Positions 1-64,000 of a DNA stretch of 64,000 nucleotides are shown here, piece by piece. The notes beneath the pieces are model-generated. The model had not been told where the DNA came from, searched no databases, and was given only the letters and a program-made list of their open reading frames with translations. This DNA is from Cytophagales bacterium (GTDB lineage Bacteria > Bacteroidota > Bacteroidia > Cytophagales > Microscillaceae). Position numbers and translations under genes: made by a program. The DNA lies in NCBI GenBank assembly GCA_013298075.1, contig JAAFJG010000016.1, forward strand, positions 1 through 64,000, written 5' to 3'. The first letter of the stretch is position 1; every line of letters starts with the position of its first letter.

Positions 1-112
1 AAATAAAAAAGAATTAAAAGAATTGGCTATAAATGCTTTAAATGAAATTAAAAATTCAGAAAAATTAGTTAAGTCATTTTTTAATGTGAAAAAAAATGAT
101 ACACAAATTTAA
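1..112 (+). CDS. C-terminal end of a truncated coding region
   Basis: Reading from base 2, 36 codons are open to a TAA at 110-112. The visible tail is Lys/Glu/Asn-rich and looks helical, beginning NKKELKELAINALNEIKN. The start lies outside the window, so length and function cannot be judged. Composition matches the neighbouring real genes. It may also be chance, because 36 open codons in AT-rich DNA is weak evidence. Confidence 0.45.
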   Translation, partial: NKKELKELAINALNEIKNSEKLVKSFFNVKKNDTQI

Positions 113-187
113 AAAGTCGGTATCAAATTTTAATTTAAAAAGTACTAAATAATTATAAAAATTTGATTGTTTTTATTCTATTTTCAG

Positions 188-195
188 TATATTTG
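188..195 (+). promoter_or_regulatory. Promoter for the small-gene/AIM24 pair
   Basis: TATATTTG fits the Bacteroidota -7 element TAnnTTTG. A TTG at 167-169 lies 18 bp upstream and could serve as the -33 element. Transcription would start near base 202, giving a leader of about 60 nt before the ATG at 262. Confidence 0.6.
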
Positions 196-261
196 CAAAA
201 AAAACCAGACCATCAAAAATTATAAAAATATTTTTTCTTATTATTTTCCATATATTTCACA

Positions 262-441
262 ATGAAAAAAAACAAAAAACGCTTGCATCATCATACAAAA
301 AAAACGATTTTAGTGAGTGATAAATTAAAAGATTTTGATGTATTTATTGACCCTTTTGGAAAAATAAATGCAGTCTATGATGTAGATGTAATCAATCAAT
401 ATTTGAATGATACTATTAAAGATAGAAAAATTAAAGAATAA
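262..441 (+). CDS. Small basic hypothetical protein (59 aa)
   Basis: A 59-codon frame starts with ATG about 60 nt after the promoter at 188-195 and ends 4 bp before the AIM24-like gene, so the two are almost certainly co-transcribed. The first 14 residues are very basic (KKNKKRLHHHTKK). The rest is mixed, with the segment DFDVFIDPFGKINAVYDVD suggesting a small folded unit. There is no membrane segment or signal peptide. I do not recognise a family. Promoter spacing, tight coupling to the next gene and normal codon use support it as real. Confidence 0.65.
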   Translation: MKKNKKRLHHHTKKTILVSDKLKDFDVFIDPFGKINAVYDVDVINQYLNDTIKDRKIKE

Positions 442-445
442 ATAA

Positions 446-1666
446 ATGTGGGACACACGCCTCAATTATCAACTTTTAGGCGATAATTCACAAGTTTTAG
501 AAATCAATATCGAGCCCAACAAAACATTGATTGCTGATGGGAGTGCTTTGTTATATACTGATGAAGAAATTATTCTCGAACTCAAAAATGATGATGGCGT
601 AAGTAATATAGTTGAAAATTCTCCAAAAAATAAAAATAAGGAACAGGACGAAAGTGAAGAAGAAAACGAACCTTTTCCTAATTTTGCGAATCCTAATTGG
701 GAATTTGAGGACGAAGAAAATGAAAATCCAATTCCCAAAAAAAATAAATTTAAAGATTTTGATGAAGAGGAAGAAACTGAAAAAAATCAAGGTTTATTAG
801 AGAAGTTTTGGGGAGCAGCAAAAAAAAAAATTGGAAAAATATTCAAACCAAAAAATAAAAACGAAGAAGAGCAAGAAGAAGAAAACTTGCCTGATTTAGA
901 TAATATTTTTAGTAGAAATGAACCCAAAGAAAAAACATCATCAAGTGTAAAATCAAGTTTCTATGATGATTTTAAACTTGATGATGTGAATGATTTGGGC
1001 AACGAAAATGAATCTGAAAATTCATTTTCTTGGTATCTTACGCATTGCACTAATCAAAGTGAATATATTCGAACTTTGGCTTTTACGGCTGGTTCACAAG
1101 GACGTTTTGTGGTGATTGACCTCAATGAACCTTATGAAAACACAATTATTATTCAAAATGGTTGTTTTGTATGTGGGCGAAAAGGTGTGAAATTGAATAC
1201 TTTTATTGATACAGATATTTTAATTTCTAAAGAAAACCAAAAATTTCTTAAATTAGATAGTTTGGTTGGCAATGATTATGTTTTTTTGAAAGCAGGTGGT
1301 TTTGTGATTGTAAAAGATTTAGAGAATGATGGCATCAGAATCAATGCCAATGCTTTGTTGGCGTATGAATATTCGTTGGATTTGATTTGGGAAAATGCTG
1401 AAAAAGTAACAGCAATGAATACAGATAACGAAAATTATTTGGTAACATTGAGCGGAACAGGTCGTTTTTGGCTACAAACTAATTATGCTAAATTAATGTA
1501 TGAAAATATTTCTCCTTTTATTCAAAAAATAATTACCCAAGAAAAAGAACAAAATACAGATGAGGAAAATAATATAAATGACTTTTTATTGGCTGAAAGA
1601 GAACGAATCGACAAACAAAAAGACAAAGAAGAGGAAAAAGAAGATTTAGATTTGCCAAAATTATAA
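446..1666 (+). CDS. AIM24-family protein with large acidic insertions
   Basis: The two ends match the AIM24 (formerly DUF124) beta-rich fold. Residues 7-47 carry the opening strands (YQLLGDNSQVLEINIEPN...LIADGSALLY), and residues 195-350 carry the remainder, including QNGCFVCGRKGVKL, the LKAGGFVIVKDL segment and the closing GTGRFWLQTNYAKL. Residues 116-133 (LLEKFWGAAKKKIGKIF) sit where family members have a short helix before a GES motif, but the motif is missing. Acidic low-complexity stretches at about 51-115 and 134-193 flank it, and an acidic tail follows residue 360. Family members are usually about 220-270 aa, so this one is enlarged by charged inserts. No signal peptide is visible. The biochemical role of bacterial AIM24 proteins is poorly known. 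It lies 4 bp behind the 59-aa gene. Confidence 0.8.
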   Translation: MWDTRLNYQLLGDNSQVLEINIEPNKTLIADGSALLYTDEEIILELKNDDGVSNIVENSPKNKNKEQDESEEENEPFPNFANPNWEFEDEENENPIPKKNKFKDFDEEEETEKNQGLLEKFWGAAKKKIGKIFKPKNKNEEEQEEENLPDLDNIFSRNEPKEKTSSSVKSSFYDDFKLDDVNDLGNENESENSFSWYLTHCTNQSEYIRTLAFTAGSQGRFVVIDLNEPYENTIIIQNGCFVCGRKGVKLNTFIDTDILISKENQKFLKLDSLVGNDYVFLKAGGFVIVKDLENDGIRINANALLAYEYSLDLIWENAEKVTAMNTDNENYLVTLSGTGRFWLQTNYAKLMYENISPFIQKIITQEKEQNTDEENNINDFLLAERERIDKQKDKEEEKEDLDLPKL

Positions 1667-1726
1667 AAAAAATAAAAAATATTTTCAAAAAAAATAATTT
1701 ATTTATACTTGTATCGTTATTTGTAT

Positions 1727-1734
1727 TAGATTTG
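1727..1734 (+). promoter_or_regulatory. Candidate promoter for the basic adaptor gene
   Basis: TAGATTTG matches TAnnTTTG, 33 bp before the ATG at 1767. No well-spaced -33 TTG was found, so it is weaker than others in the window. Confidence 0.4.
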
Positions 1735-1766
1735 ATTATTCATTTACCTAAAAATTTAATTTCACA

Positions 1767-2051
1767 ATGAAAAACAAAATTTTATTCTCGATTCTTATTG
1801 CCACTTTTTGCTTTTTTTTAAACGTAAATACAGCAGAAGCACAAACTAAAAAAGTTACGCCTAAAAAAGACGAAAAGAAAGAAGTCAAAAAAGACGATAA
1901 AAAAACACCTGCGCCTAAAAAAGATGAAAAAGCTGCTGGTGATGATAAAGTAGTCGGAAAAGACAAAGAAGGACGTACTATTTATGAAGGTCCGAAAGGT
2001 GGTAGATATTATTTGAATGCTTCTGGCAACAAACAGTATATCAAAAAATAA
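1767..2051 (+). CDS. Secreted Lys-rich protein with PBCV-type basic adaptor domain
   Basis: The 94-aa product begins with a clear signal peptide (hydrophobic residues 3-20, cleavage likely after AEA at about 25). A highly charged Lys/Asp/Glu/Pro linker runs from about 27 to 60. The last 32 residues (GRTIYEGPKGGRYYLNAS and the final YIKK) match the PBCV-specific basic adaptor domain, a short Gly/Tyr module first described in chlorella virus proteins and common in bacteria, often fused to other domains. Here it stands alone on an exported peptide, so a periplasmic or surface location is likely. Its binding partner is unknown. A strong hairpin terminator follows at once, so the gene appears monocistronic. 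Confidence 0.75.
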   Translation: MKNKILFSILIATFCFFLNVNTAEAQTKKVTPKKDEKKEVKKDDKKTPAPKKDEKAAGDDKVVGKDKEGRTIYEGPKGGRYYLNASGNKQYIKK

Positions 2052-2055
2052 AACT

Positions 2056-2093
2056 AAAAAACTTGTTATTTTCATAAATAACAAGTTTTTTGT
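2056..2093 (+). terminator. Rho-independent terminator
   Basis: The inverted repeat AACTTGTTATT / AATAACAAGTT is flanked by A and T runs directly after the stop at 2051. Nearly the same hairpin recurs at 3246-3284. Confidence 0.8.
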
Positions 2094-2197
2094 TATCATA
2101 ATTAAAAATTATTCTACGGCTAAATAATCACAACATTTATTTTTTTGATGCGAATATAGGTAAATTATTATTGGGAAAAATGTAAAAAATAAATAGT

Positions 2198-3172
2198 ATG
2201 GAAACAATAGAAAGTAATTATATGAATATGTTAAGAGAAGAATCACTCCCTTATGTTTCGACATTTGAAGAGAGTGTTTTCGACTATGAATATGATAAAA
2301 ATTCTTCTATTATTTATCCTGAATCTGATGGAAAGCCTATGGCAGATAGTACAACACAATTTAATTGGATAATAACCATTCAAGGTGGTTTAGATTCGAT
2401 GTTTAAGAAAAATACAGATGTTTTTGTAGCAGGGAATTTACTTTGGTATCCAGAAGAAGGACAACCAACGATTGCGATTGCCCCTGATATAATGGTGGCT
2501 TTTGGAAGACCAAAAGGAGATAGAAATTCTTACAAACAATGGTTGGAGGATAACATCGCTCCGCAAGTAGTTTTTGAAATATACTCACATAGTAACACTA
2601 CAAAAGAGATGATGGATAAATTACGATTTTGTGAGAAATACGGCGTAGAAGAATTTTATATTTATAAACCCAATTCTAATAAATTGTATGGTTGGACTCG
2701 TAAAAATAAAACTGATAAGTTTGATGAAATTCTGTTTATAGATAATTTTGAAAGTCCTTTATTGGGTGTTCGTTTTCAAATTTATAAGAAAACAATCAAA
2801 ATTATTACTCCAAAAAATAAAGAGTTTTTAACTTTTGTAGAGCAAAGTGAAGCCTTTGATGAATTAGAATTGGAGAAAGAAAAGGCTGTCGAGATAGCAG
2901 AAAAGGCTCTTGCCTCTGAAAAAATTGCTCTTGCCTCTGAAAAACTAACTCTTGAAATTTTAGAAGAAGAAAAAGCGGAGAAGGAAAAGGCTCTTGCCTC
3001 TGAAAAACTAACTCTTGAAATTTTAGAAGAAGAAAAAGCGGAGAAGGAAAAGGCTCTTGCCTCTGAAAAACTAACTCTTGAAATTTTAGAAGAAGAAAAA
3101 GCGGAGAAGGAAAAAGCTATGGCTGAAATTGAAAGATTAAAAGAATTATTGAAAAATAAATTTTACTTTTAA
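2198..3172 (+). CDS. Uma2-family PD-(D/E)XK nuclease-fold protein with repeat coiled coil
   Basis: Residues about 50-205 match the Uma2 (DUF820) family, a PD-(D/E)XK nuclease fold. Visible motifs are APDIMVAFG (first Asp), VVFEIYSHSN (Glu) and MMDKLRFCEKYGVEEFYIY (Lys and the conserved GV-EY core). The catalytic set therefore looks intact. Residues about 220-320 form a charged coiled coil containing three copies of a 21-residue unit (EKALASEKLTLEILEEEKAEK) encoded by a nearly perfect 63-bp DNA repeat. Uma2 proteins are usually about 180-200 aa, so the 324-aa length is due to this tail. Their cellular role is not established; many occur as dispersed multicopy genes. A terminator follows, so it looks monocistronic. 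Confidence 0.82.
   Translation: METIESNYMNMLREESLPYVSTFEESVFDYEYDKNSSIIYPESDGKPMADSTTQFNWIITIQGGLDSMFKKNTDVFVAGNLLWYPEEGQPTIAIAPDIMVAFGRPKGDRNSYKQWLEDNIAPQVVFEIYSHSNTTKEMMDKLRFCEKYGVEEFYIYKPNSNKLYGWTRKNKTDKFDEILFIDNFESPLLGVRFQIYKKTIKIITPKNKEFLTFVEQSEAFDELELEKEKAVEIAEKALASEKIALASEKLTLEILEEEKAEKEKALASEKLTLEILEEEKAEKEKALASEKLTLEILEEEKAEKEKAMAEIERLKELLKNKFYF
2928..3117 (+). repeat. 63-bp in-frame tandem repeat, 3 copies
   Basis: Three copies of a 63-bp unit at a spacing of exactly 63 bp read the same at DNA level, apart from drift at the last boundary. A partial repeat (coding ALASEK) precedes them. Identity at silent positions points to very recent expansion. The unit is a multiple of three, so copy changes lengthen the coiled coil without shifting frame. 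Confidence 0.9.
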
Positions 3173-3245
3173 AATATTGGTTTTATGCTAAGATAGTCAT
3201 AATCCTTTGATAAATAAAATCATTAATTAGCAAAAAGTAAAACTA

Positions 3246-3284
3246 AAAAAACTTGTTATTTTCCAAAATAACAAGTTTTTTTTT
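3246..3284 (+). terminator. Rho-independent terminator, near-duplicate of 2056-2093
   Basis: AACTTGTTATT / AATAACAAGTT hairpin followed by nine T. It shares the stem and the upstream flank (AAACTAAAAAA) with the terminator at 2056-2093. Confidence 0.8.
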
Positions 3285-3360
3285 GTGAATGTGTAATAAA
3301 TTCAATAGCTTGTAATACATATTACTAAAATAAATATTCCATATTCCCATAAAAAAAATT

Positions 3361-4029
3361 ATGATTGACGTAAAAAATATAAATAAATTTTATTCGATAG
3401 GAAAAGACCACAAAATGCACGTATTAAAAGGGACAAATGTGCATATTGGCGAAGGCGAATTGGTATCTATTATGGGGGCTTCTGGCTCTGGAAAATCTAC
3501 TTTATTGAATATTTTGGGTATTTTAGATGATTATGATTCGGGAGAATATTATTTGAATAATACTTTGATGAAAAATTTATCAGCCGCTAAATCTGCGTAT
3601 TATCGCAATCAATTTATTGGTTTTGTTTTTCAATCGTTTAATTTATTGAGTTTTAAAAATGCAGTTGAAAATGTGGCGTTGCCTTTGTATTATCAAAAAG
3701 TATCACGCAAAAAAAGAAATGCGTTGGCTTTGGAATATTTAGATAAAGTGGGTTTGAAAGATTGGGCAAATCATTCGCCTAATGAATTATCAGGAGGACA
3801 AAAACAAAGAGTGGCGTTGGCTCGGGCTTTGATTACGAAGCCAAAAATTATTTTGGCAGATGAACCTACAGGGGCATTGGATACAAAAACATCAACAGAA
3901 GTAATACAATTATTTAAAGATATTCATCAAGCAGGAACGACAGTTGTTATCGTTACACACGATTCAGAAGTGGCTGCCAACACCAATAGAGTTATTCGTT
4001 TGAAAGATGGTTTGGTGATGAATGAATAG
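3361..4029 (+). CDS. ABC transporter ATP-binding protein (LolD/MacB type)
   Basis: A 222-aa ATPase subunit with all core motifs: Walker A GASGSGKST at about 39-47, Q-loop (FVFQSFNLL), signature LSGGQKQRVALARAL at about 143-157, Walker B IILADEPTGALD, and the switch His in VTHD. The length and the ADEPTGALD form are typical of the MacB/LolD/FtsE-like family, which drives lipoprotein or peptide extrusion rather than solute import. No permease gene is adjacent: the previous gene ends with a terminator and the next is convergent, so its membrane partner must be encoded elsewhere. It should act at the cytoplasmic face of the inner membrane. Confidence 0.9.
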   Translation: MIDVKNINKFYSIGKDHKMHVLKGTNVHIGEGELVSIMGASGSGKSTLLNILGILDDYDSGEYYLNNTLMKNLSAAKSAYYRNQFIGFVFQSFNLLSFKNAVENVALPLYYQKVSRKKRNALALEYLDKVGLKDWANHSPNELSGGQKQRVALARALITKPKIILADEPTGALDTKTSTEVIQLFKDIHQAGTTVVIVTHDSEVAANTNRVIRLKDGLVMNE

Positions 4030-4049
4030 AGAATTTATCGAATTATATT

Positions 4050-4103
4050 TTGAATTGCCTCCAGATTTATCTGAATTGCCTCCAGATTTATCTGGAGGAT
4101 AAT
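4050..4103. repeat. Core hairpin of the CCTCCAGA repeat family, partly duplicated
   Basis: TGAATTGCCTCCAGATTTATC occurs twice in tandem. The second copy completes the hairpin CCTCCAGA-TTTA-TCTGGAGG followed by ATAATTTTT. It lies between convergent genes and may end transcription from either side. The same core sits in longer elements at 31004, 33880, 40460 and 58371. Confidence 0.75.
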
Positions 4104-4109
4104 TTTTCA

Positions 4110-5204
4110 CTAATTTTTAATATAACTATTCAATACATTATCACTTTTTAAAATCGGTTTTAGTTGCTTATAAGTCAGAAATAAAGTTGTTTCGCCTACT
4201 GCAAAAGGAGCAATTTCATATACGTTATAATGAAAACCAATGCCCTCACGCGTAATAAAAAAATTAGTGGTGATTGGTAATTGATTATTTTTGAGAATAA
4301 AACCAAATTCAGCCAAAGATTGTTTGGGTTTAATGCCAAATTTCGCTCTTAAATCTTGTTCTATGAGTTGGTTTAAAGTGGTGAGATAATTTTTTTGAAA
4401 AATATCGTCTAATTTAATTATATCGCCTGTTTTTAAATTAAAATTGATATATCTTTTTTGATAAATGCTATGTGACGCGCCCGTTTCAGAAGAAGTAGCA
4501 AAATTAAGCCCCAAAATATTTTTATCATTTTGTAAAATATAAATGATATTCGAACTTTCAAAAACCTCCACCATTCCACCCAAATCTTTTTCTTGTTGAT
4601 ATAAGTGCATAAAAAGAGTCATTTTTTTGGTCATATCTCCCAATAAACTATCTTTTATAAATTTATTGATTTTATTGGCTGTATTTATATTTCTAAAATT
4701 TGGATAATGAAAACGAATCATTGCATCTTCATAATTCAAATCGTTGTAAATAATCTCAGCGGGAGCGGAGCCATTGTCATAATTCTCCTTCCATTCGAAA
4801 GGCAAAGTTTGTTTTCCATTTGTCCAAAAACCTTCAATTTTTCCTTTAGAAGCAAAATAAGTTCCTGAGAAAGAGCCAGTTTTCGTAAACGTTTGCGGTT
4901 GATTAGGAATTTTTTTATAAAATCCTTCTTCTATATAAAAGTGTCCTGCTTTGTCCACGTTTCCGTTGGCAAAAGTAATCGTTTTGTTATCTTGTTCAAA
5001 AAAATATTGTCCTCTTAAATTATTTTCAGCGTCCTCTTTGCTGGGTGCTTTGATAAGTTCGATTCTAATATTTTTATCATTCAATTTTCCTTCAAATTGT
5101 TTATAAAAATGATTTTCTTTGTCATTTTTTTTGCTTTGGCTTAATAAATTAAAAACCAATAAATATATACATATTAATAATGTGAGTGAATATTTTGTTT
5201 TCAT
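4110..5204 (-). CDS. Secreted DUF3298-domain protein
   Basis: The 364-aa protein starts with a signal peptide (hydrophobic LTLLICIYLLVFNLL, residues 8-22). The N-terminal half (about 35-150) holds repeated strands such as FEGKLNDKNIRIEL and GSFSGTYFASKGKIEGFW. The C-terminal half (about 160-355) matches DUF3298/RsiV-like proteins: an ETGASH segment, FNLKTGDIIKLDDIF, and the closing YNVYEIAPFAVGETTLFL followed by TYKQLKPIL. Related domains occur in anti-sigma factor RsiV, where they bind lysozyme, and in many envelope proteins of unknown role. A small membrane protein gene lies 16 bp upstream and is probably co-transcribed. Export is well supported; function is not known. Confidence 0.75.
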   Translation of the reverse strand: MKTKYSLTLLICIYLLVFNLLSQSKKNDKENHFYKQFEGKLNDKNIRIELIKAPSKEDAENNLRGQYFFEQDNKTITFANGNVDKAGHFYIEEGFYKKIPNQPQTFTKTGSFSGTYFASKGKIEGFWTNGKQTLPFEWKENYDNGSAPAEIIYNDLNYEDAMIRFHYPNFRNINTANKINKFIKDSLLGDMTKKMTLFMHLYQQEKDLGGMVEVFESSNIIYILQNDKNILGLNFATSSETGASHSIYQKRYINFNLKTGDIIKLDDIFQKNYLTTLNQLIEQDLRAKFGIKPKQSLAEFGFILKNNQLPITTNFFITREGIGFHYNVYEIAPFAVGETTLFLTYKQLKPILKSDNVLNSYIKN

Positions 5205-5220
5205 ATTTTTTATAAAAAAA

Positions 5221-5397
5221 TTATTTTTGTTTTTTGCGTCTATAAATGACGATTATCCATAAAGCAATAATCACGACAAAACTTATTCCCATCATTATAT
5301 TAAAAATAATAATTGGGTGAATGGTACTTTTTGGTCTTGCAGACATTAAAAAAAGTACTAAAAAACATAAAAAAGATAGCGTTTTGATTTTTTTCAT
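5221..5397 (-). CDS. Small two-helix membrane protein (58 aa)
   Basis: A 58-codon minus-strand frame begins MKKIKTLSFLCFLVLF and ends in a basic tail (YRRKKQK). Residues about 6-20 form a signal or membrane helix and about 30-52 a second, strongly hydrophobic helix. It ends 16 bp before the DUF3298 gene and a -7 element (TACTTTTG on the minus strand, 5419-5426) lies 22 bp upstream, so the two form an operon. It may anchor or help localise the DUF3298 protein; that is inference. No family recognised. Confidence 0.65.
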   Translation of the reverse strand: MKKIKTLSFLCFLVLFLMSARPKSTIHPIIIFNIMMGISFVVIIALWIIVIYRRKKQK

Positions 5398-5481
5398 CGG
5401 TAAATATAAAAATTTTTACAAAAGTACAAATAAATTTTTAAAAATAATGGTATAAAATTATGAATATTAAAAAAAAATATT

Positions 5482-5489
5482 TATATTTG
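5482..5489 (+). promoter_or_regulatory. Candidate susC promoter
   Basis: TATATTTG fits TAnnTTTG. It lies 192 bp before the susC ATG, leaving a long leader of about 185 nt that could hold regulation. No good -33 element is visible. Confidence 0.45.
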
Positions 5490-5680
5490 CATTTCAAAAA
5501 TAAAATAGAACTATTGAATATTTATCACCAAATATTATTTTGTTTTTCTTTGTTTTACATTTTCTTAATGAAAACAATAAAACTTATATATTACTAAATA
5601 AGTATAAAAAATTTAATTTTATTGCGAAAAATTACAAAAAAAATTCAATTATTTTTCATTTTTTAAAACAAAAAAAAGTT

Positions 5681-8600
5681 ATGATGAAAAGGTTACTTTT
5701 CACACTCTTATTTATCTTTGGCTTGTACGGGTATGCACTCGCACAAAGAGAAGTAAGTGGACGTGTAACAGACGCAAAAGGGGGAGGAATTCCGGGTGCA
5801 TCTGTATTGATTAAAGGTACTACCAATGGTATAAGTACCGATTTAGAAGGGAATTTTAAACTCAAAGTTAATTCCGATTTAGATGTTTTAGTTTTTTCTG
5901 GGGTGGGGCTATCTACAAAAGAGATGGTTGTAGGTTCTCAGTCTTCTTTTGATGTAAAATTAGAAGATGAAGTAACAGTTTTAGATGGTAATGTTGTAAT
6001 TAATGGTTATCGCGAGTTTACTCGCGAAGAAGCAGTAAGTACTGTGGCTACTATTGATAAAAAAGCCATAGAGCAAATTCCAGTAGGTAGTTTTGACCAA
6101 ATGTTACAAGGACGTGCTGCTGGTTTACAAATGAACTCATCAAGTGGTCAACCAGGTGATGCAGGACGTATTCGTATTCGTGGTGTTGGTTCCTTGACTA
6201 GTATTTTGAATACAAGTGCTACCAACTTAAATGTGTCAGATACTTTTGGACCCCTATATATTATGGATGGGGTTGCTATATCACCAGAAGCATTTGCTAC
6301 TTATAATCCAAATGATTTTGAACGTTTAGATGTTTTGAAAGATGCCCCTGCTGTATCACAATATGGTTCACGTGGTGCCAATGGTGTTATTGTCATTACT
6401 ACCAAAAGGGGCAAGAAAAATCAAAAAGCATTAGTTACTTACAGAGGTCAGTTTGGTTATACCACTCTTACCAGAGGAAGGTCATCATTTGGTTTGATGA
6501 ATTCTCAAGAAAAAGTAGCTTTTGAAAGATTTGCATTTGGTGAAGGTATACCATTAGGTATTGCTGGAGGTATTTTAGCCAGCCCAACAGGTACTACTGC
6601 TCAAAAAGAAGCGGCTATTGCACAATTTGCTAATACAGATGCAGATTGGACTAAGTTTATTTTTCGTGTAGGTCGTATGCAATCACACGAGGTAAACGTA
6701 CAAGGTGGTACTGAAAAAACTCGTTATTATATTTCTGGAGGTTTCAGACGTGAAGATGGTGTTGTACCAAATTCTACTTTAGATCGTTACACATTGCGTT
6801 TTAATTTAGATCAAGAAGTAAATAAAAATTTGAATGTTGGTTTATCTTCCACTATTGGTTATACAACCAACCAACGCCCAAGAGATCAGGGAGAAGAAGG
6901 TGATCAAGGTTCTGTTACAACCGCTAATCCTGTGGTACAAGCTATATTAGCCAATCCTTATTATTCTCCATTAGACCCAAATAGACCAGATAGAGGTGGA
7001 TACTCTGCCCCTTATACCTTTGCAGGCACACCGTTCACAGGTCCTCAACCTAATGGTAGCCTCAATTTTAATACTAATTTCTTAAGACAACAACAATTTG
7101 AATTTGTTGGACGCGGACAAACCAAAGTAACTATGTCTGCTTATGCTGAGTATAAACTTCCTCTGAAAGGATTGAGCATCAGGTCTAATGTAGGTATAGA
7201 TCATTTGAATAACGTTTCTATGACCTATGTTGCCCCTAATGCTGAGGCACCAAGTGCTGCTAATGGTTTGGGGTTTGTTACAAGAGGTTATTTGAGGCAA
7301 AATGTAACTACTTTTACAACTATGTTGAAATACGCAACAGAGTTTGGCAAAAATAAAGAGCATAGAATCAGTGCTATCTTAGCGAATGAATTTGTGAAGA
7401 GAAAGTTCTTTAGTTTTAGTTCTCAAGGTCAAGGTTTAAGTACGATACTACCTTTTCCAACTCCAACTGCAGGCAATGCGACGTTCTTCCCAGCTATAGC
7501 AGCTCAGGAATCATTTAATAACTTAATAGGTTTCTTTACTGATATTTCTTATTCTTATGGTGGACGTTATAATTTGAGCGTAGGTGCTCGTAGAGATGGA
7601 TCATCTCGCTTTGGTGCAGATAAGCGTTTTGGTACTTTTTATTCTGTGGGTGCTTCTTGGAATATTCATAATGAAAATTTCTTCAAGGGAATTGAAAAGG
7701 TAGTATCTACTGCTATGGTACGTGTTAATTATGGTATAGTTGGAAATCAAGAATTAGGAGAAGGTACTGCAGGAAGACAAGCTGGTAATTTTAGGTATTT
7801 ACCTATTTTCGCTAATGCTACTTCTTATGGAGGGACACCGGGTTTAGCACCATCTGTATTACCTAATCCAGGGCTTAGTTGGGAACAAACTGCTAACTTT
7901 GGAGTGGGTGCTGATTTTGGGTTCTTTAAAAATAGATTAATGTTGACTATAGACTATTATAATCGTCAAACAAAAGACTTGTTGTTATCAAAAGCAGTAT
8001 CTTATACAACAGGTTTTACTTCACAAACTATCAATGGTGGTGGGATTCGTAATCGTGGTATAGAAATAGCATTGAAAGCAACTATCATTGATAGTGATAA
8101 TTTTACTTGGCGCACAGATTTCAACTATACCTATAATCAAAACAAAATCACTGATTTGGCTGGTAACGAGAGAATAATAGCACGTGATGGTTCAGCTTTA
8201 CAAACAGGTTATCCTGTCCAAACACATTTCTTAGTAAGATGGGCTGGGGTTGATCCTCAAACTGGTGATGGACAGTACCTTAATAAAGATGGAGTTCGTA
8301 CTTCTAATCAAGATCCTAACGATGCGGTAATGCTTACACAATCTATTGCTCCTTATTATGGCGGGTTTAACAATAGTTTTATTATCAATAAATATTTTGA
8401 AATTGGTGTATTCTTTACTTACTCAGGCGGAAATCAGATGATAAATAATATTGATGGCTTTACAAGATATGTTAGCTATGGTTCTGCCCCAATCGATAAC
8501 TCTAATAAAGATAGAAGTATGATCAACGCTTGGACTACACCCGGACAGAATACAGATGTACCTCGTTTGGATTGGCTTAATCAAGTGAATGATACTCGTT

Positions 8601-8830
8601 TTTTATATGATGCTTCTTTTATCAGATTAAAAAATGTAACTGTTGCTTATAACATACCTGGTAGTATCTTGAAAGGAAAATTGTCATCAGTTAGAATATA
8701 TGCACAAGCACAAAATTTATTAACTTTCACAAATTATCGTGGTTTTGAGCCTGAAAATACTTCGGCTGAAGATTCATTTAATTTCCCTACACCAAGAGTA
8801 ATTAACATGGGAGTTGATGTAACATTTTAA
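5681..8830 (+). CDS. SusC/RagA-family TonB-dependent outer membrane transporter
   Basis: I chose ATG 5681 (MMKRLLFTLLFIFGLYGYALAQ) because it opens directly onto a signal peptide; the open frame extends 47 codons upstream without one. The mature protein starts with a carboxypeptidase-like regulatory domain (VSGRVTDAKGGGIPGASV, about 24-105) and then a plug (about 110-240; LQGRAAGLQ, GRIRIRGVGSL, LYIMDGVAI, GANGVIVITTKRG). A 22-strand type beta-barrel fills the rest, ending in the expected aromatic-rich strand (INMGVDVTF). At 1049 aa it is a full-length member. It imports large oligomers across the outer membrane with its SusD partner, which follows 58 bp downstream after a hairpin. The substrate cannot be read from sequence; no glycosidase is nearby, but a secreted protease is. 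Confidence 0.95.
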   Translation: MMKRLLFTLLFIFGLYGYALAQREVSGRVTDAKGGGIPGASVLIKGTTNGISTDLEGNFKLKVNSDLDVLVFSGVGLSTKEMVVGSQSSFDVKLEDEVTVLDGNVVINGYREFTREEAVSTVATIDKKAIEQIPVGSFDQMLQGRAAGLQMNSSSGQPGDAGRIRIRGVGSLTSILNTSATNLNVSDTFGPLYIMDGVAISPEAFATYNPNDFERLDVLKDAPAVSQYGSRGANGVIVITTKRGKKNQKALVTYRGQFGYTTLTRGRSSFGLMNSQEKVAFERFAFGEGIPLGIAGGILASPTGTTAQKEAAIAQFANTDADWTKFIFRVGRMQSHEVNVQGGTEKTRYYISGGFRREDGVVPNSTLDRYTLRFNLDQEVNKNLNVGLSSTIGYTTNQRPRDQGEEGDQGSVTTANPVVQAILANPYYSPLDPNRPDRGGYSAPYTFAGTPFTGPQPNGSLNFNTNFLRQQQFEFVGRGQTKVTMSAYAEYKLPLKGLSIRSNVGIDHLNNVSMTYVAPNAEAPSAANGLGFVTRGYLRQNVTTFTTMLKYATEFGKNKEHRISAILANEFVKRKFFSFSSQGQGLSTILPFPTPTAGNATFFPAIAAQESFNNLIGFFTDISYSYGGRYNLSVGARRDGSSRFGADKRFGTFYSVGASWNIHNENFFKGIEKVVSTAMVRVNYGIVGNQELGEGTAGRQAGNFRYLPIFANATSYGGTPGLAPSVLPNPGLSWEQTANFGVGADFGFFKNRLMLTIDYYNRQTKDLLLSKAVSYTTGFTSQTINGGGIRNRGIEIALKATIIDSDNFTWRTDFNYTYNQNKITDLAGNERIIARDGSALQTGYPVQTHFLVRWAGVDPQTGDGQYLNKDGVRTSNQDPNDAVMLTQSIAPYYGGFNNSFIINKYFEIGVFFTYSGGNQMINNIDGFTRYVSYGSAPIDNSNKDRSMINAWTTPGQNTDVPRLDWLNQVNDTRFLYDASFIRLKNVTVAYNIPGSILKGKLSSVRIYAQAQNLLTFTNYRGFEPENTSAEDSFNFPTPRVINMGVDVTF

Positions 8831-8845
8831 ATTTTATCAAAATTT

Positions 8846-8867
8846 GAGAGAGTATTTTATACTCTCT
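8846..8867 (+). terminator. Hairpin between susC and susD
   Basis: GAGAGAGTA-TTTT-TACTCTCTC followed by TTTAAAA. It sits in the 58-bp gap between the two genes and may attenuate transcription into susD or protect the susC message end. Confidence 0.65.
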
Positions 8868-8888
8868 CTTTAAAAAAAAATTAAACAT

Positions 8889-10376
8889 ATGAAATTAAAA
8901 TTTAATATAAAAATAATCTTTGCTTTATTTTTAGCAACGATGCTTGGTTGTAAAACAATAGACGATAGCGTTGATCTACAACCTACACAATTACTTTCTG
9001 AAGATGTTGCAGTATCGACTGTGGCTAATTTTCAGTCCATTCTTCTTACCGCTTACGAGAGACTAATGGTTTTACAAGAAGATGTTATAAGCACCTCCGA
9101 TTATGGCAGTGATGACGTGAGAGTAGGTAACAATAGTAGTAACGCAGGTGTGCAAATATATCGTTTTCTGTTTACTTCACAAGAGGGAGACTTTGGTAAT
9201 ATCTTTTTTGATGCTTATTCTTGTATTAATATGACGAATATTATCATTAATAAGTTACCGACTTTAAACTTAGTTACAGCAAGTGACATTACAGAAAGAC
9301 AAAGAATAATGGGTGAAGCGTATGCTATACGAGCACTCGCACATTTTGATTTGGTTCGTTGCTTTAGTCGTTCTTATCCTTTGTTTGGGGGAGGGCAACT
9401 AGGAGTTCCATATCGTACCACTCCCGCTAATGCATTAGATCAACCAAAAAGAAATACTGTCGATGAATGTTATGCTGGTATTTTTTCGGATTTAGCTGCT
9501 GCTGAAACAAGAGTTTTACAAAATTTTGCAGCAACGAGTCCATTGATTGGGGCGTTAACTCCACCTTCTATTATTAGAAAACCAGCCGTTCATGCTATCA
9601 GAGCACGCGTTCATCAATATAGAGCGGAATGGGCATCAGCCATAGCACAAGCAAACTTGGCTATATCGTTATCACCAGCTTTAGCTACTGGTGCTGCTTA
9701 TAGTGCTATGTGGACTGGACAAGGTACAGGGAATGGTGAAGTCATATTCAAATCACAAAGCAGACAAGGTGGTGTGGCGTTGGGGCGTTCAGGTTATTTT
9801 ACCGAAGCAGGCAATGGACAGGTTCAGTTTGCTACTACAAGTGATATAAGAAATTCATATACTACGGGTGATGCAAGACCTGCCTTATTCTTTTCTGTTT
9901 TTACAAGTATTGCTGTTACTGATAACATTATCCAAAAACATAGAGGAATCTCTGCTGATTATGGTAGGGTGGACATTAAGGTGTTCCGTACTTCTGAAAT
10001 GTTCTTGATTCGTGCTGAGGCAAATGCAAATTTAGGAAATACATTATTGGCACAAAATGACTTTAATGCTGTTCGTACTGCTCGTATTTCTCCTTATACT
10101 GATCAGAATTGGGTCGCATTGAGTCTTACTCAAACGCAACAGTTACTTAGAATTATGGACGAACGCCGTCGCGAGTTGGCTTTTGAAGGGCATAGATTTA
10201 TGGATGCAAGAAGATTAGGATTGGGTATTAATAGACTTGATACAAGAATTGCAGATGGAATATATGCAAATATTCTAACCACAAATGCTGCACAAGCGTT
10301 AAGATTACAAGTTTATCCTATACCACAACTTGAGGTATTTAATAATCCTAATATGACTCAAACATCGGGCTATTAA
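8889..10376 (+). CDS. SusD/RagB-family surface lipoprotein
   Basis: The 495-aa protein begins with a lipoprotein signal (hydrophobic IIFALFLATMLG then Cys21). Family landmarks are the N-terminal helical segment around NIIINKLPTL, RIMGEAYAIRALAHFDLVR at about 137-155 (TPR-like helix that packs on SusC), and the C-terminal RIMDERRRELAFEGHRFMD at about 420-438. It caps the SusC barrel on the cell surface and binds substrate. It follows susC with a short gap and is closed by a 22-bp stem terminator, so susC-susD is a complete two-gene unit with no attached enzyme or regulator. Confidence 0.93.
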   Translation: MKLKFNIKIIFALFLATMLGCKTIDDSVDLQPTQLLSEDVAVSTVANFQSILLTAYERLMVLQEDVISTSDYGSDDVRVGNNSSNAGVQIYRFLFTSQEGDFGNIFFDAYSCINMTNIIINKLPTLNLVTASDITERQRIMGEAYAIRALAHFDLVRCFSRSYPLFGGGQLGVPYRTTPANALDQPKRNTVDECYAGIFSDLAAAETRVLQNFAATSPLIGALTPPSIIRKPAVHAIRARVHQYRAEWASAIAQANLAISLSPALATGAAYSAMWTGQGTGNGEVIFKSQSRQGGVALGRSGYFTEAGNGQVQFATTSDIRNSYTTGDARPALFFSVFTSIAVTDNIIQKHRGISADYGRVDIKVFRTSEMFLIRAEANANLGNTLLAQNDFNAVRTARISPYTDQNWVALSLTQTQQLLRIMDERRRELAFEGHRFMDARRLGLGINRLDTRIADGIYANILTTNAAQALRLQVYPIPQLEVFNNPNMTQTSGY

Positions 10377-10398
10377 AAATTACTAAATAACGTTAGAT

Positions 10399-10446
10399 AA
10401 ATAAACACATAAAGGAAACTATTTAGTTTCCTTTATGTGTTTATTT
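10399..10446 (+). terminator. Strong terminator after susD
   Basis: A 22-bp perfect stem (10399-10420 with 10425-10446) and 4-nt loop, 22 bp after the susD stop. Confidence 0.85.
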
Positions 10447-10534
10447 GTTTATGGTGTACATATCCGCCCTTTCTGTAGATTATTTGATTTTTTAGAACCG
10501 AAATATTTCTCAACTTTCTGTAATTAGTTCATAA

Positions 10535-10570
10535 AAAAACGCTTGCAAGAATTATTCTTACAGGCGTTTT
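10535..10570 (-). terminator. Terminator for the minus-strand protease gene
   Basis: AAAACGCTTGCAAGAAT / ATTCTTACAGGCGTTTT with one mismatch pair, A-run on the left so that the minus transcript ends in U. It lies just past the protease stop. Confidence 0.7.
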
Positions 10571-10604
10571 ATTTTATTAAGTTTTTAAACCTATGAAATG
10601 AACT

Positions 10605-13016
10605 TTAATTCACAACTAATTTACGAAATACTTTTGATTTTCCTACATTAATTTCTAATATATAGATACCACTACTTAAATCTGTAATATCTATTTTAGA
10701 TTTTAATATATTATTTTCACGCTTGATAGTAGATTTTTTTACAGATTTTCCTACTAAGTTTGTAAAATTAATAAGTGCTTCATCATAGTTTAAATCTCCT
10801 AACTCAACTTCCACATAATTAGAAGTCGGATTTGGATAAACTTTTAATTTAGAAGATAATAAATTATCTTCTGCACTCAAAACAGTTGTGCTAAGTGTGT
10901 TTATTGGACTTAGTAAATATTGAACAGGTGTACAATCATATTCTATAACGGCAACGAAATATGTACCAGATGCGTCAAGTCCTAATATATCAACACTAGA
11001 ACCACTTCCTCTATAAATAACAGAGGCAGTTCCTATATTATCTCCAACATTATAAGTATTTGATGCAGCATAATTAACTCCTTGTAGTGGATAGTCTGCA
11101 GCAGTAATAGCAGAATTCTTTTTTGCTAAAACCATACGATTATTTGCATTTCCGTTTTGCCAAGATAATTTAAAGCTTGTACTTGTAATATTACTTATGG
11201 CAAGGTTATCACTTGGTATGGTTGGTATTGAATTAGAGAAAGAACCTTGCGACCTATCATTATTTAGATTTCCATCATTAGGTAGAGATGTCCAAGCACT
11301 AATTTCATAAGTTGTACCCGGTATTGATAAGTTAGCATTAAAATTACGGGTTGTTGATGAATTAGGTGCTAAATTGGGTGTTACATTAAATGAGCCATTT
11401 ACTTCAGTATTATTTGTTAGATTTTTTACCTTATAATTAACAGGAATTAGACTTTGTGAAGCACTACCAAAGTTACGAACCGTAATTGTTACAGGAGTAT
11501 TAGCACTATAAGCACAACCATTTGTTGTAATTTCTATCTTCGAAACCCCTACATTATCAGGCATATTATTTAGTGGATCAAACCCATCTATGAATGTTAA
11601 ACCACTATTATTGGGGTCTAGGCTTTGTCTTATAATCGTGTTATTAGTCCAATGTCTTGCAAACTTTCCATAAGAATTTTGTCTTTGAGAATTATCACAA
11701 TTTGCAACACCACTCGTTCCACCTGTTAGTGTACCAATAAGTCTTTTATTTTCATCAAAAAGCCCAGATCCTGAAGAACCGCCTTGCATCCAACCGCTCG
11801 TCCATCTAAATTGCCATAAATTTCCAGTTAAAACAATTAAAGGTGTGGCACCACCACCAAAAGTAATCGGAGCAGTGTTAGTACTTACAGGATTAGTTAC
11901 TACATTTATATTTTCTGAATATTTTTTTATATCACCAGCAGGATGATGAATTCCGCTTAAACGTGTTGGATTATTACCACGTCTGTCCCAACCAACAAAA
12001 TATGGATTGGTTACTGCTAATTGTGCAGGAGTTGCATTTAGTTTTAAAAACAAAAAATCAGAATCAACACTTTGCTCTAACATTACACATCCTGTAAGTA
12101 AATTCCCTAAAGGAGGCGCACTACTTGCTGGATTAGCACAGCCTGGAGATTCATAATTAAAAAGAAATTGCCAATTATTAAATTGAGGACTACCGTCGCC
12201 CCCCCAACAATGCCAAGCAGATATAAAATAAGGTGTTTGGTCAGTAGCGGTATTATTGATAAGTGTCCCAGAGCAATAACCAGAGCCAAGGCTAGATCTC
12301 ATAATCATTCTTGCTACGCCTCTTTTGTGAATCTGCCAATCATCAGCAATCGGACAATTAATATTAATATTACAAGGGTCTGATTCATTGACTTTTTCAC
12401 CTTCGATACGATTTTCTCCAACAGACTTAGCTTTACCATAATAGTCATTTCTATATCCATAACTCAATTCAGCCATTTTGATTTTACCTTTTCCTCGTTG
12501 AGAAATAGGTTCAAAATATTCTATCGTAACATAATTGCCTTCTACAAAAGGAACGATAAAATCACCACTTTTACGATTACTTTCTTCATTAAAAGAACCA
12601 AAAATTCTATTCATTTTGTCATATACATAGAATTTTGAGCCTTGTGGAATATTAAATTCCGAGAAAAAAGGTTGTAAACAAGTTGCGCCCGCAGAATGAA
12701 GTTTTAATCTCCAAACTCTGTCGCCATTTGGCATTTCGTGCCATACTCCCGAATTTTGCAAATCAAAATTCACCGTTAAGTGCCTTGCAAAATGATTGAC
12801 ACCAATTCCTTTTTTTTCATCTTCATCTACTTTTTTCATATCCAAAGGTGGAACGGTAGTAGTTTCTAATAATTGATTTTTGGCAATCACTTGCTCAAAA
12901 TAAGGAGAAAAACTTAATGGTGGGCTTTTTTCAGTATTTTGACTATTTGCTTCAAAGGATACACCCAAAGCAATCAAGCCTGCCAAAATACACGATTGAT
13001 AAAATTTTCTAATCAT
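10605..13016 (-). CDS. Secreted lysyl-endopeptidase-like serine protease with T9SS sorting domain
   Basis: 803 aa with a signal peptide (residues 1-25). A beta-rich propeptide-like part spans about 70-190. The trypsin-fold domain at about 215-460 resembles Achromobacter lysyl endopeptidase: CSGTLINNT, His269 in ISAWHCWGG, an Asp at 318-320 (SVDSDFLFLKLN), and the nucleophile Ser415 in GGSSGSGLF. Cys pairs around 215-310 fit its disulfides. A CARDB-like beta domain (about 485-570) and a fibronectin-like region follow. The last 75 residues form a type A T9SS sorting domain (LKVYPNPTSNYVEVEL ... GIYILEI). The protein should be exported by Sec, passed through T9SS and released or surface-attached. 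It faces away from susCD but shares the region, which hints at peptide foraging (inference). Confidence 0.88.
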   Translation of the reverse strand: MIRKFYQSCILAGLIALGVSFEANSQNTEKSPPLSFSPYFEQVIAKNQLLETTTVPPLDMKKVDEDEKKGIGVNHFARHLTVNFDLQNSGVWHEMPNGDRVWRLKLHSAGATCLQPFFSEFNIPQGSKFYVYDKMNRIFGSFNEESNRKSGDFIVPFVEGNYVTIEYFEPISQRGKGKIKMAELSYGYRNDYYGKAKSVGENRIEGEKVNESDPCNININCPIADDWQIHKRGVARMIMRSSLGSGYCSGTLINNTATDQTPYFISAWHCWGGDGSPQFNNWQFLFNYESPGCANPASSAPPLGNLLTGCVMLEQSVDSDFLFLKLNATPAQLAVTNPYFVGWDRRGNNPTRLSGIHHPAGDIKKYSENINVVTNPVSTNTAPITFGGGATPLIVLTGNLWQFRWTSGWMQGGSSGSGLFDENKRLIGTLTGGTSGVANCDNSQRQNSYGKFARHWTNNTIIRQSLDPNNSGLTFIDGFDPLNNMPDNVGVSKIEITTNGCAYSANTPVTITVRNFGSASQSLIPVNYKVKNLTNNTEVNGSFNVTPNLAPNSSTTRNFNANLSIPGTTYEISAWTSLPNDGNLNNDRSQGSFSNSIPTIPSDNLAISNITSTSFKLSWQNGNANNRMVLAKKNSAITAADYPLQGVNYAASNTYNVGDNIGTASVIYRGSGSSVDILGLDASGTYFVAVIEYDCTPVQYLLSPINTLSTTVLSAEDNLLSSKLKVYPNPTSNYVEVELGDLNYDEALINFTNLVGKSVKKSTIKRENNILKSKIDITDLSSGIYILEINVGKSKVFRKLVVN

Positions 13017-13097
13017 AATAATAAATTGTTATTTTTTTATAAAAACTACTATAAATCAATAAAATAATGTTTAAATGATTTGTTTGTATTTTCACTA

Positions 13098-13129
13098 CAA
13101 AATTACAAAACTTTCAATCAAAATAACAA
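13098..13129 (-). promoter_or_regulatory. Promoter of the secreted protease gene
   Basis: On the minus strand, TAATTTTG (13098-13105) with a TTG 21 bp upstream (13127-13129) fits the Bacteroidota consensus and lies about 80 bp before the ATG. Confidence 0.55.
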
Positions 13130-13257
13130 CTTTTTTCTATTTTTTTTTATTTTTTTGTAAGAATACATTTTGTAATTGTAGTGATACTTTTTATTTCTCA
13201 AAAATCAAATGAAAGCAATAATTAAATGATAAAGTTTTATTTTTTAAATTTTTCTTG

Positions 13258-13265
13258 TACTTTTG
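13258..13265 (+). promoter_or_regulatory. Promoter-like element before a gene remnant
   Basis: TACTTTTG fits TAnnTTTG, 18 bp upstream of an ATG (13283) that opens a short lipoprotein-like frame. Confidence 0.4.
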
Positions 13266-13282
13266 CAAATTCATTTTTTTAA

Positions 13283-13387
13283 ATGATTAAAAGTAAATTA
13301 ATTTTAATAATGACATTTTCTATGTTAATCCTTGGTCTGTGTGCCACAGACCAAGGATTAAGGAATAATAAAATAAATATTTATTGA
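13283..13387 (+). pseudogene. Lipoprotein signal-peptide remnant cut by a palindromic repeat
   Basis: The 34-codon frame starts MIKSKLILIMTFSMLILGLC, a good lipoprotein signal with Cys20, and then stops after 14 more residues. The palindrome at 13326-13360 begins inside the hydrophobic core and covers the lipobox, so the likely history is a repeat insertion that destroyed a small lipoprotein gene. A chance reading of the palindrome is also possible, but the upstream promoter match makes a remnant more likely. Confidence 0.35.
13326..13360. repeat. 35-bp palindrome, GGTCTGTG family copy 1
   Basis: TAATCCTTGGTCTGTG-TGC-CACAGACCAAGGATTA is a perfect 16-bp stem. A second copy with compensating changes lies at 29551-29583. 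Confidence 0.85.
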
Positions 13388-13416
13388 CAAAATCAAAAAG
13401 TCGTTATCAGACTTTG

Positions 13417-13527
13417 TTTAAAAAAACAACCTTTTTTATCTTTTATAATCGCCAACAAGAAAAAGGAATAAGGGCTAAAAATCAACTTTTAAAAAAACAA
13501 CCTTTTTTATCTTTTATAATCGCCAAC
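13417..13527. repeat. 40-bp direct repeat duplicating the 3' end of the SDR gene
   Basis: The 40 bp at 13417-13456 and 13488-13527 are identical and 71 bp apart. The right copy contains the last codons and stop of the short-chain dehydrogenase gene (GCCAACC... reads GGWRL-stop on the minus strand), and the left copy is an orphan of that 3' end. The rest of 13017-13513 holds the promoter, remnant and palindrome listed separately. Confidence 0.85.
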
Positions 13528-14224
13528 CTCCCGAAACTTCTATATGTTGTCCTGTTAAATAATCTGATTTTTCAGAAGTTAAAAAATCAATCACACTAAT
13601 CATTTCTTCAAAAATAGCCAACCTTTTTTTAGGAATTTCATGGATAGGTTTTTCAATACTACTTTCTAAAATACCGGGCGAAACAATATGTACATTAATA
13701 TTTTCTCCTCCCAATGCTTTTGCGAATGCTTTGGTGAGATAATAGACATTATTTTTGGCTACAAAATATGCCGTAATATCAGTTTCAATCGTCATTTGAG
13801 AAATTCCTGCAAAACCTAAATTGATAATTCGACCATATTTATTTTTTCTCATCAAAGGAATTGCTAATTGTATAGATTGAAAAACACTATTTACATTATT
13901 TTGAATGATATTATTCCACTCTTCGAGAGTAGTTTCTAATAAATTTTTTCTTTGAAAATTGCCAACATTATTCACTAAAATATCCAACCTACCAAATTTT
14001 TGTTCTATTTCAGTAAATAAACCAATCACTTCATCAGAATTTTCTAAATTTGCTTGCAATGCTATTGCTTTTTTGCCTTTTTGTATCAATTCATCAACCA
14101 AATCGAGTGCTTTTTTTTGATTTTTATGATAATGAATAACCACTAAAAAATCATTATTTGCAAAATGCTCTGCCACCGCTTTTCCCAATCCTTGTGAGGC
14201 ACCTGTGATAAGTGCTATTTTCAT
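13514..14224 (-). CDS. Short-chain dehydrogenase/reductase (FabG-like)
   Basis: 236 aa with the classical SDR plan: nucleotide-binding TGASQGLGKAVA at 8-19, NNVGNF at about 90 (the NNAG position), catalytic Tyr-x3-Lys in YFVAKNN at about 154-158, a PG turn (IVSPGIL), and the C-terminal SGGWRL. It should be an NAD(P)H-dependent ketone/alcohol oxidoreductase in the cytosol; the substrate is not predictable. It is the last gene of a four-gene minus-strand operon, 13 bp behind the methyltransferase. Its final codons lie inside the 40-bp duplicated segment. Confidence 0.88.
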   Translation of the reverse strand: MKIALITGASQGLGKAVAEHFANNDFLVVIHYHKNQKKALDLVDELIQKGKKAIALQANLENSDEVIGLFTEIEQKFGRLDILVNNVGNFQRKNLLETTLEEWNNIIQNNVNSVFQSIQLAIPLMRKNKYGRIINLGFAGISQMTIETDITAYFVAKNNVYYLTKAFAKALGGENINVHIVSPGILESSIEKPIHEIPKKRLAIFEEMISVIDFLTSEKSDYLTGQHIEVSGGWRL

Positions 14225-14237
14225 TTTTTATGTTGAT

Positions 14238-15131
14238 TTATACGTTTGAAAACCTACCAAATACGCCCAAAGGCAATCTTTTTTGGAATGAATCACTTAA
14301 ATATAATTCTCCAATGCCCATTTTTTGAACTTTTGGAAAATGATATTTTAATAAATTTTCCACTATCAAAGCCGATAAACCCAAAGAATATAAATTGATA
14401 ATGAAAAAATATTGGTCGGTATCCAAAATCTCTTTACACAAACCAATCATTTCATTAATTTGCTCTTCCAAAACCCATTTTTCACCATCTGTGCCACGCC
14501 CATAAGCAGGCGGGTCTAAAATAATACCGTGATAACGATTATTTCTTCTCATTTCACGTTTTACAAAACCCATCGCATCTTCGGTTATCCAACGAATATT
14601 ATCCAAACCAGAAACTTCCATATTTTCTTTTGCCCACATATTTGTCGATTTAATCGAGTCCACGTGTGTAATGCTCGCACCCGCTTGGCGTGCAGCCAAA
14701 CTCGCTCCGCCTGTATAAGCAAATAAATTTAAGACTTTAGGTTGATTAATTTTTTGGCATTTTTCAGCAATAAAATCCCAATTCGAGGCTTGTTCAGGAA
14801 AAATTCCCACGTGTTTATAACCTGATAATGATAATTTAAACTTTAGATTTAAAGATTTTGTTTTATATTGAATTTGCCAACCACTTTCTAATTTTGGTAA
14901 AATTACTTCCCAATTTCCCTTTTCTACGTTTCCTTTGTCCGATTTATGAAAAATGGCGTGTGCTTTTTTTGTCCATTCTTCTTCTTCTAATGAAGTTTCC
15001 CAGACGGCTTGCGGTTCGGGGCGTATCAAAAAATACTCTCCAAATCTTTCTAATTTATGAAAATTTCCGCTGTCTATCAACTCATAATCTACCCAAGATT
15101 GAGGTGTTAATAATTCTAAATTTTGTATCAT
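14238..15131 (-). CDS. Class I SAM-dependent methyltransferase (RlmI/RlmK-like)
   Basis: 297 aa. The SAM-binding motif is LNLFAYTGGASLAARQAGA at about 134-152, followed by the acidic VDSIKS strand end, DAMGFVKREM, and the LDPPAYGRG motif at about 206-214. This matches the Methyltrans_SAM group related to the rRNA cytosine-5 methyltransferase RlmI, but it lacks an N-terminal PUA domain, so the target may differ. The protein is cytosolic. It sits between a DUF1684 gene (32 bp upstream) and the SDR gene. Confidence 0.85.
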   Translation of the reverse strand: MIQNLELLTPQSWVDYELIDSGNFHKLERFGEYFLIRPEPQAVWETSLEEEEWTKKAHAIFHKSDKGNVEKGNWEVILPKLESGWQIQYKTKSLNLKFKLSLSGYKHVGIFPEQASNWDFIAEKCQKINQPKVLNLFAYTGGASLAARQAGASITHVDSIKSTNMWAKENMEVSGLDNIRWITEDAMGFVKREMRRNNRYHGIILDPPAYGRGTDGEKWVLEEQINEMIGLCKEILDTDQYFFIINLYSLGLSALIVENLLKYHFPKVQKMGIGELYLSDSFQKRLPLGVFGRFSNV

Positions 15132-15163
15132 TTTTTTATTTTTTTGTCAAATGAATGTTACTT

Positions 15164-15748
15164 TTAATATAATTTTTCTCCCGCTTCTATCAAAATACTC
15201 AACTTATTTTCTTTGGGAGGAATAGGACAAACGTATTTTTCGTTATAAATACAATAAGGATTATAAGCCATATTAAAGTCTATTTCTAATTCTTTTTGCC
15301 CATTTTTATAAGGCAAATCGATGTATCTTCCACCGCCATAAGTCGTTTTGTTCGAACTCAAATCGGTAAAAGCAAGGAATAATTGAGGAATATTAGGCAC
15401 TTTTAAAAGTAATATTTTTTGGGTTGAGTTATCCAAATAAAATACTGCATAACCTAATTTTTGATATATTTTATTTTCCCCTTTGGTCGTTTTGATGTTT
15501 ATATTTTCCTTTTTTTCTACATATTCAATAGATGCTTTTATTTTATATTTTTCATTGGCATCAAAATATTTTAAGCCAAAAAAATTATTTTTGTCAGGCA
15601 TGGGAGATTTTTCATTATTCCTAAAAAACTCATCTTTTTCTTTTCGCAATCTTTTTATTTTGCTCGGATAATCTTCTTGCAAAGCCAAAATATTATAGAA
15701 AATAACTATTCCCAAAGCCCCAGAAAGAAATAAATACAAAAATTTCAT
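15164..15748 (-). CDS. DUF1684-family protein with N-terminal membrane anchor
   Basis: 194 aa. Residues 2-22 (FLYLFLSGALGIVIFYNILAL) form a membrane anchor or uncleaved signal. The remainder matches DUF1684: the FFGLKYFDANEKYKI motif, VPNIP, YGGGRYIDLPY, and the C-terminal FNMAYNPYCIYNEKYVCPIP with ENKLSILIEAGE. The conserved AYNPYC...CP block is highly typical. The function is unknown, and an extracytoplasmic location is inferred. It follows the OsmC-like gene by 3 bp, so translational coupling is likely. Confidence 0.85.
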   Translation of the reverse strand: MKFLYLFLSGALGIVIFYNILALQEDYPSKIKRLRKEKDEFFRNNEKSPMPDKNNFFGLKYFDANEKYKIKASIEYVEKKENINIKTTKGENKIYQKLGYAVFYLDNSTQKILLLKVPNIPQLFLAFTDLSSNKTTYGGGRYIDLPYKNGQKELEIDFNMAYNPYCIYNEKYVCPIPPKENKLSILIEAGEKLY

Positions 15749-15751
15749 AAT

Positions 15752-16144
15752 TTATATTGATTTTGTTTCGATTGAAATGGCGTTAGATAAAACGTTATGC
15801 ACGGGACATTGATTGGCAATTTCTAACAATCTTTTTTTTTGTGATGCGTCCAAATTACCCAATAATTCGATGGTGCGATGAAAAGTAGTAATGCCGTTAT
15901 ATTTGTCTAATTCCATTTTTACGTTGATTTTTGCTTCGCTCAAATCCCATTCTTTTCTGTCCGCATACATACGCAACGTGATCGCGGTGCAAGAAGCCAA
16001 CGCACCACACAACAATTCGTCGGGAGCAAAACCTTCGTTTGTGCCGTTCATTTCGACAGGTTCGTCTGCAAAAATTGTTTTTCTATCATTGTTTAAAGCA
16101 GTTTTGTAATGATTTTTTTCGATATGTGCCTCCACTGAAGTCAT
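15752..16144 (-). CDS. OsmC/Ohr-family peroxide-reducing protein
   Basis: 130 aa with the two catalytic cysteines in family context: GALASCTAITLRMYADRK at about 47-64 and NQCPVHNVLSNAI at about 112-124. OsmC proteins reduce organic hydroperoxides with a thiol cofactor. Bacillithiol is plausible in this organism because bshA is in the window (inference). It is the first gene of the operon osmC-like / DUF1684 / methyltransferase / SDR, and its promoter faces that of the 5-FCL gene. Confidence 0.9.
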   Translation of the reverse strand: MTSVEAHIEKNHYKTALNNDRKTIFADEPVEMNGTNEGFAPDELLCGALASCTAITLRMYADRKEWDLSEAKINVKMELDKYNGITTFHRTIELLGNLDASQKKRLLEIANQCPVHNVLSNAISIETKSI

Positions 16145-16185
16145 TTTTTTATGTTTATTTTAGTCTTAATTAAATAAAAAATAGA

Positions 16186-16201
16186 TATATTTGCAAAAAT
16201 A
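16186..16201. promoter_or_regulatory. Face-to-face overlapping -7 elements
   Basis: TATATTTG (16186-16193, plus strand) is directly followed by CAAAAATA (16194-16201), which reads TATTTTTG on the minus strand. The 16-bp near-palindrome could drive both the OsmC operon and the 5-FCL gene; two polymerases could not occupy it together. Confidence 0.55.
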
Positions 16202-16211
16202 TAGAATAATT

Positions 16212-16823
16212 ATGAATAATCAAAATTACACTAAAAAATATTTAAGGCAATATTTTCAGTCGCAAAGAGATGTTTTATCGATTTCAGAAATAAACCAAAA
16301 AAGTGAACAAATTTTTGAACATTTTTTTGAAAATTTATCTAAAATAATCGATATACATCAACAAAATATCGGGCATATTTTTTTGCCAATTATTCATAAA
16401 AAAGAAGTGAATACAGAAATTTTATTGCATCAAATTTGGAAAAATTATCCAAATATGATTACATTAACTTCTTCGATTGATTGGGAAAATAATGCATTAA
16501 TTCACGCACAAATTACGCCTGAAACTATTTTTGAAACGAATAAATGGGGCATAAAAGAGCCAATTATTACCCAAAAAAATCAAATTTTTAATCCTATATT
16601 GATTGATTGGGTGTTAGTTCCATTGTTGGCTTTCGATAAAAAAGGACTTCGAGTGGGTTATGGAAAAGGTTTTTATGATAAATTTTTGGCAGAATGTAAA
16701 CCTGAAATATTGAAAATTGGAGTGAGTTTTTTTGATTCTGTTGATGAAATTATAGATATTCAACCTTTTGATATTTGCCTTCATCAATGTATTACGCCTG
16801 ATAAAATATTTATTTTTTCATAA
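16212..16823 (+). CDS. 5-formyltetrahydrofolate cyclo-ligase
   Basis: 203 aa from ATG 16212 (MNNQNYTKKYLRQYFQ). The open frame extends to a TTG at 16191, but that lies inside the -7 promoter element, so 16212 is preferred. Family motifs are the N-terminal KKYLRQYFQSQR helix and the phosphate/ATP-binding GYGKGFYDKFL at about 154-164, followed by KIGVSFF. The enzyme converts 5-formyl-THF to 5,10-methenyl-THF using ATP, in cytosolic folate metabolism. It is divergent from the OsmC operon and appears to be a single-gene unit. Confidence 0.9.
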   Translation: MNNQNYTKKYLRQYFQSQRDVLSISEINQKSEQIFEHFFENLSKIIDIHQQNIGHIFLPIIHKKEVNTEILLHQIWKNYPNMITLTSSIDWENNALIHAQITPETIFETNKWGIKEPIITQKNQIFNPILIDWVLVPLLAFDKKGLRVGYGKGFYDKFLAECKPEILKIGVSFFDSVDEIIDIQPFDICLHQCITPDKIFIFS

Positions 16824-16980
16824 TTAGGAAATTATAGTAGAACGATTTTTAGTATCTATATTTTTGTATTTACGTCTACTAAATTTTTTATAACCTATTT
16901 ATAATGCACATTTACACCTTGTATTTTAAAAGAAAATTTTATCAAAAATATTAAAAAAAAACAAAAATAAAGAAAATTTT

Positions 16981-17100
16981 TGGTACTGTCCTAAATTCGT
17001 TACAAAAAAAGTATATCGTTGTACAGACGTTGCATGCAACGTCTCTACTGTAGCAAATGTTCCAAAATAAAAAAATTGCAACGAATTTGGGACAGCATCA
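16981..17100. mobile_element. Miniature inverted-repeat element A
   Basis: Bounded by TGGTACTGTCCTAAATTCGT (16981) and, inverted, TTGCAACGAATTTGGGACAG (17076-17100). It encodes nothing. Its interior holds the 20-bp palindrome AGACGTTGCATGCAACGTCT at 17025-17044. The ends resemble transposon terminal repeats, so this is probably a non-autonomous element moved by a transposase encoded elsewhere. A lone, decayed end also lies at 39025-39049. Confidence 0.7.
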
Positions 17101-17105
17101 AAAAA

Positions 17106-17204
17106 TAGGCTGTCCCAATTTCGTTGCAAATTTATTTTTATGTTGAAAAAGTATATATAACCATTTTGTTTTAAATCTCTTGCAACGGATTTGGGACAGT
17201 ACCA
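17106..17204. mobile_element. Miniature inverted-repeat element B, same family
   Basis: Bounded by TAGGCTGTCCCAATTTCGTT (17106-17129) and TTGCAACGGATTTGGGACAG (17180-17204). The outermost ends of A and B also match each other (22 of 25), so A plus B may be one composite unit of 224 bp. Confidence 0.65.
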
Positions 17205-17270
17205 AAAAATCCGTATTAATCCGCTAAATCCGTGTTATCTGTGTGCTAAAATATCTTTCATTTAAAAAAT
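17204..17270. repeat. 67-bp inverted copy of 29418-29484
   Basis: The reverse complement of this segment is read base-for-base at 29418-29484, 12 kb away. It contains AATCCGTATTAATCCGCTAA. A decayed relative lies at about 37990-38037, before fmt. Confidence 0.9.
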
Positions 17271-17387
17271 AATAATAGTTGAAGGACTTTTTTTTAGTCT
17301 TTTTCTCTCAAAAAAAACATACCAGTCTTCCACATTGACAACTCCAAATGAAAAACTATACAACAAAAGAAATAAAAAATATTTAAT

Positions 17388-17573
17388 TTTTAGGAGTTAT
17401 TGCAAAACTATTTTTAACAAATATTATTTGGATATAAATAAGATTTATTCGATTTATCTTGAAAATAAAAAATAAAATTTTGACTAAAGCCACTATTGAA
17501 TTGTATATTATCCTCCAGCTAAATTTGGAGACAATTCAAAAAAATATTTCATTCTTAGGGAATTTATGCAAAA
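17388..17573. mobile_element. Degenerate CCTCCAGA-family element, reverse orientation
   Basis: Carries GGAGTTATTGC near the left edge, GACTAAAGCC and ATTATCCTCCAGCTAAATTT inside, and TTCTTAGGGAATTTATGC at the right. The right end is inverted relative to other copies, so it has been rearranged. Together with elements A and B it fills most of the 765-bp gap 16824-17588, where no gene is seen. Confidence 0.6.
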
Positions 17574-17588
17574 TTTAAAATCATATTT

Positions 17589-17957
17589 TTATTTTGATAA
17601 ACTTTTTTCGAGTAATTTGTGCAAACGTTCATTTTCTTGTTTTAAATCAATGATACGTGCTTCATATTGCTTGCGTTCATTTTCAGAAATTCCTTGTTGA
17701 ATCCCAACAGCATTAGCATTATCTGAAAAAGTCCAAAAATGATTATTAAATAAGGCTTTCTCATCAAACATAAAAATTTCTTCGGGTTTGATTTCGAGTA
17801 TTTTTGCTAAACTTTGTAATCGACTTACAGGAAAATCAATCTCACCTGTTTCCATTTTACTATAATTTTGTTGAGTAATTTCTAATTTTTCAGCCATATA
17901 TTGTTGGCTAAAATTACGTAGTTCTCTTATTTTTTTGATTCTGTGTCCTATTTGCAT
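17589..17957 (-). CDS. XRE-family transcriptional regulator with C-terminal coiled coil
   Basis: 122 aa from ATG 17957 (MQIGHRIKKIRELRN). The frame continues upstream to 18002, but that would add an unconserved hydrophobic start nearer the promoter. Residues 3-60 are a Cro/C1 helix-turn-helix: FSQQYMAEKLEITQQNYSKMETGEIDFP holds the two DNA-binding helices. Residues about 90-120 form a coiled coil (ENERKQYEARIIDLKQENER), probably for dimerisation. Similar short regulators are common in Bacteroidota. It is divergent from the Sel1 gene and its promoter region overlaps that gene's, so auto- or cross-control is plausible. Confidence 0.88.
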   Translation of the reverse strand: MQIGHRIKKIRELRNFSQQYMAEKLEITQQNYSKMETGEIDFPVSRLQSLAKILEIKPEEIFMFDEKALFNNHFWTFSDNANAVGIQQGISENERKQYEARIIDLKQENERLHKLLEKSLSK

Positions 17958-17999
17958 ATATTTTAAGTAAATTACAATTTTAAAGAATTTATTACAATT

Positions 18000-18038
18000 C
18001 AAAAGTAGTGATTAATTTTGGAAATACAACTAATTTTG
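18000..18038. promoter_or_regulatory. Divergent promoter region, XRE regulator / Sel1 protein
   Basis: Minus strand: TACTTTTG (18000-18007) with TTG 19 bp upstream (18027-18029). Plus strand: TAATTTTG at 18031-18038, and another at 18013-18020. The elements interleave within 40 bp. Confidence 0.55.
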
Positions 18039-18111
18039 CAAATAATTTTTATTTATTTATCCTTGGTAGTTACAAATTTAATTTTCAAAATTTAAACAAT
18101 AGTTAGTAAAA

Positions 18112-18651
18112 ATGAAAAATCTAATCAAAAGTTGCTTATTATTAGCAATACTTATGTTCTCTGGGTCATTAGTTAAATCTCAGAGTTTAGATAAGGTTTG
18201 GGAACAAGCTAAAACTTTATATGATAATGAAGATTATCAATCTGCCTTTCCATTGATGTTAAAAGCTGCTCAAAAAAACCATCTCCAAGCCCAACACCAT
18301 CTGGGAGCGATGTATGGACTCGGAAGGGGGATTGAAATAGACTACTCTGAGGCAGTAAAATGGTACAAAAAATCTGCGGAACAGGGCTATCATTGGGGTG
18401 AGTTTAGTATGGGTGTGATGTATCGTGACGGATTAGGCGTTAAACGAGATTACAGTTTAGCAATCCGATATTTTCGTAAAGCAGTTGAACAAAATAACGA
18501 AGCAGCCTTTGGTGGTTTAGGATACATGCTTGAGAATGGTGAAGGCTGCACAAAAAACTTTCGTGAGGCGATTAACTTGTATCAAAAAGGAGCACGTTTG
18601 GGTGATAAGTGGACACAAAATAGACTTACTCAATTGGGTTACTCTTGGTAA
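18112..18651 (+). CDS. Secreted Sel1-repeat protein
   Basis: 179 aa with a signal peptide (residues 1-24, hydrophobic LLLAILMFSGSLV). The mature part is made of four Sel1-like TPR units at about 50-165, each with the GxGxxxDYxxAxxWYxKAAEQG pattern: AQHHLGAMYGLGRGIEIDY, GVMYRDGLGVKRDY, GGLGYMLENGEGCTKNF and a final partial unit. Sel1 repeats form right-handed solenoids that act as protein-protein adaptors; a periplasmic scaffold role is inferred. The gene is alone between the XRE regulator and citrate synthase and may be controlled by that regulator. Confidence 0.85.
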   Translation: MKNLIKSCLLLAILMFSGSLVKSQSLDKVWEQAKTLYDNEDYQSAFPLMLKAAQKNHLQAQHHLGAMYGLGRGIEIDYSEAVKWYKKSAEQGYHWGEFSMGVMYRDGLGVKRDYSLAIRYFRKAVEQNNEAAFGGLGYMLENGEGCTKNFREAINLYQKGARLGDKWTQNRLTQLGYSW

Positions 18652-18757
18652 TATTTATTCAATTTTTGAAGGATAATTCCAATTGGTTTAAGTATTAACC
18701 AAAGTATTACTTAAATCTATATTTTTATTTAAAATACAAACTGAACCAAAAAAACCA

Positions 18758-18793
18758 AAAAAAACGCAATATTGAAATAATATTGCGTTTTTT
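18758..18793 (-). terminator. Terminator for citrate synthase gene
   Basis: AAAACGCAATATT / AATATTGCGTTTT, a 13-bp perfect stem flanked by A and T runs, lying between the convergent Sel1 and citrate synthase genes. Confidence 0.8.
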
Positions 18794-18811
18794 ATATGAA
18801 ATATATAAAAA

Positions 18812-20098
18812 TTATCTTGTACCAATATCTTTATAATCACGTTTTGTATAACCTGTATAAATTTGTCTTGGACGACCAATCGGCTGATTTTCTTCACGCA
18901 TTTCTTTCCATTGTGCTATCCAACCCGGCAAACGACCTAATGCAAACATCACAGTAAACATATTGGTAGGAATACCCAAAGCACGATAAATAATACCTGA
19001 ATAAAAATCTACGTTTGGATATAATTTTCTTTCTATAAAATAAGGGTCAGTCAAAGCAGCCTCTTCTAATTTTTTGGCTACTTCTAAAGCTGGGTCATTG
19101 ATACCCAATTTTTTCAATACTTTATCGCAAGAGACTTTAATGATTTTGGCACGTGGGTCAAAGTTTTTATACACACGATGCCCGAAACCCATCAATCTAA
19201 AAGAATCATTTTTATCTTTTGCTTTGGCTACATATTTTTCAACATTTCCACCATCGGCAATAATTTCTTCTAACATTTCGATTACTTCTTGATTTGCTCC
19301 GCCATGCAAAGGACCCCACAAAGAAGAAATACCCGCAGAAATAGCAGAATATAAACTTACTTGAGACGAACCAGCCAAACGAACCGTAGAAGTAGAACAA
19401 TTTTGTTCGTGGTCAGCGTGCAAAATCAATAATTTATCCAGCGCATCAACAATATCAGGGTCAATATCGTACTCTTCTGTTGGCATAGCAAACATCATAT
19501 TCAAGAAATTTTCGCAATAGCCTAATTTATTTTTAGGATAATTAAGCGGATGTCCTTGTGAATTTTTATACGCCCAAGCCGCAATCGTTGGCAATTTTGC
19601 TAACAAACGAACTATGTGTAATTCAGTTTCGGCTTTGTCTTTGTTTGGGTCAATTTGACTTGGATAAAAAACAGCTAACGCAGACGACAACGCACCTAAT
19701 ACGCCCATCGGATGCGCATTGACAGGAAAACCATCAAATATTTTACGCATATCTTCATTGACTAAAGTGCGTCTTGTAATATTTGTTTTGAAAGTAGCAA
19801 ATTGCTCTGTTGTAGGCAATTCACCAAAAATCAATAAATAAGCAACCTCTAAAAAAGTAGATTTTTCGGCTAATTGTTCAATCGGATAACCTCTATAACT
19901 TAGAATACCCAATTCACCATCTAAAAAAGTGATAGCACTTTTGGTGGCACCTGTATTTTTATAACCTGAATCTAAGGTTATATAAGAAGATTGGTCGCGT
20001 AATTTACCAATATCTATGGCTTTTTCGCCTTCTGTACCCTCAAAAACGGGCATCTCATAAGTCTTACCTTCTAAGATAATTTGTGCAGTATTTGACAT
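18812..20098 (-). CDS. gltA: Citrate synthase
   Basis: 428 aa from ATG 20098 (MSNTAQIILEGKTYEMPV); the longer open frame adds an unrelated hydrophobic start. The enzyme condenses oxaloacetate and acetyl-CoA to citrate in the TCA cycle. Active-site landmarks are all present: His in LHADHEQNCSTSTVRL (about 230), His in GPLHGGANQ (about 269), FGHRVYKNFDPRAKI (about 307-322), and Asp in YPNVDFYSGI (about 365). Length and the N-terminal extension match the hexameric type II enzyme of Gram-negative bacteria. It appears monocistronic. Confidence 0.96.
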   Translation of the reverse strand: MSNTAQIILEGKTYEMPVFEGTEGEKAIDIGKLRDQSSYITLDSGYKNTGATKSAITFLDGELGILSYRGYPIEQLAEKSTFLEVAYLLIFGELPTTEQFATFKTNITRRTLVNEDMRKIFDGFPVNAHPMGVLGALSSALAVFYPSQIDPNKDKAETELHIVRLLAKLPTIAAWAYKNSQGHPLNYPKNKLGYCENFLNMMFAMPTEEYDIDPDIVDALDKLLILHADHEQNCSTSTVRLAGSSQVSLYSAISAGISSLWGPLHGGANQEVIEMLEEIIADGGNVEKYVAKAKDKNDSFRLMGFGHRVYKNFDPRAKIIKVSCDKVLKKLGINDPALEVAKKLEEAALTDPYFIERKLYPNVDFYSGIIYRALGIPTNMFTVMFALGRLPGWIAQWKEMREENQPIGRPRQIYTGYTKRDYKDIGTR

Positions 20099-20218
20099 AG
20101 TAAAAGAGAAATGTATAAATAAATTTGAATAATATTTTAATTTTGCAACCAAATTAGATAAAAAACATATAACTACAAAATATTGTGTAAAAATATTTTG
20201 TTTTTTTTTAATATATGC

Positions 20219-21364
20219 CTATAAAATCTCTTTTAATTTTTCTGCTAATGCTTCCCCTCTTAAATTTTTGGCGATAATAATTCCGTTTTTATCTATCAAA
20301 TAAGTGGCAGGAATGCCTTGAATTTGATAGGTTTTGGCTGCTGCAGATTGCCAAAATTGTAAATCAGAAATATGTAACCAAGTCAAATTATCCTTTTCAA
20401 TCGCATCAAGCCAAGCATTTTTATCTCTATCCAATGAAACTCCCAAAATTTCAAAACCTTTTTGTTTGTGTAAATTGTATAATTTTACCACATTCGGATT
20501 TTCAATTCTACAAGGTTTGCACCAAGAAGCCCAAAAATCTATCAAAATAATTTTTCCTTTCAAAGAGGATAACTTAATATTTTTTCCATCAGGATTGGGC
20601 AAATCAATTTCGGGAGCAGGTTGCCCGACCGCCAAATGTTTTGATTTCTCTAAGGTAACACCAATTTCCGCTAATTTGTTTGTAAAACTTTTGATATAAT
20701 GAGAATTTGGGTATTTTTTTTGACAATTTTCTGCTATTTTTTTCAAAAAATCGTAATGTTCTTCTGCTACCAAACCATTTGCCGCTGCAATACAAACCAA
20801 AGAAGGCTGAACTTTTGTGATAAATTGTTTGAGTTCATTGACATTCTCAATTTGATAGGTTTTAAATTCTGTTACAATTTTATTTTTAAATTCTTCATCT
20901 TTGTCTTGATTGTCTTGAAATTTTTGTTCTAATTGATTTTTTTTCTGACGCATAGACGCAAAAATTTGGTTCAATTCTGCATAATATTGAGAGTCTTTGC
21001 TACCTTTTATTTCGTGTGTAACTTCTTTTTGATGATTTAAAATAATTTCAACTTCTTTTTCTTCACCTGTCAACACCAAAGGAATATCTTTGATGCCTAA
21101 ATAATGAATTTGATAAAATTCAGGTTGTTCAATATTTACTTTGATTTCAAAATTTTGTCCTTTTACTTCTACTTCTTTGACTAATTCGAATATTCCGCCA
21201 TCTCCATATTTTTCTAATTTTACCATCCCTTTTTGGCTGGCATTTATTTTTCCTTTGATAGTTACAGATTTGTTTTGAGATTTGTTTCCAAGCGAATTAT
21301 CACTACAAGAAAAAAAAGTACAAAATATAAGAATAAAAATAGATAAAAAGAAATTATTTTTCAT
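20219..21364 (-). CDS. TlpA-like thioredoxin-fold lipoprotein with N-terminal DUF4369-type domain
   Basis: 381 aa from ATG 21364 (MKNNFFLSIFILIFCTFFSC), a lipoprotein signal with Cys20; the open frame upstream passes through the promoter. Residues about 32-130 are a beta domain of the DUF4369 type (SVTIKGKINASQKGMVKLEKYG). Residues about 245-380 form an AhpC/TSA-TlpA thioredoxin domain with the redox motif WASWCKPC and the cis-Pro region IQGIPATYLI. Such Bacteroidota proteins are thiol-disulfide oxidoreductases anchored in the envelope, facing the periplasm; their substrates are mostly unknown. The gene is divergent from the PP2C receptor gene. Confidence 0.88.
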   Translation of the reverse strand: MKNNFFLSIFILIFCTFFSCSDNSLGNKSQNKSVTIKGKINASQKGMVKLEKYGDGGIFELVKEVEVKGQNFEIKVNIEQPEFYQIHYLGIKDIPLVLTGEEKEVEIILNHQKEVTHEIKGSKDSQYYAELNQIFASMRQKKNQLEQKFQDNQDKDEEFKNKIVTEFKTYQIENVNELKQFITKVQPSLVCIAAANGLVAEEHYDFLKKIAENCQKKYPNSHYIKSFTNKLAEIGVTLEKSKHLAVGQPAPEIDLPNPDGKNIKLSSLKGKIILIDFWASWCKPCRIENPNVVKLYNLHKQKGFEILGVSLDRDKNAWLDAIEKDNLTWLHISDLQFWQSAAAKTYQIQGIPATYLIDKNGIIIAKNLRGEALAEKLKEIL

Positions 21365-21412
21365 TACAATAATAATATAACATTGTGAAAATAACATTGT
21401 GAATTGACGTTG

Positions 21413-21446
21413 CAAAGTTAAATAAAAAATAAGAATAAATAGCAAA
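21413..21446 (-). promoter_or_regulatory. Promoter of the TlpA-like gene
   Basis: Minus strand TAACTTTG (21413-21420) with TTTG (21443-21446) 22 bp upstream. It places the transcript start downstream of the longest open frame's start and so supports ATG 21364. Confidence 0.6.
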
Positions 21447-21486
21447 CAACAAAAAAATTTAAAAAAATTATATTTTTTTTTAATTT

Positions 21487-21520
21487 TTTGCATTATTTTT
21501 GAGATTTTTACGTATCTTTG
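21487..21520 (+). promoter_or_regulatory. Promoter of the solute-binding/PP2C gene
   Basis: TTTG (21487-21490), 22-bp spacer, TATCTTTG (21513-21520). This rules out the upstream in-frame start at 21499 and supports ATG 21583. Confidence 0.6.
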
Positions 21521-21582
21521 AAAAGTTTTTGAAAAACCAAATCAAATTCCTTCTTATCTCAAATACTAAAACTATTGACAAA

Positions 21583-23412
21583 ATGAAATATTGTTATTTT
21601 TTATTTATTTTACTTATTTTAAACACTCATTTATTCGCCCAACAAGAATCCGAAATAGGCGGAGAAGAAGAAAACGGAAAGCAAATATTAAAAGTTGGTT
21701 TATATGAAAGTAAACCTTTAACTTTTAAAGACGTGGACAATGGTTTTAAAGGAATTTATATGGATTTAATTGAACATATTGCTCAATTAAACGGCTGGCA
21801 ACTCAAATTTTCCTACGAAACTTCTATGGAAAAAAGTTTGGACAATCTAAAAAATGAAAAAATAGATTTATTGCTTTCTGTCGGTTATTCTGAAGAAAGA
21901 GAAAAGTTTTTTGATTTTTCTAAAGAAATTGTTTTGACAAACTGGGGCGAAATTTTTGTGCATCAAGATACAAATATACGTTCTATTTTGAGTTTAGAAA
22001 ATATGAAAGTCGCAGTTGTGAAAGGAAATGTATATTATGACGGCTCGCACGGACTGAAAAATACCGCACAACAATTTAAAATCAATATTAAATACACGGA
22101 AGCACAAAGTTTTAAAGATGTATTGAATTTGGTACAGCAGAAAAAAGTTGATGCAGGTTTAGTGAGTGTTTTGTATGGTGATATGCATAAAGATCAGCAT
22201 CAAGTAAAAGGCACTCCGATTGTTTTTAATCCCATAGAAATGCGTTTTGCCATGAAAAAAGGATTAAAAAGAAACAAAAATATTATTGCAGCCATTGATA
22301 AAGAAATGAAAAAATTAATCGCTGATCAAAACTCTATTTATTATCAATCACAAGCAAAATGGTTGAATCGAACTGCAGGAACGGTGAGTTATAAATATCT
22401 TTTGTGGGGTTTGGCAGGTATTGGTGGCGTGGCTTTTTTATTTTTAATTTTGAGTTTTATTTTACGAAAACAAGTGCAAAAACGCACCAAAGAATTAGTC
22501 GTTAAAAATGCTGAAATTTTGGCTTTTAATGAAAGTTTGGAAGGAAAAGTAAAAGAAAGAACTTCTGAAGTAATGAAACAAAAAGAAGAAATTGAAAGCA
22601 AAAATATCATTCTCGAACATCAGAAAAAAGAGTTAGAAGTAATGAATAAGCACATGAAAGACAGCATTATGTATGCTCGAAATATTCAAGAAGCAATACT
22701 ACCAGAAGAAAGAAAAATTGCCAATCATTTGACACAATATTTTATGCTTTCTCGCCCTCGTGATATTGTTTCGGGTGATTTTCATTGGTTTGCTTTCAAT
22801 GAAAGAAATAATCAAAGTTTAATTTCTGTCGCAGATTGCACAGGACATGGCGTACCCGGTGCGTTTATGAGTATGTTAGGAAAATCGGCTTTGGATTATA
22901 TTATGTTCGAAAAAAAGAAAGATAAACCGGGCGAAATTTTGAGTGCTTTGCAAGATGATGTCTATCGGGCTTTGGGTACAAATGCCAAAGATGGAATGGA
23001 TATAGCATTGTGTAGTTTTGATTTTGAAAATAAAAAAATGTACTTTGCAGGAGCGCAAAGCCATTTATATTTGGTAAGAAATGGCGATGTGTATGTTATC
23101 AAAGGAGATAAATATCCGATTGGTGGCAGTGTAAAATATTATAACGAGCATCGAACTTATCAAACTCATACCGTTGATTTGTTAAAAAATGATATGTTAT
23201 ATATGACTTCTGATGGGTATCCTGACCAATTTGGAACGCCAGAAAATATCAAATTTACAACCAAACGTTTTAGAGAATTATTACAAAAAGTTTGTGTTTT
23301 AGAAGATTTGAATGAACAAAAACAACAAATTCTTGATGCCCATTTAGAATGGCGAGGTGAACAAAAACAATTAGATGATGTGTTGGTGATTGGTGTAAAA
23401 GTAATACAATAA
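21583..23412 (+). CDS. Membrane receptor: periplasmic solute-binding domain fused to SpoIIE/PP2C phosphatase
   Basis: 609 aa from ATG 21583 (MKYCYFLFILLILNTHLFAQ signal peptide). Residues about 35-265 are a family 3 solute-binding domain, as in amino-acid-binding proteins (ILKVGLYESKPLTF, GIYMDLIEHIAQLNGW, DLLLSVGYSEER). A single membrane helix (about 272-294) and a long coiled coil (about 300-370) follow. The C-terminal domain (about 375-609) is a PP2C-like SpoIIE phosphatase, with metal/active-site segments RDIVSGDFHWF and DCTGHGVPGAFMSMLG. Binding of a small ligand outside would thus control dephosphorylation inside. Usual partners are anti-anti-sigma or SiaC-type phosphoproteins; a SiaB/SiaC pair is encoded at 43-44 kb. 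Hairpins follow the gene. Confidence 0.9.
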   Translation: MKYCYFLFILLILNTHLFAQQESEIGGEEENGKQILKVGLYESKPLTFKDVDNGFKGIYMDLIEHIAQLNGWQLKFSYETSMEKSLDNLKNEKIDLLLSVGYSEEREKFFDFSKEIVLTNWGEIFVHQDTNIRSILSLENMKVAVVKGNVYYDGSHGLKNTAQQFKINIKYTEAQSFKDVLNLVQQKKVDAGLVSVLYGDMHKDQHQVKGTPIVFNPIEMRFAMKKGLKRNKNIIAAIDKEMKKLIADQNSIYYQSQAKWLNRTAGTVSYKYLLWGLAGIGGVAFLFLILSFILRKQVQKRTKELVVKNAEILAFNESLEGKVKERTSEVMKQKEEIESKNIILEHQKKELEVMNKHMKDSIMYARNIQEAILPEERKIANHLTQYFMLSRPRDIVSGDFHWFAFNERNNQSLISVADCTGHGVPGAFMSMLGKSALDYIMFEKKKDKPGEILSALQDDVYRALGTNAKDGMDIALCSFDFENKKMYFAGAQSHLYLVRNGDVYVIKGDKYPIGGSVKYYNEHRTYQTHTVDLLKNDMLYMTSDGYPDQFGTPENIKFTTKRFRELLQKVCVLEDLNEQKQQILDAHLEWRGEQKQLDDVLVIGVKVIQ

Positions 23413-23439
23413 AATTATATTTTTTGTTTAATTTTTTTA

Positions 23440-23560
23440 TTCGGATTTTTCAATGTCGAAAACTTGACAACTCCGAATAAAATATATTTCCGAATAAATT
23501 ATTAAAAAAAAAGCCGTTTTTTCAGATTGTCAAGTCCTCGAGATTGACAACTGAAAAAAC
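23440..23560. repeat. Two hairpins with the TTGTCAA-N10-TTGACAA core
   Basis: Hairpin 1 (23440-23479) pairs TATTCGGA with TCCGAATA around CAA-N10-TTG. Hairpin 2 (23516-23560) pairs GTTTTTTCAG with CTGAAAAAAC around TTGTCAA-GTCCTCGAGA-TTGACAA. They lie between convergent genes and may terminate both transcripts. A third member is at 58320-58352. Confidence 0.7.
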
Positions 23561-23607
23561 TACTTATAAAAAATATTTATCATTTTTTTCGAATAAAAAA
23601 TGTTTTT

Positions 23608-24678
23608 TTAATTTTGTTCTTCTTTAATTGCCAACTGCCCACAAGCCGCATCAATATCTTTTCCTCTGCTCCTTCTTACATTCACAATCATTCCTTTTTT
23701 CTCTAAAAAATGTTGAAATGCTTCCAATTTATCTATTTTTGTATTGATAAAATCAGCTTCTTTGATTGGATTATATTCGATGATATTGATTTTACAAGGC
23801 ACTTTTTTAGCAAATTGATACAACTCTCGTGCATCTTCCAAACTATCATTAAAATTATCAAAAACAATGTATTCAAAAGTAATATCATTTTTTGTTTTTT
23901 CATAAAAATATTGTAAAGATTCTGTCAAAGCCTCCAAAGTATTGCTTTCGTTGATAGGCATAATTTGGTTTCTTTTTTCATCATTCGCAGCGTGCAACGA
24001 AATAGCCAAATTAAATTTTACTTGGTCATCACCTAATTTTTTTATCATTTTGGCAATGCCCGCAGTCGAAACCGTAATTCGTTTCGTGGACATATTCAAT
24101 CCTTCAGGCGAAGTAATCATTTCAATTCCTTTCATTACGTTGGCATAATTGAGCAACGGCTCGCCCATACCCATAAACACAATATTACTCAAAGGTTTAT
24201 CGTAATGTTCGTGGGCTAATTGTGCGATTTGAACAACTTGGTCGTATATTTCAGCAGGCGTAAGATTTCTTTTTCTATCCATATAACCTGTCGCACAAAA
24301 TTTACAAGTCAAAGAGCAACCGACTTGCGAAGAAACGCAAGCAGTCATTCGTTCAGACAAAGGAATTAAAACGCCTTCTATCAAATATGTATCGTGTAAG
24401 CGAAAACCGACTTTGATAGTTTTATCTCTACTGACTTGTTTTTGGGCAATAGTTAAGTGTGGAATATCAAAATTTTCATTCAATAAAATTCGAGTATCTT
24501 TTGATAAATTTGTCATTTCATCAAAAGAAAGTGCAGATTTTTGCCAAAGCCATTCATAAATTTGTTTTGCTCTGAATTTTTTTTCTCCTTTTTCTATCAA
24601 AAAATTTTCTATTTCTGATATATTAAAACTTCTAATATCTTTTTTTATGCTTATATTTTTTTCTAATAAAGTTTCCAT
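23608..24678 (-). CDS. rlmN: Dual-specificity RNA methyltransferase RlmN
   Basis: 356 aa from ATG 24678 (METLLEKNISIKKDIRSF). The longer frame starts at a TTG within the -7 element, so it is rejected. This radical SAM enzyme methylates C2 of A2503 in 23S rRNA and of A37 in tRNA. The [4Fe-4S] ligands are in GCSLTCKFCATGYM (about 122-135), GMGEPLLNY gives the GGE-like SAM motif, and the C-terminal methyl-carrying Cys is in AACGQLA (about 349). The length is typical. Confidence 0.95.
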   Translation of the reverse strand: METLLEKNISIKKDIRSFNISEIENFLIEKGEKKFRAKQIYEWLWQKSALSFDEMTNLSKDTRILLNENFDIPHLTIAQKQVSRDKTIKVGFRLHDTYLIEGVLIPLSERMTACVSSQVGCSLTCKFCATGYMDRKRNLTPAEIYDQVVQIAQLAHEHYDKPLSNIVFMGMGEPLLNYANVMKGIEMITSPEGLNMSTKRITVSTAGIAKMIKKLGDDQVKFNLAISLHAANDEKRNQIMPINESNTLEALTESLQYFYEKTKNDITFEYIVFDNFNDSLEDARELYQFAKKVPCKINIIEYNPIKEADFINTKIDKLEAFQHFLEKKGMIVNVRRSRGKDIDAACGQLAIKEEQN

Positions 24679-24705
24679 TTTTATTTTATTTTGTTTATTT
24701 TTGTG

Positions 24706-24733
24706 CAAAATTAAAGAAAAATAATTAGATTTG
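24706..24733. promoter_or_regulatory. Divergent promoters rlmN / giant secreted protein
   Basis: Minus strand TAATTTTG at 24706-24713 for rlmN; plus strand TAGATTTG at 24726-24733 for the adhesin-like gene (ATG 24847, leader about 105 nt). Confidence 0.5.
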
Positions 24734-24846
24734 TATAATTTTACGTGATTTTGATGTTATTTTTCAAAATTATGCTTACAAAACTACTTATAATTCGTAT
24801 AAATATAAAAACTTTAAATCCTCGACAATCAAAAGGAAAAAATATT

Positions 24847-27800
24847 ATGAAAAAAATAATTATTCTTACCTCTTTTCTATTTTTAATCCATTCTTTTTTT
24901 GTTTTTTCACAATCATTTAATTGGCTCAAAACACCTATTTCTTCTGGCGCAAATGATGGAATTGTGGCATTTGATGTAGATAATGCTGGCAATACTTATG
25001 TGATAGGTAATTATGGTGATGTTTTTAGTTCCACTAACACACAAACTTTAATACTACAAAATTCTCCATTACGATCTATTACTACTACCAATCAACTCCA
25101 AGATATTTTTGTAGCTAAGTATGATGCAATAGGCGCAATTGTATGGCTGAAATCTTTGGGAAGCACAAATAATGATTATCCTATTGATATTGTTGTAAGA
25201 CCTGATGGGATTGAGTTATATATTGTGGGGATGTCAAATGGAAGTTTAACATTACAACAAGCAAGTCCGTTTAGTGCAGTAACATTACCAAGTGGCAACA
25301 TTTATACTTTTATCCATAAAATGAACCCAGATGACGGAAACGGACTAGTTGCTCAGCAAATAAAAGGAAATGCAAGTGTTCAACCCAAATCAATGGCTTA
25401 TAATAATGGTAAATTAGTAATTTCAGGTTATACATCGGGTAATGGCGTTACTTCACAATTTCCATCGACCCCAATACCTTTTCAAGGTAATTATAGTGGT
25501 GGTTTTGATATTTTTATCGCTTCATTTGATACAAGTTTAAATTTATTGAGAAGTAAAATATTTGGAGGAATAGGTTCAGATATTGGTTGGGCGTTAGATA
25601 TAGACGCAGATGAGAATGTATATGTAGGAGGAAGTTTTGGTGGAACTGCTGATTTTGGTGGTGGAATAACTAAAACAGCAACAGGGGCAAATGGCGATTC
25701 GTTTGTCGCAAAATATGCACCATCTTCAACAAATACTTTTAATTATGACCCTGTTTGGGTAAAACACTTTGCAAGTAATTCAGTAGGTGGACGTACTACT
25801 GCTATCAAATCTACTACCACTAAACTATATGCTACAGGTTTTATGAATGGCACTACAGATTTTGATGATGGGGCAAATGTTAATAGTGTTGCAAGTGCTG
25901 GAGGTGATGATTTATTTGTTGTAACTATTAATAATGATGCTACAGGTACTATAGATAAAGTAAAAGGATCTGGAACTAATGGAACAGATGAAGGCACAGG
26001 TATAGATGTAGATACAGAAGGGAATATTTATATATCAGGATATGTAGGATTAAGTAGTTCTTCGCCACTTGATATAGGGGCAGGATATGATAAATTTTTT
26101 CCTATGTTGGGAGGTTATGATGGTTTTGTAGGGATTTTGAATGAAAAAGGTGAGTGGGCTTGCGCAACCACTATGGGTGGGGTAGGCTCTGATTTTTGTA
26201 TGGGTATCAAAAAAACGGCTACAAAAATAATATATGGTGGTAGGTTTTCTGGAACTGTGAATAATTTTAATCCTGAAAGTACCTCAACATCAGCCACAGC
26301 CACAGGTGATGATTTATTTTTGGTTTCGTTAAATGTTACGCCATTTACCGTGTATAATAAAAATGATATAGGTTTTGGTTCTCTGAGGCAATCTATTTTA
26401 AATACAAATGCAAGTGCAAATGCCACTACTATCAATTTCAAAATACCAGGAACAGGTACACAATCTATCAATGTTTTGAACCCTAATTTACCTACTATTA
26501 CACAAAGGACAACCATTGATGGATACTCACAAAATGGCTCAAGTCTTGGAAATCCTACTATCAAAATTGATGGTGTGTCAATTATTGGTGGAGGGATTGG
26601 ACTAACTTGTGATGCTCAAAATTCCCTTTTTAAAGGTTTAAATATTTCAAGATTTTCTAATACAGGCATTCAAATTACTAATACAGCCACAAATAATACT
26701 ATTTCTGGTTGCTTGATTGGAACGGATATAACAGGTACATCGACCCAAGCCAATGGCATAGGTATTTTGGTAAATGCGAATACTACTATGATTGATGCTA
26801 ATCTAATTAGTGGTAATACCTTAGATGGTGTCCGAGTTGTTGGAGCGAATAATTGTAGTATTATAAATAATACGATTGGTTTAAATAAAGCGAAAACTGC
26901 AGCCTTAGCCAATGGTATTAATGTAAGTACTACTGATTTTGGTATTTTTGTTAGTGGTTCTTCTGGAACTTTAATTAATACTAATACAATTGGAGGACAT
27001 TCAAACTCAGGTGATGGTGGAATAAGAATTGTTTCGTCTAATGGCTCATCTGCCCCCAATATCATTACTAATAACCAAATTGGAGTTTCTGGTACTACTA
27101 TATTTAGCAATACGACTGGTATATTGATTGATGGCTCTACTTATACAAATATTGGAAGTGCTACAGCAGGAAATACAATTAGTGGCAACTTAACAGGTAT
27201 AAAAATTACAAGATCAGCCACTCCTCTATCTACTAATAATAAAATTGTCGGCAATAAAATAGGTACAGATGCAAATAGTGCAGTTTTGGGTAATACAAAT
27301 GTAGGAATTTTGGTTGAGTTAGCAGGCAATAATGATAATTCAATAGGTGGTACAAATCCGGGTGAAGGCAATAATATTGCTAATAATGGAAGAGGCGTAG
27401 AAATAAATACCGCCTCTCAAAATTCTATCGCTAATAATTCTTTTTATTGTAATAATATCCCTATTGCTCTGAACAATGCAGGAAATCTTTTAAAAGCAGC
27501 CCCAGTCATTACCAATGCTGGAAATTCTGTACAAGGAACTTCAGTGGTAGGCGATAAAGTGCAAGTATATATAATGGATAATACTACTTGTGTTATGAAT
27601 ACAACCACACAAGGAAAAACTTATTTGGGTACAGCAACTACCCTTTCAGGCGGTACTTGGAATTTACCATTAGCCAATAGACTTTCTAATGGAGTAATAG
27701 TTACGGCATTGGCTACGGATATTAGCGGAAATACATCTCAGTTTTCATTGCCTTATGTAGTCGTTTCAAGTCCTAATCTATTTACGGCAAATACAATTTC

Positions 27801-29403
27801 TATTTCTTCTATTAGATTAGATTGGACATTGGTTTCAGGAAGTATTTTAGGCTATCAAATTGAAAGATGTGATAACAATACATTTACAGGGACGACTTTA
27901 ATTACTTTAAATGTTAATACAATTCCTGCTGCCACTATTACTTTCAATGATCTAAATTTACAAAACAACAAAGAATATTTTTATAGAATTAGAACTGTGG
28001 TCAATATGACTACATTTTCTGCTTGGAGTGCTATCGTTTCCGCTGTTACAGGAGCAGTTTCGTCTGCCCCTACCAATTTAATAGTTGTTTCTGTTCCAAA
28101 TTCATTCAAATCTACGAGATTAACTTGGTCAGATAATTCTAATAATGAATTGGGATTTGAAATAGAAAGAGCAAGTATTTTTACGAATAATATTTTTGAA
28201 CGTATCAAAATAGTAGATGAAAATATTACACAATATACAGATAATGAGCAAGTATTAGCCAACGTAAGATATGTGTATCGTGTGCGGGCTATCAATATTA
28301 TTATCAATTCGCCTTATTCTAATCAATATCCGATTACCTTAGCCATTGACCCCACAGAAACTGCTCCGACTTTGCCTGTCAATTTGGTAGCTACTTCGGT
28401 TTCATCAGAACAAATAGATTTATTTTGGATTTATAATGTTAATCCAGCCGTTTATTTTGTGATAGAAAGGCGTTTAGGTTTATCGGGTACATTTGCTGTC
28501 TTAGATACGATTGTCAATAGTTCACAAACGAATAAATTTTATGCGGATATTAAAAACTTAACCGCTAATCAACAATATTGTTATAAAATACGTGCTTTTG
28601 GTATTGGAGGAGTTTCTCCTTATAGTCAAACTCAATGTGTAAGTGCAGTGTGTGGCTTGACTGATTTGGTCGTAACGCGTGATGATATTTCTTCAAATCC
28701 TCCTATTTGCAGTGGAAAATCTGCGGCTTTGAGATTAAATAAACGTCCTTATAAGGCTTTATACCAATGGAAAAAAAATAACGTGAATATTATTGGAGCA
28801 GTATTTCCTATTTATTTAGCAGAAGAAACAGGTTTATATAGTTGTACAGTAACTATTAGTGGTACTACTTGCACAGGTACAACTTTAGCACCTATTACAA
28901 TTATCGTACAAGGTACCCCTACTCCTGCAAGTATTACTTATTCAAATAGTTGTTTGCGTTCATCTGTCCTTGATGCCAATCCCAATAGTTATCAATGGTA
29001 TAAAAATTATGTTCCGATTATAGGGGCAAATCAAAATCAATATTGCACGAACAATTCGGGAATTTATTATGTAACATTTATGATAAATAATTGTGCAAGT
29101 ACTTCTTCTGTGTATGTTTTGGGCGATGCAAATGCGTTAGAAAATGACTTATCAAAACAATTAAAAGTCTATCCAAATCCTACACAAGACGAATTAAACC
29201 TCGAATTAGAAACAAATTTGCAAGGAAAATATCAATGGATTATCAAAGATATGAACGGCAAAACTTTGATAGAATTACAAGGAGAAAAAAATGAAATGGT
29301 GATTCAACAAAAAATAAATCTCCAACATTTACCTAACGGAATGTATATTTTGGAATGGAAAAATGAACGTGGACAAGCACGAAAAAAAATCATTAAAAGA
29401 TAA
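24847..29403 (+). CDS. Giant secreted adhesin-like protein: SBBP repeats, beta-helix, FnIII, T9SS sorting domain
   Basis: 1518 aa from ATG 24847, which opens a signal peptide (MKKIIILTSFLFLIHSFFVF). Residues about 20-510 carry SBBP/beta-propeller-like repeats (VDNAGNTYVIGNYGD, DADENVYVGGSFGG, DTEGNIYISGYVG). Residues about 530-880 form a right-handed parallel beta-helix with many N-T-I-S-G-N turns. Two or three fibronectin type III domains (about 960-1260; SGSILGYQIERCDN, NELGFEIERA) and an Ig-like Cys-bearing region (about 1270-1430) follow. The last 75 residues are a type A T9SS sorting domain (KVYPNPTQDELNLEL ... PNGMYILEW). It should be a surface or secreted protein for adhesion or matrix. 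It is alone in its unit, starts divergently from rlmN and is followed by repeats. Confidence 0.88.
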   Translation: MKKIIILTSFLFLIHSFFVFSQSFNWLKTPISSGANDGIVAFDVDNAGNTYVIGNYGDVFSSTNTQTLILQNSPLRSITTTNQLQDIFVAKYDAIGAIVWLKSLGSTNNDYPIDIVVRPDGIELYIVGMSNGSLTLQQASPFSAVTLPSGNIYTFIHKMNPDDGNGLVAQQIKGNASVQPKSMAYNNGKLVISGYTSGNGVTSQFPSTPIPFQGNYSGGFDIFIASFDTSLNLLRSKIFGGIGSDIGWALDIDADENVYVGGSFGGTADFGGGITKTATGANGDSFVAKYAPSSTNTFNYDPVWVKHFASNSVGGRTTAIKSTTTKLYATGFMNGTTDFDDGANVNSVASAGGDDLFVVTINNDATGTIDKVKGSGTNGTDEGTGIDVDTEGNIYISGYVGLSSSSPLDIGAGYDKFFPMLGGYDGFVGILNEKGEWACATTMGGVGSDFCMGIKKTATKIIYGGRFSGTVNNFNPESTSTSATATGDDLFLVSLNVTPFTVYNKNDIGFGSLRQSILNTNASANATTINFKIPGTGTQSINVLNPNLPTITQRTTIDGYSQNGSSLGNPTIKIDGVSIIGGGIGLTCDAQNSLFKGLNISRFSNTGIQITNTATNNTISGCLIGTDITGTSTQANGIGILVNANTTMIDANLISGNTLDGVRVVGANNCSIINNTIGLNKAKTAALANGINVSTTDFGIFVSGSSGTLINTNTIGGHSNSGDGGIRIVSSNGSSAPNIITNNQIGVSGTTIFSNTTGILIDGSTYTNIGSATAGNTISGNLTGIKITRSATPLSTNNKIVGNKIGTDANSAVLGNTNVGILVELAGNNDNSIGGTNPGEGNNIANNGRGVEINTASQNSIANNSFYCNNIPIALNNAGNLLKAAPVITNAGNSVQGTSVVGDKVQVYIMDNTTCVMNTTTQGKTYLGTATTLSGGTWNLPLANRLSNGVIVTALATDISGNTSQFSLPYVVVSSPNLFTANTISISSIRLDWTLVSGSILGYQIERCDNNTFTGTTLITLNVNTIPAATITFNDLNLQNNKEYFYRIRTVVNMTTFSAWSAIVSAVTGAVSSAPTNLIVVSVPNSFKSTRLTWSDNSNNELGFEIERASIFTNNIFERIKIVDENITQYTDNEQVLANVRYVYRVRAINIIINSPYSNQYPITLAIDPTETAPTLPVNLVATSVSSEQIDLFWIYNVNPAVYFVIERRLGLSGTFAVLDTIVNSSQTNKFYADIKNLTANQQYCYKIRAFGIGGVSPYSQTQCVSAVCGLTDLVVTRDDISSNPPICSGKSAALRLNKRPYKALYQWKKNNVNIIGAVFPIYLAEETGLYSCTVTISGTTCTGTTLAPITIIVQGTPTPASITYSNSCLRSSVLDANPNSYQWYKNYVPIIGANQNQYCTNNSGIYYVTFMINNCASTSSVYVLGDANALENDLSKQLKVYPNPTQDELNLELETNLQGKYQWIIKDMNGKTLIELQGEKNEMVIQQKINLQHLPNGMYILEWKNERGQARKKIIKR

Positions 29404-29417
29404 ATTTTTATATTAGT

Positions 29418-29484
29418 ATTTTTTAAATGAAAGATATTTTAGCACACAGATAACACGGATTTAGCGGATTAATACGGATTTTTT
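29418..29484. repeat. 67-bp repeat, inverted partner of 17204-17270
   Basis: Identical to the reverse complement of 17204-17270. It starts 15 bp after the adhesin-like gene's stop. Confidence 0.9.
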
Positions 29485-29550
29485 TTGTTTTTTCTCGAAT
29501 TTTTAATGATTTTTGTCAATTTTTGGCTACCATTTAAAAAACTCTATTAT

Positions 29551-29583
29551 TAATCCTCGGTCTGTGCGACACAGACCGAGGAA
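29551..29583. repeat. Palindrome, GGTCTGTG family copy 2
   Basis: CCTCGGTCTGTG-CGA-CACAGACCGAGG, related to 13326-13360 with matched changes in both arms. In the rest of 29404-29776 I also see a weak hairpin (29663-29677, ACCTTT/AAAGGT) and a -7 element, but no gene. Confidence 0.85.
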
Positions 29584-29722
29584 AAAGGAATGTTTCGTTT
29601 ATTATTATAAATCTCAATGCTATTTTTACAAAAAAAATTAAATACGTTTTTAATATGAATAAGACCTTTGTTAAAGGTGCGTTAATGCGGTCTATTTTTT
29701 ATTTTTATATCAAAATATACAT

Positions 29723-29730
29723 TACTTTTG
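29723..29730 (+). promoter_or_regulatory. Candidate promoter of DUF1573 gene
   Basis: TACTTTTG matches TAnnTTTG, 47 bp before ATG 29777. No clear -33 element. Confidence 0.45.
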
Positions 29731-29776
29731 CCCTATCAAATTTATTATTCACATAAAAAATTAAAATTAAAAAACC

Positions 29777-30949
29777 ATGAAAACGATGAAAAAAGTTTTT
29801 TTATTTATCCTTGTATTATTTGTTGCCAATGTTACATTCGCACAAAATACGGCTACTCCATCAGTTAAATTCGAAAAAATAGTACACGATTTTGGCACCG
29901 TCAAAGAAGATGGGGGAAGTGTTCAGTACGACTTCGAATACACAAACATTACAAAAGCACCCATCAAATTGTCAGGCGTACAAGCAAGTTGTGGTTGCAC
30001 TACTCCAAAATGGTCAAAAGAACCAGTAGCAGCAGGCAAAAAAGGAGTGATTACTGCGGCTTATGACCCAAATGGCAGAGTAGGCGGCATTGACAAAACC
30101 ATCACAGTAACTGTCGAAGGACAAACAACGCCTATCGTTTTAACTATCAAAGGCAATGTATTGGCAAAAGTAAAAAGCATTAAAGATTATTATCCATCTG
30201 AAAATGGAAGTTTGCGTTTTTCTGCGTATAATTTTTATTTTGAGAAAGTTTTACACGATGGACAAGTAACACAAAAAATGACCATTTTTAATCAAAGTGA
30301 TAAAAAAATCACGTTGAATGTAGCAGAAACGCAAAGAATTTTACCTGCACATATTCAATTTAAAACTGACCAAAACTTCATCAATGCCAAAGATTCTATC
30401 AAAGTACAAGTTACTTTTGATGCAAGCAAACAAAAAGAATGGGATTATGTTTTTTATACTTTGCAACTTTTTACCGATGATATTGCTTTGGATAAAGAAG
30501 GAAAATCAACGGCTAACAAAAATTTATATGTCAATGGAAAAGTAGTAGAAAATTTTGGCAATTTAACCAATGAAACAAAATTACCGATGGCAAAATTTGA
30601 CCGTACTTCACATAATTTTGGAAATGTAAGCCAAAATCCTGACAATAAAACAAGTTTTAAATTAACAAATAATGGACAATCTGATTTAATTATTCGTCAA
30701 AGCAAAGCTTCGTGTGGTTGTACATTGGGACAAATGACAAAAAATATATTAAAACCGGGCGAAACAACTGATTTTAATGTTACTTTTTCTACGATTGGTA
30801 AACCAGCAGGAGTACAAAATCAAACGCTTACCGTTATTACGAATGACCCTGCCAATCCTCGCACAGAATTGAGAATTGAGGCAAATGTAGAAGTAAAAAA
30901 TTCTGCCTCAACTCCTGCTTCAAATGTACCATTGAGACAAAATAAATAG
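29777..30949 (+). CDS. Secreted protein with two DUF1573 domains
   Basis: 390 aa. The signal peptide (VFLFILVLFVANVTFAQ, residues 7-23) may start from either of two nearby Mets (MKTMKK). Two Ig-like DUF1573 domains are visible, at about 29-125 and 275-375. Each has the pattern FEKIVHDFGTVKEDG / FDRTSHNFGNV...KTSFKLTNNG followed by the conserved SCGCT Cys pair and a PG.. turn. The middle segment (about 130-260) resembles a third, Cys-less unit. The domain is related to ASPM/SPD-2/Hydin-type Ig folds and is abundant in Bacteroidota envelopes; the function is unknown. A hairpin terminator follows. Confidence 0.88.
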   Translation: MKTMKKVFLFILVLFVANVTFAQNTATPSVKFEKIVHDFGTVKEDGGSVQYDFEYTNITKAPIKLSGVQASCGCTTPKWSKEPVAAGKKGVITAAYDPNGRVGGIDKTITVTVEGQTTPIVLTIKGNVLAKVKSIKDYYPSENGSLRFSAYNFYFEKVLHDGQVTQKMTIFNQSDKKITLNVAETQRILPAHIQFKTDQNFINAKDSIKVQVTFDASKQKEWDYVFYTLQLFTDDIALDKEGKSTANKNLYVNGKVVENFGNLTNETKLPMAKFDRTSHNFGNVSQNPDNKTSFKLTNNGQSDLIIRQSKASCGCTLGQMTKNILKPGETTDFNVTFSTIGKPAGVQNQTLTVITNDPANPRTELRIEANVEVKNSASTPASNVPLRQNK

Positions 30950-30950
30950 A

Positions 30951-30988
30951 AAATTATCTGGTCAGACTGAGGTCAGACCAGACAATTT
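30951..30988 (+). terminator. Terminator after DUF1573 gene
   Basis: AATTATCTGGTC / GACCAGACAATT stem with 12-nt loop, followed by five T, directly after the stop. Confidence 0.75.
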
Positions 30989-31003
30989 TTAAATAATATA
31001 ATT

Positions 31004-31196
31004 GGTTCTTAGGGAATTTGTGCGGAAGATATTTTTTTGAATTGCCTCCAGATTTATCTGGAGGATAATAAAAAATTTAATCGTTGGCTTTAGCCAAAAT
31101 CTCTGCATTTTTCAAATTAATTTTTTTAATAAATAGCATAAATACCATTTCTATTCATACAGAATAAAATTATATCTGCAATAATTTCCCATTAAC
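31004..31196. mobile_element. CCTCCAGA-family MITE-like element (193 bp)
   Basis: Left end GGTTCTTAGGGAATTTGTGC, inner hairpin CCTCCAGA-TTTA-TCTGGAGG, then GTTGGCTTTAGCC, and right end CTGCAATAATTTCCCATTAA, which is the imperfect inverse of the left end. Non-coding. It occupies most of the gap 30950-31356. Confidence 0.75.
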
Positions 31197-31291
31197 AATA
31201 CAATTTTTTGGTAATAAATGATTGATTTTTAATCTATTATTACCCAAAAAAATGAAATAAATACAATACTTCAAAAATCATATCTTTCTCT

Positions 31292-31323
31292 TTTGTATTT
31301 GGTAGATTTTTGTGCTATCTTTG
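31292..31323 (+). promoter_or_regulatory. Consensus promoter of purD
   Basis: TTTG (31292-31295), 20-bp spacer, TATCTTTG (31316-31323), then about 27 nt of leader to ATG 31357. One of the best promoter matches in the window. Confidence 0.75.
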
Positions 31324-31356
31324 GGCTTTCAAATAAAATCTAAATAATTTGTACCA

Positions 31357-32631
31357 ATGAAAATATTACTTTTGGGAAGTGGAGGACGTGAACACGCTTT
31401 GGCTTGGAAGTTATCACAAAGCAAAAAATTATCAAAATTATACGTTGCACAAGGCAATGCAGGCACCGCACAAATTGCTGAAAACGTTGATATTTCTCCT
31501 ACTGATTTTCAAAAAATAGAAAGTTTTATCATCAAAAATCAAATCGAAATGCTGATAGTCGGACCCGAAGAACCTTTGGTAAAAGGTATTAGAAATTATT
31601 TGCAAAAAAATAAAAACCTCGAACATTTAATAATGATTGCTCCCGATGAAAACGGTGCAAAATTAGAAGGAAGTAAAGATTTTGCGAAAGAATTTATGCA
31701 AAAAAATAGTATTCCTACGGCAAAATATAAAACTTTTACGGCTGATAATTATCAAGAAGCAGTCGAATATATCAAAAATCATTCTTTGCCAATCGTTTTG
31801 AAAGCAGACGGATTAGCAGCGGGCAAAGGCGTAATTATTCCTACTGACTATATCACCGCAGAAAATAATTTGCGCATGATGTTGTTAGAAAATCAATTTG
31901 GAGAAGCATCAAAAAAAGTAGTCATTGAAGAGTTTTTAGAAGGAATTGAATTGTCTGTTTTTGTTTTGACCGATGGAAAAAATTATATGTTATTGCCCGA
32001 AGCCAAAGATTATAAACGAATTGGGGAAGGCGATACAGGTCTGAATACAGGAGGAATGGGAGCAGTTTCTCCTGTTTCTTTTGCCAATAATATTTTTTTA
32101 GATAAAGTAAAAAAACAAATTATTGAACCAACTTTACAAGGTTTAAAAAATGAAAATATTGATTATCAAGGATTTATATTTTTTGGATTGATAAACGTAA
32201 AAGGAAATCCGTATGTGATTGAGTATAATGTACGCTTGGGCGATCCCGAAACAGAAGTTGTTATTCCTCGCATTGATAATGATTTGGTGGAAATATTTGA
32301 GGCAGTTGGAAAACGAAATTTGGACACTATCAAACTCAAAATAAAATCACAATCTGCGACAACGATTATGTTGGTGGCAGGTGGTTATCCTGAACAATAC
32401 GAGAAGGGAGAAGAAATGACAGGTTGGGAAAATCTTAAAAATGTAATGGCTTTTCACGCAGGAACGATAGAAAAAGATGGCAAAATTTTGACAAATGGCG
32501 GACGTGTATTGGCTATTGCTGCGTTAGGAAATGACCTCGAAGATGCCTTAGAAAAATGTCGTTATGGGGCTGATAAAATTAAATTTGATAGTAAATATTT
32601 CAGAAAAGATATTGGATACGAATTTTTATAA
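31357..32631 (+). CDS. purD: Phosphoribosylamine--glycine ligase
   Basis: 424 aa, a full-length GAR synthetase of de novo purine synthesis, joining phosphoribosylamine and glycine with ATP. The N-terminal motif is LLLGSGGREHALAWKL. The ATP-grasp core includes VLKADGLAAGKGV at about 148-160, EEFLEGIELS, the glycine-rich GEGDTGLNTGGMGAVSP, and the metal-binding EYNVRLGDPETE at about 288-299. It has a strong promoter and sits 2 bp before the WG-repeat gene, so they are co-transcribed although their functions look unrelated. Confidence 0.96.
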   Translation: MKILLLGSGGREHALAWKLSQSKKLSKLYVAQGNAGTAQIAENVDISPTDFQKIESFIIKNQIEMLIVGPEEPLVKGIRNYLQKNKNLEHLIMIAPDENGAKLEGSKDFAKEFMQKNSIPTAKYKTFTADNYQEAVEYIKNHSLPIVLKADGLAAGKGVIIPTDYITAENNLRMMLLENQFGEASKKVVIEEFLEGIELSVFVLTDGKNYMLLPEAKDYKRIGEGDTGLNTGGMGAVSPVSFANNIFLDKVKKQIIEPTLQGLKNENIDYQGFIFFGLINVKGNPYVIEYNVRLGDPETEVVIPRIDNDLVEIFEAVGKRNLDTIKLKIKSQSATTIMLVAGGYPEQYEKGEEMTGWENLKNVMAFHAGTIEKDGKILTNGGRVLAIAALGNDLEDALEKCRYGADKIKFDSKYFRKDIGYEFL

Positions 32632-32633
32632 TA

Positions 32634-33530
32634 ATGCAAACAATTTTAGTTTTTATTTGTCTTTTTTGGGCAATCTATGTTTTATTCTTAAAATTCAAAA
32701 GGGATTTTACGATTAAAAAAGGTTGCTCAAAAGGCTGCGGAATGTGCAGCACTGATACCAAAAAAACAATGATTTTTTTACTTTTTTGTGTATGTATGCA
32801 AGCGTGTGATTTGAGTTCAAAAAAACAAGAAAACATAGATAGCACCAATTTTGCTGTTGGAAAAAGCAATAAACCCATGCCCAAAAAACTTGAAAAAGTA
32901 CAAATGGCAGACACAAGTAAATTTGAAGAAGTACCTAATTTATTCCCCAATAACAGAGGAAAATTTAAAGAAAAAGGGAAATATGGATTTGTAGATTCGT
33001 TGTTTCAAATCGTGATTGCTGCACAATTTGACGAAGTAGAACCTTTTCAAGATACGATTACCAAAGTCAAAAAAGAAAAATTGTGGGGAGTAATTGATAG
33101 CGAAGGTAAGTGGTTGATTTCTGCTAAATATGATAAATTAGGACTTTTTAAAGACACTGTTTCTTATTTTATACAGAAAGAAAAATATGGTTTTCTAACT
33201 TATAAAGGCAAAGAAGTTACTAAAAATGAATACGATTGGGGCGATAATTTCTATGAAAAAAGAGCAAAAGTAAGCAAAAATAAAAAATGGGGTTTTATCA
33301 ATCTCAAAGGCAAAGAAGTGATTGCTTTGACTTATGATGGTTGTCGTAATTTTTCTGAAAATATGGCAGCAGTTTGGCAAAATTCGGCTTGGGGATATAT
33401 TGATACCACAGGAAAAGTATTGATTAAACCTCAATTTGACTTGGCTTTAGATTTTGAAAAGGGAAAAGCAAAAGTTAAAATTGATGGGCGTTTTGTGGAA
33501 ATTGATAAAAAAGGAAAGGTAATTAAATAG
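32634..33530 (+). CDS. WG-repeat protein with N-terminal Cys-rich membrane segment (possible gene fusion)
   Basis: 298 aa with two parts. Residues 1-40 (membrane helix QTILVFICLFWAIYVLFL, basic turn, then CSKGCGMCS) look like a complete FeoB-associated Cys-rich small membrane protein. Residues 46-60 (MIFLLFCVCMQAC) form a second signal with a lipobox Cys, and residues about 95-295 are roughly five WG repeats (KYGFVDSL, LWGVIDSEGKW, KYGFLTYKGKE, KWGFINLKGKE, AWGYIDTTGKV). An internal start at ATG 32769 would give a normal 253-aa WG lipoprotein. The frame may therefore be a fusion or two overlapping products. WG repeats form beta solenoids, probably periplasmic here. It follows purD by 2 bp. 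Confidence 0.7.
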   Translation: MQTILVFICLFWAIYVLFLKFKRDFTIKKGCSKGCGMCSTDTKKTMIFLLFCVCMQACDLSSKKQENIDSTNFAVGKSNKPMPKKLEKVQMADTSKFEEVPNLFPNNRGKFKEKGKYGFVDSLFQIVIAAQFDEVEPFQDTITKVKKEKLWGVIDSEGKWLISAKYDKLGLFKDTVSYFIQKEKYGFLTYKGKEVTKNEYDWGDNFYEKRAKVSKNKKWGFINLKGKEVIALTYDGCRNFSENMAAVWQNSAWGYIDTTGKVLIKPQFDLALDFEKGKAKVKIDGRFVEIDKKGKVIK

Positions 33531-33557
33531 AGTTTTTTTAAAATAAACTTAATTAAA

Positions 33558-33589
33558 TTTGTTTTTATGAAATATATTTCTTACCTTTG
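33558..33589 (+). promoter_or_regulatory. Consensus promoter of the non-coding RNA
   Basis: TTTG (33558-33561), 20-bp spacer, TACCTTTG (33582-33589). This matches the Bacteroidota housekeeping consensus at every defined position. No open frame follows. Confidence 0.75.
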
Positions 33590-33595
33590 TAGCAA

Positions 33596-33865
33596 GAAAT
33601 TTTATTAGCATTATTTATGGTGTTTCGCCATAGTTAGAAAGATTGTTAGTCATTCTTCAACAATCTAATATGTCATTCAGCGTGCTAATTGCTTAGGGGT
33701 GGTGGTAAGCAATTAACAATCACTGAATAGGCGTAGCCCAATTATTAGTTGTTTACCACCACCCCTAAGCAACCGCTACGCTTACAGTAATATCAGTTGT
33801 TGTGGGCAAGAAGTAATAAAATCTTAAAAAAAAATCCTACAAATTATCTTTTTTGTAGGATTTTT
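33596..33865 (+). ncRNA. Structured non-coding RNA, unclassified (6S-like possible)
   Basis: A promoter, about 235 nt without a usable frame, and a terminator (33830-33865) define an RNA gene. The 5' TTTTATTA (about 33600) can pair with 3' TAATAAAA (about 33813), closing the molecule. Inside are TATGG/CCATA (33616-33632), GATTGTT/AACAATC (33641-33665), AGCGT/ACGCT (33679/33778) and an 18-bp perfect GC-rich stem, 33691-33708 with 33753-33770, with inner pairing CAATTAA/TTAGTTG and a GGC-GTA-GCC hairpin. An extended, closed rod with its own promoter fits a 6S-like RNA, but I cannot confirm a family. It lacks the tmRNA, SRP and RNase P hallmarks I know. Confidence 0.65.
33830..33865 (+). terminator. 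Terminator of the non-coding RNA
   Basis: AAAAATCCTACAAA / TTTTGTAGGATTTTT stem, 7-nt loop, T-run at the 3' side. Confidence 0.8.
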
Positions 33866-33879
33866 CTTATTTTAATTTT

Positions 33880-34068
33880 AGTTCTTAGCAAATTTGTACG
33901 AATATACGAGAATATTTTTTTTGAAATGTGTTTTTTTGAATTGTCTCCAAATTTATATGGAGGATAATATACGAAATTTGTGTGTTTCTCTAATTGATAT
34001 TTTTCTATATTTTTAAAATAAATTAGTATTTATAGTTAGAACAAAATGAGATACGCAATAATTTTTGA
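33880..34068. mobile_element. CCTCCAGA-family element, diverged copy
   Basis: Left end GTTCTTAGCAAATTTGTACG, core GAATTGTCTCCAAATTTATATG then GAGGATAAT, and right end ATACGCAATAATTTTT. The hairpin core is decayed. The motif AAAATGAGATAC-CAATAATTTTT recurs at about 34153-34180, where a fragment seems duplicated. No gene in 33866-34257. Confidence 0.6.
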
Positions 34069-34257
34069 TGAAACACTTATCTTTAATATCAAAAATGATA
34101 CTTATGTTATTACTTGTTTTGCTTTCAAATTTGCAATAGCACTAAAATATTTAAAATGAGATACAAAATAATTTTTTTTACTTTTATTTTATATCTCATT
34201 TTTTGATTAAAAACTCTATCACATTTGGGAGTTTTGAGCATATTTTTTTAATACTTT

Positions 34258-35787
34258 CTAAGCATATTTATAACTTTTAATTTTATCCATAATCAAATCC
34301 CAAACTTGTTCATAAGGAATCATTTCAATATTTCGGAACGAACCACGATAATCAACGGGCGTTTTTTCCAATTCGCTAAACAATTCCTCGGTGGCTTTTT
34401 TAGTAGGATAATATTTGAAATCACATTTTTCCAAAAGATTTATCATATTAATAAAACATTCACTTCTAAAATTGCCATCTTTTTTAGGATACAATCTGCA
34501 ATATTCGTTTAATTCCCCAATTTTTTCTTTGATACGTGTAAATTCTAATTTTTCGATATAAAAAAGAATTTGTATATTCATCATCATAATATTTAATCCT
34601 TTTTTATTTTTTTGATAATCAGTAGTACGTTCCAAAAAAAGATGATGACGAAAATTGACTTTATTCGAAGAACTAATCGTTTTGCTATTAGGAATTTTAT
34701 CTTGTTTATGAAAATAATGCAAAATAGAAGCCGCCACATACCAAAATTCTTTTTTATCTTCTGTTACTTTTTTAAATCTATTTTCGTTGAGTGTTTCTTG
34801 AAAAATTTGGTTCGCATCAGCATAATTTTTTTGATGTAAAAAAGCCATCAATTTATATTCTTGTTGTTCTACCCAAATTTTCAAAGGAATATTTTCAATG
34901 TTTTTTTCTGCTTTAAACACAGATGAAAAATTATCAAATTTTTGAAAATTCAAACGATGATTCGCGTGTTCCAATTCCCAATTTAATACTTCATTTTGGC
35001 TAAATTTTTCAGGCGTTTTTTGAATAATTTCAAATTGTTTTTGAAAAAATGCTGCTATGTCTTCGTGTTTTTGGCTTAATTTAGCATGTAAAAAAGTAGT
35101 TTGGTCGTAATAAATTTTTAATTGTCCTTCTAAATATTCCTTTTTATCTTCCCACCAAGTTAAGAATTTTTTCAAACTCTCCACCAAAAATTCACTCGTA
35201 ATATTTTCTTTTTTATAGTCAAATTCGATATTTTTCCATTGATGATGCGCTTCATTTTCGTAAAATAAAATTTTTGAATATTTGGCTACCATATTATTAT
35301 GATTGACAAAATCAGTTTTTTGACCTTTTTTAAGGTAATGTTCAGCCAAAATTTTCGAACTTTCTAACGCAATATCAGTTAAAAAATAGTCTTGTGCTTT
35401 TTTCAAATGCTTTTCTACCAACGCCACACTAATATTACTCGCATCACAAAGCAACAAAGTTTTGGCTTGAAAAATAACTTTTTCACATTCTTGTCTGACC
35501 AAATCAGCCTCAGAAACATTTTCATTGACTTCAGGGTCTAAGAAAAAAATGGTATTCATCAACTTTTGTTTCAAACGAGTTTTTAAAATAAGATATTTTT
35601 TTTCACTTGCCGAACATTCATAAATATCTTTGGCTGCTTCTTCATCAGACTTATATTTTTCCTGATGAATGCCATGAAAAAGTGCATAATAATGACTCGA
35701 TTTATTACGGCTGTCTTCATCAAAGAGTTCAATTTTTTTGACTCTTTTTTGAGTAACGATTTGAATTAATGATTTTAAAGTTTCCAT
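34258..35787 (-). CDS. Large helical protein of unknown function (509 aa)
   Basis: The protein has no signal peptide or membrane segment and is almost wholly helical, rich in Lys, Glu, Phe and Tyr. Paired helices of about 35 residues recur (for example ALVEKHLKKAQDYFLTDIAL, LAEHYLKKGQKTDF), suggesting a divergent TPR-like solenoid. I do not recognise a family. Such cytosolic helical-repeat proteins are common and conserved in Cytophagales. It has a clean promoter (35904-35935) and stands alone between the repeat-rich zone and the enoyl-CoA hydratase gene. Codon use and length argue that it is a real gene. Confidence 0.75.
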   Translation of the reverse strand: METLKSLIQIVTQKRVKKIELFDEDSRNKSSHYYALFHGIHQEKYKSDEEAAKDIYECSASEKKYLILKTRLKQKLMNTIFFLDPEVNENVSEADLVRQECEKVIFQAKTLLLCDASNISVALVEKHLKKAQDYFLTDIALESSKILAEHYLKKGQKTDFVNHNNMVAKYSKILFYENEAHHQWKNIEFDYKKENITSEFLVESLKKFLTWWEDKKEYLEGQLKIYYDQTTFLHAKLSQKHEDIAAFFQKQFEIIQKTPEKFSQNEVLNWELEHANHRLNFQKFDNFSSVFKAEKNIENIPLKIWVEQQEYKLMAFLHQKNYADANQIFQETLNENRFKKVTEDKKEFWYVAASILHYFHKQDKIPNSKTISSSNKVNFRHHLFLERTTDYQKNKKGLNIMMMNIQILFYIEKLEFTRIKEKIGELNEYCRLYPKKDGNFRSECFINMINLLEKCDFKYYPTKKATEELFSELEKTPVDYRGSFRNIEMIPYEQVWDLIMDKIKSYKYA

Positions 35788-35903
35788 ACAAAAAGATGAT
35801 AAGGTAAAAAAATAATAAAGGTAAAAAGTATAAAAGATAAAAAAAATATGTAATTTGAAACAAGAAAAAAATAAAAAGCAATCGTTTCAATTCAATATTA
35901 CAA

Positions 35904-35935
35904 CAAAGTTAGAATTTTATTTTTATAAATACAAA
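35904..35935 (-). promoter_or_regulatory. Promoter of the 509-aa gene
   Basis: Minus strand TAACTTTG (35904-35911), 20-bp spacer, TTTG (35932-35935). The gap 35788-36135 also holds the promoter at 36059; otherwise only AT-rich leader sequence. Confidence 0.65.
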
Positions 35936-36058
35936 TTTTTAGATGTAATTTATTAAAAAATATTTCTAAAAGGAATTATTTCCTAAAAAATATCTTACGA
36001 AAACCTCATAAAATATAGAAAAAACATAAAAATCATACAAATAACTAAAAAAGATTGT

Positions 36059-36066
36059 ATATTTGC
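36059..36066 (+). promoter_or_regulatory. Promoter of enoyl-CoA hydratase gene
   Basis: TATATTTG followed by CAAGC, 70 bp before ATG 36136. The -33 element is unclear. Confidence 0.5.
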
Positions 36067-36135
36067 AAGCAATTTTAATCGTTTTTTTGAATTAAAAAAT
36101 AATCTATTACTTCATTAAATAATATCCTAAAAAAA

Positions 36136-36963
36136 ATGTATTATTCTCTCGAACAAATTCAATTTTTTGACGCGCATACTTTTGCTTATTTAGAATTAAA
36201 AATAGAAAATAATTTTTTGCATATATTTTTAAATCGTCCACAAGCCAAAAATGCACTTTCTCCTACACTTATTCGTGAATTGGCGTTTGCGTTGAGTTAT
36301 GCCCATCACCAAAAAAATATTTGGGGAATTGTATTGGGTGCGAGAGGAAATATTTGGTGTGCAGGAATGGATTTGAAGGCAATGAAAGGGCAAGAAGAAA
36401 CCAATAATTCTACGATTCCAACTACTGAAAAAGAAATTATTTTGGGAGAAATGTTTGTTAAATTGCACAAACCTGCGATTATGCGTATTCATGCGCCTGT
36501 GTATGCGGGAGGTTTTTTGTTGGTTGGAAGTGCGCATTATGCGGTCGGAACTGCTCAAGCAAATTTCAGTTTGCCCGAAGTGAAAAGAGGACTTTTTCCT
36601 TTTCAAGTGATGTCTTTGTTGTTGCAAAATATCTCGACTCGTGTGGTAATGGATTGGTGTTTGAAAGGAAAAACGTTGTCTGCTATCGAATGTAAAAATA
36701 TTGGGTTATTGACTGATTTGGTGGAAAATGAACAAGAAATTGATGAATTTATTACTCAAAATCTAATTTTGCCTTTGACTGAAAATTCGCCTGCCGCTAT
36801 TCATTTGGGTTTACAGGCTTTTGATGAAATGCGGGCAATCAATGAACAAGAAAAACAAGGATTTTTGAAAAAAATGTTTGAGCAATGCATCCAAACCGAA
36901 GACGCACAAGAAGGTATTAAAGCGTTTGCAGAAAAAAGAAAACCTATTTGGAAAAATCAATAA
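36136..36963 (+). CDS. Enoyl-CoA hydratase/isomerase-family protein
   Basis: 275 aa crotonase fold: LNRPQAKNALSP at about 34-45, the oxyanion-forming GNIWCAGMDLKAM at about 75-87, VYAGGFLLVGSAHYAVG at about 121-137, and the SLPEVKRGLFP segment at about 145-155. The usual catalytic Glu of hydratases at the GGG(xx)E position is not obvious here (AGGFLL), so it may be an isomerase, thioesterase-like or otherwise diverged member acting on a CoA thioester. It is cytosolic. The next gene starts 46 bp later on the same strand, so they may form an operon. Confidence 0.85.
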   Translation: MYYSLEQIQFFDAHTFAYLELKIENNFLHIFLNRPQAKNALSPTLIRELAFALSYAHHQKNIWGIVLGARGNIWCAGMDLKAMKGQEETNNSTIPTTEKEIILGEMFVKLHKPAIMRIHAPVYAGGFLLVGSAHYAVGTAQANFSLPEVKRGLFPFQVMSLLLQNISTRVVMDWCLKGKTLSAIECKNIGLLTDLVENEQEIDEFITQNLILPLTENSPAAIHLGLQAFDEMRAINEQEKQGFLKKMFEQCIQTEDAQEGIKAFAEKRKPIWKNQ

Positions 36964-37009
36964 ATTTATCAAAAAAAATCAGAAAAAAAATCAAGAAAAC
37001 CACAATTTT

Positions 37010-37969
37010 ATGATTAATGCCATTTCAAAAAGTCGAGCAGGCGAAGACGTTTGTTTGATGCTTAGTTTACCTAATCATCGTTTTTTTTATTTGTGTGATT
37101 GTGGACAAGCGTCAGATTTGACGATTAGTGATGTCAAAAATTTGAATGGATTATTTATGAGTCATACACATATTGACCATTTTTATAATTTTGATATGCT
37201 TTTGCGTCATCAACTTCCTGTTACTCGTCAGATTGTGATTTGCGGACCGAAAGGAATTGCTCAAAATGTGCAAGGAAAATTATTGGCGTATAATTGGGAT
37301 ATTTTATTGACAGAAGAGCAAGCAGCAAATGCTTTGAGTTATCAAGTGAGAGAAATTACGGAAGAAGGAATTTTTTTGTACGAATTGCATACGCCTAAAT
37401 GGGAGTTAGAACCGAAAGGAAAATTAGAAGATATTATTGTTTATACGAATGAAGTTTTTAGCGTAAAATATGAAATCTTAAATCATAATACTCCTTGTAT
37501 TGCGTATAGTTTTGTGGAACACGCCAAAATAAGTTTGAGAGATAATTGCCCTTTGAAAGCAGGAGAATGGATAAAATTGTTAAAAAAATCATTTCAAGAA
37601 AGAAATCTCACACAAATTATTGAGGTCGAAAATCAAACTTTTGAAGCACAAGATTTATTTCAATATGTAGAAGAAAAACAAGGCTATAAAGTTTGTTTTG
37701 TGATGGATCATTTGGCATCAGAAAGCAATCACGAAAAAATAATTCGCCTTTGTCAGCAAGCCGATGAATTATATATTGAGGCGTATTATTTGCAAGAAGA
37801 ACTCGATTTGGCAATCAAAAATCATCATAGTACTGCTTATTTATCAGGAAAAGTAGCACACGATTCGCAAGCAAAAAAGGCTTTTCCAATTCATTTTTCA
37901 CGCCGTCATCAAAATCAAGAAACTTTAAAAATTTTATTAGAGGAATTTGAAAAGGGTTTTTTAGGTTGA
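37010..37969 (+). CDS. MBL-fold hydrolase, ribonuclease Z-like
   Basis: 319 aa from ATG 37010 (MINAISKSRAGEDVCLML). The longer frame (from 36878) would overlap the previous gene by 86 bp with a Lys/Asn-rich start, so I reject it. The metallo-beta-lactamase signature is SHTHIDHF at about 49-56, with DCG before it, VMDHLA at about 230-235, and the terminal HFSRRH providing the last His. The layout resembles RNase Z-type (ElaC) proteins, but the exosite is short, so a tRNA substrate is not certain. It lies between the crotonase gene and fmt. Confidence 0.78.
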   Translation: MINAISKSRAGEDVCLMLSLPNHRFFYLCDCGQASDLTISDVKNLNGLFMSHTHIDHFYNFDMLLRHQLPVTRQIVICGPKGIAQNVQGKLLAYNWDILLTEEQAANALSYQVREITEEGIFLYELHTPKWELEPKGKLEDIIVYTNEVFSVKYEILNHNTPCIAYSFVEHAKISLRDNCPLKAGEWIKLLKKSFQERNLTQIIEVENQTFEAQDLFQYVEEKQGYKVCFVMDHLASESNHEKIIRLCQQADELYIEAYYLQEELDLAIKNHHSTAYLSGKVAHDSQAKKAFPIHFSRRHQNQETLKILLEEFEKGFLG

Positions 37970-38068
37970 TTCTTTGTGTGATAAAAAAAGAAAAAAATCC
38001 GTTTTAATTCGTATAATCCGCGTGCTAAAATCTTTGTCATCAAAAAAACACATAAAAACACAAATAAA

Positions 38069-39001
38069 ATGAATAAAAAATTAAGAATAATTTTTATGGG
38101 AACGCCAGATTTTGCCGTTCCAAGTTTAGAAAAATTAGTTGAAAATGGCATCAATGTAGTGGCGGTTATCACGTCCACAGATAAAATTGGAGGGCGAGGA
38201 AAACAAGCCATTATTTCTGATGTTAAAAAATGTGCTTTGAAATATAATATTCTTTTATTGCAGCCTGAAAAACTAAAAGACGAAACTTTTTTAGAGGAAT
38301 TAAAAGCATTAAAAGCCGATTTACAAATTGTGGTGGCATTTAGAATGTTGCCCGAAGTAGTTTGGAATATGCCGCCTTTGGGAACTTTTAATTTGCACGC
38401 TTCTTTATTGCCCGATTATCGTGGTGCTGCTCCTATCAATTGGGCAATTATCAATGGCGAAAAAGAAACAGGTTTGACTACGTTTTTTTTGAAACACGAA
38501 ATTGATACAGGCGAAGTTATTTTTCAAGAAAAAACGCCTATTTTACCCGAAGATAATATCGGTACTTTATACGAAAAAATGAAAATACAAGGAGCAGATT
38601 TATTGCTAAAAACCGTAAAATCTATTGAAAGTGGCAATTATCAAACCATACCACAAAAATATGATGAAAATAAAAACAAACATGCTCCCAAAATTTTTAG
38701 AGAAACTTGTGAAATCGATACCACAAAAAATAAAATAGAAGTGCATAATTTTGTGCGTGGACTTTCGCCTTATCCGTGTGCGTGGGTGAATTTAGCGAAT
38801 AAAAATTGTAAGATTTTTCAGACCAATATTCATACAGAAGTACCCGAAAATTTATTGGAACAAAAAGAAAAATTTATCACCGACAACAAAAAATTCTTAT
38901 TTTTAGCCTGTGCTGATGGATATTTATCGATAGAAGAATTACAATTAGAAGGAAAAAAAAGAATGAAAGTTGATGAATTTTTAAGAGGTTTTAGGTTGTA
39001 G
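38069..39001 (+). CDS. fmt: Methionyl-tRNA formyltransferase
   Basis: 310 aa. It formylates initiator Met-tRNA using 10-formyl-THF. The N-terminal domain has IIFMGTPDFAVPSLEKL, the NLHASLLPDYRGAAPINW signature at about 110-127 containing the catalytic Asn/His, and HEIDTGEVI with the Asp. The C-terminal tRNA-binding OB domain spans about 205-310 and includes VRGLSPYPCAW. It is a complete, typical gene. A decayed copy of the 67-bp repeat (about 37990-38037) lies directly upstream. Confidence 0.96.
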   Translation: MNKKLRIIFMGTPDFAVPSLEKLVENGINVVAVITSTDKIGGRGKQAIISDVKKCALKYNILLLQPEKLKDETFLEELKALKADLQIVVAFRMLPEVVWNMPPLGTFNLHASLLPDYRGAAPINWAIINGEKETGLTTFFLKHEIDTGEVIFQEKTPILPEDNIGTLYEKMKIQGADLLLKTVKSIESGNYQTIPQKYDENKNKHAPKIFRETCEIDTTKNKIEVHNFVRGLSPYPCAWVNLANKNCKIFQTNIHTEVPENLLEQKEKFITDNKKFLFLACADGYLSIEELQLEGKKRMKVDEFLRGFRL

Positions 39002-39024
39002 ATTTATTCACAATAAAAATAAAA

Positions 39025-39049
39025 TTACAACGAATTTGAAACAGCAACA
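39025..39049. repeat. Lone decayed end of the TGTCCC inverted-repeat family
   Basis: TTACAACGAATTTGAAACAG resembles the ends of elements A and B (16981-17204), with no partner end nearby. Confidence 0.4.
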
Positions 39050-39099
39050 ATATTTAGGGATTAAGTAAAAATACTTACCCAATAAAAATATTTTCATAT

Positions 39100-39131
39100 A
39101 TAAAGTGTTGGCATTAACGTTCAACGCTTTA
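39100..39131. terminator. Hairpin between convergent fmt and bshA
   Basis: ATAAAGTGTTG / CAACGCTTTAT with one wobble pair. It may serve both transcripts. Confidence 0.55.
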
Positions 39132-39160
39132 TGTTATATTCGTTCAAATAAATCTGGGAA

Positions 39161-40312
39161 TTATTTTTTAGATGATTTCTTATTCCTAACTCTATTTTGT
39201 GCTTGTTCATAAATTTTTTCATAACTTGGCACAATCATATTTAAGTCAAATTCTTTGGCACGTTTGAGTGCATTTTCTCTAAAAATGGGTAATTGATCAT
39301 CTTGCAAAATAAATAAAGCATTTTTTGCCATTTCATTGACATCGCCCACTTTGCTCGTAAAACCTGTAATACCATTCAAATTTAATTCTGGAATCCCACC
39401 TGCATCAGACGAAATAACAGGCACTTCACACGCCATTGCTTCCAAAGCAGATAAACCAAAACTTTCACTTTCAGAAGGCATCAAAAATAAATCTGCAATC
39501 GATAAAACTTCTTCGACTGCATCTAATTTTCCTAACATTCTTACGTCATCAGTAATGCCTAATTCTCTGCATTGAATTTCTAAATTGATTCTTTCGGGTC
39601 CGTCACCTATCAATAATAATTTAGCAGGGATATTTTTGCGAACTAAATCAAAAATAGAAACCACATCATTCATTCGTTTTACTTTTCTAAAATTAGAAAT
39701 ATGCACCAATAATTTTTCATCATTGGGACAAATGGCTTTTTTGAAATGATTTTTTTCTTGCTTTTTAAATCTTTCTAAATCAATAAAATTAGGAATAACC
39801 GTAATATCATTCGTAATCTCAAAATGTGAATAAGTATCTTCTCTCAAACTTGTCGAAACGGTCGTTACCGCATCAGATTGATTGATACTAAAAGTTACAA
39901 CAGGCTCAAAAGACGCATCTTTGCCCACCAGCGTAATATCTGTGCCGTGCAAAGTAGTAACAATCGGAATATGAATATTTTTGGTGGCTAAAATTTGCTT
40001 TGCCATATACGCCGCAGATGCGTGTGGAATCGCATAATGTACGTGAAGAATATCTAATTTTTCGTGCAAAACTACATCAACCATTTTGCTTGCTAATGCC
40101 AATTCGTAGGGAGGATATTGTTGAAAAAGTGGATAAGTAGGCACATAAACTGCGTGAAAAAATAAATTTTCATTAAAAAAATTCAACCGAACAGGTTGTA
40201 GATACGTAATAAAATGAATTTGATGCCCTTTTTGTGCCAATGCTTTTCCTAATTCTGTGGCAACTACGCCACTTCCACCAAAAGTTGGATAACAAACAAT
40301 TCCTATTTTCAT
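39161..40312 (-). CDS. bshA: N-acetyl-alpha-D-glucosaminyl L-malate synthase (bacillithiol pathway)
   Basis: 383 aa GT4 glycosyltransferase. It transfers GlcNAc from UDP-GlcNAc to L-malate, the first step of bacillithiol synthesis. The N-terminal KIGIVCYPTFGGSGVVATELG is the BshA hallmark. Further signs are LHVHYAIPHASAAY, TTLHGTDITLVG at about 135-146, HISNFRKVKR, and the sugar-nucleotide-binding E-x7-E in PSESESFGLSALEAMACEVP at about 285-304. Length and motifs argue for BshA over other GT4 enzymes. It suggests bacillithiol as the main low-molecular-weight thiol. The other bsh genes are not in the window. Confidence 0.92.
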   Translation of the reverse strand: MKIGIVCYPTFGGSGVVATELGKALAQKGHQIHFITYLQPVRLNFFNENLFFHAVYVPTYPLFQQYPPYELALASKMVDVVLHEKLDILHVHYAIPHASAAYMAKQILATKNIHIPIVTTLHGTDITLVGKDASFEPVVTFSINQSDAVTTVSTSLREDTYSHFEITNDITVIPNFIDLERFKKQEKNHFKKAICPNDEKLLVHISNFRKVKRMNDVVSIFDLVRKNIPAKLLLIGDGPERINLEIQCRELGITDDVRMLGKLDAVEEVLSIADLFLMPSESESFGLSALEAMACEVPVISSDAGGIPELNLNGITGFTSKVGDVNEMAKNALFILQDDQLPIFRENALKRAKEFDLNMIVPSYEKIYEQAQNRVRNKKSSKK

Positions 40313-40459
40313 ATTTTATTTTGAAGCTATATTTGTTTTAGAACAAATATTTATAATGTTTTGGTTTAAAATTGATGTTAAATAATTGTAAAGAATGAAA
40401 AAAAATCAAAAAAAGGATTTTTTTCATTCTTAATATTAGCAAAATATTCAATATTATTT

Positions 40460-40670
40460 GGTTCTTAGGAAATTTGTGCGGAAAATAATTTTTTCTTGAA
40501 ATGTATTTTTTGAATTGCCTCCAGATTTATCTGGAGGATAATATAAAATTCAATTGTTGGCTTTAGCCGAAAATCTCTACGTTTTTCAAATTGATATTTT
40601 TCTATATTTTCAAAATAAATAACTATTTACAGCAAAACAAAATTAGATCCGCAATAACTTCCCATGAACC
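40460..40670. mobile_element. Best-preserved CCTCCAGA-family MITE-like element, with possible target duplication
   Basis: 211 bp from GGTTCTTAGGAAATTTGTGC to GCAATAACTTCCCATGAACC; the ends are imperfect inverted repeats starting and ending in GGTTC/GAACC. TATTATTT flanks both sides (40452-40459 and 40671-40678), consistent with an 8-bp target duplication. The right flank overlaps the stop codon of the M16 peptidase gene (TAA complement at 40673-40675). The rest of 40313-40459 shows nothing further. Confidence 0.8.
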
Positions 40671-40672
40671 TA

Positions 40673-41908
40673 TTATTTTTTACCATAATATAAAACAGAA
40701 TTATTATTTTCTGTTAAAATTCTTTGCGCACTTTCTAAAATATCTTGCGTAGAAACATTTTGTAATAATTCAATTCTTTGATTTATTTCATTTTCTTTAT
40801 CATTCAAAGCATAACCCGCAATCAAAATAGCACGATTTAATAATTCAATTTCAGACATTACTTCTGAGGTTTCTGATTTATTTTTTACTTTTTGTAATTC
40901 ATTTTCAGGAATTTTATTTGTTTTTATATCATTTATAACTTCCCAAATCGCTTTTTCGCCTTCTTCGTAGGTAATATCTGGATTTAATTTTCCTTGAATA
41001 ATAAACAAACCTTCTTCCGTTGAGCCTGAAATAGACGCAGAAATAGAGTTAAATAATTGTTTTTCTTTCACCAATATTTGATGCAAACGAGAAGATTTAC
41101 TTCGTCCTAAAATATCACTCAATAAATCTGTAGCCGTAAAAGTTTTTTCGTATTTATTTTCCGAATGAAAAACCATAAACAAAGCATCTAATGGCACATT
41201 TGCCTCTACTTTTAATCGTCTTTGTGCGGTTTGAATTGGTTCTTTCGGTAAATTTCTGTGATAAGGTTTGCCGTTTGGAATATCACCAAACCATTTTTGG
41301 CTCAAATTTTTGACTTGTTCAGTAGTTGTATTCCCTGCCACCACCAAAATTGCGTTATTGGGTCTATAAAATTGAAAGAAAAAATCTTTGACATCTTCCA
41401 AAGTAGCATTTTCTATGTGTGAAATTTCTTTGCCAATAGTTGCCCAACGATATGGGTGCGTGGTATATGCCAAAGGTCGCAAATGCAACCAAATATCGCC
41501 ATAAGGTTGGTTGAGGTATCTTTGTTTAAACTCTTCAATCACCACTTTTCGCTGTACTTCTAACGAATCAGGAGAAAAATCTAAACTCAACATTCTATCA
41601 GATTCTAACCAAAAAGCAGTTTCTAAATTGAATGCAGGTAAAGTTAAATAATAATTAGTTAAATCATTGGAAGTGAACGCATTATTAGTTGCTCCCGCAT
41701 TTTGAGCAGCAATATCATAATTAGGAATATTGACAGAACCACCAAACATTAAATGCTCAAATAAGTGTGCAAAGCCTGTTTTTTCAGGATTTTCATCTTT
41801 CGCCCCTACGTTATACATAAGATTGAACACACACATAGGCGTTGCATTATCCTCGTGTACGAATACTTTTAAGCCATTTTCTAAGGTGAAATTATTAAAT
41901 TGTATCAT
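40673..41908 (-). CDS. M16-family zinc metallopeptidase
   Basis: 411 aa. The inverted zinc motif HxxEH is HLFEHLMF at 48-55, preceded by YNVGAKDENPEKTG; a downstream Glu (VIEEFKQRY, about 130) can complete the metal site. The single-unit length of about 410 aa equals a half pitrilysin, as in bacterial MPP/PqqL-type proteins that dimerise. No signal peptide is visible, so a cytosolic location is likely. Its stop codon touches the MITE flank. It follows queG by 48 bp on the same strand. Confidence 0.9.
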   Translation of the reverse strand: MIQFNNFTLENGLKVFVHEDNATPMCVFNLMYNVGAKDENPEKTGFAHLFEHLMFGGSVNIPNYDIAAQNAGATNNAFTSNDLTNYYLTLPAFNLETAFWLESDRMLSLDFSPDSLEVQRKVVIEEFKQRYLNQPYGDIWLHLRPLAYTTHPYRWATIGKEISHIENATLEDVKDFFFQFYRPNNAILVVAGNTTTEQVKNLSQKWFGDIPNGKPYHRNLPKEPIQTAQRRLKVEANVPLDALFMVFHSENKYEKTFTATDLLSDILGRSKSSRLHQILVKEKQLFNSISASISGSTEEGLFIIQGKLNPDITYEEGEKAIWEVINDIKTNKIPENELQKVKNKSETSEVMSEIELLNRAILIAGYALNDKENEINQRIELLQNVSTQDILESAQRILTENNNSVLYYGKK

Positions 41909-41956
41909 TTTTTTTGTGTTTATAGTTTTTAAAAGGATTTTTTTTGTTTTTTATAT

Positions 41957-42910
41957 TTAATTTTTATTCTTTTTTTGTTTTTCTACGTATTCAATATTTC
42001 TTTTTATTCCTTCTAATTTTGTTCTTTTGATAGGAGAATTTTTGAACATAACTTTAAAAACTTCTTCTGTGATTTCTCGCCAATCTTGATTCGATATATT
42101 CATGAGAGTAGGGGAGGGGAGGAATTCGGGAGTTTGGTGAGGAGATGAAAATCGATTCCAAGGGCATACATCTTGACAAATATCACAACCAAAAATCCAA
42201 TTTTCAAAACTTCCTTTGGTATTTTCGGGAATTTCTTTTTTTAGTTCGATAGTAAAATAAGAAATACATTTAGACGCATCTAATTGATAAGGAGCGATAA
42301 TAGCGTCAGTCGGGCAAGCATCAATACATTTGGTACAAGTACCACAAAAATCGCCTACTTTTCCATCGGCAATCAAAGGCAAATCTATAATCAATTCAGC
42401 AATAAAAAAGAAGCTTCCTATTTTTCGGTTAATCAAATTGGTATGTTTTCCTTGCCAACCTAAACCTGATTTTTTTGCCCAAGCTTTATCCATCACAGGA
42501 GCGGAATCTACAAAAGCCCTTCCGTTTACTTCTCCGATATTTTCTTGGATAATCGATAAAAATTGTTTTAATTTTTTTTTGATAACCTCGTGATAATCGT
42601 TTCCATACGCATATTTTGAGATTTTATAGTCGTCTAAATTTTCTGGGTTGATGGGTTGTTGATTGGGAAAATAATTGAATAAAAGCGAAACGACAGATTT
42701 GGCATCATCTACTAATAAAGTTGGATTTAATCTTTTATCAAAATGATTTTCCATATATTTCATTTCACCTTGGTATTGATTATTGAGCCATTTTTCTAAA
42801 TGTTTTGCTTCATTCTCCAAAAAACCTGCTTTTGAAATTCCACAATAATCAAACCCTAAATTTTTAGCGGTATCTTTGATGAATTTTGTATTTTTTTCTA
42901 TCGATAACAA
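41957..42910 (-). CDS. queG: Epoxyqueuosine reductase
   Basis: 317 aa. It performs the last step of queuosine synthesis in tRNA, reducing epoxyqueuosine with cobalamin and two [4Fe-4S] clusters. The paired clusters are [16 protein letters not shown] at about 187-202 and [13 protein letters not shown] at about 237-249. [18 protein letters not shown] and SFFFIAELI are typical of the family. The length is that of the short QueG form without a HEAT domain. It lies upstream of the M16 gene. Confidence 0.94.
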
Positions 42911-43082
42911 AGTAATTTGGTGTAAATATTTTTTAGCGTATTTTTATTGAAAATATTTTTACTTGTAATATTTTTTTGTTCAGACTTTTTTTGGTTATAC
43001 TTTTTTATACTCACTTATTTATTTTTCAAAAAAGGTGTGTATAAATTAAGTTAAATTTGTTGTTTAAAAGAATGAAATAGAT

Positions 43083-43469
43083 TTAATCCTCTTCTGCTAC
43101 TTCTATCATTTCGATAGGAACTTTTACGATTTGTTTTAAGTCTTCACCTGTTTGCAACATATCTTCATCATCAGATGGATAAAACCATTTTACTTCTGTT
43201 TTGTTGCCTGCCAAAAAGATTTTTTCTAATTTTTTTAAAATTCCTAAAATATACATTGAGGAACTTGTATTGAAATAATCTAATCTAAAATACAAAATTG
43301 TATTTGGGCATGGCGTAGTGGCATATTTATCTAACCAATTTAACAAAGGTTCATAAAATTGATACGAATTTTCAGGAATAGAACGTCCTTTGATTTCTAA
43401 TTCGCCTGTTTTTCCATTAAATAAAACGTCAGGTTGTTTTGCACTACCTTTTATTTCAATATTTTCCAT
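43083..43469 (-). CDS. siaC: SiaC-family regulatory phosphoprotein (DUF1987)
   Basis: 128 aa. It matches SiaC/DUF1987: LEIKGRSIPENSYQFYEPLLNWL (strand then helix), the TILYFRLDYFNTSSSMYILGI block at about 57-77 containing the likely phosphorylated Thr/Ser cluster, and VKWFYPSDDEDMLQTGEDL. In Pseudomonas, SiaC is phosphorylated by SiaB and dephosphorylated by the PP2C SiaA to control a diguanylate cyclase. Here SiaB is directly upstream (106 bp). A PP2C receptor is encoded at 21.6 kb, but pairing with it is inference. Confidence 0.85.
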   Translation of the reverse strand: MENIEIKGSAKQPDVLFNGKTGELEIKGRSIPENSYQFYEPLLNWLDKYATTPCPNTILYFRLDYFNTSSSMYILGILKKLEKIFLAGNKTEVKWFYPSDDEDMLQTGEDLKQIVKVPIEMIEVAEED

Positions 43470-43575
43470 TTTTATTTCTTTTTTTTATCAAGTCAAGATA
43501 TTTTATTCTTGATTGTCGCTATTTTTTGACAAAGATAAATGTTATTTTTGAAATAATCAAATATTTTTTATCATT

Positions 43576-44157
43576 TTATTCTCCATTAATAGGAACTTGC
43601 ACTAATATACTAAATTGTGTGTAATCGTTATGCGAGTCATCAAATTGAAAACTTACTTGGTGTTTTGCTCTCCTCAAAATATCTACTAATCCAATGCCTG
43701 CACCTCCTTTGGTGGGAAGTTGTTCTTTATTGATAGATTTAATATAAAATTCTTGCAATTCTTCCTCAGAAAGTTCATTGACAATTCTCACTCTTTCTTT
43801 CAATTTTTCAGCTTGTTTGTTATCTATTCTATTGCCTGTAAACATAGCATATTGATAATCATTTTGAGCCAAAACTAAGAAAAAAGAAGTCGTAACATCT
43901 TTCAAAATGCTAATTTCTCCTTCTTTAGCATGTTCGAGATAAAAGTATGTATTTTGTATTGCCTCTACCAAAATATTGACAATTTTCTTCTTAACCTTTG
44001 TTCGAGTTCGTGCAAAAGTTAGTTTTTGTTCTGTAAGTTGAGTAAGCATATCGATTACATTGCCATCTAAATGACCTTTGTAAGAGATAATCACACCTTC
44101 CTCTCCCATTACTTCATAAAACCTATTTATATTGAGCATAGACATTTCTGTGTTCAT
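43576..44157 (-). CDS. siaB: SiaB-family protein kinase (DUF6272)
   Basis: 193 aa. The N-terminal part (FYEVMGEEGVIISYKGHLDG) and the kinase core match the SiaB family: a helix with VNILVEAIQNTYFYLEHA (the N-box Glu/Asn) at about 60-77 and the glycine-rich GGAGIGLVDILRRAKHQV at about 151-168. This is a GHKL-type fold related to anti-sigma kinases, acting on Ser/Thr of SiaC, whose gene follows. A consensus promoter lies at 44206-44238. It is cytosolic. Confidence 0.85.
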   Translation of the reverse strand: MNTEMSMLNINRFYEVMGEEGVIISYKGHLDGNVIDMLTQLTEQKLTFARTRTKVKKKIVNILVEAIQNTYFYLEHAKEGEISILKDVTTSFFLVLAQNDYQYAMFTGNRIDNKQAEKLKERVRIVNELSEEELQEFYIKSINKEQLPTKGGAGIGLVDILRRAKHQVSFQFDDSHNDYTQFSILVQVPINGE

Positions 44158-44205
44158 TTACAAAATTTTTCAAGTTGAATTTGTACCTCTAAAACTTTGT
44201 AGTTG

Positions 44206-44238
44206 CAAAATTACAATTTTTTTAGTTATAAATACAAA
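44206..44238 (-). promoter_or_regulatory. Promoter of siaB-siaC
   Basis: Minus strand TAATTTTG (44206-44213), 21-bp spacer, TTTG (44235-44238). Confidence 0.6.
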
Positions 44239-44312
44239 TTTTTATTGGAATTTATTTAAAATTTATTTAAAATAGTTAAAAAATCATACCAATTTTGCAA
44301 TAATAATATTTT

Positions 44313-45140
44313 TTATTTTAGTTTAAATGTCATTCCTTGAATAAAAATACTTGTTTTTATTTCTTGAGCAAATAATTTATTTTGTTTTTGAATGGTTTTT
44401 GATTTATTTTTATAAACAATTACTTGCGAATTACCGATCACTTCTGCTACATTATCTTTTACTAAAATAGCCGTTGCCTCATCAATTCCCACACATAAAA
44501 TATCGGGAAATTCTATCGACGCACTCAACAATCTGTTATGTCTGTTTCGAATTAAAAAATGTTGGTCTATGATAGTTTTTGTCAAAAACCCCATTCCTTG
44601 TCCAAATTCTATATTATTTGTCTCAATAGTTTTAAAAGTTTCTTTGTAATTCTGATATTTTTTTTCATTTCCTGTAATCATTTTTTCACTCATTACAGCC
44701 GCACCCGCACTCGTACCCGCTATCATTCCACCTTTTTTATAACATTCCCAGATTACGTCATATAATTTTTTTTCTTGTATGCTTTTCATCAAATTATTTT
44801 GGTCACCTCCTGTAAAATAAATAAGTTTAGCATTTTTAAGGCTATCTAATTGTTCTTTTGTGGGAGTTTTATTTCCCGAAAAATCAAAACCTTTTATTTT
44901 CGCTCCTAATTTTATCAGTTGTTTCGAAGTAAAATAAATCGCAGAATCAGGTTCACTGCTTGCCATAGGCAAAATAATTCCATAACCATTTTGCAATAAA
45001 TTTGCTTCATCAAGCATTCTTTTCATCATTTCGTCTGGTCTTTCTCCTCCGCCAATGATAAATAATTTACCCGACTGAGATTGTATTTCAAAATGTATTA
45101 AAATACCAATCATCAACGACAACCAAAATAAAAATTTCAT
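44313..45140 (-). CDS. Secreted cyanophycinase-like S51 peptidase
   Basis: 275 aa with a signal peptide (FLFWLSLMIGILIHF, cleavage near residue 22). The S51 fold is shown by LFIIGGGERPDEM, LIYFTGGDQNNLM at about 107-119, and the nucleophile elbow GMIAGTSAGAAVMSE at about 138-152 with the catalytic Ser. DQHFLIRNRHNRL and CVGIDEATA carry further conserved residues. Relatives are cyanophycinases and Asp-specific dipeptidases. Export suggests a role in peptide or polymer scavenging rather than storage-granule turnover. Its ATG overlaps the stop of the upstream response regulator (TAATG), so the two are translationally coupled. Confidence 0.88.
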   Translation of the reverse strand: MKFLFWLSLMIGILIHFEIQSQSGKLFIIGGGERPDEMMKRMLDEANLLQNGYGIILPMASSEPDSAIYFTSKQLIKLGAKIKGFDFSGNKTPTKEQLDSLKNAKLIYFTGGDQNNLMKSIQEKKLYDVIWECYKKGGMIAGTSAGAAVMSEKMITGNEKKYQNYKETFKTIETNNIEFGQGMGFLTKTIIDQHFLIRNRHNRLLSASIEFPDILCVGIDEATAILVKDNVAEVIGNSQVIVYKNKSKTIQKQNKLFAQEIKTSIFIQGMTFKLK

Positions 45141-45505
45141 TATTTTATAAGCGCTTTTATCATTGCAATCAAAACACTATCCTCGATTGGTTTGGCTAAA
45201 TATTCATCAAAACCCTGCGAAATAAATAAATGTTTGTCATTTGGATTAGCAAACGCTGTTACTGCAATTACTTTTACAGATTTCCCATTAGGTAAACTTC
45301 TTAATTTTTGGACAACATCGCCTCCATTATTGTGTTCTTCTCCCAAATTTATATCCATCAAAACTAAATCATAGTTATTTTTTTGGAACATTTGTAAGCA
45401 CGATAATCCATCATAAACAATATCCACTTCATATTGTTTTTGTAACATTTTTTTAACGACAAAAGCATTGACAGGCTCGTCTTCTACGTAGAGTATTTTT
45501 TTCAT
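45140..45505 (-). CDS. Single-domain response regulator
   Basis: 121 aa CheY-like receiver: acidic VEDE at 7-10, phospho-acceptor Asp51 in LVLMDINLGE, VTAFA with the switch Thr at about 84, and FDEYLAKPI with the conserved Lys at about 106. There is no output domain, so it signals through protein contacts or phosphotransfer. No histidine kinase is adjacent. Its stop codon overlaps the start of the S51 peptidase. An Hpt-like protein is encoded at 56.5 kb. Confidence 0.93.
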   Translation of the reverse strand: MKKILYVEDEPVNAFVVKKMLQKQYEVDIVYDGLSCLQMFQKNNYDLVLMDINLGEEHNNGGDVVQKLRSLPNGKSVKVIAVTAFANPNDKHLFISQGFDEYLAKPIEDSVLIAMIKALIK

Positions 45506-45701
45506 AATTTATTTGTAAAATTTATTTTTTTTAAAAACGTACAAAAGATAATTTTATGTTTTAAATCTAAAAATGTAATTATTTTTTTGTAAAAAAGAAT
45601 TATTACTTTAAAGACGTTGCAATTTAGATTAAAAAAATTGAATATTTTATTTATATTTAAAAAAAATAATATTTTATCGATAAGTGTATATTTTTTATCG
45701 A

Positions 45702-46325
45702 TTAAATTTCTGTCAAATCTTTATCAGGTTTGGCATAACTTAACCTTGCCAATTTTTTGGTGGTATGATAAGTATCCAATCCTGAACACGTAATTGTGCC
45801 TGCTTTTTCCAAATCAATCATTCCATCTTCGCCCACACACGCATCAGGAACAAATATTTCTTGAATCGAACCAATGATTAAAATAGTGTTATTGAGTTGA
45901 ATATCAACTCTTTCTGCTAATTTTAAACCTATTTTTATGTTTGCTTCTTTGACATAAGGAGCATTCAACAAAGACGAATATTCAGGTGTCAATCCTGTAG
46001 CTTCAAATTCTGATATTTGATAACGAGCCGAACTTTGATGTGCCTCTTTATAAAACGTACTCAAAACGTGGTTTAAAGTATATTCTTTGGTGATTTCGAT
46101 GTTATTAAGCGTATGCCTTTCTACCGAATCTGGTCTGATTAACAAACCAATGTACGCAGGATTGGCACCAATATGAAACACTTGACTAAAAGGAGCAAGA
46201 TTAGTAAGTCCATCAAGATTTTTTGTACCTACTAAATTCAAACTTTTAAATCCTGTAATAGAATTGATTAAATTTCTACGAAAAAATTTATCTAAATTTT
46301 CGAATTGATGAATAGAAAAATACAT
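45702..46325 (-). CDS. Flavin reductase-family (FMN-binding) protein
   Basis: 207 aa. It matches the flavin reductase-like split-barrel family: the N-terminal TGFKSLNLVGTKNLDGLTNL (FMN-phosphate region, usually preceded by an RP motif), APFSQVFHIGANPAYIGLLI at about 44-63, and a typical central strand order. It probably uses NAD(P)H to reduce FMN or acts as an oxidoreductase; the substrate is unknown. It is cytosolic and stands alone, 88 bp after the symporter's stop codon. Confidence 0.82.
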   Translation of the reverse strand: MYFSIHQFENLDKFFRRNLINSITGFKSLNLVGTKNLDGLTNLAPFSQVFHIGANPAYIGLLIRPDSVERHTLNNIEITKEYTLNHVLSTFYKEAHQSSARYQISEFEATGLTPEYSSLLNAPYVKEANIKIGLKLAERVDIQLNNTILIIGSIQEIFVPDACVGEDGMIDLEKAGTITCSGLDTYHTTKKLARLSYAKPDKDLTEI

Positions 46326-46391
46326 TTTTTTTTGTTTTTATAAGTCAGAAAATAAGAGAAAATTAAGTTTAATTAACGAAATATCTAAAAC

Positions 46392-46409
46392 GTAGGCGTT
46401 AACGCCTAC
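46392..46409 (-). terminator. Palindrome after the symporter gene
   Basis: GTAGGCGTTAACGCCTAC, an 18-bp perfect palindrome 5 bp after the symporter stop. It may act as a terminator or be a short palindromic repeat; the T-run on the minus strand is poor. Confidence 0.45.
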
Positions 46410-46413
46410 AATT

Positions 46414-48180
46414 TTAACTATTTTTTAGATTATTATTATTTTGCCAAATTTCTCCTTTTTTAGCAAAATATCTTAATAAAATAAAACCAACAACCGCCAT
46501 ACTTACCCAAATCCATACATTATATTCCATCGGAAAAAGTAAATAACCAATGCTAAATAAAATACTATAACCTAATAAAGTAGCCGAAAAACTTGCTAAA
46601 ATCGCATATAATAAATGATTATTTTGAACTGATTTCTCTGTTTCAAAAGGTTTCCAAAAACCTTGTGGACGTACACGCGCATAAAAATTAATAAGCGTTT
46701 GTTTGTCGGTTGGTTTGGTTAAAAATGTTACCAATATCCAACTCAAAGTCGTTAAAGAAACTATCAAAAGAAAATCATAAGGTTTTGGTAAATCCAAAAA
46801 AGAAACCAAAAATAACCATACAAAAGGTGAAATAGTTGCCGTAATTTCACTCCAAGCATTGATTCGCCACCAATACCAACGTAACATTAAAACTCCTCCC
46901 AAACCTGCACTTGCATTGATCATAAATTCGAAGGCTTGATTTAAAGTTTTGATTTGTGTGGTAATCAATAACGCAACAAACATCATCAATAAAGTTGCCC
47001 ATCTTGACGCATTGACTAATTGTTTTTGGCTGGCTTTTGGTTCTATAAATCGAGCATAAAAATCGTTAATTACATAACTTGTTCCCCAATTTAATTGCGT
47101 AGAAATAGTACTCATATAAGCCGCCAAAAATGAAACTAATAACAAACCTTTCAATCCATCGGGCAAAAAATCCTTCATTGCCATTACATAACCCAATTTT
47201 TTATCTTTTTCGGGTAAATCAGGATACAAAATCAACGTACACAAACCTACTAAAATCCAAGCCCAAGGTCGAAGTGTATAATGGGCAATTTGAAAAAATA
47301 AAGTGGCTTTGATAGCATCTCCTTCGGTTTTTACGCTCATCATTCTTTGGGCAATATAACCACCACCGCCCGGCTCAGAACCCGGATACCAACTTGCCCA
47401 CCATTGAATTGCGATATAACTAAAAAAAGTGGCTAAACTAATCGAAAATAATTGTACTCCTGTGATTACGCCTTGCGTGTAAGTATCAATTTGAGGAAAA
47501 AATGATAAAGTAGATGCAGGTAATTTTTGTTGTAAACCTACCAAACCGCCAATTTTATCAGATTGTAATACTAAATATGCCAACACAACCGTCCCTACCA
47601 TTGCCAACCAAAACTGCACAAAATCAGTAACTGCCACACCTGTCAAACCTGAAAGTGCTGAATAAATCACGACCAAAAACATAGCAGCCGCTAAATAATA
47701 AATAATTGTATCCGCAGGTAAATCAAAAAAAACACGCATTAAATCACCCAGAGCCACGTTTACCCACGCCATAATGACTCCATTCATCAAAACTCCCAAA
47801 TAAATGGCTTTAAATCCTCTCAAAAAAGAGGCTTCTTTTCCTGAATATCTAATTTCTACTAATTCAACGTCTGTAATAATTTCTGCTCGTCTCCAATATT
47901 TTGCAAATAAAAAAACCGCAATCATTCCGCCCAACATTCCATTCCACCAAAGCCAATTTCCACTAATTCCTTTCGTTGCTACCAATTCGGTTACTAACAA
48001 AGGCGTATCGGCTGCAAAAGTAGTTGCCACCATTGAAGTTCCCGCCAACCACCAAGGCAAATTTCGTCCTCCTAAGAAAAAAGTAGCGGTATTTGTGCTG
48101 GCTGATTTGGTGAAATATAAGCCTAAAATCAAAGAAATCAATAAATAAACGACAATAATAGATATATCAAGATAAGACAT
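46414..48180 (-). CDS. Na+/solute symporter (SSS family)
   Basis: 588 aa from ATG 48180 (MSYLDISIIVVYLLISLILG); the longer frame adds a non-hydrophobic leader with no support. About 14 membrane helices run through the protein. SSS landmarks are the FFLGGRNLPWWLAGTSM segment at about 36-52, ALSGLTGVAVTDFVQF at about 177-192, and AAYMSTISTQLNWGTSY at about 359-375 (sodium site). It imports an unidentified solute with Na+. A second SSS symporter lies at 56912. A -7 element (TAAATTTG, minus) at 48262-48269 is a candidate promoter. Confidence 0.92.
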   Translation of the reverse strand: MSYLDISIIVVYLLISLILGLYFTKSASTNTATFFLGGRNLPWWLAGTSMVATTFAADTPLLVTELVATKGISGNWLWWNGMLGGMIAVFLFAKYWRRAEIITDVELVEIRYSGKEASFLRGFKAIYLGVLMNGVIMAWVNVALGDLMRVFFDLPADTIIYYLAAAMFLVVIYSALSGLTGVAVTDFVQFWLAMVGTVVLAYLVLQSDKIGGLVGLQQKLPASTLSFFPQIDTYTQGVITGVQLFSISLATFFSYIAIQWWASWYPGSEPGGGGYIAQRMMSVKTEGDAIKATLFFQIAHYTLRPWAWILVGLCTLILYPDLPEKDKKLGYVMAMKDFLPDGLKGLLLVSFLAAYMSTISTQLNWGTSYVINDFYARFIEPKASQKQLVNASRWATLLMMFVALLITTQIKTLNQAFEFMINASAGLGGVLMLRWYWWRINAWSEITATISPFVWLFLVSFLDLPKPYDFLLIVSLTTLSWILVTFLTKPTDKQTLINFYARVRPQGFWKPFETEKSVQNNHLLYAILASFSATLLGYSILFSIGYLLFPMEYNVWIWVSMAVVGFILLRYFAKKGEIWQNNNNLKNS

Positions 48181-48395
48181 TTTTTTTGAAAATAGAGTAT
48201 TAAATATTTTTTTTGTGTTGATAAAATTCGGTGCAATACTAATCAATAAAATTCATTTTTGCAAATTTATAGTTTTTTTTCAGGTTAGATATTTTTTGTT
48301 AATTTTCAAAATAATTGTAAGAATAATCTAAAGTATTTTTTTGTATAAATACGTAAAAAAATTATTAAGTAATACTAAAAAAAAGTATAAAAAAA

Positions 48396-48426
48396 TTTGT
48401 TTTTTTATAAAAATAGATTACTTTTG
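48396..48426 (+). promoter_or_regulatory. Consensus promoter of the 764-aa T9SS cargo gene
   Basis: TTTG (48396-48399), 19-bp spacer, TACTTTTG (48419-48426), leader about 135 nt. The rest of the gap 48181-48566 holds the minus-strand -7 at 48262 and the 10-bp repeats at 48531. Confidence 0.7.
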
Positions 48427-48530
48427 TATTGTGAATTAAACTAAAATTAAAATATTTAAAGAAAATATGAGATGCTTACAAAATAATATATATTCTTTTT
48501 TTATCCAATCGAAGTATAATTTTACGAACA

Positions 48531-48560
48531 AAAACAATAAAAAACAATAAAAAACAATAA
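48531..48560 (+). repeat. Three tandem 10-bp repeats just before a start codon
   Basis: AAAACAATAA occurs three times in perfect tandem, ending 6 bp before ATG 48567, where ribosomes bind. Copy-number change would alter leader length and perhaps expression. Confidence 0.85.
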
Positions 48561-48566
48561 AAAAAT

Positions 48567-50861
48567 ATGATAAAGTTATTATTAACAACTCTTAGTGCGA
48601 TTTTTAAAATTGTACTTTTTCAAGTTTTATTAGGACTTTCTTTTTCCTTAAAAGCACAATTTAATACGCCTACTATCGATGGCTTTATTGGTAGCAATGA
48701 ATATGGCAACCATTCTGCTACCCAAAATTATGATGGAAATTGGTATGTAACTTGGGACAATACCAATTTATATATTGCCATACAAAGTGCCAATATAGGC
48801 GAAGCGGCTGTTTTATATGTAGATACAAATCCAATTCAACCTATCAACGGCGGTACAAATACAAATGGTACAAATATAGGCGTAGGATTTGACAATACTA
48901 ATTTTGCTGCATTACCTTTTAGAGCCGATTTATTTGTGGCTTTTAAAAATGGATATAGAGAATATCGAACCGCTACAGGAAGTAATACTTGGAGTGCTGC
49001 CACACTAACGTTTGGAAGTTATGCAGATAATAGTAATGTAAGAGAAATTTCAATTCCTTGGAGTGTAGTCGGAGGGAGACCTGCCTCTTTTGCTTGGTTT
49101 GGATACGTAACAACGAGTGGTGGAATTGTATATAATAGTGTTCCTGTGAATAATCCAACAGGTACTATTGGTACTTCTGCTAGATATGAACGTTATTATA
49201 TTGTCAATAACACAAACGATGGAGCAAGTATCAAACCATTCTCGAGAAATTGTTATGTATTCAATCAAACAGGTGATTGGGCATCTGCTCCCGATATGCA
49301 AACGTGGGATTTTACGATGAATACAATAAACAGAACTATTTTTAGGCGAACAACACCTGGTAATAAAAATTGGGATATTGGAGGAAGTTTGGTTGTTGCA
49401 AGTGGTACGATTGATTTTGGAAATGTAGATTATAGTGGTATGAGTGCCACAGCGAATACTAATATTGGTGGAGATTTAGTTATTTCATCTGGGAATATAA
49501 TCGTAAGAGGAAATAGAGATATTTTTCAGGTAGATGGTAATTTTTCGATGACAGGCGGAAGTTTTAGTTTGAGTAATTTGGCGGCAAGTTCAGGTTTTTT
49601 ATTGAGAGGAAATTGGAATCGAACCGCAGGAACTTTTACACATAACAATAGAAATGTTACTTTTAATGGCGTAAATTTACAAACTTTACAAAATACGGCT
49701 GGTATTGAATCTTTTTTTAATTTGATTGTCAATAAATCGAATAATATAGATTTACGTTTGTTGAGCAATATTAGTGTGAGCAATCTTTTGACAATTACTT
49801 TGGGAGATTTAGATTTGAACAATAATAATATTGATTTATTGACTGCTGGGGCGTTGAGCGAAGATATTTTTAGTGGACATTTGGTCAAAGATAAAACTGC
49901 TATCGATGATTATACGCAAGGCGGAAAAATTATTGCCAATGCGCGTGCAGTTACCAATACGGTTACTAATTTATCAGGTTTAGGAATTATTTTGAGTGAT
50001 GCTGCGAGTTATAATGTAAACATAGAAAGAATGCACTATCGAGGTGGATTTGTAGCGATTCGAAGAATTTATAAATTAGTAGGCACGCCCACCAATACGA
50101 ATATACAAATTAATTATTCAGAAGAAGAAGTGCCAAGTCCGATTTCTGAAAACGATGGTTTTAAAATGTTTAGATGGACATCTGCAACAGGCTGGCAAAC
50201 GCTTTCAGACGTAACGCATAATATTTCCACTAATAATGTAACTAAATCGGGTGCAATTAGTGCGTTTTCTCATTGGACTTTGGGGAGTGAATTAATTCCT
50301 TTGGCGAGTAATAGTGATTTGATTTTATCAGGAAATGAATCTAAAAATTTGAATTGGTTAGTAAAACCAGAAAGACAAACTTTGGGTTATGAATTACAAA
50401 TCAGCAAAAATTTGATTGATTTTGAAACGATTATTTTTAAAGATGCTGTCAATAATCAAAATCAAAATCAAAATTATTTTTATAATTATTCACATTTTTA
50501 TAATTATTCACAAACAGAAGAGATTTTGTATTATCGTGTCAAACAAATTTATCAAAATCAAGATATAAAATTTAGTAATATTTTGGCATTGAAAAATAAA
50601 ATTGATTTTCAAATATATCCTAATCCAAGTCATGAAAATGTCTATGTAAAAATTCCTTATTCATGGGAAAATGATAAAATTTGGTTGATATTGACTGATA
50701 TACAAGGAAAAAATATACTCAATGCTCGAATCAATGCGAATGAAATCGAAACATATTTACAAAAATCATTGACGACATTAAGCAAAGGAAATTATATTAT
50801 TCAACTCAAAAATACCAATAAAATAAATCATTCATTGATTTTGAAGTGGATAATTATATAA
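48567..50861 (+). CDS. Secreted DOMON/CBM9-like protein with T9SS sorting domain
   Basis: 764 aa with a signal peptide ending in LKAQ (residue 31). Residues about 34-215 resemble a CBM9-like/DOMON sandwich (TIDGFIGSNEYG ... WYVTWDNTNLYIAIQSA ... REISIPWSVVGG), which binds sugars or haem in other proteins. The middle (about 250-480) is a repeat-rich beta region (GGSLVVASGTIDFG, GGDLVISSGNIIV, VDGNFSMTGGSF). The end is a type A T9SS sorting domain (FQIYPNPSHENVYVKI ... GNYIIQL). It should be on the cell surface or released. It has a consensus promoter, 10-bp leader repeats and a hairpin terminator, so it is monocistronic. Confidence 0.82.
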   Translation: MIKLLLTTLSAIFKIVLFQVLLGLSFSLKAQFNTPTIDGFIGSNEYGNHSATQNYDGNWYVTWDNTNLYIAIQSANIGEAAVLYVDTNPIQPINGGTNTNGTNIGVGFDNTNFAALPFRADLFVAFKNGYREYRTATGSNTWSAATLTFGSYADNSNVREISIPWSVVGGRPASFAWFGYVTTSGGIVYNSVPVNNPTGTIGTSARYERYYIVNNTNDGASIKPFSRNCYVFNQTGDWASAPDMQTWDFTMNTINRTIFRRTTPGNKNWDIGGSLVVASGTIDFGNVDYSGMSATANTNIGGDLVISSGNIIVRGNRDIFQVDGNFSMTGGSFSLSNLAASSGFLLRGNWNRTAGTFTHNNRNVTFNGVNLQTLQNTAGIESFFNLIVNKSNNIDLRLLSNISVSNLLTITLGDLDLNNNNIDLLTAGALSEDIFSGHLVKDKTAIDDYTQGGKIIANARAVTNTVTNLSGLGIILSDAASYNVNIERMHYRGGFVAIRRIYKLVGTPTNTNIQINYSEEEVPSPISENDGFKMFRWTSATGWQTLSDVTHNISTNNVTKSGAISAFSHWTLGSELIPLASNSDLILSGNESKNLNWLVKPERQTLGYELQISKNLIDFETIIFKDAVNNQNQNQNYFYNYSHFYNYSQTEEILYYRVKQIYQNQDIKFSNILALKNKIDFQIYPNPSHENVYVKIPYSWENDKIWLILTDIQGKNILNARINANEIETYLQKSLTTLSKGNYIIQLKNTNKINHSLILKWIII

Positions 50862-50881
50862 GATTTCGTAAAAATAACTAA

Positions 50882-50916
50882 AAACTATGTTTTTTATATT
50901 GACAAAAACATAGTTT
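50882..50916 (+). terminator. Terminator after the 764-aa gene
   Basis: AAACTATGTTTTT / AAAAACATAGTTT stem with 9-nt loop. Confidence 0.75.
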
Positions 50917-50960
50917 AAAAAAAATTACAGAAAAAATAAAATCTTTTAAAAATTAAAATG

Positions 50961-50968
50961 TATCTTTG
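50961..50968 (+). promoter_or_regulatory. Promoter of the 115-aa membrane protein gene
   Basis: TATCTTTG matches TAnnTTTG; the ATG follows 44 bp later. Confidence 0.5.
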
Positions 50969-51011
50969 CGTTCAATAAATTAAAAATAATCTTTATTCCA
51001 CATTTTTATTT

Positions 51012-51359
51012 ATGCTTTTTCTGGTCATTGCTTTATTAGTTTTTATTACGCAATCATTGTTTACTGATTTTTGGTTATCAGCGGCAAGTGCATTTATTGC
51101 GAGTTTATTATTAGGAAAAAGTAATTTTCATAGCTTTTTCAGTGGTTTTTTTGGAGTAGGAGTGATTTGGCTGGGTTATATTTTGTTTATTGATACACAA
51201 AATGAAAGTTTATTATCAGATAAAATTGCCCAATTATTTAAGTTGCCATCAGGAACTTGGTTGATGGTAGTTACGGTTTGCATTGGTGGCATTACAGGTG
51301 GTTTGTCGGCGTGGACAGGTTACGCACTCAAAGCGTTATTTATCGTAAAAAAAGATTAA
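51012..51359 (+). CDS. Small four-helix membrane protein
   Basis: 115 aa with about four membrane helices (1-17, 22-36, 41-60, 83-103). The loop around 61-82 is polar (DTQNESLLSDKIAQLFKLPS). The last helix is glycine-rich (VCIGGITGGLSAWTGYAL). No enzyme or transporter motif is seen. Similar short membrane proteins occur in many Bacteroidota with unknown role. It has its own promoter and a terminator, so it is a single-gene unit. Confidence 0.78.
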   Translation: MLFLVIALLVFITQSLFTDFWLSAASAFIASLLLGKSNFHSFFSGFFGVGVIWLGYILFIDTQNESLLSDKIAQLFKLPSGTWLMVVTVCIGGITGGLSAWTGYALKALFIVKKD

Positions 51360-51386
51360 AATATTGTTTTTTAGGCAATATTTTAA
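51357..51386 (+). terminator. Terminator after the membrane protein
   Basis: TAAAATATTG / CAATATTTTA stem overlapping the stop codon; it sits between convergent genes. Confidence 0.7.
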
Positions 51387-51437
51387 TCTTTTCTCTGACT
51401 TTTACTAAATTTTATTTTTTGTTGATAACTTAGAATC

Positions 51438-52022
51438 TTATTCTGTTATCCATTTTACTGCATCTTCTATTGGTTTTTTGATAGAAATCGGTGATTCTTT
51501 GGCAATGTTTCCAATATAAAAAAATCCAAGCAATTTATCTTCTTTTCCCAATCCAAAAAATTCCTTTGCGTTTTCTACATACGTAACGCCTCCGCTTCCC
51601 CAATATGCTCCAATTTGATAAGCTTGAGCGGTCAAATACATATTTTGCACCGCACAACCAACGGCTTCAATTTCCTCAATTTCAGGAATTTTAGCAGTTT
51701 CTTGTCTTTTCATACCGATAGCAATAATATGCGAACATTTTAACGGATTTTCTTGCAATTTTTCGTAAGTATTTTGGTTAAATTTGTCTTCGGGTGTATT
51801 TTTTTTGTATAATTCACTTTGAAAAGTAGCCAATTTTTTGATACCATCTCCACTAAAAACCACAAAACGCCAAGGTTGAGTTTTGCCGTGATTGGGTGCA
51901 GCATTTGCATTTTCTAACATCTGTTTAATGACTTCATTATCCACAGGAACATCAGAAAATTGTGCGGGATAAGTCGAACGTCTTTCTTGAATAATTTGAT
52001 TAACGATTTTAATTTTGTCCAT
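51438..52022 (-). CDS. Nitroreductase-family protein
   Basis: 194 aa FMN-dependent nitroreductase fold: ERRSTYPAQFSD at about 13-24 (RRS FMN-phosphate motif), NANAAPNHGKTQPWRFVVFSG at about 38-58, and EAVGCAVQNMYLTAQAYQIGAYWGSG at about 124-149. This form resembles the small NfnB/YdjA-like enzymes. It reduces nitro groups, quinones or similar substrates with NAD(P)H; the true substrate is unknown. It lies 27 bp downstream of the TPR/PAS receptor gene on the same strand and may be transcribed with it. Confidence 0.9.
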   Translation of the reverse strand: MDKIKIVNQIIQERRSTYPAQFSDVPVDNEVIKQMLENANAAPNHGKTQPWRFVVFSGDGIKKLATFQSELYKKNTPEDKFNQNTYEKLQENPLKCSHIIAIGMKRQETAKIPEIEEIEAVGCAVQNMYLTAQAYQIGAYWGSGGVTYVENAKEFFGLGKEDKLLGFFYIGNIAKESPISIKKPIEDAVKWITE

Positions 52023-52049
52023 TTTTTATTTTTACTTTTTTTGATAATT

Positions 52050-54086
52050 TTAAATTATATTAACATTTTTGATGACCTCTCCAATATGTATTTTCATGGC
52101 TGTTCCTTTCGCTCCGATCCATTTTCCTGATTTTTTACTCAATAAAGCGGTTGCTTTTACCAATAGCGTAAAAGGTTCTCCATTTATGTCAAAATTTCGT
52201 ACTTCTGCTTCTGCGATTTTTTGTGTTTTGGTGGCATCAATAATTTTTATAAACGTCATCATATCGTCTTGATGCGTATATTTTTTCAAATATTCATCTA
52301 TGGTAGGCGTTTCTCCTTTTATAGGCATATTATACATAATGAACATTTGCTCCGACCATTTTGTTTTTTGTGCAGGAAAATTAATTTCCCACAAACCAAC
52401 TTCTCCGATATTTTGAATTTGCAAAAATTGTTCTTCTGTTTGTTTTAGTTTAGTCTCATATACTTTTCTTTCTGATATATTTTGAGCAATAATCAAATGC
52501 CCAATCGTTTCTTCTTTGTTATTTTTGATAGCATCAATCATTACTAACACTTGAACAGTATCACCATTTTTGGTTAAATATGTCCATTCATCATCACTAT
52601 CAGAAACTTTAACTTGTGTGGTATCCAAAAATATATTCGTTGTTTTTTTATTGATTAATTCTTCGGCTGTATATCCTAGCATTTTTTCAGCAGTTGGATT
52701 AAAAGAAGTTAAAATTCCTTTTTTATCTACGGTCATCATTACTAGGCTTTCATTTTGCCAAACTGTTTTTTGCAATGATTTTAATTCATTGGTTGCTTCC
52801 TGAGATTTTTCTAACACTTTCGAACTTTCATCTAATCTTTCTTGAATAGCAGCTACTTTTCTATCATATTCGTTGATGAGTTTATTTTTTTCGTCAATAG
52901 ATTCAGATTGGTCTTCAATTTTATTTGTAAGTGTTCTTTTTTGCCTTAAGTTGATAAAAACAAAGGTTACAATTAATACTAACAAAATAATGGCTAACGA
53001 TAAAAAATAAAACCATAAAGATTGTTGGGCAGATTTACTTTTTAGTTTAATAATTTCAGCTTCTTGTTTATCTTGTTCAAATTGGTCTTGCATTGCTAAA
53101 GATTGCCATTGTTTTTCTTTATTAAAAAGGCTATCTCTGTATTCTATAGCAAATTTTTGTGATTCGAATGCTTTTTGATATTCTTTTTGTTCAGTATAAA
53201 CATTACCTAAATTTTGATAAGACCTTCGTGCTAAATCAGTTAATTTTGTTTTTAAACTAATTTCAACGGCTTTTTGTGCAAATTCTAATGAATTTTTAAA
53301 GTCTTTTTTATCAAAATAAATTTCGGACAAAGTATTATAAACGTTGGCAATACCACTACTATTATTATCTTTTATAAATACTTCTTTTGCCTCGTTCAAA
53401 TAATCTAAAGCCCTGTCATATTTTTTAAGTTTTTGATATAAAATTCCAATTTGTGTTTTTGTACTTGCAATGGCACTCAATACATTCAAAGGTCTTCTGA
53501 TTTCTAAGGCTTGATAATGATAATGTAATGCTTGTTCGTATTTTCTGTTCGATTCTGCAATTTTCCCCCACGTATGATAGGTGTAAGCAATTCCTTCCTT
53601 ATCGTCTAATTGTTTAAAAATCTCCAAAGACTTTCTAATATATTCTTCGGATTTAGTGAGTTGTCCTTGTTTATATAAAATATCAGCAATAGATTGATAG
53701 GCAAACCCTAATTGTTTTTTATTCGAATATTTTTCCGCCTCTACATTTGCTTTCATAAAATACTCTAAAGCCACCACATAATTTCCTAAATTTCTATAAG
53801 TAACTCCTACATACGTATAAATTCTTGAATGGTCTTGGTTTGGATAGTTATCACACAATTTGGTCGCCTCTCGTCCATATTTCAAACTTTGTTCAGGTTT
53901 ATTATTACGATGAAGCCAACAGAGTTCGACCAGTACTCTCATTTTTGCCGTATCACTTAAATTAGGCTGCCTGAGTTCTGTTTCATATTTCTTAATTTTG
54001 TCAGTAGTTTGGGAAAAACCTATATTACTTTTTATTAAAAAAATGAAAATAAATAAATATATGTAAGTAAAATTGGAAAAACGCAT
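52050..54086 (-). CDS. TPR-PAS membrane receptor lacking an output domain
   Basis: 678 aa. A signal peptide (residues 1-25) leads into about seven periplasmic TPR units (about 40-330; YTYVGVTYRNLGNYVVALEY, AYTYHTWGKIAESNRKYEQA). A membrane helix (about 352-375), a coiled coil (about 380-430) and two cytoplasmic PAS domains follow: one at about 435-550 (GILTSFNPTAEKMLGYTAEEL, with a PAC motif) and one at about 560-670 (VGLWEINFPAQKTKWSEQ). Proteins with this layout normally end in a histidine kinase, PP2C or DNA-binding domain. Here the frame stops right after the second PAS. It may act through partner proteins such as the RR or Hpt proteins of this window (inference). Confidence 0.85.
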   Translation of the reverse strand: MRFSNFTYIYLFIFIFLIKSNIGFSQTTDKIKKYETELRQPNLSDTAKMRVLVELCWLHRNNKPEQSLKYGREATKLCDNYPNQDHSRIYTYVGVTYRNLGNYVVALEYFMKANVEAEKYSNKKQLGFAYQSIADILYKQGQLTKSEEYIRKSLEIFKQLDDKEGIAYTYHTWGKIAESNRKYEQALHYHYQALEIRRPLNVLSAIASTKTQIGILYQKLKKYDRALDYLNEAKEVFIKDNNSSGIANVYNTLSEIYFDKKDFKNSLEFAQKAVEISLKTKLTDLARRSYQNLGNVYTEQKEYQKAFESQKFAIEYRDSLFNKEKQWQSLAMQDQFEQDKQEAEIIKLKSKSAQQSLWFYFLSLAIILLVLIVTFVFINLRQKRTLTNKIEDQSESIDEKNKLINEYDRKVAAIQERLDESSKVLEKSQEATNELKSLQKTVWQNESLVMMTVDKKGILTSFNPTAEKMLGYTAEELINKKTTNIFLDTTQVKVSDSDDEWTYLTKNGDTVQVLVMIDAIKNNKEETIGHLIIAQNISERKVYETKLKQTEEQFLQIQNIGEVGLWEINFPAQKTKWSEQMFIMYNMPIKGETPTIDEYLKKYTHQDDMMTFIKIIDATKTQKIAEAEVRNFDINGEPFTLLVKATALLSKKSGKWIGAKGTAMKIHIGEVIKNVNII

Positions 54087-54135
54087 TTTTTCTTATTATT
54101 TTGAAGTTCTTATCATTGTTTACACAAATTTTATA

Positions 54136-54167
54136 CAAAAGTAATATTTTTTTTTATTTTTTACAAA
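54136..54167 (-). promoter_or_regulatory. Consensus promoter of the TPR-PAS gene
   Basis: Minus strand TACTTTTG (54136-54143), 20-bp spacer, TTTG (54164-54167), 50 bp before the ATG. Confidence 0.7.
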
Positions 54168-54219
54168 TATTTTCGTTAAAATGTAAAAAAAAAATTAGAG
54201 GGCAGGGAATAAATTTATT

Positions 54220-54340
54220 GGTTCTTAGGAAATTTGTGCGTAAAATGTTTTTTTTGAATTCCTTCCAGATTTAGATGCAGAGACAATTCAGATAAATATT
54301 TTTTTAAAAAAACATGCTTGTTTTACACACAAATTTCATA
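54220..54340. mobile_element. Rearranged CCTCCAGA-family element
   Basis: GGTTCTTAGGAAATTTGTGC at the left, a decayed core (GAATTCCTTCCAGATTTAG), and at the right ACACACAAATTTCATAGC, which is the inverse of the left end rather than the usual right end. The remaining gap 54341-54450 is AT-rich with no gene. Confidence 0.55.
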
Positions 54341-54450
54341 GCAAATAAAAAAACAATAAACAAAACAAAAAATATTATCAAAAAAACAAGATACAAATAT
54401 CTCAAAATCAAAATAATAAAAAAAATCTTTTATTTTTTCAAAAAAGTTGT

Positions 54451-54458
54451 TATATTTG
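54451..54458 (+). promoter_or_regulatory. Promoter of mnmG
   Basis: TATATTTG, 21 bp before ATG 54480, giving a very short leader. It excludes the open frame's earlier TTG at 54447. Confidence 0.5.
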
Positions 54459-54479
54459 CAAAAAAATTACTATAAAAAA

Positions 54480-56342
54480 ATGTTTCGAGAATATGATGTG
54501 ATTGTAGTGGGCGCAGGTCACGCAGGTTGCGAGGCTGCACACGCTGCCGCACAAATGGGTTCAAAAGTACTTTTGCTAACGATGGATATGACCAAAATAG
54601 GTCAAATGTCTTGTAATCCCGCCATGGGAGGCGTAGCAAAAGGACAAATTGTAAGAGAAATAGATGCTTTGGGTGGAATGTCAGGAATTATTTCTGATAT
54701 AACCATGATACAATTCAGAATGTTAAACCGTTCGAAAGGAGCAGCTATGTGGAGTCCAAGATGCCAATCAGACAGAATGAGATTTTCTGAAGAATGGCGA
54801 TTAGTCTTAGAACGCAATCCAAACGTAGATTTTTGGCAAGAAATGGTCGAAAGTTTATTATTTGAAGGCAATAAAATCGTAGGAATAAAAACACAAATGG
54901 GCATCGAAATAAAAGGAAAATCGGTTGTTTTGACAAGCGGAACTTTTATGGGCGGCTTAATTCATATTGGCGAAAAACAATTTGGCGGTGGCAGAGTAGG
55001 CGAAAAAGCCTCTTATGGCATCACCGAACAATTAGTAAAAGTAGGATTTGAGGCAGGCAGAATGAAAACAGGAACGCCACCAAGAATTGATGGAAGAACG
55101 ATTGATTATTCGAAAACAGAAGAACAACCAGGCGAAGAAAATCCTGAAAAATTTTCGTATTCGAATACACCACATTTAACTACGCAAAAAAGTTGTTGGA
55201 TAACTTATACGAATCCAGAAGTTCACGAATTACTCAAAACAGGCTTTGAAAAATCGCCTATGTTTGCAGGTAGAATTAAAGGTTTGGGACCGCGTTATTG
55301 TCCTTCGATTGAAGATAAAGTTACACGATTTGCAGAACGAGATAGACATCAAATTTTTATTGAGCCAGAAGGTTGGAATACGGTTGAAATTTATGTCAAT
55401 GGTTTTTCTACGTCCTTGCCCGAAGATGTTCAATATAAAGCGTTGCAAAAAATTGAAGGTTTTGAAAACGCAAAAATGTTTCGTCCGGGTTATGCGATTG
55501 AATACGATTACTTTCCGCCAACGCAATTAAAAATGACTTTGGAAACCAAAATCATCGATAATTTGTATTTTGCAGGACAAATCAACGGCACAACAGGATA
55601 CGAAGAAGCGGCTTGTCAAGGATTAATGGCAGGAATAAATGCTCACTTAAAAGTTCACGAAAAACCCGAATTTATTTTAAGTCGTGCAGATGCATACATT
55701 GGCGTTTTGATTGATGACTTGATTAACAAAGGCACAGAAGAACCTTATCGAATGTTTACTTCGAGAGCAGAATATCGGATTTTATTGCGTCAAGATAATG
55801 CTGATTTGCGTTTGACAGAAATGGCGTATCATATTGGTTTGGCTGATTCGATTCGTTATCAAAATGTGATAGAAAAGAAAAGAAAAATCGAAGAAATGGA
55901 AAGGGTTTTGCCACAAATGAAAGCAAGTCCTGATGAATTAAATGAAGGTTTAAAATCATTAGAATCGGCAGAAATTCGTGAAAAAATACAAATTCAAGCA
56001 CTTATCAAACGCCCTGAAATTGTATTTGATAATTTGAAAACTATTTTTAAACCTTTGGAAACGTTGGTAGAACAATTTGGCGAAGAAATCTCTCGACAAG
56101 TAGAAATCAATATCAAATACGAAACTTATATCGAAAAAGAAAGGCAAATGGTTAGAAAAATGCACGAATTAGAAGATTTTCGTATTCCTGATAATTTTGA
56201 TTATGAAAGAGTAAATGCTCTTTCGGCAGAAGGAAGGCAAAAAATGCGTAAAATAAAACCGATTACGATTGGGCAAGCCTCCCGTATTAGTGGCGTTTCT
56301 CCTTCTGATATTTCTATTTTATTGGTTTATTTAGGACGATAA
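54480..56342 (+). CDS. mnmG: tRNA uridine-5-carboxymethylaminomethyl modification enzyme MnmG
   Basis: 620 aa from ATG 54480 (MFREYDVIVVGAGHAGCEAA). With MnmE it builds the cmnm5 group on wobble U34 of certain tRNAs. The FAD-binding GAGHAGCEAA is at 10-19, followed by CNPAMGGVAKGQ, GTFMGGLIHIG, GRVGEKASYGI, and the NADH/FAD-contacting FAGQINGTTGYEEAACQG at about 367-384. The C-terminal MnmE-binding tail ends RISGVSPSDISILLVYLGR. The gene is complete and typical. Confidence 0.97.
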   Translation: MFREYDVIVVGAGHAGCEAAHAAAQMGSKVLLLTMDMTKIGQMSCNPAMGGVAKGQIVREIDALGGMSGIISDITMIQFRMLNRSKGAAMWSPRCQSDRMRFSEEWRLVLERNPNVDFWQEMVESLLFEGNKIVGIKTQMGIEIKGKSVVLTSGTFMGGLIHIGEKQFGGGRVGEKASYGITEQLVKVGFEAGRMKTGTPPRIDGRTIDYSKTEEQPGEENPEKFSYSNTPHLTTQKSCWITYTNPEVHELLKTGFEKSPMFAGRIKGLGPRYCPSIEDKVTRFAERDRHQIFIEPEGWNTVEIYVNGFSTSLPEDVQYKALQKIEGFENAKMFRPGYAIEYDYFPPTQLKMTLETKIIDNLYFAGQINGTTGYEEAACQGLMAGINAHLKVHEKPEFILSRADAYIGVLIDDLINKGTEEPYRMFTSRAEYRILLRQDNADLRLTEMAYHIGLADSIRYQNVIEKKRKIEEMERVLPQMKASPDELNEGLKSLESAEIREKIQIQALIKRPEIVFDNLKTIFKPLETLVEQFGEEISRQVEINIKYETYIEKERQMVRKMHELEDFRIPDNFDYERVNALSAEGRQKMRKIKPITIGQASRISGVSPSDISILLVYLGR

Positions 56343-56361
56343 AAAATAGATTTTAAACATT

Positions 56362-56403
56362 TTTTTTGGATAGAATAAAGTTTTTTTATTCTATCCAAAA
56401 AAT
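56362..56403 (+). terminator. Terminator after mnmG
   Basis: TTTTTTGGATAGAATAAA / TTATTCTATCCAAAAAA, an almost perfect long stem. Confidence 0.8.
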
Positions 56404-56497
56404 AAAAAAACACAACCAAATCAACCTAAAAATTATATTAGAAAGCTAAAAAATAATTATTTATTATCACGATAATTACTAATTTATACACAATATT

Positions 56498-56839
56498 ATG
56501 GAATCAATTAAAAATATTTTATCTAAAATATATGAATTGGCAGACAATGACAAAGAATATTTATTAGAATTAAAACAACTTTATCACAATTTTTTTACGA
56601 ATTTAATTATACAATATGATGAACTTTTAAGAAATCAAAAAACAAAAGATTTGAGTCTATTAATTCATAAAATAAAACCTGCTATGCAATATATATGTTT
56701 AAAAGATTTAGAAAAATTATTGAATGATGGTATTTTAATGCTCAAAAACGCTAATCATTCCCCCGAAAAAATAAATGAAAATATTCAAAAAGTAGTGTGG
56801 ATTTGCGAAGGATCACTCATAGAAGTAAATAAAATATAA
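56498..56839 (+). CDS. Probable Hpt (histidine phosphotransfer) protein
   Basis: 113 aa, all helical. LLIHKIKPAMQYICLKDLEKLL at about 55-76 matches the Hpt pattern, with His57 as the likely phosphorylated residue (H-K-[IL]-K followed by a short-residue turn and a leucine-rich helix). The length is right for a stand-alone Hpt. It would shuttle phosphate between receivers; the single-domain response regulator at 45140 is one possible partner (inference). There is no signal peptide. It lies between mnmG and a symporter, 72 bp from the latter. Confidence 0.6.
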   Translation: MESIKNILSKIYELADNDKEYLLELKQLYHNFFTNLIIQYDELLRNQKTKDLSLLIHKIKPAMQYICLKDLEKLLNDGILMLKNANHSPEKINENIQKVVWICEGSLIEVNKI

Positions 56840-56911
56840 AAAAATATTACGAACTTTCTACAAAAAAAATAAAAAATCATTCATTATTAAATATAACAAA
56901 TCTAAGAAAAA

Positions 56912-58309
56912 ATGTTTCTAATTCCCTGTATTCTTGCTTATTTATTCATCACAATAGCCATCGGTTATTGGGCATCTTCTAAAGTAAAAACTGCCGAAGA
57001 TTTTGCATTAGCAGGCAAAAGTTTGCCTTTGAGTATGGCTTCTACCGCCTTATTTGCTACTTGGTTTGGCTCCGAAACCGTATTAGGAGCATCAGCAGAA
57101 TTTGCTGAAAAAGGTCTTTTGGGCGTTATCCAAGACCCTTTTGCAGTCGTTTTATGTTTGTTGATTGTTGGTTTTTTCTTTGCCCGAAGGTTGTATCGAA
57201 TGGGCTTAGTTACGTTCAATGATTATTTCAAAATTCGGTATGGCAATACAGCAGAGCAAGTTTCGGCTTGGTTTATGATACCTTCTTATTTTGGTTGGGT
57301 AGCAGCTCAATTAGTAGCGATGGCGATTATTTTTCAATCTTTATTTGCGGGAATGCCTTTATATGTGGGCATTATTATCTGCTCGCTTTTGGTTGTTTTT
57401 TATACGTATACAGGTGGAATGTGGGCAGTTTCTATCACCGATTTTTTGCAAACCATTGTCATTATTGTAGGTTTATTGATTTTGACTTGGATAATGTTAG
57501 ATAAAATTGGAGGTTTTGAGGTTTTGATAGCCAAAGCCCCCAAAGATACTTTTGTATTCTTACCAAAAGCCACTTATAAAGATGGAATGGCGTATGCGGC
57601 GGCTTGGATTACTTTGAGTTTAGGCTCGATTCCTCAACAAGACTTATTTCAAAGATTAATGGCTGGAAAAAGTGAAAAAGTAGCCGTTAATTCTACTTTT
57701 ACAGCAGCAGGTTTATATTTATTGATTGCGGCTATGCCTTTGATTATTGGTTTGGCTACCAAAATTTTATATCCACAATTAATGGCAGGTGATCCACAAA
57801 AAATGTTACCAAATTTAGTTTTACAACACACCTCTGAATTTGTACAAATTTTATTTTTTGGGGCTTTGATTTCTGCTATTTTGAGTACGGCAAGTGGGGC
57901 AATGTTGGCACCTGCGGTAGTTTTGAGTGAAAATATTTTGAAACCGTATTATCCAAATTTGACTGATAAACAACTTTTACACACGATGCGTTTGTGCGTT
58001 TTGTTTATTGCGGTTTGTGCCACTATTATCGGAATTTTAAATCCTGCGATTAGTAAATTGGTCGAGCAATCCTCAGCCATTGGTTTAGTTTCTTTGTTTA
58101 CGCCATTTGTAGCGGGTTTAATTTGGAAAAAAGCAAGCGGAACGGCTGCCATTTTATCTATGATTTTAGGTTTTAGCACTTGGTTAGTTGCTTCTAACGT
58201 TGTTTCAGATACGCCACCTGTTTTTATTGGATTAGGAATGGCAATTTTTACCATTGTTGTAGCAAGTTATATTTATCCTAATGAAAAAATAGAAGAAACA
58301 ATAAATTAA
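56912..58309 (+). CDS. Na+/solute symporter (SSS family), second copy
   Basis: 465 aa with about 13 membrane helices. SSS landmarks are YWASSKVKTAEDFALAGKSL at about 19-38, ATWFGSETVLGASAEF at about 49-64, YTGGMWAVSITDFLQTIV at about 166-183, and GALISAILSTASGAMLAPA at about 319-337 (sodium site). It is shorter than the 46414 symporter and closer to the proline/pantothenate-type core. The substrate is unknown. It may be co-transcribed with the Hpt-like gene 72 bp upstream, which would be an unusual pairing. A hairpin follows. Confidence 0.92.
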   Translation: MFLIPCILAYLFITIAIGYWASSKVKTAEDFALAGKSLPLSMASTALFATWFGSETVLGASAEFAEKGLLGVIQDPFAVVLCLLIVGFFFARRLYRMGLVTFNDYFKIRYGNTAEQVSAWFMIPSYFGWVAAQLVAMAIIFQSLFAGMPLYVGIIICSLLVVFYTYTGGMWAVSITDFLQTIVIIVGLLILTWIMLDKIGGFEVLIAKAPKDTFVFLPKATYKDGMAYAAAWITLSLGSIPQQDLFQRLMAGKSEKVAVNSTFTAAGLYLLIAAMPLIIGLATKILYPQLMAGDPQKMLPNLVLQHTSEFVQILFFGALISAILSTASGAMLAPAVVLSENILKPYYPNLTDKQLLHTMRLCVLFIAVCATIIGILNPAISKLVEQSSAIGLVSLFTPFVAGLIWKKASGTAAILSMILGFSTWLVASNVVSDTPPVFIGLGMAIFTIVVASYIYPNEKIEETIN

Positions 58310-58319
58310 TTTGTCATTC

Positions 58320-58352
58320 GGAGTTGTCAATATCAAAGACTTGACAAACTCC
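58320..58352 (+). terminator. Hairpin with TTGTCAA-N10-TTGACAA core
   Basis: GGAGTTGTCAA / TTGACAAACTCC, 10 bp after the symporter stop; same core as the hairpins at 23440-23560. Confidence 0.65.
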
Positions 58353-58370
58353 AAATCAGATGATAATTTG

Positions 58371-58498
58371 TTTTGAAATATCAAAAAAATAAATATTTTG
58401 GCTAAAGCCAACGATTGAATTTTATATTATCCTCCAGATAAATCTGGAGGCAATTCAAAAAATATATTTTCATTTTTAGCATAAATTTCCTAAAAACC
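58371..58498. mobile_element. Truncated CCTCCAGA-family element, reverse orientation
   Basis: GGCTAAAGCC, the perfect hairpin CCTCCAGA-TAAA-TCTGGAGG, and the outer end ATAAATTTCCTAAAAACC. The other terminal repeat is missing. Confidence 0.7.
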
Positions 58499-58567
58499 AA
58501 AATTATTAATAAACCATTTTTCAAATAAAAAATATTATCAATAAAATTAAATTAAATTTAAAAAAAT

Positions 58568-59176
58568 ATGAATTTCAAAGTATTAGCATTTTTTTGTGTA
58601 TATTTATATTTCACAAATACCTTTTTAACGGCTCAAACGAAAGATTTAGATGTTTTTTTTACAAAATATAAAACCAAATTTCTAAAAAATCAAAAAATTA
58701 CAAATATTGCTGATGACAAAGCAAATGGTTATTTGCAAGTGGCTGTTGGGGAAATAACCAAAGAAGAGCAAACTATTTTTGGTAATATTTATACTTTTGC
58801 AGTATGGAAAACCAAAAGTGGAAAGGCAATATTTGGCGTTTTTAATCATACCTCTTTTAGTGGTGGAGAATATGGCGAAAGTATCAAAGATTTAAAATTT
58901 TATGATGCTCAATTCAATGACATTACCAAAACTATGTATGATTTTAACACAGTCAAAACCTTGCACGCCAAAGCGACACTCAAAGATATGACAGGAGTTC
59001 CCGTAGAAGTAAAAAATATCAGCGAAAGAAAATTTTTGGCTTTCATTCCTAAAAAAGGAACCACTATTGAATGTTTGGTAGTAGCGGTTGATGCGTCAGT
59101 TTTTGGGTCATGTTATTTTGTTGATTTGGTTTTTGATAAAGTGAAAGGAACATTTAAAGTTGAGAAAAAATTTTAG
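58568..59176 (+). CDS. Secreted hypothetical protein (202 aa)
   Basis: Signal peptide at residues 1-23 (VLAFFCVYLYFTNTFLTAQ). The mature part (about 180 aa) alternates strands and short helices: DLDVFFTKYKTKFLKNQ, GYLQVAVGEITKEEQTIFG, IFGVFNHTSFSGGEYGES, and KFLAFIPKKGTTIECLVVAV. There are no cysteine pairs, catalytic motifs or sorting domain. I do not recognise a family. A periplasmic location is likely. It is a single-gene unit followed by a hairpin. Confidence 0.7.
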   Translation: MNFKVLAFFCVYLYFTNTFLTAQTKDLDVFFTKYKTKFLKNQKITNIADDKANGYLQVAVGEITKEEQTIFGNIYTFAVWKTKSGKAIFGVFNHTSFSGGEYGESIKDLKFYDAQFNDITKTMYDFNTVKTLHAKATLKDMTGVPVEVKNISERKFLAFIPKKGTTIECLVVAVDASVFGSCYFVDLVFDKVKGTFKVEKKF

Positions 59177-59224
59177 ATTTTGTTTCGAAATATTTTTAAT
59201 TTAAAATAAAATGAATGACCAAAA

Positions 59225-59272
59225 TTTCATACATAACTTAAGCACCAACGCCTATTTTATGTATGAAATTAT
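59225..59272 (+). terminator. Terminator after the 202-aa gene
   Basis: ATTTCATACATAA / TTATGTATGAAAT, a 13-bp perfect stem. The rest of 59273-59728 is AT-rich with no gene; it contains a possible LacI-type operator at 59594. Confidence 0.7.
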
Positions 59273-59593
59273 AATTTTTTCTTTTCGATACATTTTTACA
59301 ACCTCAAAATATTCACATCAAAAAATCACACATTTTCATATATTTTCAGATTTACTTTAAGATAATGGATTAGATATTTTTTTGAAAACATTTTTATTTT
59401 TTTCGAAATAAAAAATAAAAGTGAAAAGAAATGTTAAAATAAGTAAAAACATATTCATTTATTTTTAGTAAAAAAATATAAATAAGTAACACCTAAAAAT
59501 AATAAAAAAAATAAATAATTTTAAAAAACAAATTCAATGTTATAACATCAATTTAAAAAAGTAAACATTTATTCTTTTTTTTTGCTCAAAATT

Positions 59594-59605
59594 GCAATCG
59601 TTTGC
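59594..59605 (+). promoter_or_regulatory. Possible LacI-type operator
   Basis: GCAATCGTTTGC differs by one base from the perfect palindrome GCAAACGTTTGC typical of LacI/PurR-family operators. It lies about 125 bp upstream of the lipoprotein gene at 59729. A single site of this length can arise by chance. Confidence 0.2.
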
Positions 59606-59728
59606 AGCAAAAACAACCTATCAAAAAAATTAACAAAAAATATATTACATATATTTTGGTAGTTATACATTTTTGTTTCACTTTTGCATATTATTTAATG
59701 AATTTTTAACACTTAAATTTTTTCTATC

Positions 59729-60307
59729 ATGAAAAAATACATTTTTTGGCTCGTGCTACTGCTCGCACTCGCAGCCACTGCTTGTAAAAAGAAAGCAGAC
59801 CCCGAACCCATACCTCCAGATTTACCACCCGCTACAGAAGTAGGCGCTAATACCTTTGGTTGTTATTTTAATGGCGTGCCTTGGACACCTCGAACCAACT
59901 CACCCTACTGCCTTTGGTGTAGCCCCATATTAGATGCAGGATATGAGTATGCAATAGGTAGTGACGGACCTTATTTTAGAATGACAGCAAAAAAACAGTA
60001 TGAAAATGGGACTGAGGAACGTATTCGCATTTTCTGTGGTAAATTACTAAATATAGGTACTTACTCTTTAAAAAAACAAACCGAACAAGGTTGTTCAATA
60101 GTTCGAAGTATTCCAAATGCCTCAGTAGGAAATATTGATATATTTTCGTATGATGCTGATGTAATAGAAGATGGGGAGTTGATTATTACCAAGATAGAAT
60201 TTCGAAGTACAGGCGTTATTATCGCTGGTCGTTTTTGGTTTAAGCTTCAAAAAGGCAATGAAGTATATGAGACAAAAGATGGTCGTTTTGATGTATTAGC
60301 TCGTTAG
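59729..60307 (+). CDS. Lipoprotein of the DUF6252-like type
   Basis: 192 aa with a textbook lipoprotein signal (FWLVLLLALAATAC, Cys19) and a Pro-rich linker. The mature part has the plan seen in many small Bacteroidota lipoproteins: an NGVPWTP motif near the N-terminus (about 50-56), a beta-rich body, ITKIEFRSTGVIIAGRFWFKL at about 150-170, and a closing KDGRFDV. I place it in the DUF6252-like group with moderate confidence. The function is unknown. It may precede the phase-variable exported hydrolase gene in one transcript, since the gap is only 43 bp. Confidence 0.75.
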   Translation: MKKYIFWLVLLLALAATACKKKADPEPIPPDLPPATEVGANTFGCYFNGVPWTPRTNSPYCLWCSPILDAGYEYAIGSDGPYFRMTAKKQYENGTEERIRIFCGKLLNIGTYSLKKQTEQGCSIVRSIPNASVGNIDIFSYDADVIEDGELIITKIEFRSTGVIIAGRFWFKLQKGNEVYETKDGRFDVLAR

Positions 60308-60350
60308 TTAGTATTTTTTTTAAATTTATTTAATCTTTATTTATAATTTT

Positions 60351-63300
60351 ATGTATAAAATTTCGTTATATTCGCAGGCTGGCAAATCGCTGGCAAATCG
60401 CTGGCAAATCGCTGGCAAATCGCTGGCAAATCGCTGGGTTTATTCTTTTTTATCTTATTTCTTTAGGACTTTCTGCACAGTCAGTTAGTGAACAAATAGG
60501 TGTTCTTGATCCAAAGGGAAATAGTTCTTCTATAAATGCTATATTTGCAGGTTTAGATAAAACACAAATTCCTACAGGTTTCCTTTATGAGTATGGTATA
60601 AATTTGACGCAAGAAGGTCAACTTTTAGGTAATATCACCACTCAAAATAAATTATCTCTTAGCTCTTGGCGAGCTGCTTACGAGAGTGTGCATACGAGTA
60701 GAATCATTGCCAATAACCCTCTGCAGGCTTTGAGACAAATTAATACGCAACTTCAATCTTACACACAAGGGAATGTGATAGCTTTGCCTATATTTTATTT
60801 GCAATACGCAACTTTTAGACAAGATGCTGCCAGTGCAAATCTAATATCTGCACAAAATAAAGTATTATTTGATGTACCTAACCGCCTTTTCAATCCTTAT
60901 TTGCTCAAAACTTCTTTTGGTGTAGCCCCTACCCAACAAGAAAATACTACGGGCGAGATGGATTTTGTTTTCAAATCTAATCATTTCTATACCAATACAG
61001 GCTTATCAATTCAGACTTTAGAAGCAGATTTTGATAATGGACAAGGTTATCAAATCATGCAATGGAATATCAATAAGCATGTGGTATATAGTTCGTCAGG
61101 TCAAAAAACTTTGCGTTATCGTATCAAATTTAGTAATAATTTGATACAAGAGGGGCATTCAAATTTTGAAGTATTTTTACCTCTTGTCAGCAATATTGCG
61201 ATGAGATATAGTGAAAATCAAACGCCACCAACAATTAGAATCAATCCAAATGGTGAAAGGGCAGGCGGAACAGGTCATATTTTGTATAGTGATGAAAATA
61301 TGGCTCTCCCTATCTCACAAAGACGTATTCGTAAACCCTTAATAATAGTCGAGGGTTTTGACGCTTCTTTTATTGCACCTCAATTACAAAGTGAAAATTA
61401 TGATTGGAGACGCTTTATTAGGGATATTAGTGAAACGCAAATAATAAACAATCAACAAACCTTCAATGATTTACTAAGTGGTCAGGAGGGTAAGTATGAT
61501 GTTATTTTTGTAGATTATGACAATGGGGCAGATGATATACGTAGAAATGCGGAGATGTTTAGGGAAATTATCAAAGCGGTAAATCTGATGAAAGAACCTT
61601 TGATAGCAGGACAGCCCAAAGAAAAAAATGTAGTGATAGGTATTAGCATGGGTGGTTTGGTTAGTCGTTATGGTTTAGCCACAATGGTAAGAGACCATAA
61701 TGAAAACCCAGATACCCGCTTACTCATCACACACGATAGCCCGCATAGAGGCGCGAATGTTCCTTTGGGTATTCAGATAGCACTCAAAACTTTATATTCA
61801 TATAGAAATACAAACGGTATTAGTAGCCTTGCTGACCAAGTAGGTTTAGAACTTATAGACCAGGCAACGACTGCTTTAATGTCCCCTGCTGCTCAGCAAA
61901 TGCTCATTAATCTTCATCAAGATAACTCTGTACCTACAGCAAATCTTACACATCCTTGGCCTCAAGCTAATGCTGCACATAGAGGTTTTTTGGCGGGTGA
62001 ATATCGTTCTAAAGTGACAGGCTTTGTAGAACCTTATGAGTTTGTGGCAACGAGTATGGGTTCAGAGTGTGCTATACCCAATATAGCACCTGGTGGACTG
62101 TTAGCTTCAATAGATGGTGGGGGTCCTATAATGTTATTTGGTGGTTTGAATATTGGCGATTTAATGATAGATGTTAAACTAAATGCGTTGAGTCATTTTG
62201 GCAACACGAGAGTATTTTATGTTAATATATCAAGGAGAGTTGGTTGGGGCTGGTTTTCAAGTACTAGTACAATAGTAAATGTAAGCAGTTCTGTTTCAGG
62301 ATCGCCAGCTTGGGATAGTTCGCCTGGTGGTTCTTTATCTATTAATGTTAGTAGAAATTCACAAAGTACTATAAATATTCCAAGTTATATTATTAAAGAC
62401 TGGTGGTTTTTTGATAGAATTAGTATTTTCAATAGTACTTCTACAAATGCTCAAGCTGATTTTTGTTTTGTACCTTTGATAAGTGCTTTAGATATAAATA
62501 CATTGAATATATTTCAAGTTACTAATACAAATTATAGTGAAGCACCTACAAGTGTAAGAAGATTTATAACGCAAGAACCCGAAATAATTAACGGCGTTTT
62601 AAAACATAATAAACGACATCCTTCAGCCGTTCCAACTCGTACAGCAAGGTGGATATTCAAACAAATGGAAACAAACTATAATGTAACAAATAGTAGTTTA
62701 ATTTGTGATCGTCCTTGTCCTCCTTCTGGCTTACCAAATATAAACATAAGTAATGCTTTGATGTGTGTAGGTGAACAAAGAGTTCTTACCACTAACACAA
62801 ATTGGACAAATATTGTCATCACTACTTCTGCTAACTTGGTTTATAATGCTGCACCTAATAGGTCTGTAACCGCTATCGATAAAGGTTATGCTTGGATAAT
62901 CATAAAAGCAACAGTGAATGATTGTCAAGTTCATTTAAAATCTATTTATTTATGGATAGGCGAGCCTTATGGTACAAATGCAATACGTTTGGTAAATTTT
63001 ACTAATCCACGATATGCTCCTAATGGTACATTACAAGTATGTAGTGGTTCAGTGCTTACTTTCGAAACAGACTTTGATTTGTTGCCTAATGGCGCAGATG
63101 CGGGAGTTACTGCTTTTGAATGGGACGGTGGAACTATTTTGAGTCAAGATGATAATTTAACAAATGAAGATCTTAGTGGAGAAAATACAGGACACCACAC
63201 CACTCCACATATCGCTGCTGCAGAGGGAGAAGTAGGATTAAAACCACGCACTTCACGTGTAACTATTAAATTTCCGATACGTTTTGCTACTTCTTTTGTT

Positions 63301-63714
63301 AATTTACGTGTCCGTTTAAAAAATAGATGTGGTGTAAGTGAATGGATCGAATATGCTATTTTAGTCGATGTAGATTATTGTTATTCGGGTGGTACGCCAA
63401 TCGGACCTGGTGCAGGTCCTTGGGATATTATTAGTCCTGTTGCTTTTGAGAATCCAATTGGTTCAGGTCGTTTAAAAATGCGTTTGATGAATATTCCTGA
63501 TGTTGATTATAATAATTTAGATCCTAAAACATTAGCAGGTTTTACGTATCAAATCAAATTATACAACAATCAAGGTGATGAAAAATTGATATGGGAAGGA
63601 AACACAGTCGAAAGTGATGCAGATGTTTCATTTTTACAACAGGGTTTGTATAGTGCCAAAGTTGTTTTCGGTAACGGACAATGCGTCAAAAATATTCATT
63701 TGATAAAAGAATAG
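60351..63714 (+). CDS. Exported alpha/beta-hydrolase (lipase-like), phase-variable, frame OFF as sequenced
   Basis: The body is open in one frame from 60334 to 63714. Codons from 60442 encode a signal core (ILFYLISLGLSAQ) and the mature start SVSEQIGVLDPKG. That frame has no ATG, GTG or TTG before 60604. The only ATG (60351, MYKISLYSQ) is one base out of frame and stops at 60486. Between them lie five 11-bp repeats; three or six copies would join ATG and body, giving a normal signal peptide with AGKSLANRWQI repeats in the n-region. The mature part holds a lipase-type elbow GISMGGLVSRYG and TRLLITHDSPHRGAN, then beta domains with Cys pairs. The end (GLYSAKVVFGNGQ...HLIKE) resembles a T9SS sorting domain that lacks the YPNP start. 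About 1120 aa if ON. Confidence 0.8.
60379..60437 (+). repeat. 11-bp tandem repeat (CTGGCAAATCG), 5 copies plus 4 nt
   Basis: Perfect tandem copies at 60379-60389, 60390-60400, 60401-60411, 60412-60422 and 60423-60433, then CTGG. The unit is not a multiple of three, so each gain or loss shifts the reading frame of the exported hydrolase gene. Its GC content is above that of the surroundings. Confidence 0.95.
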
Positions 63715-63734
63715 ACAAAAAATATTACATAAAA

Positions 63735-63774
63735 AAAAGACAAAGACATCAAGAAATTGATGTCTTTGTCTTTT
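63735..63774 (+). terminator. Terminator with GAAA tetraloop
   Basis: An 18-bp perfect stem (AAAAGACAAAGACATCAA and its complement) with loop GAAA and a T-run. A strong functional terminator 20 bp after the hydrolase stop argues that the gene is still under selection. Confidence 0.88.
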
Positions 63775-63850
63775 TTATTTTTGATTTAAAAAACAATTTA
63801 TAAAATAAATTCGCTCCAAAAAATATATAAAAAACAAAAAAAATCGTTTA

Positions 63851-63858
63851 TATTTTTG
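63851..63858 (+). promoter_or_regulatory. Candidate promoter of pgeF-like gene
   Basis: TATTTTTG matches TAnnTTTG, 33 bp before ATG 63891. Confidence 0.45.
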
Positions 63859-63890
63859 TCTAATAATCTCAAAAAAAATTGGCTATTAAA

Positions 63891-64000
63891 ATGTATAAAT
63901 TTTCAAAATTCGAAAAATACAACGATTACATTACTCATTTTATCTCAACCAAAAATGGCGGAGTCAGTGAAGGCGATTATCAAAGCCTAAATATTGGTTT
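63891..64000 (+). CDS. pgeF: Start of a PgeF/YfiH (laccase-domain) protein, cut by the window end
   Basis: The 36 visible codons read MYKFSKFEKYNDYITHFIST then KNGGVSEGDYQSLNIG. The STKNGGVSEGDYQSLNIG stretch is the conserved N-terminal signature of the YfiH/PgeF family (ST-x-x-GGVS-x-G-x-Y-x-SLN-x-G). These are multi-copper-oxidase-like cytosolic proteins; PgeF acts as a peptidoglycan editing factor that removes mis-inserted amino acids from muropeptide precursors, and related proteins act on purine nucleosides. The rest lies outside the window. Confidence 0.82.
   Translation, partial: MYKFSKFEKYNDYITHFISTKNGGVSEGDYQSLNIG

Follow-up and report, generated by a model that had tools for sequence, protein, structure and literature searches.

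The gene that begins at position 60351 of the window (the whole 64,000-nucleotide stretch of Cytophagales DNA analyzed here) is very probably a translational phase-variation (contingency) locus, and one of several alike in this genome and its relatives. Judged from sequence alone, it combines a tandem array, a broken ATG frame, and an intact body under selection; its layout recurs at other loci, paralogs differ by whole repeat units, and an ON example exists elsewhere. Cells probably flip these exported proteins on and off at random through gain or loss of repeat copies, with slippage, reversibility, and rate being inferred. The features of the locus are:

59729-60307, + strand: small lipoprotein gene of the Riean_0653 family (NCBIfam NF052634), with a fixed ATG start and no array
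60334-63714, + strand: open body frame, 1,126 codons from stop to stop plus the stop codon, with about 1,090 codons from 60442
60351-60488, + strand: ATG frame as assembled, 45 amino acids, which crosses the array and leaves the signal-peptide frame (OFF; translation and frame arithmetic)
60378-60437, + strand: perfect tandem array of unit GCTGGCAAATC, 5.45 copies (TRF)
60439-60480, + strand: signal-peptide hydrophobic core and presumed cleavage region, FILFYLISLGL-SAQ (FILFYLISLGLSAQ; translation; heuristic)
61639-61653, + strand: GISMG, the GxSxG nucleophile motif of a PGAP1-like hydrolase domain (motif position, PF07819)
63733-63776, + strand: intrinsic terminator closing the unit, with a 20-bp stem, a 4-nt loop, and a T-rich tail

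The 60-bp array starts 27 bp after the ATG and is without blemish (TRF period 11, 5.5 copies, 100% match, score 120); at this base composition, 49 consecutive matches at lag 11 would arise by chance with a probability of ~1e-26. No second copy of the GCTGGCAAATC array was found elsewhere in the 4.71-Mb genome, even with 3 mismatches allowed across two units. Translation from the ATG reaches a stop at 60486-60488, whereas the body frame has no stop between 60334 and 63711 (stop codon 63712-63714) and offers no ATG, GTG, or TTG ahead of the TTG at 60604. The distance from the ATG to the body is 91 bp, and a gain of one unit or a loss of two restores the frame. The first-pass annotation had described the start of the gene in the same terms, including the stop, the startless body frame upstream of 60604, the frame arithmetic, and an 11-residue peptide period before the hydrophobic core; its five-copy array at 60379-60433 is the identical array in rotated register.

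With a unit length coprime to 3, the array gives one and the same stop-free cyclic peptide in all frames, AGKSLANRWQI, which lacks acidic residues. The array stands directly 5' of the core FILFYLISLGL (located with a home-made heuristic, not SignalP) and therefore codes for the n-region. Since the peptide is shared by all frames, the n-region of an ON allele would be acceptable whichever permitted copy number it has.

We propose that transcription would reach the ATG at 60351 and that ribosomes would then cross the array and enter the signal peptide of the product, a large PGAP1-like hydrolase predicted to be exported. A unit of 11 bp is not divisible by 3, so that each unit gained or lost changes the frame; such changes, most likely arising by slipped-strand mispairing (an inference), would shift the signal peptide and body into or out of the ATG frame. 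The assembled 5.45-copy allele is predicted to be OFF, and alleles with one unit more or two fewer are predicted to be ON. Reversibility and rate are inferred as well. Programmed frameshifting was also considered and rejected: the units have no common slippery motif, and between paralogs that share an ATG the frame changes by whole units.

The product has a PGAP1-like alpha/beta hydrolase domain that meets both marks of the family, a PF07819 score over the gathering cut-off (25.0 bits against 24.3, thus marginal) and a GxSxG motif, here GISMG followed by DSPHRG at 61735. The earlier label of a lipase-like T9SS-type protein rests, in its hydrolase part, on this match and motif, and the T9SS tail was overstated: Por_Secre_tail (PF18962/TIGR04183) scores 15 bits against a cut-off of 27, so the protein does not qualify as type A cargo. 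The related L110 protein of the same genome does pass the T9SS sorting-domain cut-off (TIGR04183). An AlphaFold2 model of the hydrolase was uninformative (pLDDT 31), and no relative with a solved structure was found by sequence. Surface export and enzymatic role are inferred.

The layout is not confined to the window. We surveyed a 2.26-Mb sample of the 4.71-Mb genome, and hence only part of it, listing perfect arrays of at least 3 copies with units of 7-30 bp and then screening for an ATG followed by an array and a signal peptide. The sample adds three loci (L110, L079, and L142) with an ATG, a frame-breaking repeat containing G/C, a signal peptide, and a long intact ORF; L173 of the same genome shows the same layout:

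L110: unit AAAATCGC, 8 bp, 6.0 copies; PGAP1-like protein with a T9SS tail, 971 codons
L079: unit CATCGTGC, 8 bp, 5.1 copies; lipoprotein with a HELGH motif, 676 codons
L142: unit AATTCGC, 7 bp, 4.6 copies; lipoprotein, 480 codons
L173: 8-bp unit, 6.1 copies; paralog of L079

At the three added loci, with units of 7 or 8 bp, an ATG precedes the array by 7-10 nt and opens only a short frame; the body frame, followed upstream, stays open across the array. In triplicate, the CATCGTGC unit occurs genome-wide only at two gene starts, those of L079 and L173. A T/A-only 7-bp array lies in another signal peptide, at L071, where it is ON. The predicted switch layout is thus common to several loci and genera rather than a one-off, a sharing that the first-pass annotation had missed.

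Arrays are over-represented at signal-peptide starts, which hold 8 of the 37 arrays in 2.5% of the sampled bases (P = 3e-6). Three of these eight are not between ATG and core, being located 5' of the ATG or largely within a neighboring gene, and L142, a ninth signal-peptide array, was missed by the heuristic and is outside this count. The units of arrays well inside genes are all divisible by 3; frame-breaking units stand at 5/6 versus 0/6 (Fisher P = 0.015), with numbers that are small and sorted by hand. Acidic residues are encoded by none of the eight distinct units, and K or R by six of them; ~0.3 of stop-free genomic k-mers satisfy both conditions. This composition would suit an n-region in which every ON copy number is tolerated, and lends modest support. 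We do not count the lack of stops in the units as independent evidence, since it follows from any frame that stays open across at least three copies of such a unit.

Other repeats were also seen. In the window, another gene with a signal peptide carries a perfect 10-bp array (AAAAACAATA, 3.5 copies, 48530-48564) immediately 5' of its ATG; stops are present in this array, which could act on initiation and not on the reading frame. A 63-bp unit, whose length is divisible by 3, is repeated in three near-perfect tandem copies at window positions 2927-3118. An in-frame 12-bp array at L076 11672-11707 extends a signal peptide (MFPLFNTKNILINILINILILFFSQIILAQ) and could vary its length, not its frame. 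Dispersed intergenic arrays have a 21- or 22-bp unit, CAGATAAATCTGGAGGCAATT (L063 17607-17692, L098 1710-1793, L105 12332-12438, L106 17751-17815, and L117 19814-19899), with related units at L130 and L144. The related genome G009 has many intergenic 7-bp and 14-bp arrays (AATTAGG, ACCATTC, AACCTTG, and similar; L153-L164), which are denser than in the genome of the window.

Copy number differs by whole units in each of three pairs of related genes. L079 and L173 have near-identical 5' ends that are exactly one 8-bp unit apart (5.1 versus 6.1 copies). The near-identity of these two genes begins shortly before the ATG and extends to the end of the signal peptide; overall they are only 58% identical, and their upstream regions differ, a pattern that suggests gene conversion or spread of a putative 5' switch cassette. 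L142 and its truncated duplicate L178 are exactly two 7-bp units apart (4.6 versus 2.6 copies). In a second genus (G006), two relatives of L142 share the 8-bp unit AAATTTCC and differ by five units plus one base beside the ATG: L179, with 8.9 copies, is in frame (ON), a continuous 547-codon ORF running from the ATG through the array, while L180, with 3.9 copies, is out of frame (OFF). Within G006, an ATG closely followed by two AAATTTCC units occurs only at the starts of these two genes. A third G006 relative, L182, carries 3.9 copies of CAATTTTT and is out of frame (OFF).

Two in silico predictions of phase variation, whole-unit changes and the existence of an ON form, therefore hold, and the reading put forward in the first-pass annotation is supported. 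Four marks of slippage-based phase variation are present: a 5' coding repeat not divisible by 3, an intact ORF that a whole-unit change would join to the start codon, whole-unit variation, and an ON form; a fifth, reversible and high-frequency switching within a population, is only inferred. The copy-number differences are between paralogs or relatives, not alleles of the window locus, and the ON form at L179 belongs to another genus and another gene family. No ON allele of the window locus itself was seen, a single assembly being in existence. Across the intact examples, 2 of 10 are ON and 8 are OFF, a predominance of OFF that weighs against a switch, although random frames would often produce it (3.3 ON expected, P = 0.30).

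A draft genome in 153 contigs invites the question of whether the copy number is simply wrong and the gene in frame, since tandem arrays can collapse in assembly. We regard this as scarcely credible. At 60 bp, the array fits within an ordinary short read, as do most of the others (18-71 bp), and many loci across several independent assemblies would need to be wrong. The switchable architecture stands even if the count does not.

A somewhat less remote but still improbable explanation is that the array lies in a 5' leader. The promoter would then be TATATTCG at 60367, between the ATG at 60351 and the repeats, the body frame would use a non-canonical start, and the repeat would tune expression or be neutral. 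A -7-like motif does stand between the ATG and the array of the window gene, which counts against the switch, and the window gene and the relatives in G009, G002, and G004 all have TAnnTTTG-like motifs near ATG+16 to +24. Across 351 signal-peptide genes, however, positions -60 to -20 show an excess of the motif and positions +10 to +35 only the background level. The exact motif also lies upstream of the ATG at L110 (-72), L079 (-40), L179 (-116), and L180 (-112), there is no usable start between the window array and 60604, and L179 is a single ORF from the ATG through its array. At L079 and L110, in-frame internal ATGs after the array could yield a short, uncharged signal peptide, and this too counts against a switch.

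Relatives of the window gene occur in three Cytophagales or Cytophagia MAGs in GenBank (G002, G004, and G009). The G009 relative, from a third genus, carries 4.3 copies of an unrelated 11-bp unit, ATTTGCAACGC, at the equivalent site, and its ATG is out of frame (OFF). The site between ATG and core has therefore carried sequence-unrelated 11-bp arrays in two genera. In the G004 relative, the ATG is not in frame and 11-bp periodicity is present only as a degenerate trace, and the G002 relative is in frame (ON) from the equivalent ATG without any array. L012, which is 71% identical to the C-terminus of the window protein, has an ordinary start and no repeats. A scan of the genome contigs with the window protein gave no match. 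L002, a weak DNA match to the upstream region, was discarded as AT-rich noise.

The assembled allele is OFF, and one of the duplicated genes, L178, is truly truncated, so a decaying pseudogene has to be weighed, in which random repeat expansion broke the start and stops have not yet accumulated in the body. We consider this very unlikely. Intact bodies of 480 to 1,090 codons are found at at least four independent loci that share the layout, and the terminator and partner gene are retained. L079 and L173, both OFF, differ by dN 0.36 and dS 1.05 over 672 aligned codons without a stop. The window gene and its G009 relative, also both OFF, give dN 0.65 and dS 1.97, a ratio that is only approximate because dS is near saturation; for the window C-terminus and L012, dN is 0.21 and dS 0.44. 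Across paralogs and relatives, dN/dS is thus about 0.33-0.47. By these estimates, the OFF genes are under purifying selection, which is incompatible with long-dead genes and is what a switch with OFF as one of its phases would predict. The first-pass annotation had argued against decay from the long frame and strong terminator, and both the 20-bp stem and the substitution rates back that argument.

Every switchable gene examined in the genome adjoins one to three small exported (lipo)protein genes that have fixed starts and no arrays, a setting that the first-pass annotation had overlooked. The regions are:

Window, 59729-60307: one gene (two tandem copies in G002 and G004)
L110, 8994-10403: two genes
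L079, 10944-12282, reverse strand: two genes
L173, 2253-3500, reverse strand: two genes
L142, 11549-13511, reverse strand: three genes

Within each tandem set, these small genes are paralogous to one another (30-70% identity). The one in the window ends 43 bp before the ATG at 60351 and is a clear family member (NF052634, E = 6.5e-34, 118 bits against a cut-off of 57). The order of lipoprotein gene and then switchable gene is kept in G002 and G004, where the homologous gene or genes lie directly upstream, and the end of a homologous upstream gene precedes the relative in G009. Riean_0653, the namesake of the family, affects hemolysis in Riemerella and is itself no hemolysin (PMC7881567).

In layout, the cassettes resemble effector-immunity pairs with duplicated immunity genes, the putative toxicity and immunity resting on this resemblance alone. 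It is conceivable, though we hold it as no more than a tentative and rather doubtful idea, that they are lineage-wide, phase-variable antibacterial exoenzymes, repeat-switched at the signal peptide, whose fixed adjacent (lipo)proteins remain on and shield siblings in either state. If this is true, a clone would always hold a few armed cells while all of its cells are immune.

Most work on slippage-based phase variation concerns host-adapted pathogens whose repeat units are short. The putative switches described here belong to uncultured Cytophagales and are found in several unrelated families of exported proteins; their 7-, 8-, and 11-bp units vary by gene and genus and always lie at the site between ATG and core. 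Differing units at a constant site point, therefore, to the repeated, selected emergence of switches at export signals. Automated annotation will give functional secreted proteins of this group a wrong start or call them pseudogenes.

In the open-access papers searched, phase variation in Cytophagales receives only incidental mention, and, in line with the first-pass annotation, we found no described 11-bp case in the group. The class of mechanism is known, while the repeat class and its units, the lineage, the protein families, and the cassette layout appear to be undescribed. In Bacteroides, which shares the phylum and likewise switches surface functions on and off, phase variation occurs, in the part of the source available, by recombinase-driven DNA inversion, whereas repeat length would change here (PMC11868660). 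The simple-sequence contingency loci of Haemophilus influenzae include heptanucleotide and octanucleotide tracts, and, as here, tandem repeats with 7- and 8-bp units are proposed to mediate phase variation. In the portion of that source available, however, most repeats are tetranucleotides within ORFs, tracts of 7 and 8 bp are found mainly upstream of genes (hmw promoters) and in a few cases within ORFs, and there is no 11-bp signal-peptide class (PMC2651432).

A close likeness in design is to Neisseria opa (P.II), where phase variation is caused by CTCTT repeats in the region coding for the signal peptide (PMC3899988). Both systems have a frame-breaking repeat in signal-peptide coding sequence, a copy number that sets the ON or OFF state of an exported protein, and several loci per genome. 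In opa, the pentamer lies inside the signal peptide itself and the products are outer-membrane adhesins of a pathogen, whereas at the Cytophagales loci the units have 7, 8, or 11 bp, lie between ATG and core, and differ from locus to locus, the products are enzymes or lipoproteins, and the neighbors are small and exported. Held against opa, the window locus has the repeat in signal-peptide coding sequence and lacks both the CTCTT pentamer and an Opa protein; it works like opa and is not an opa gene.
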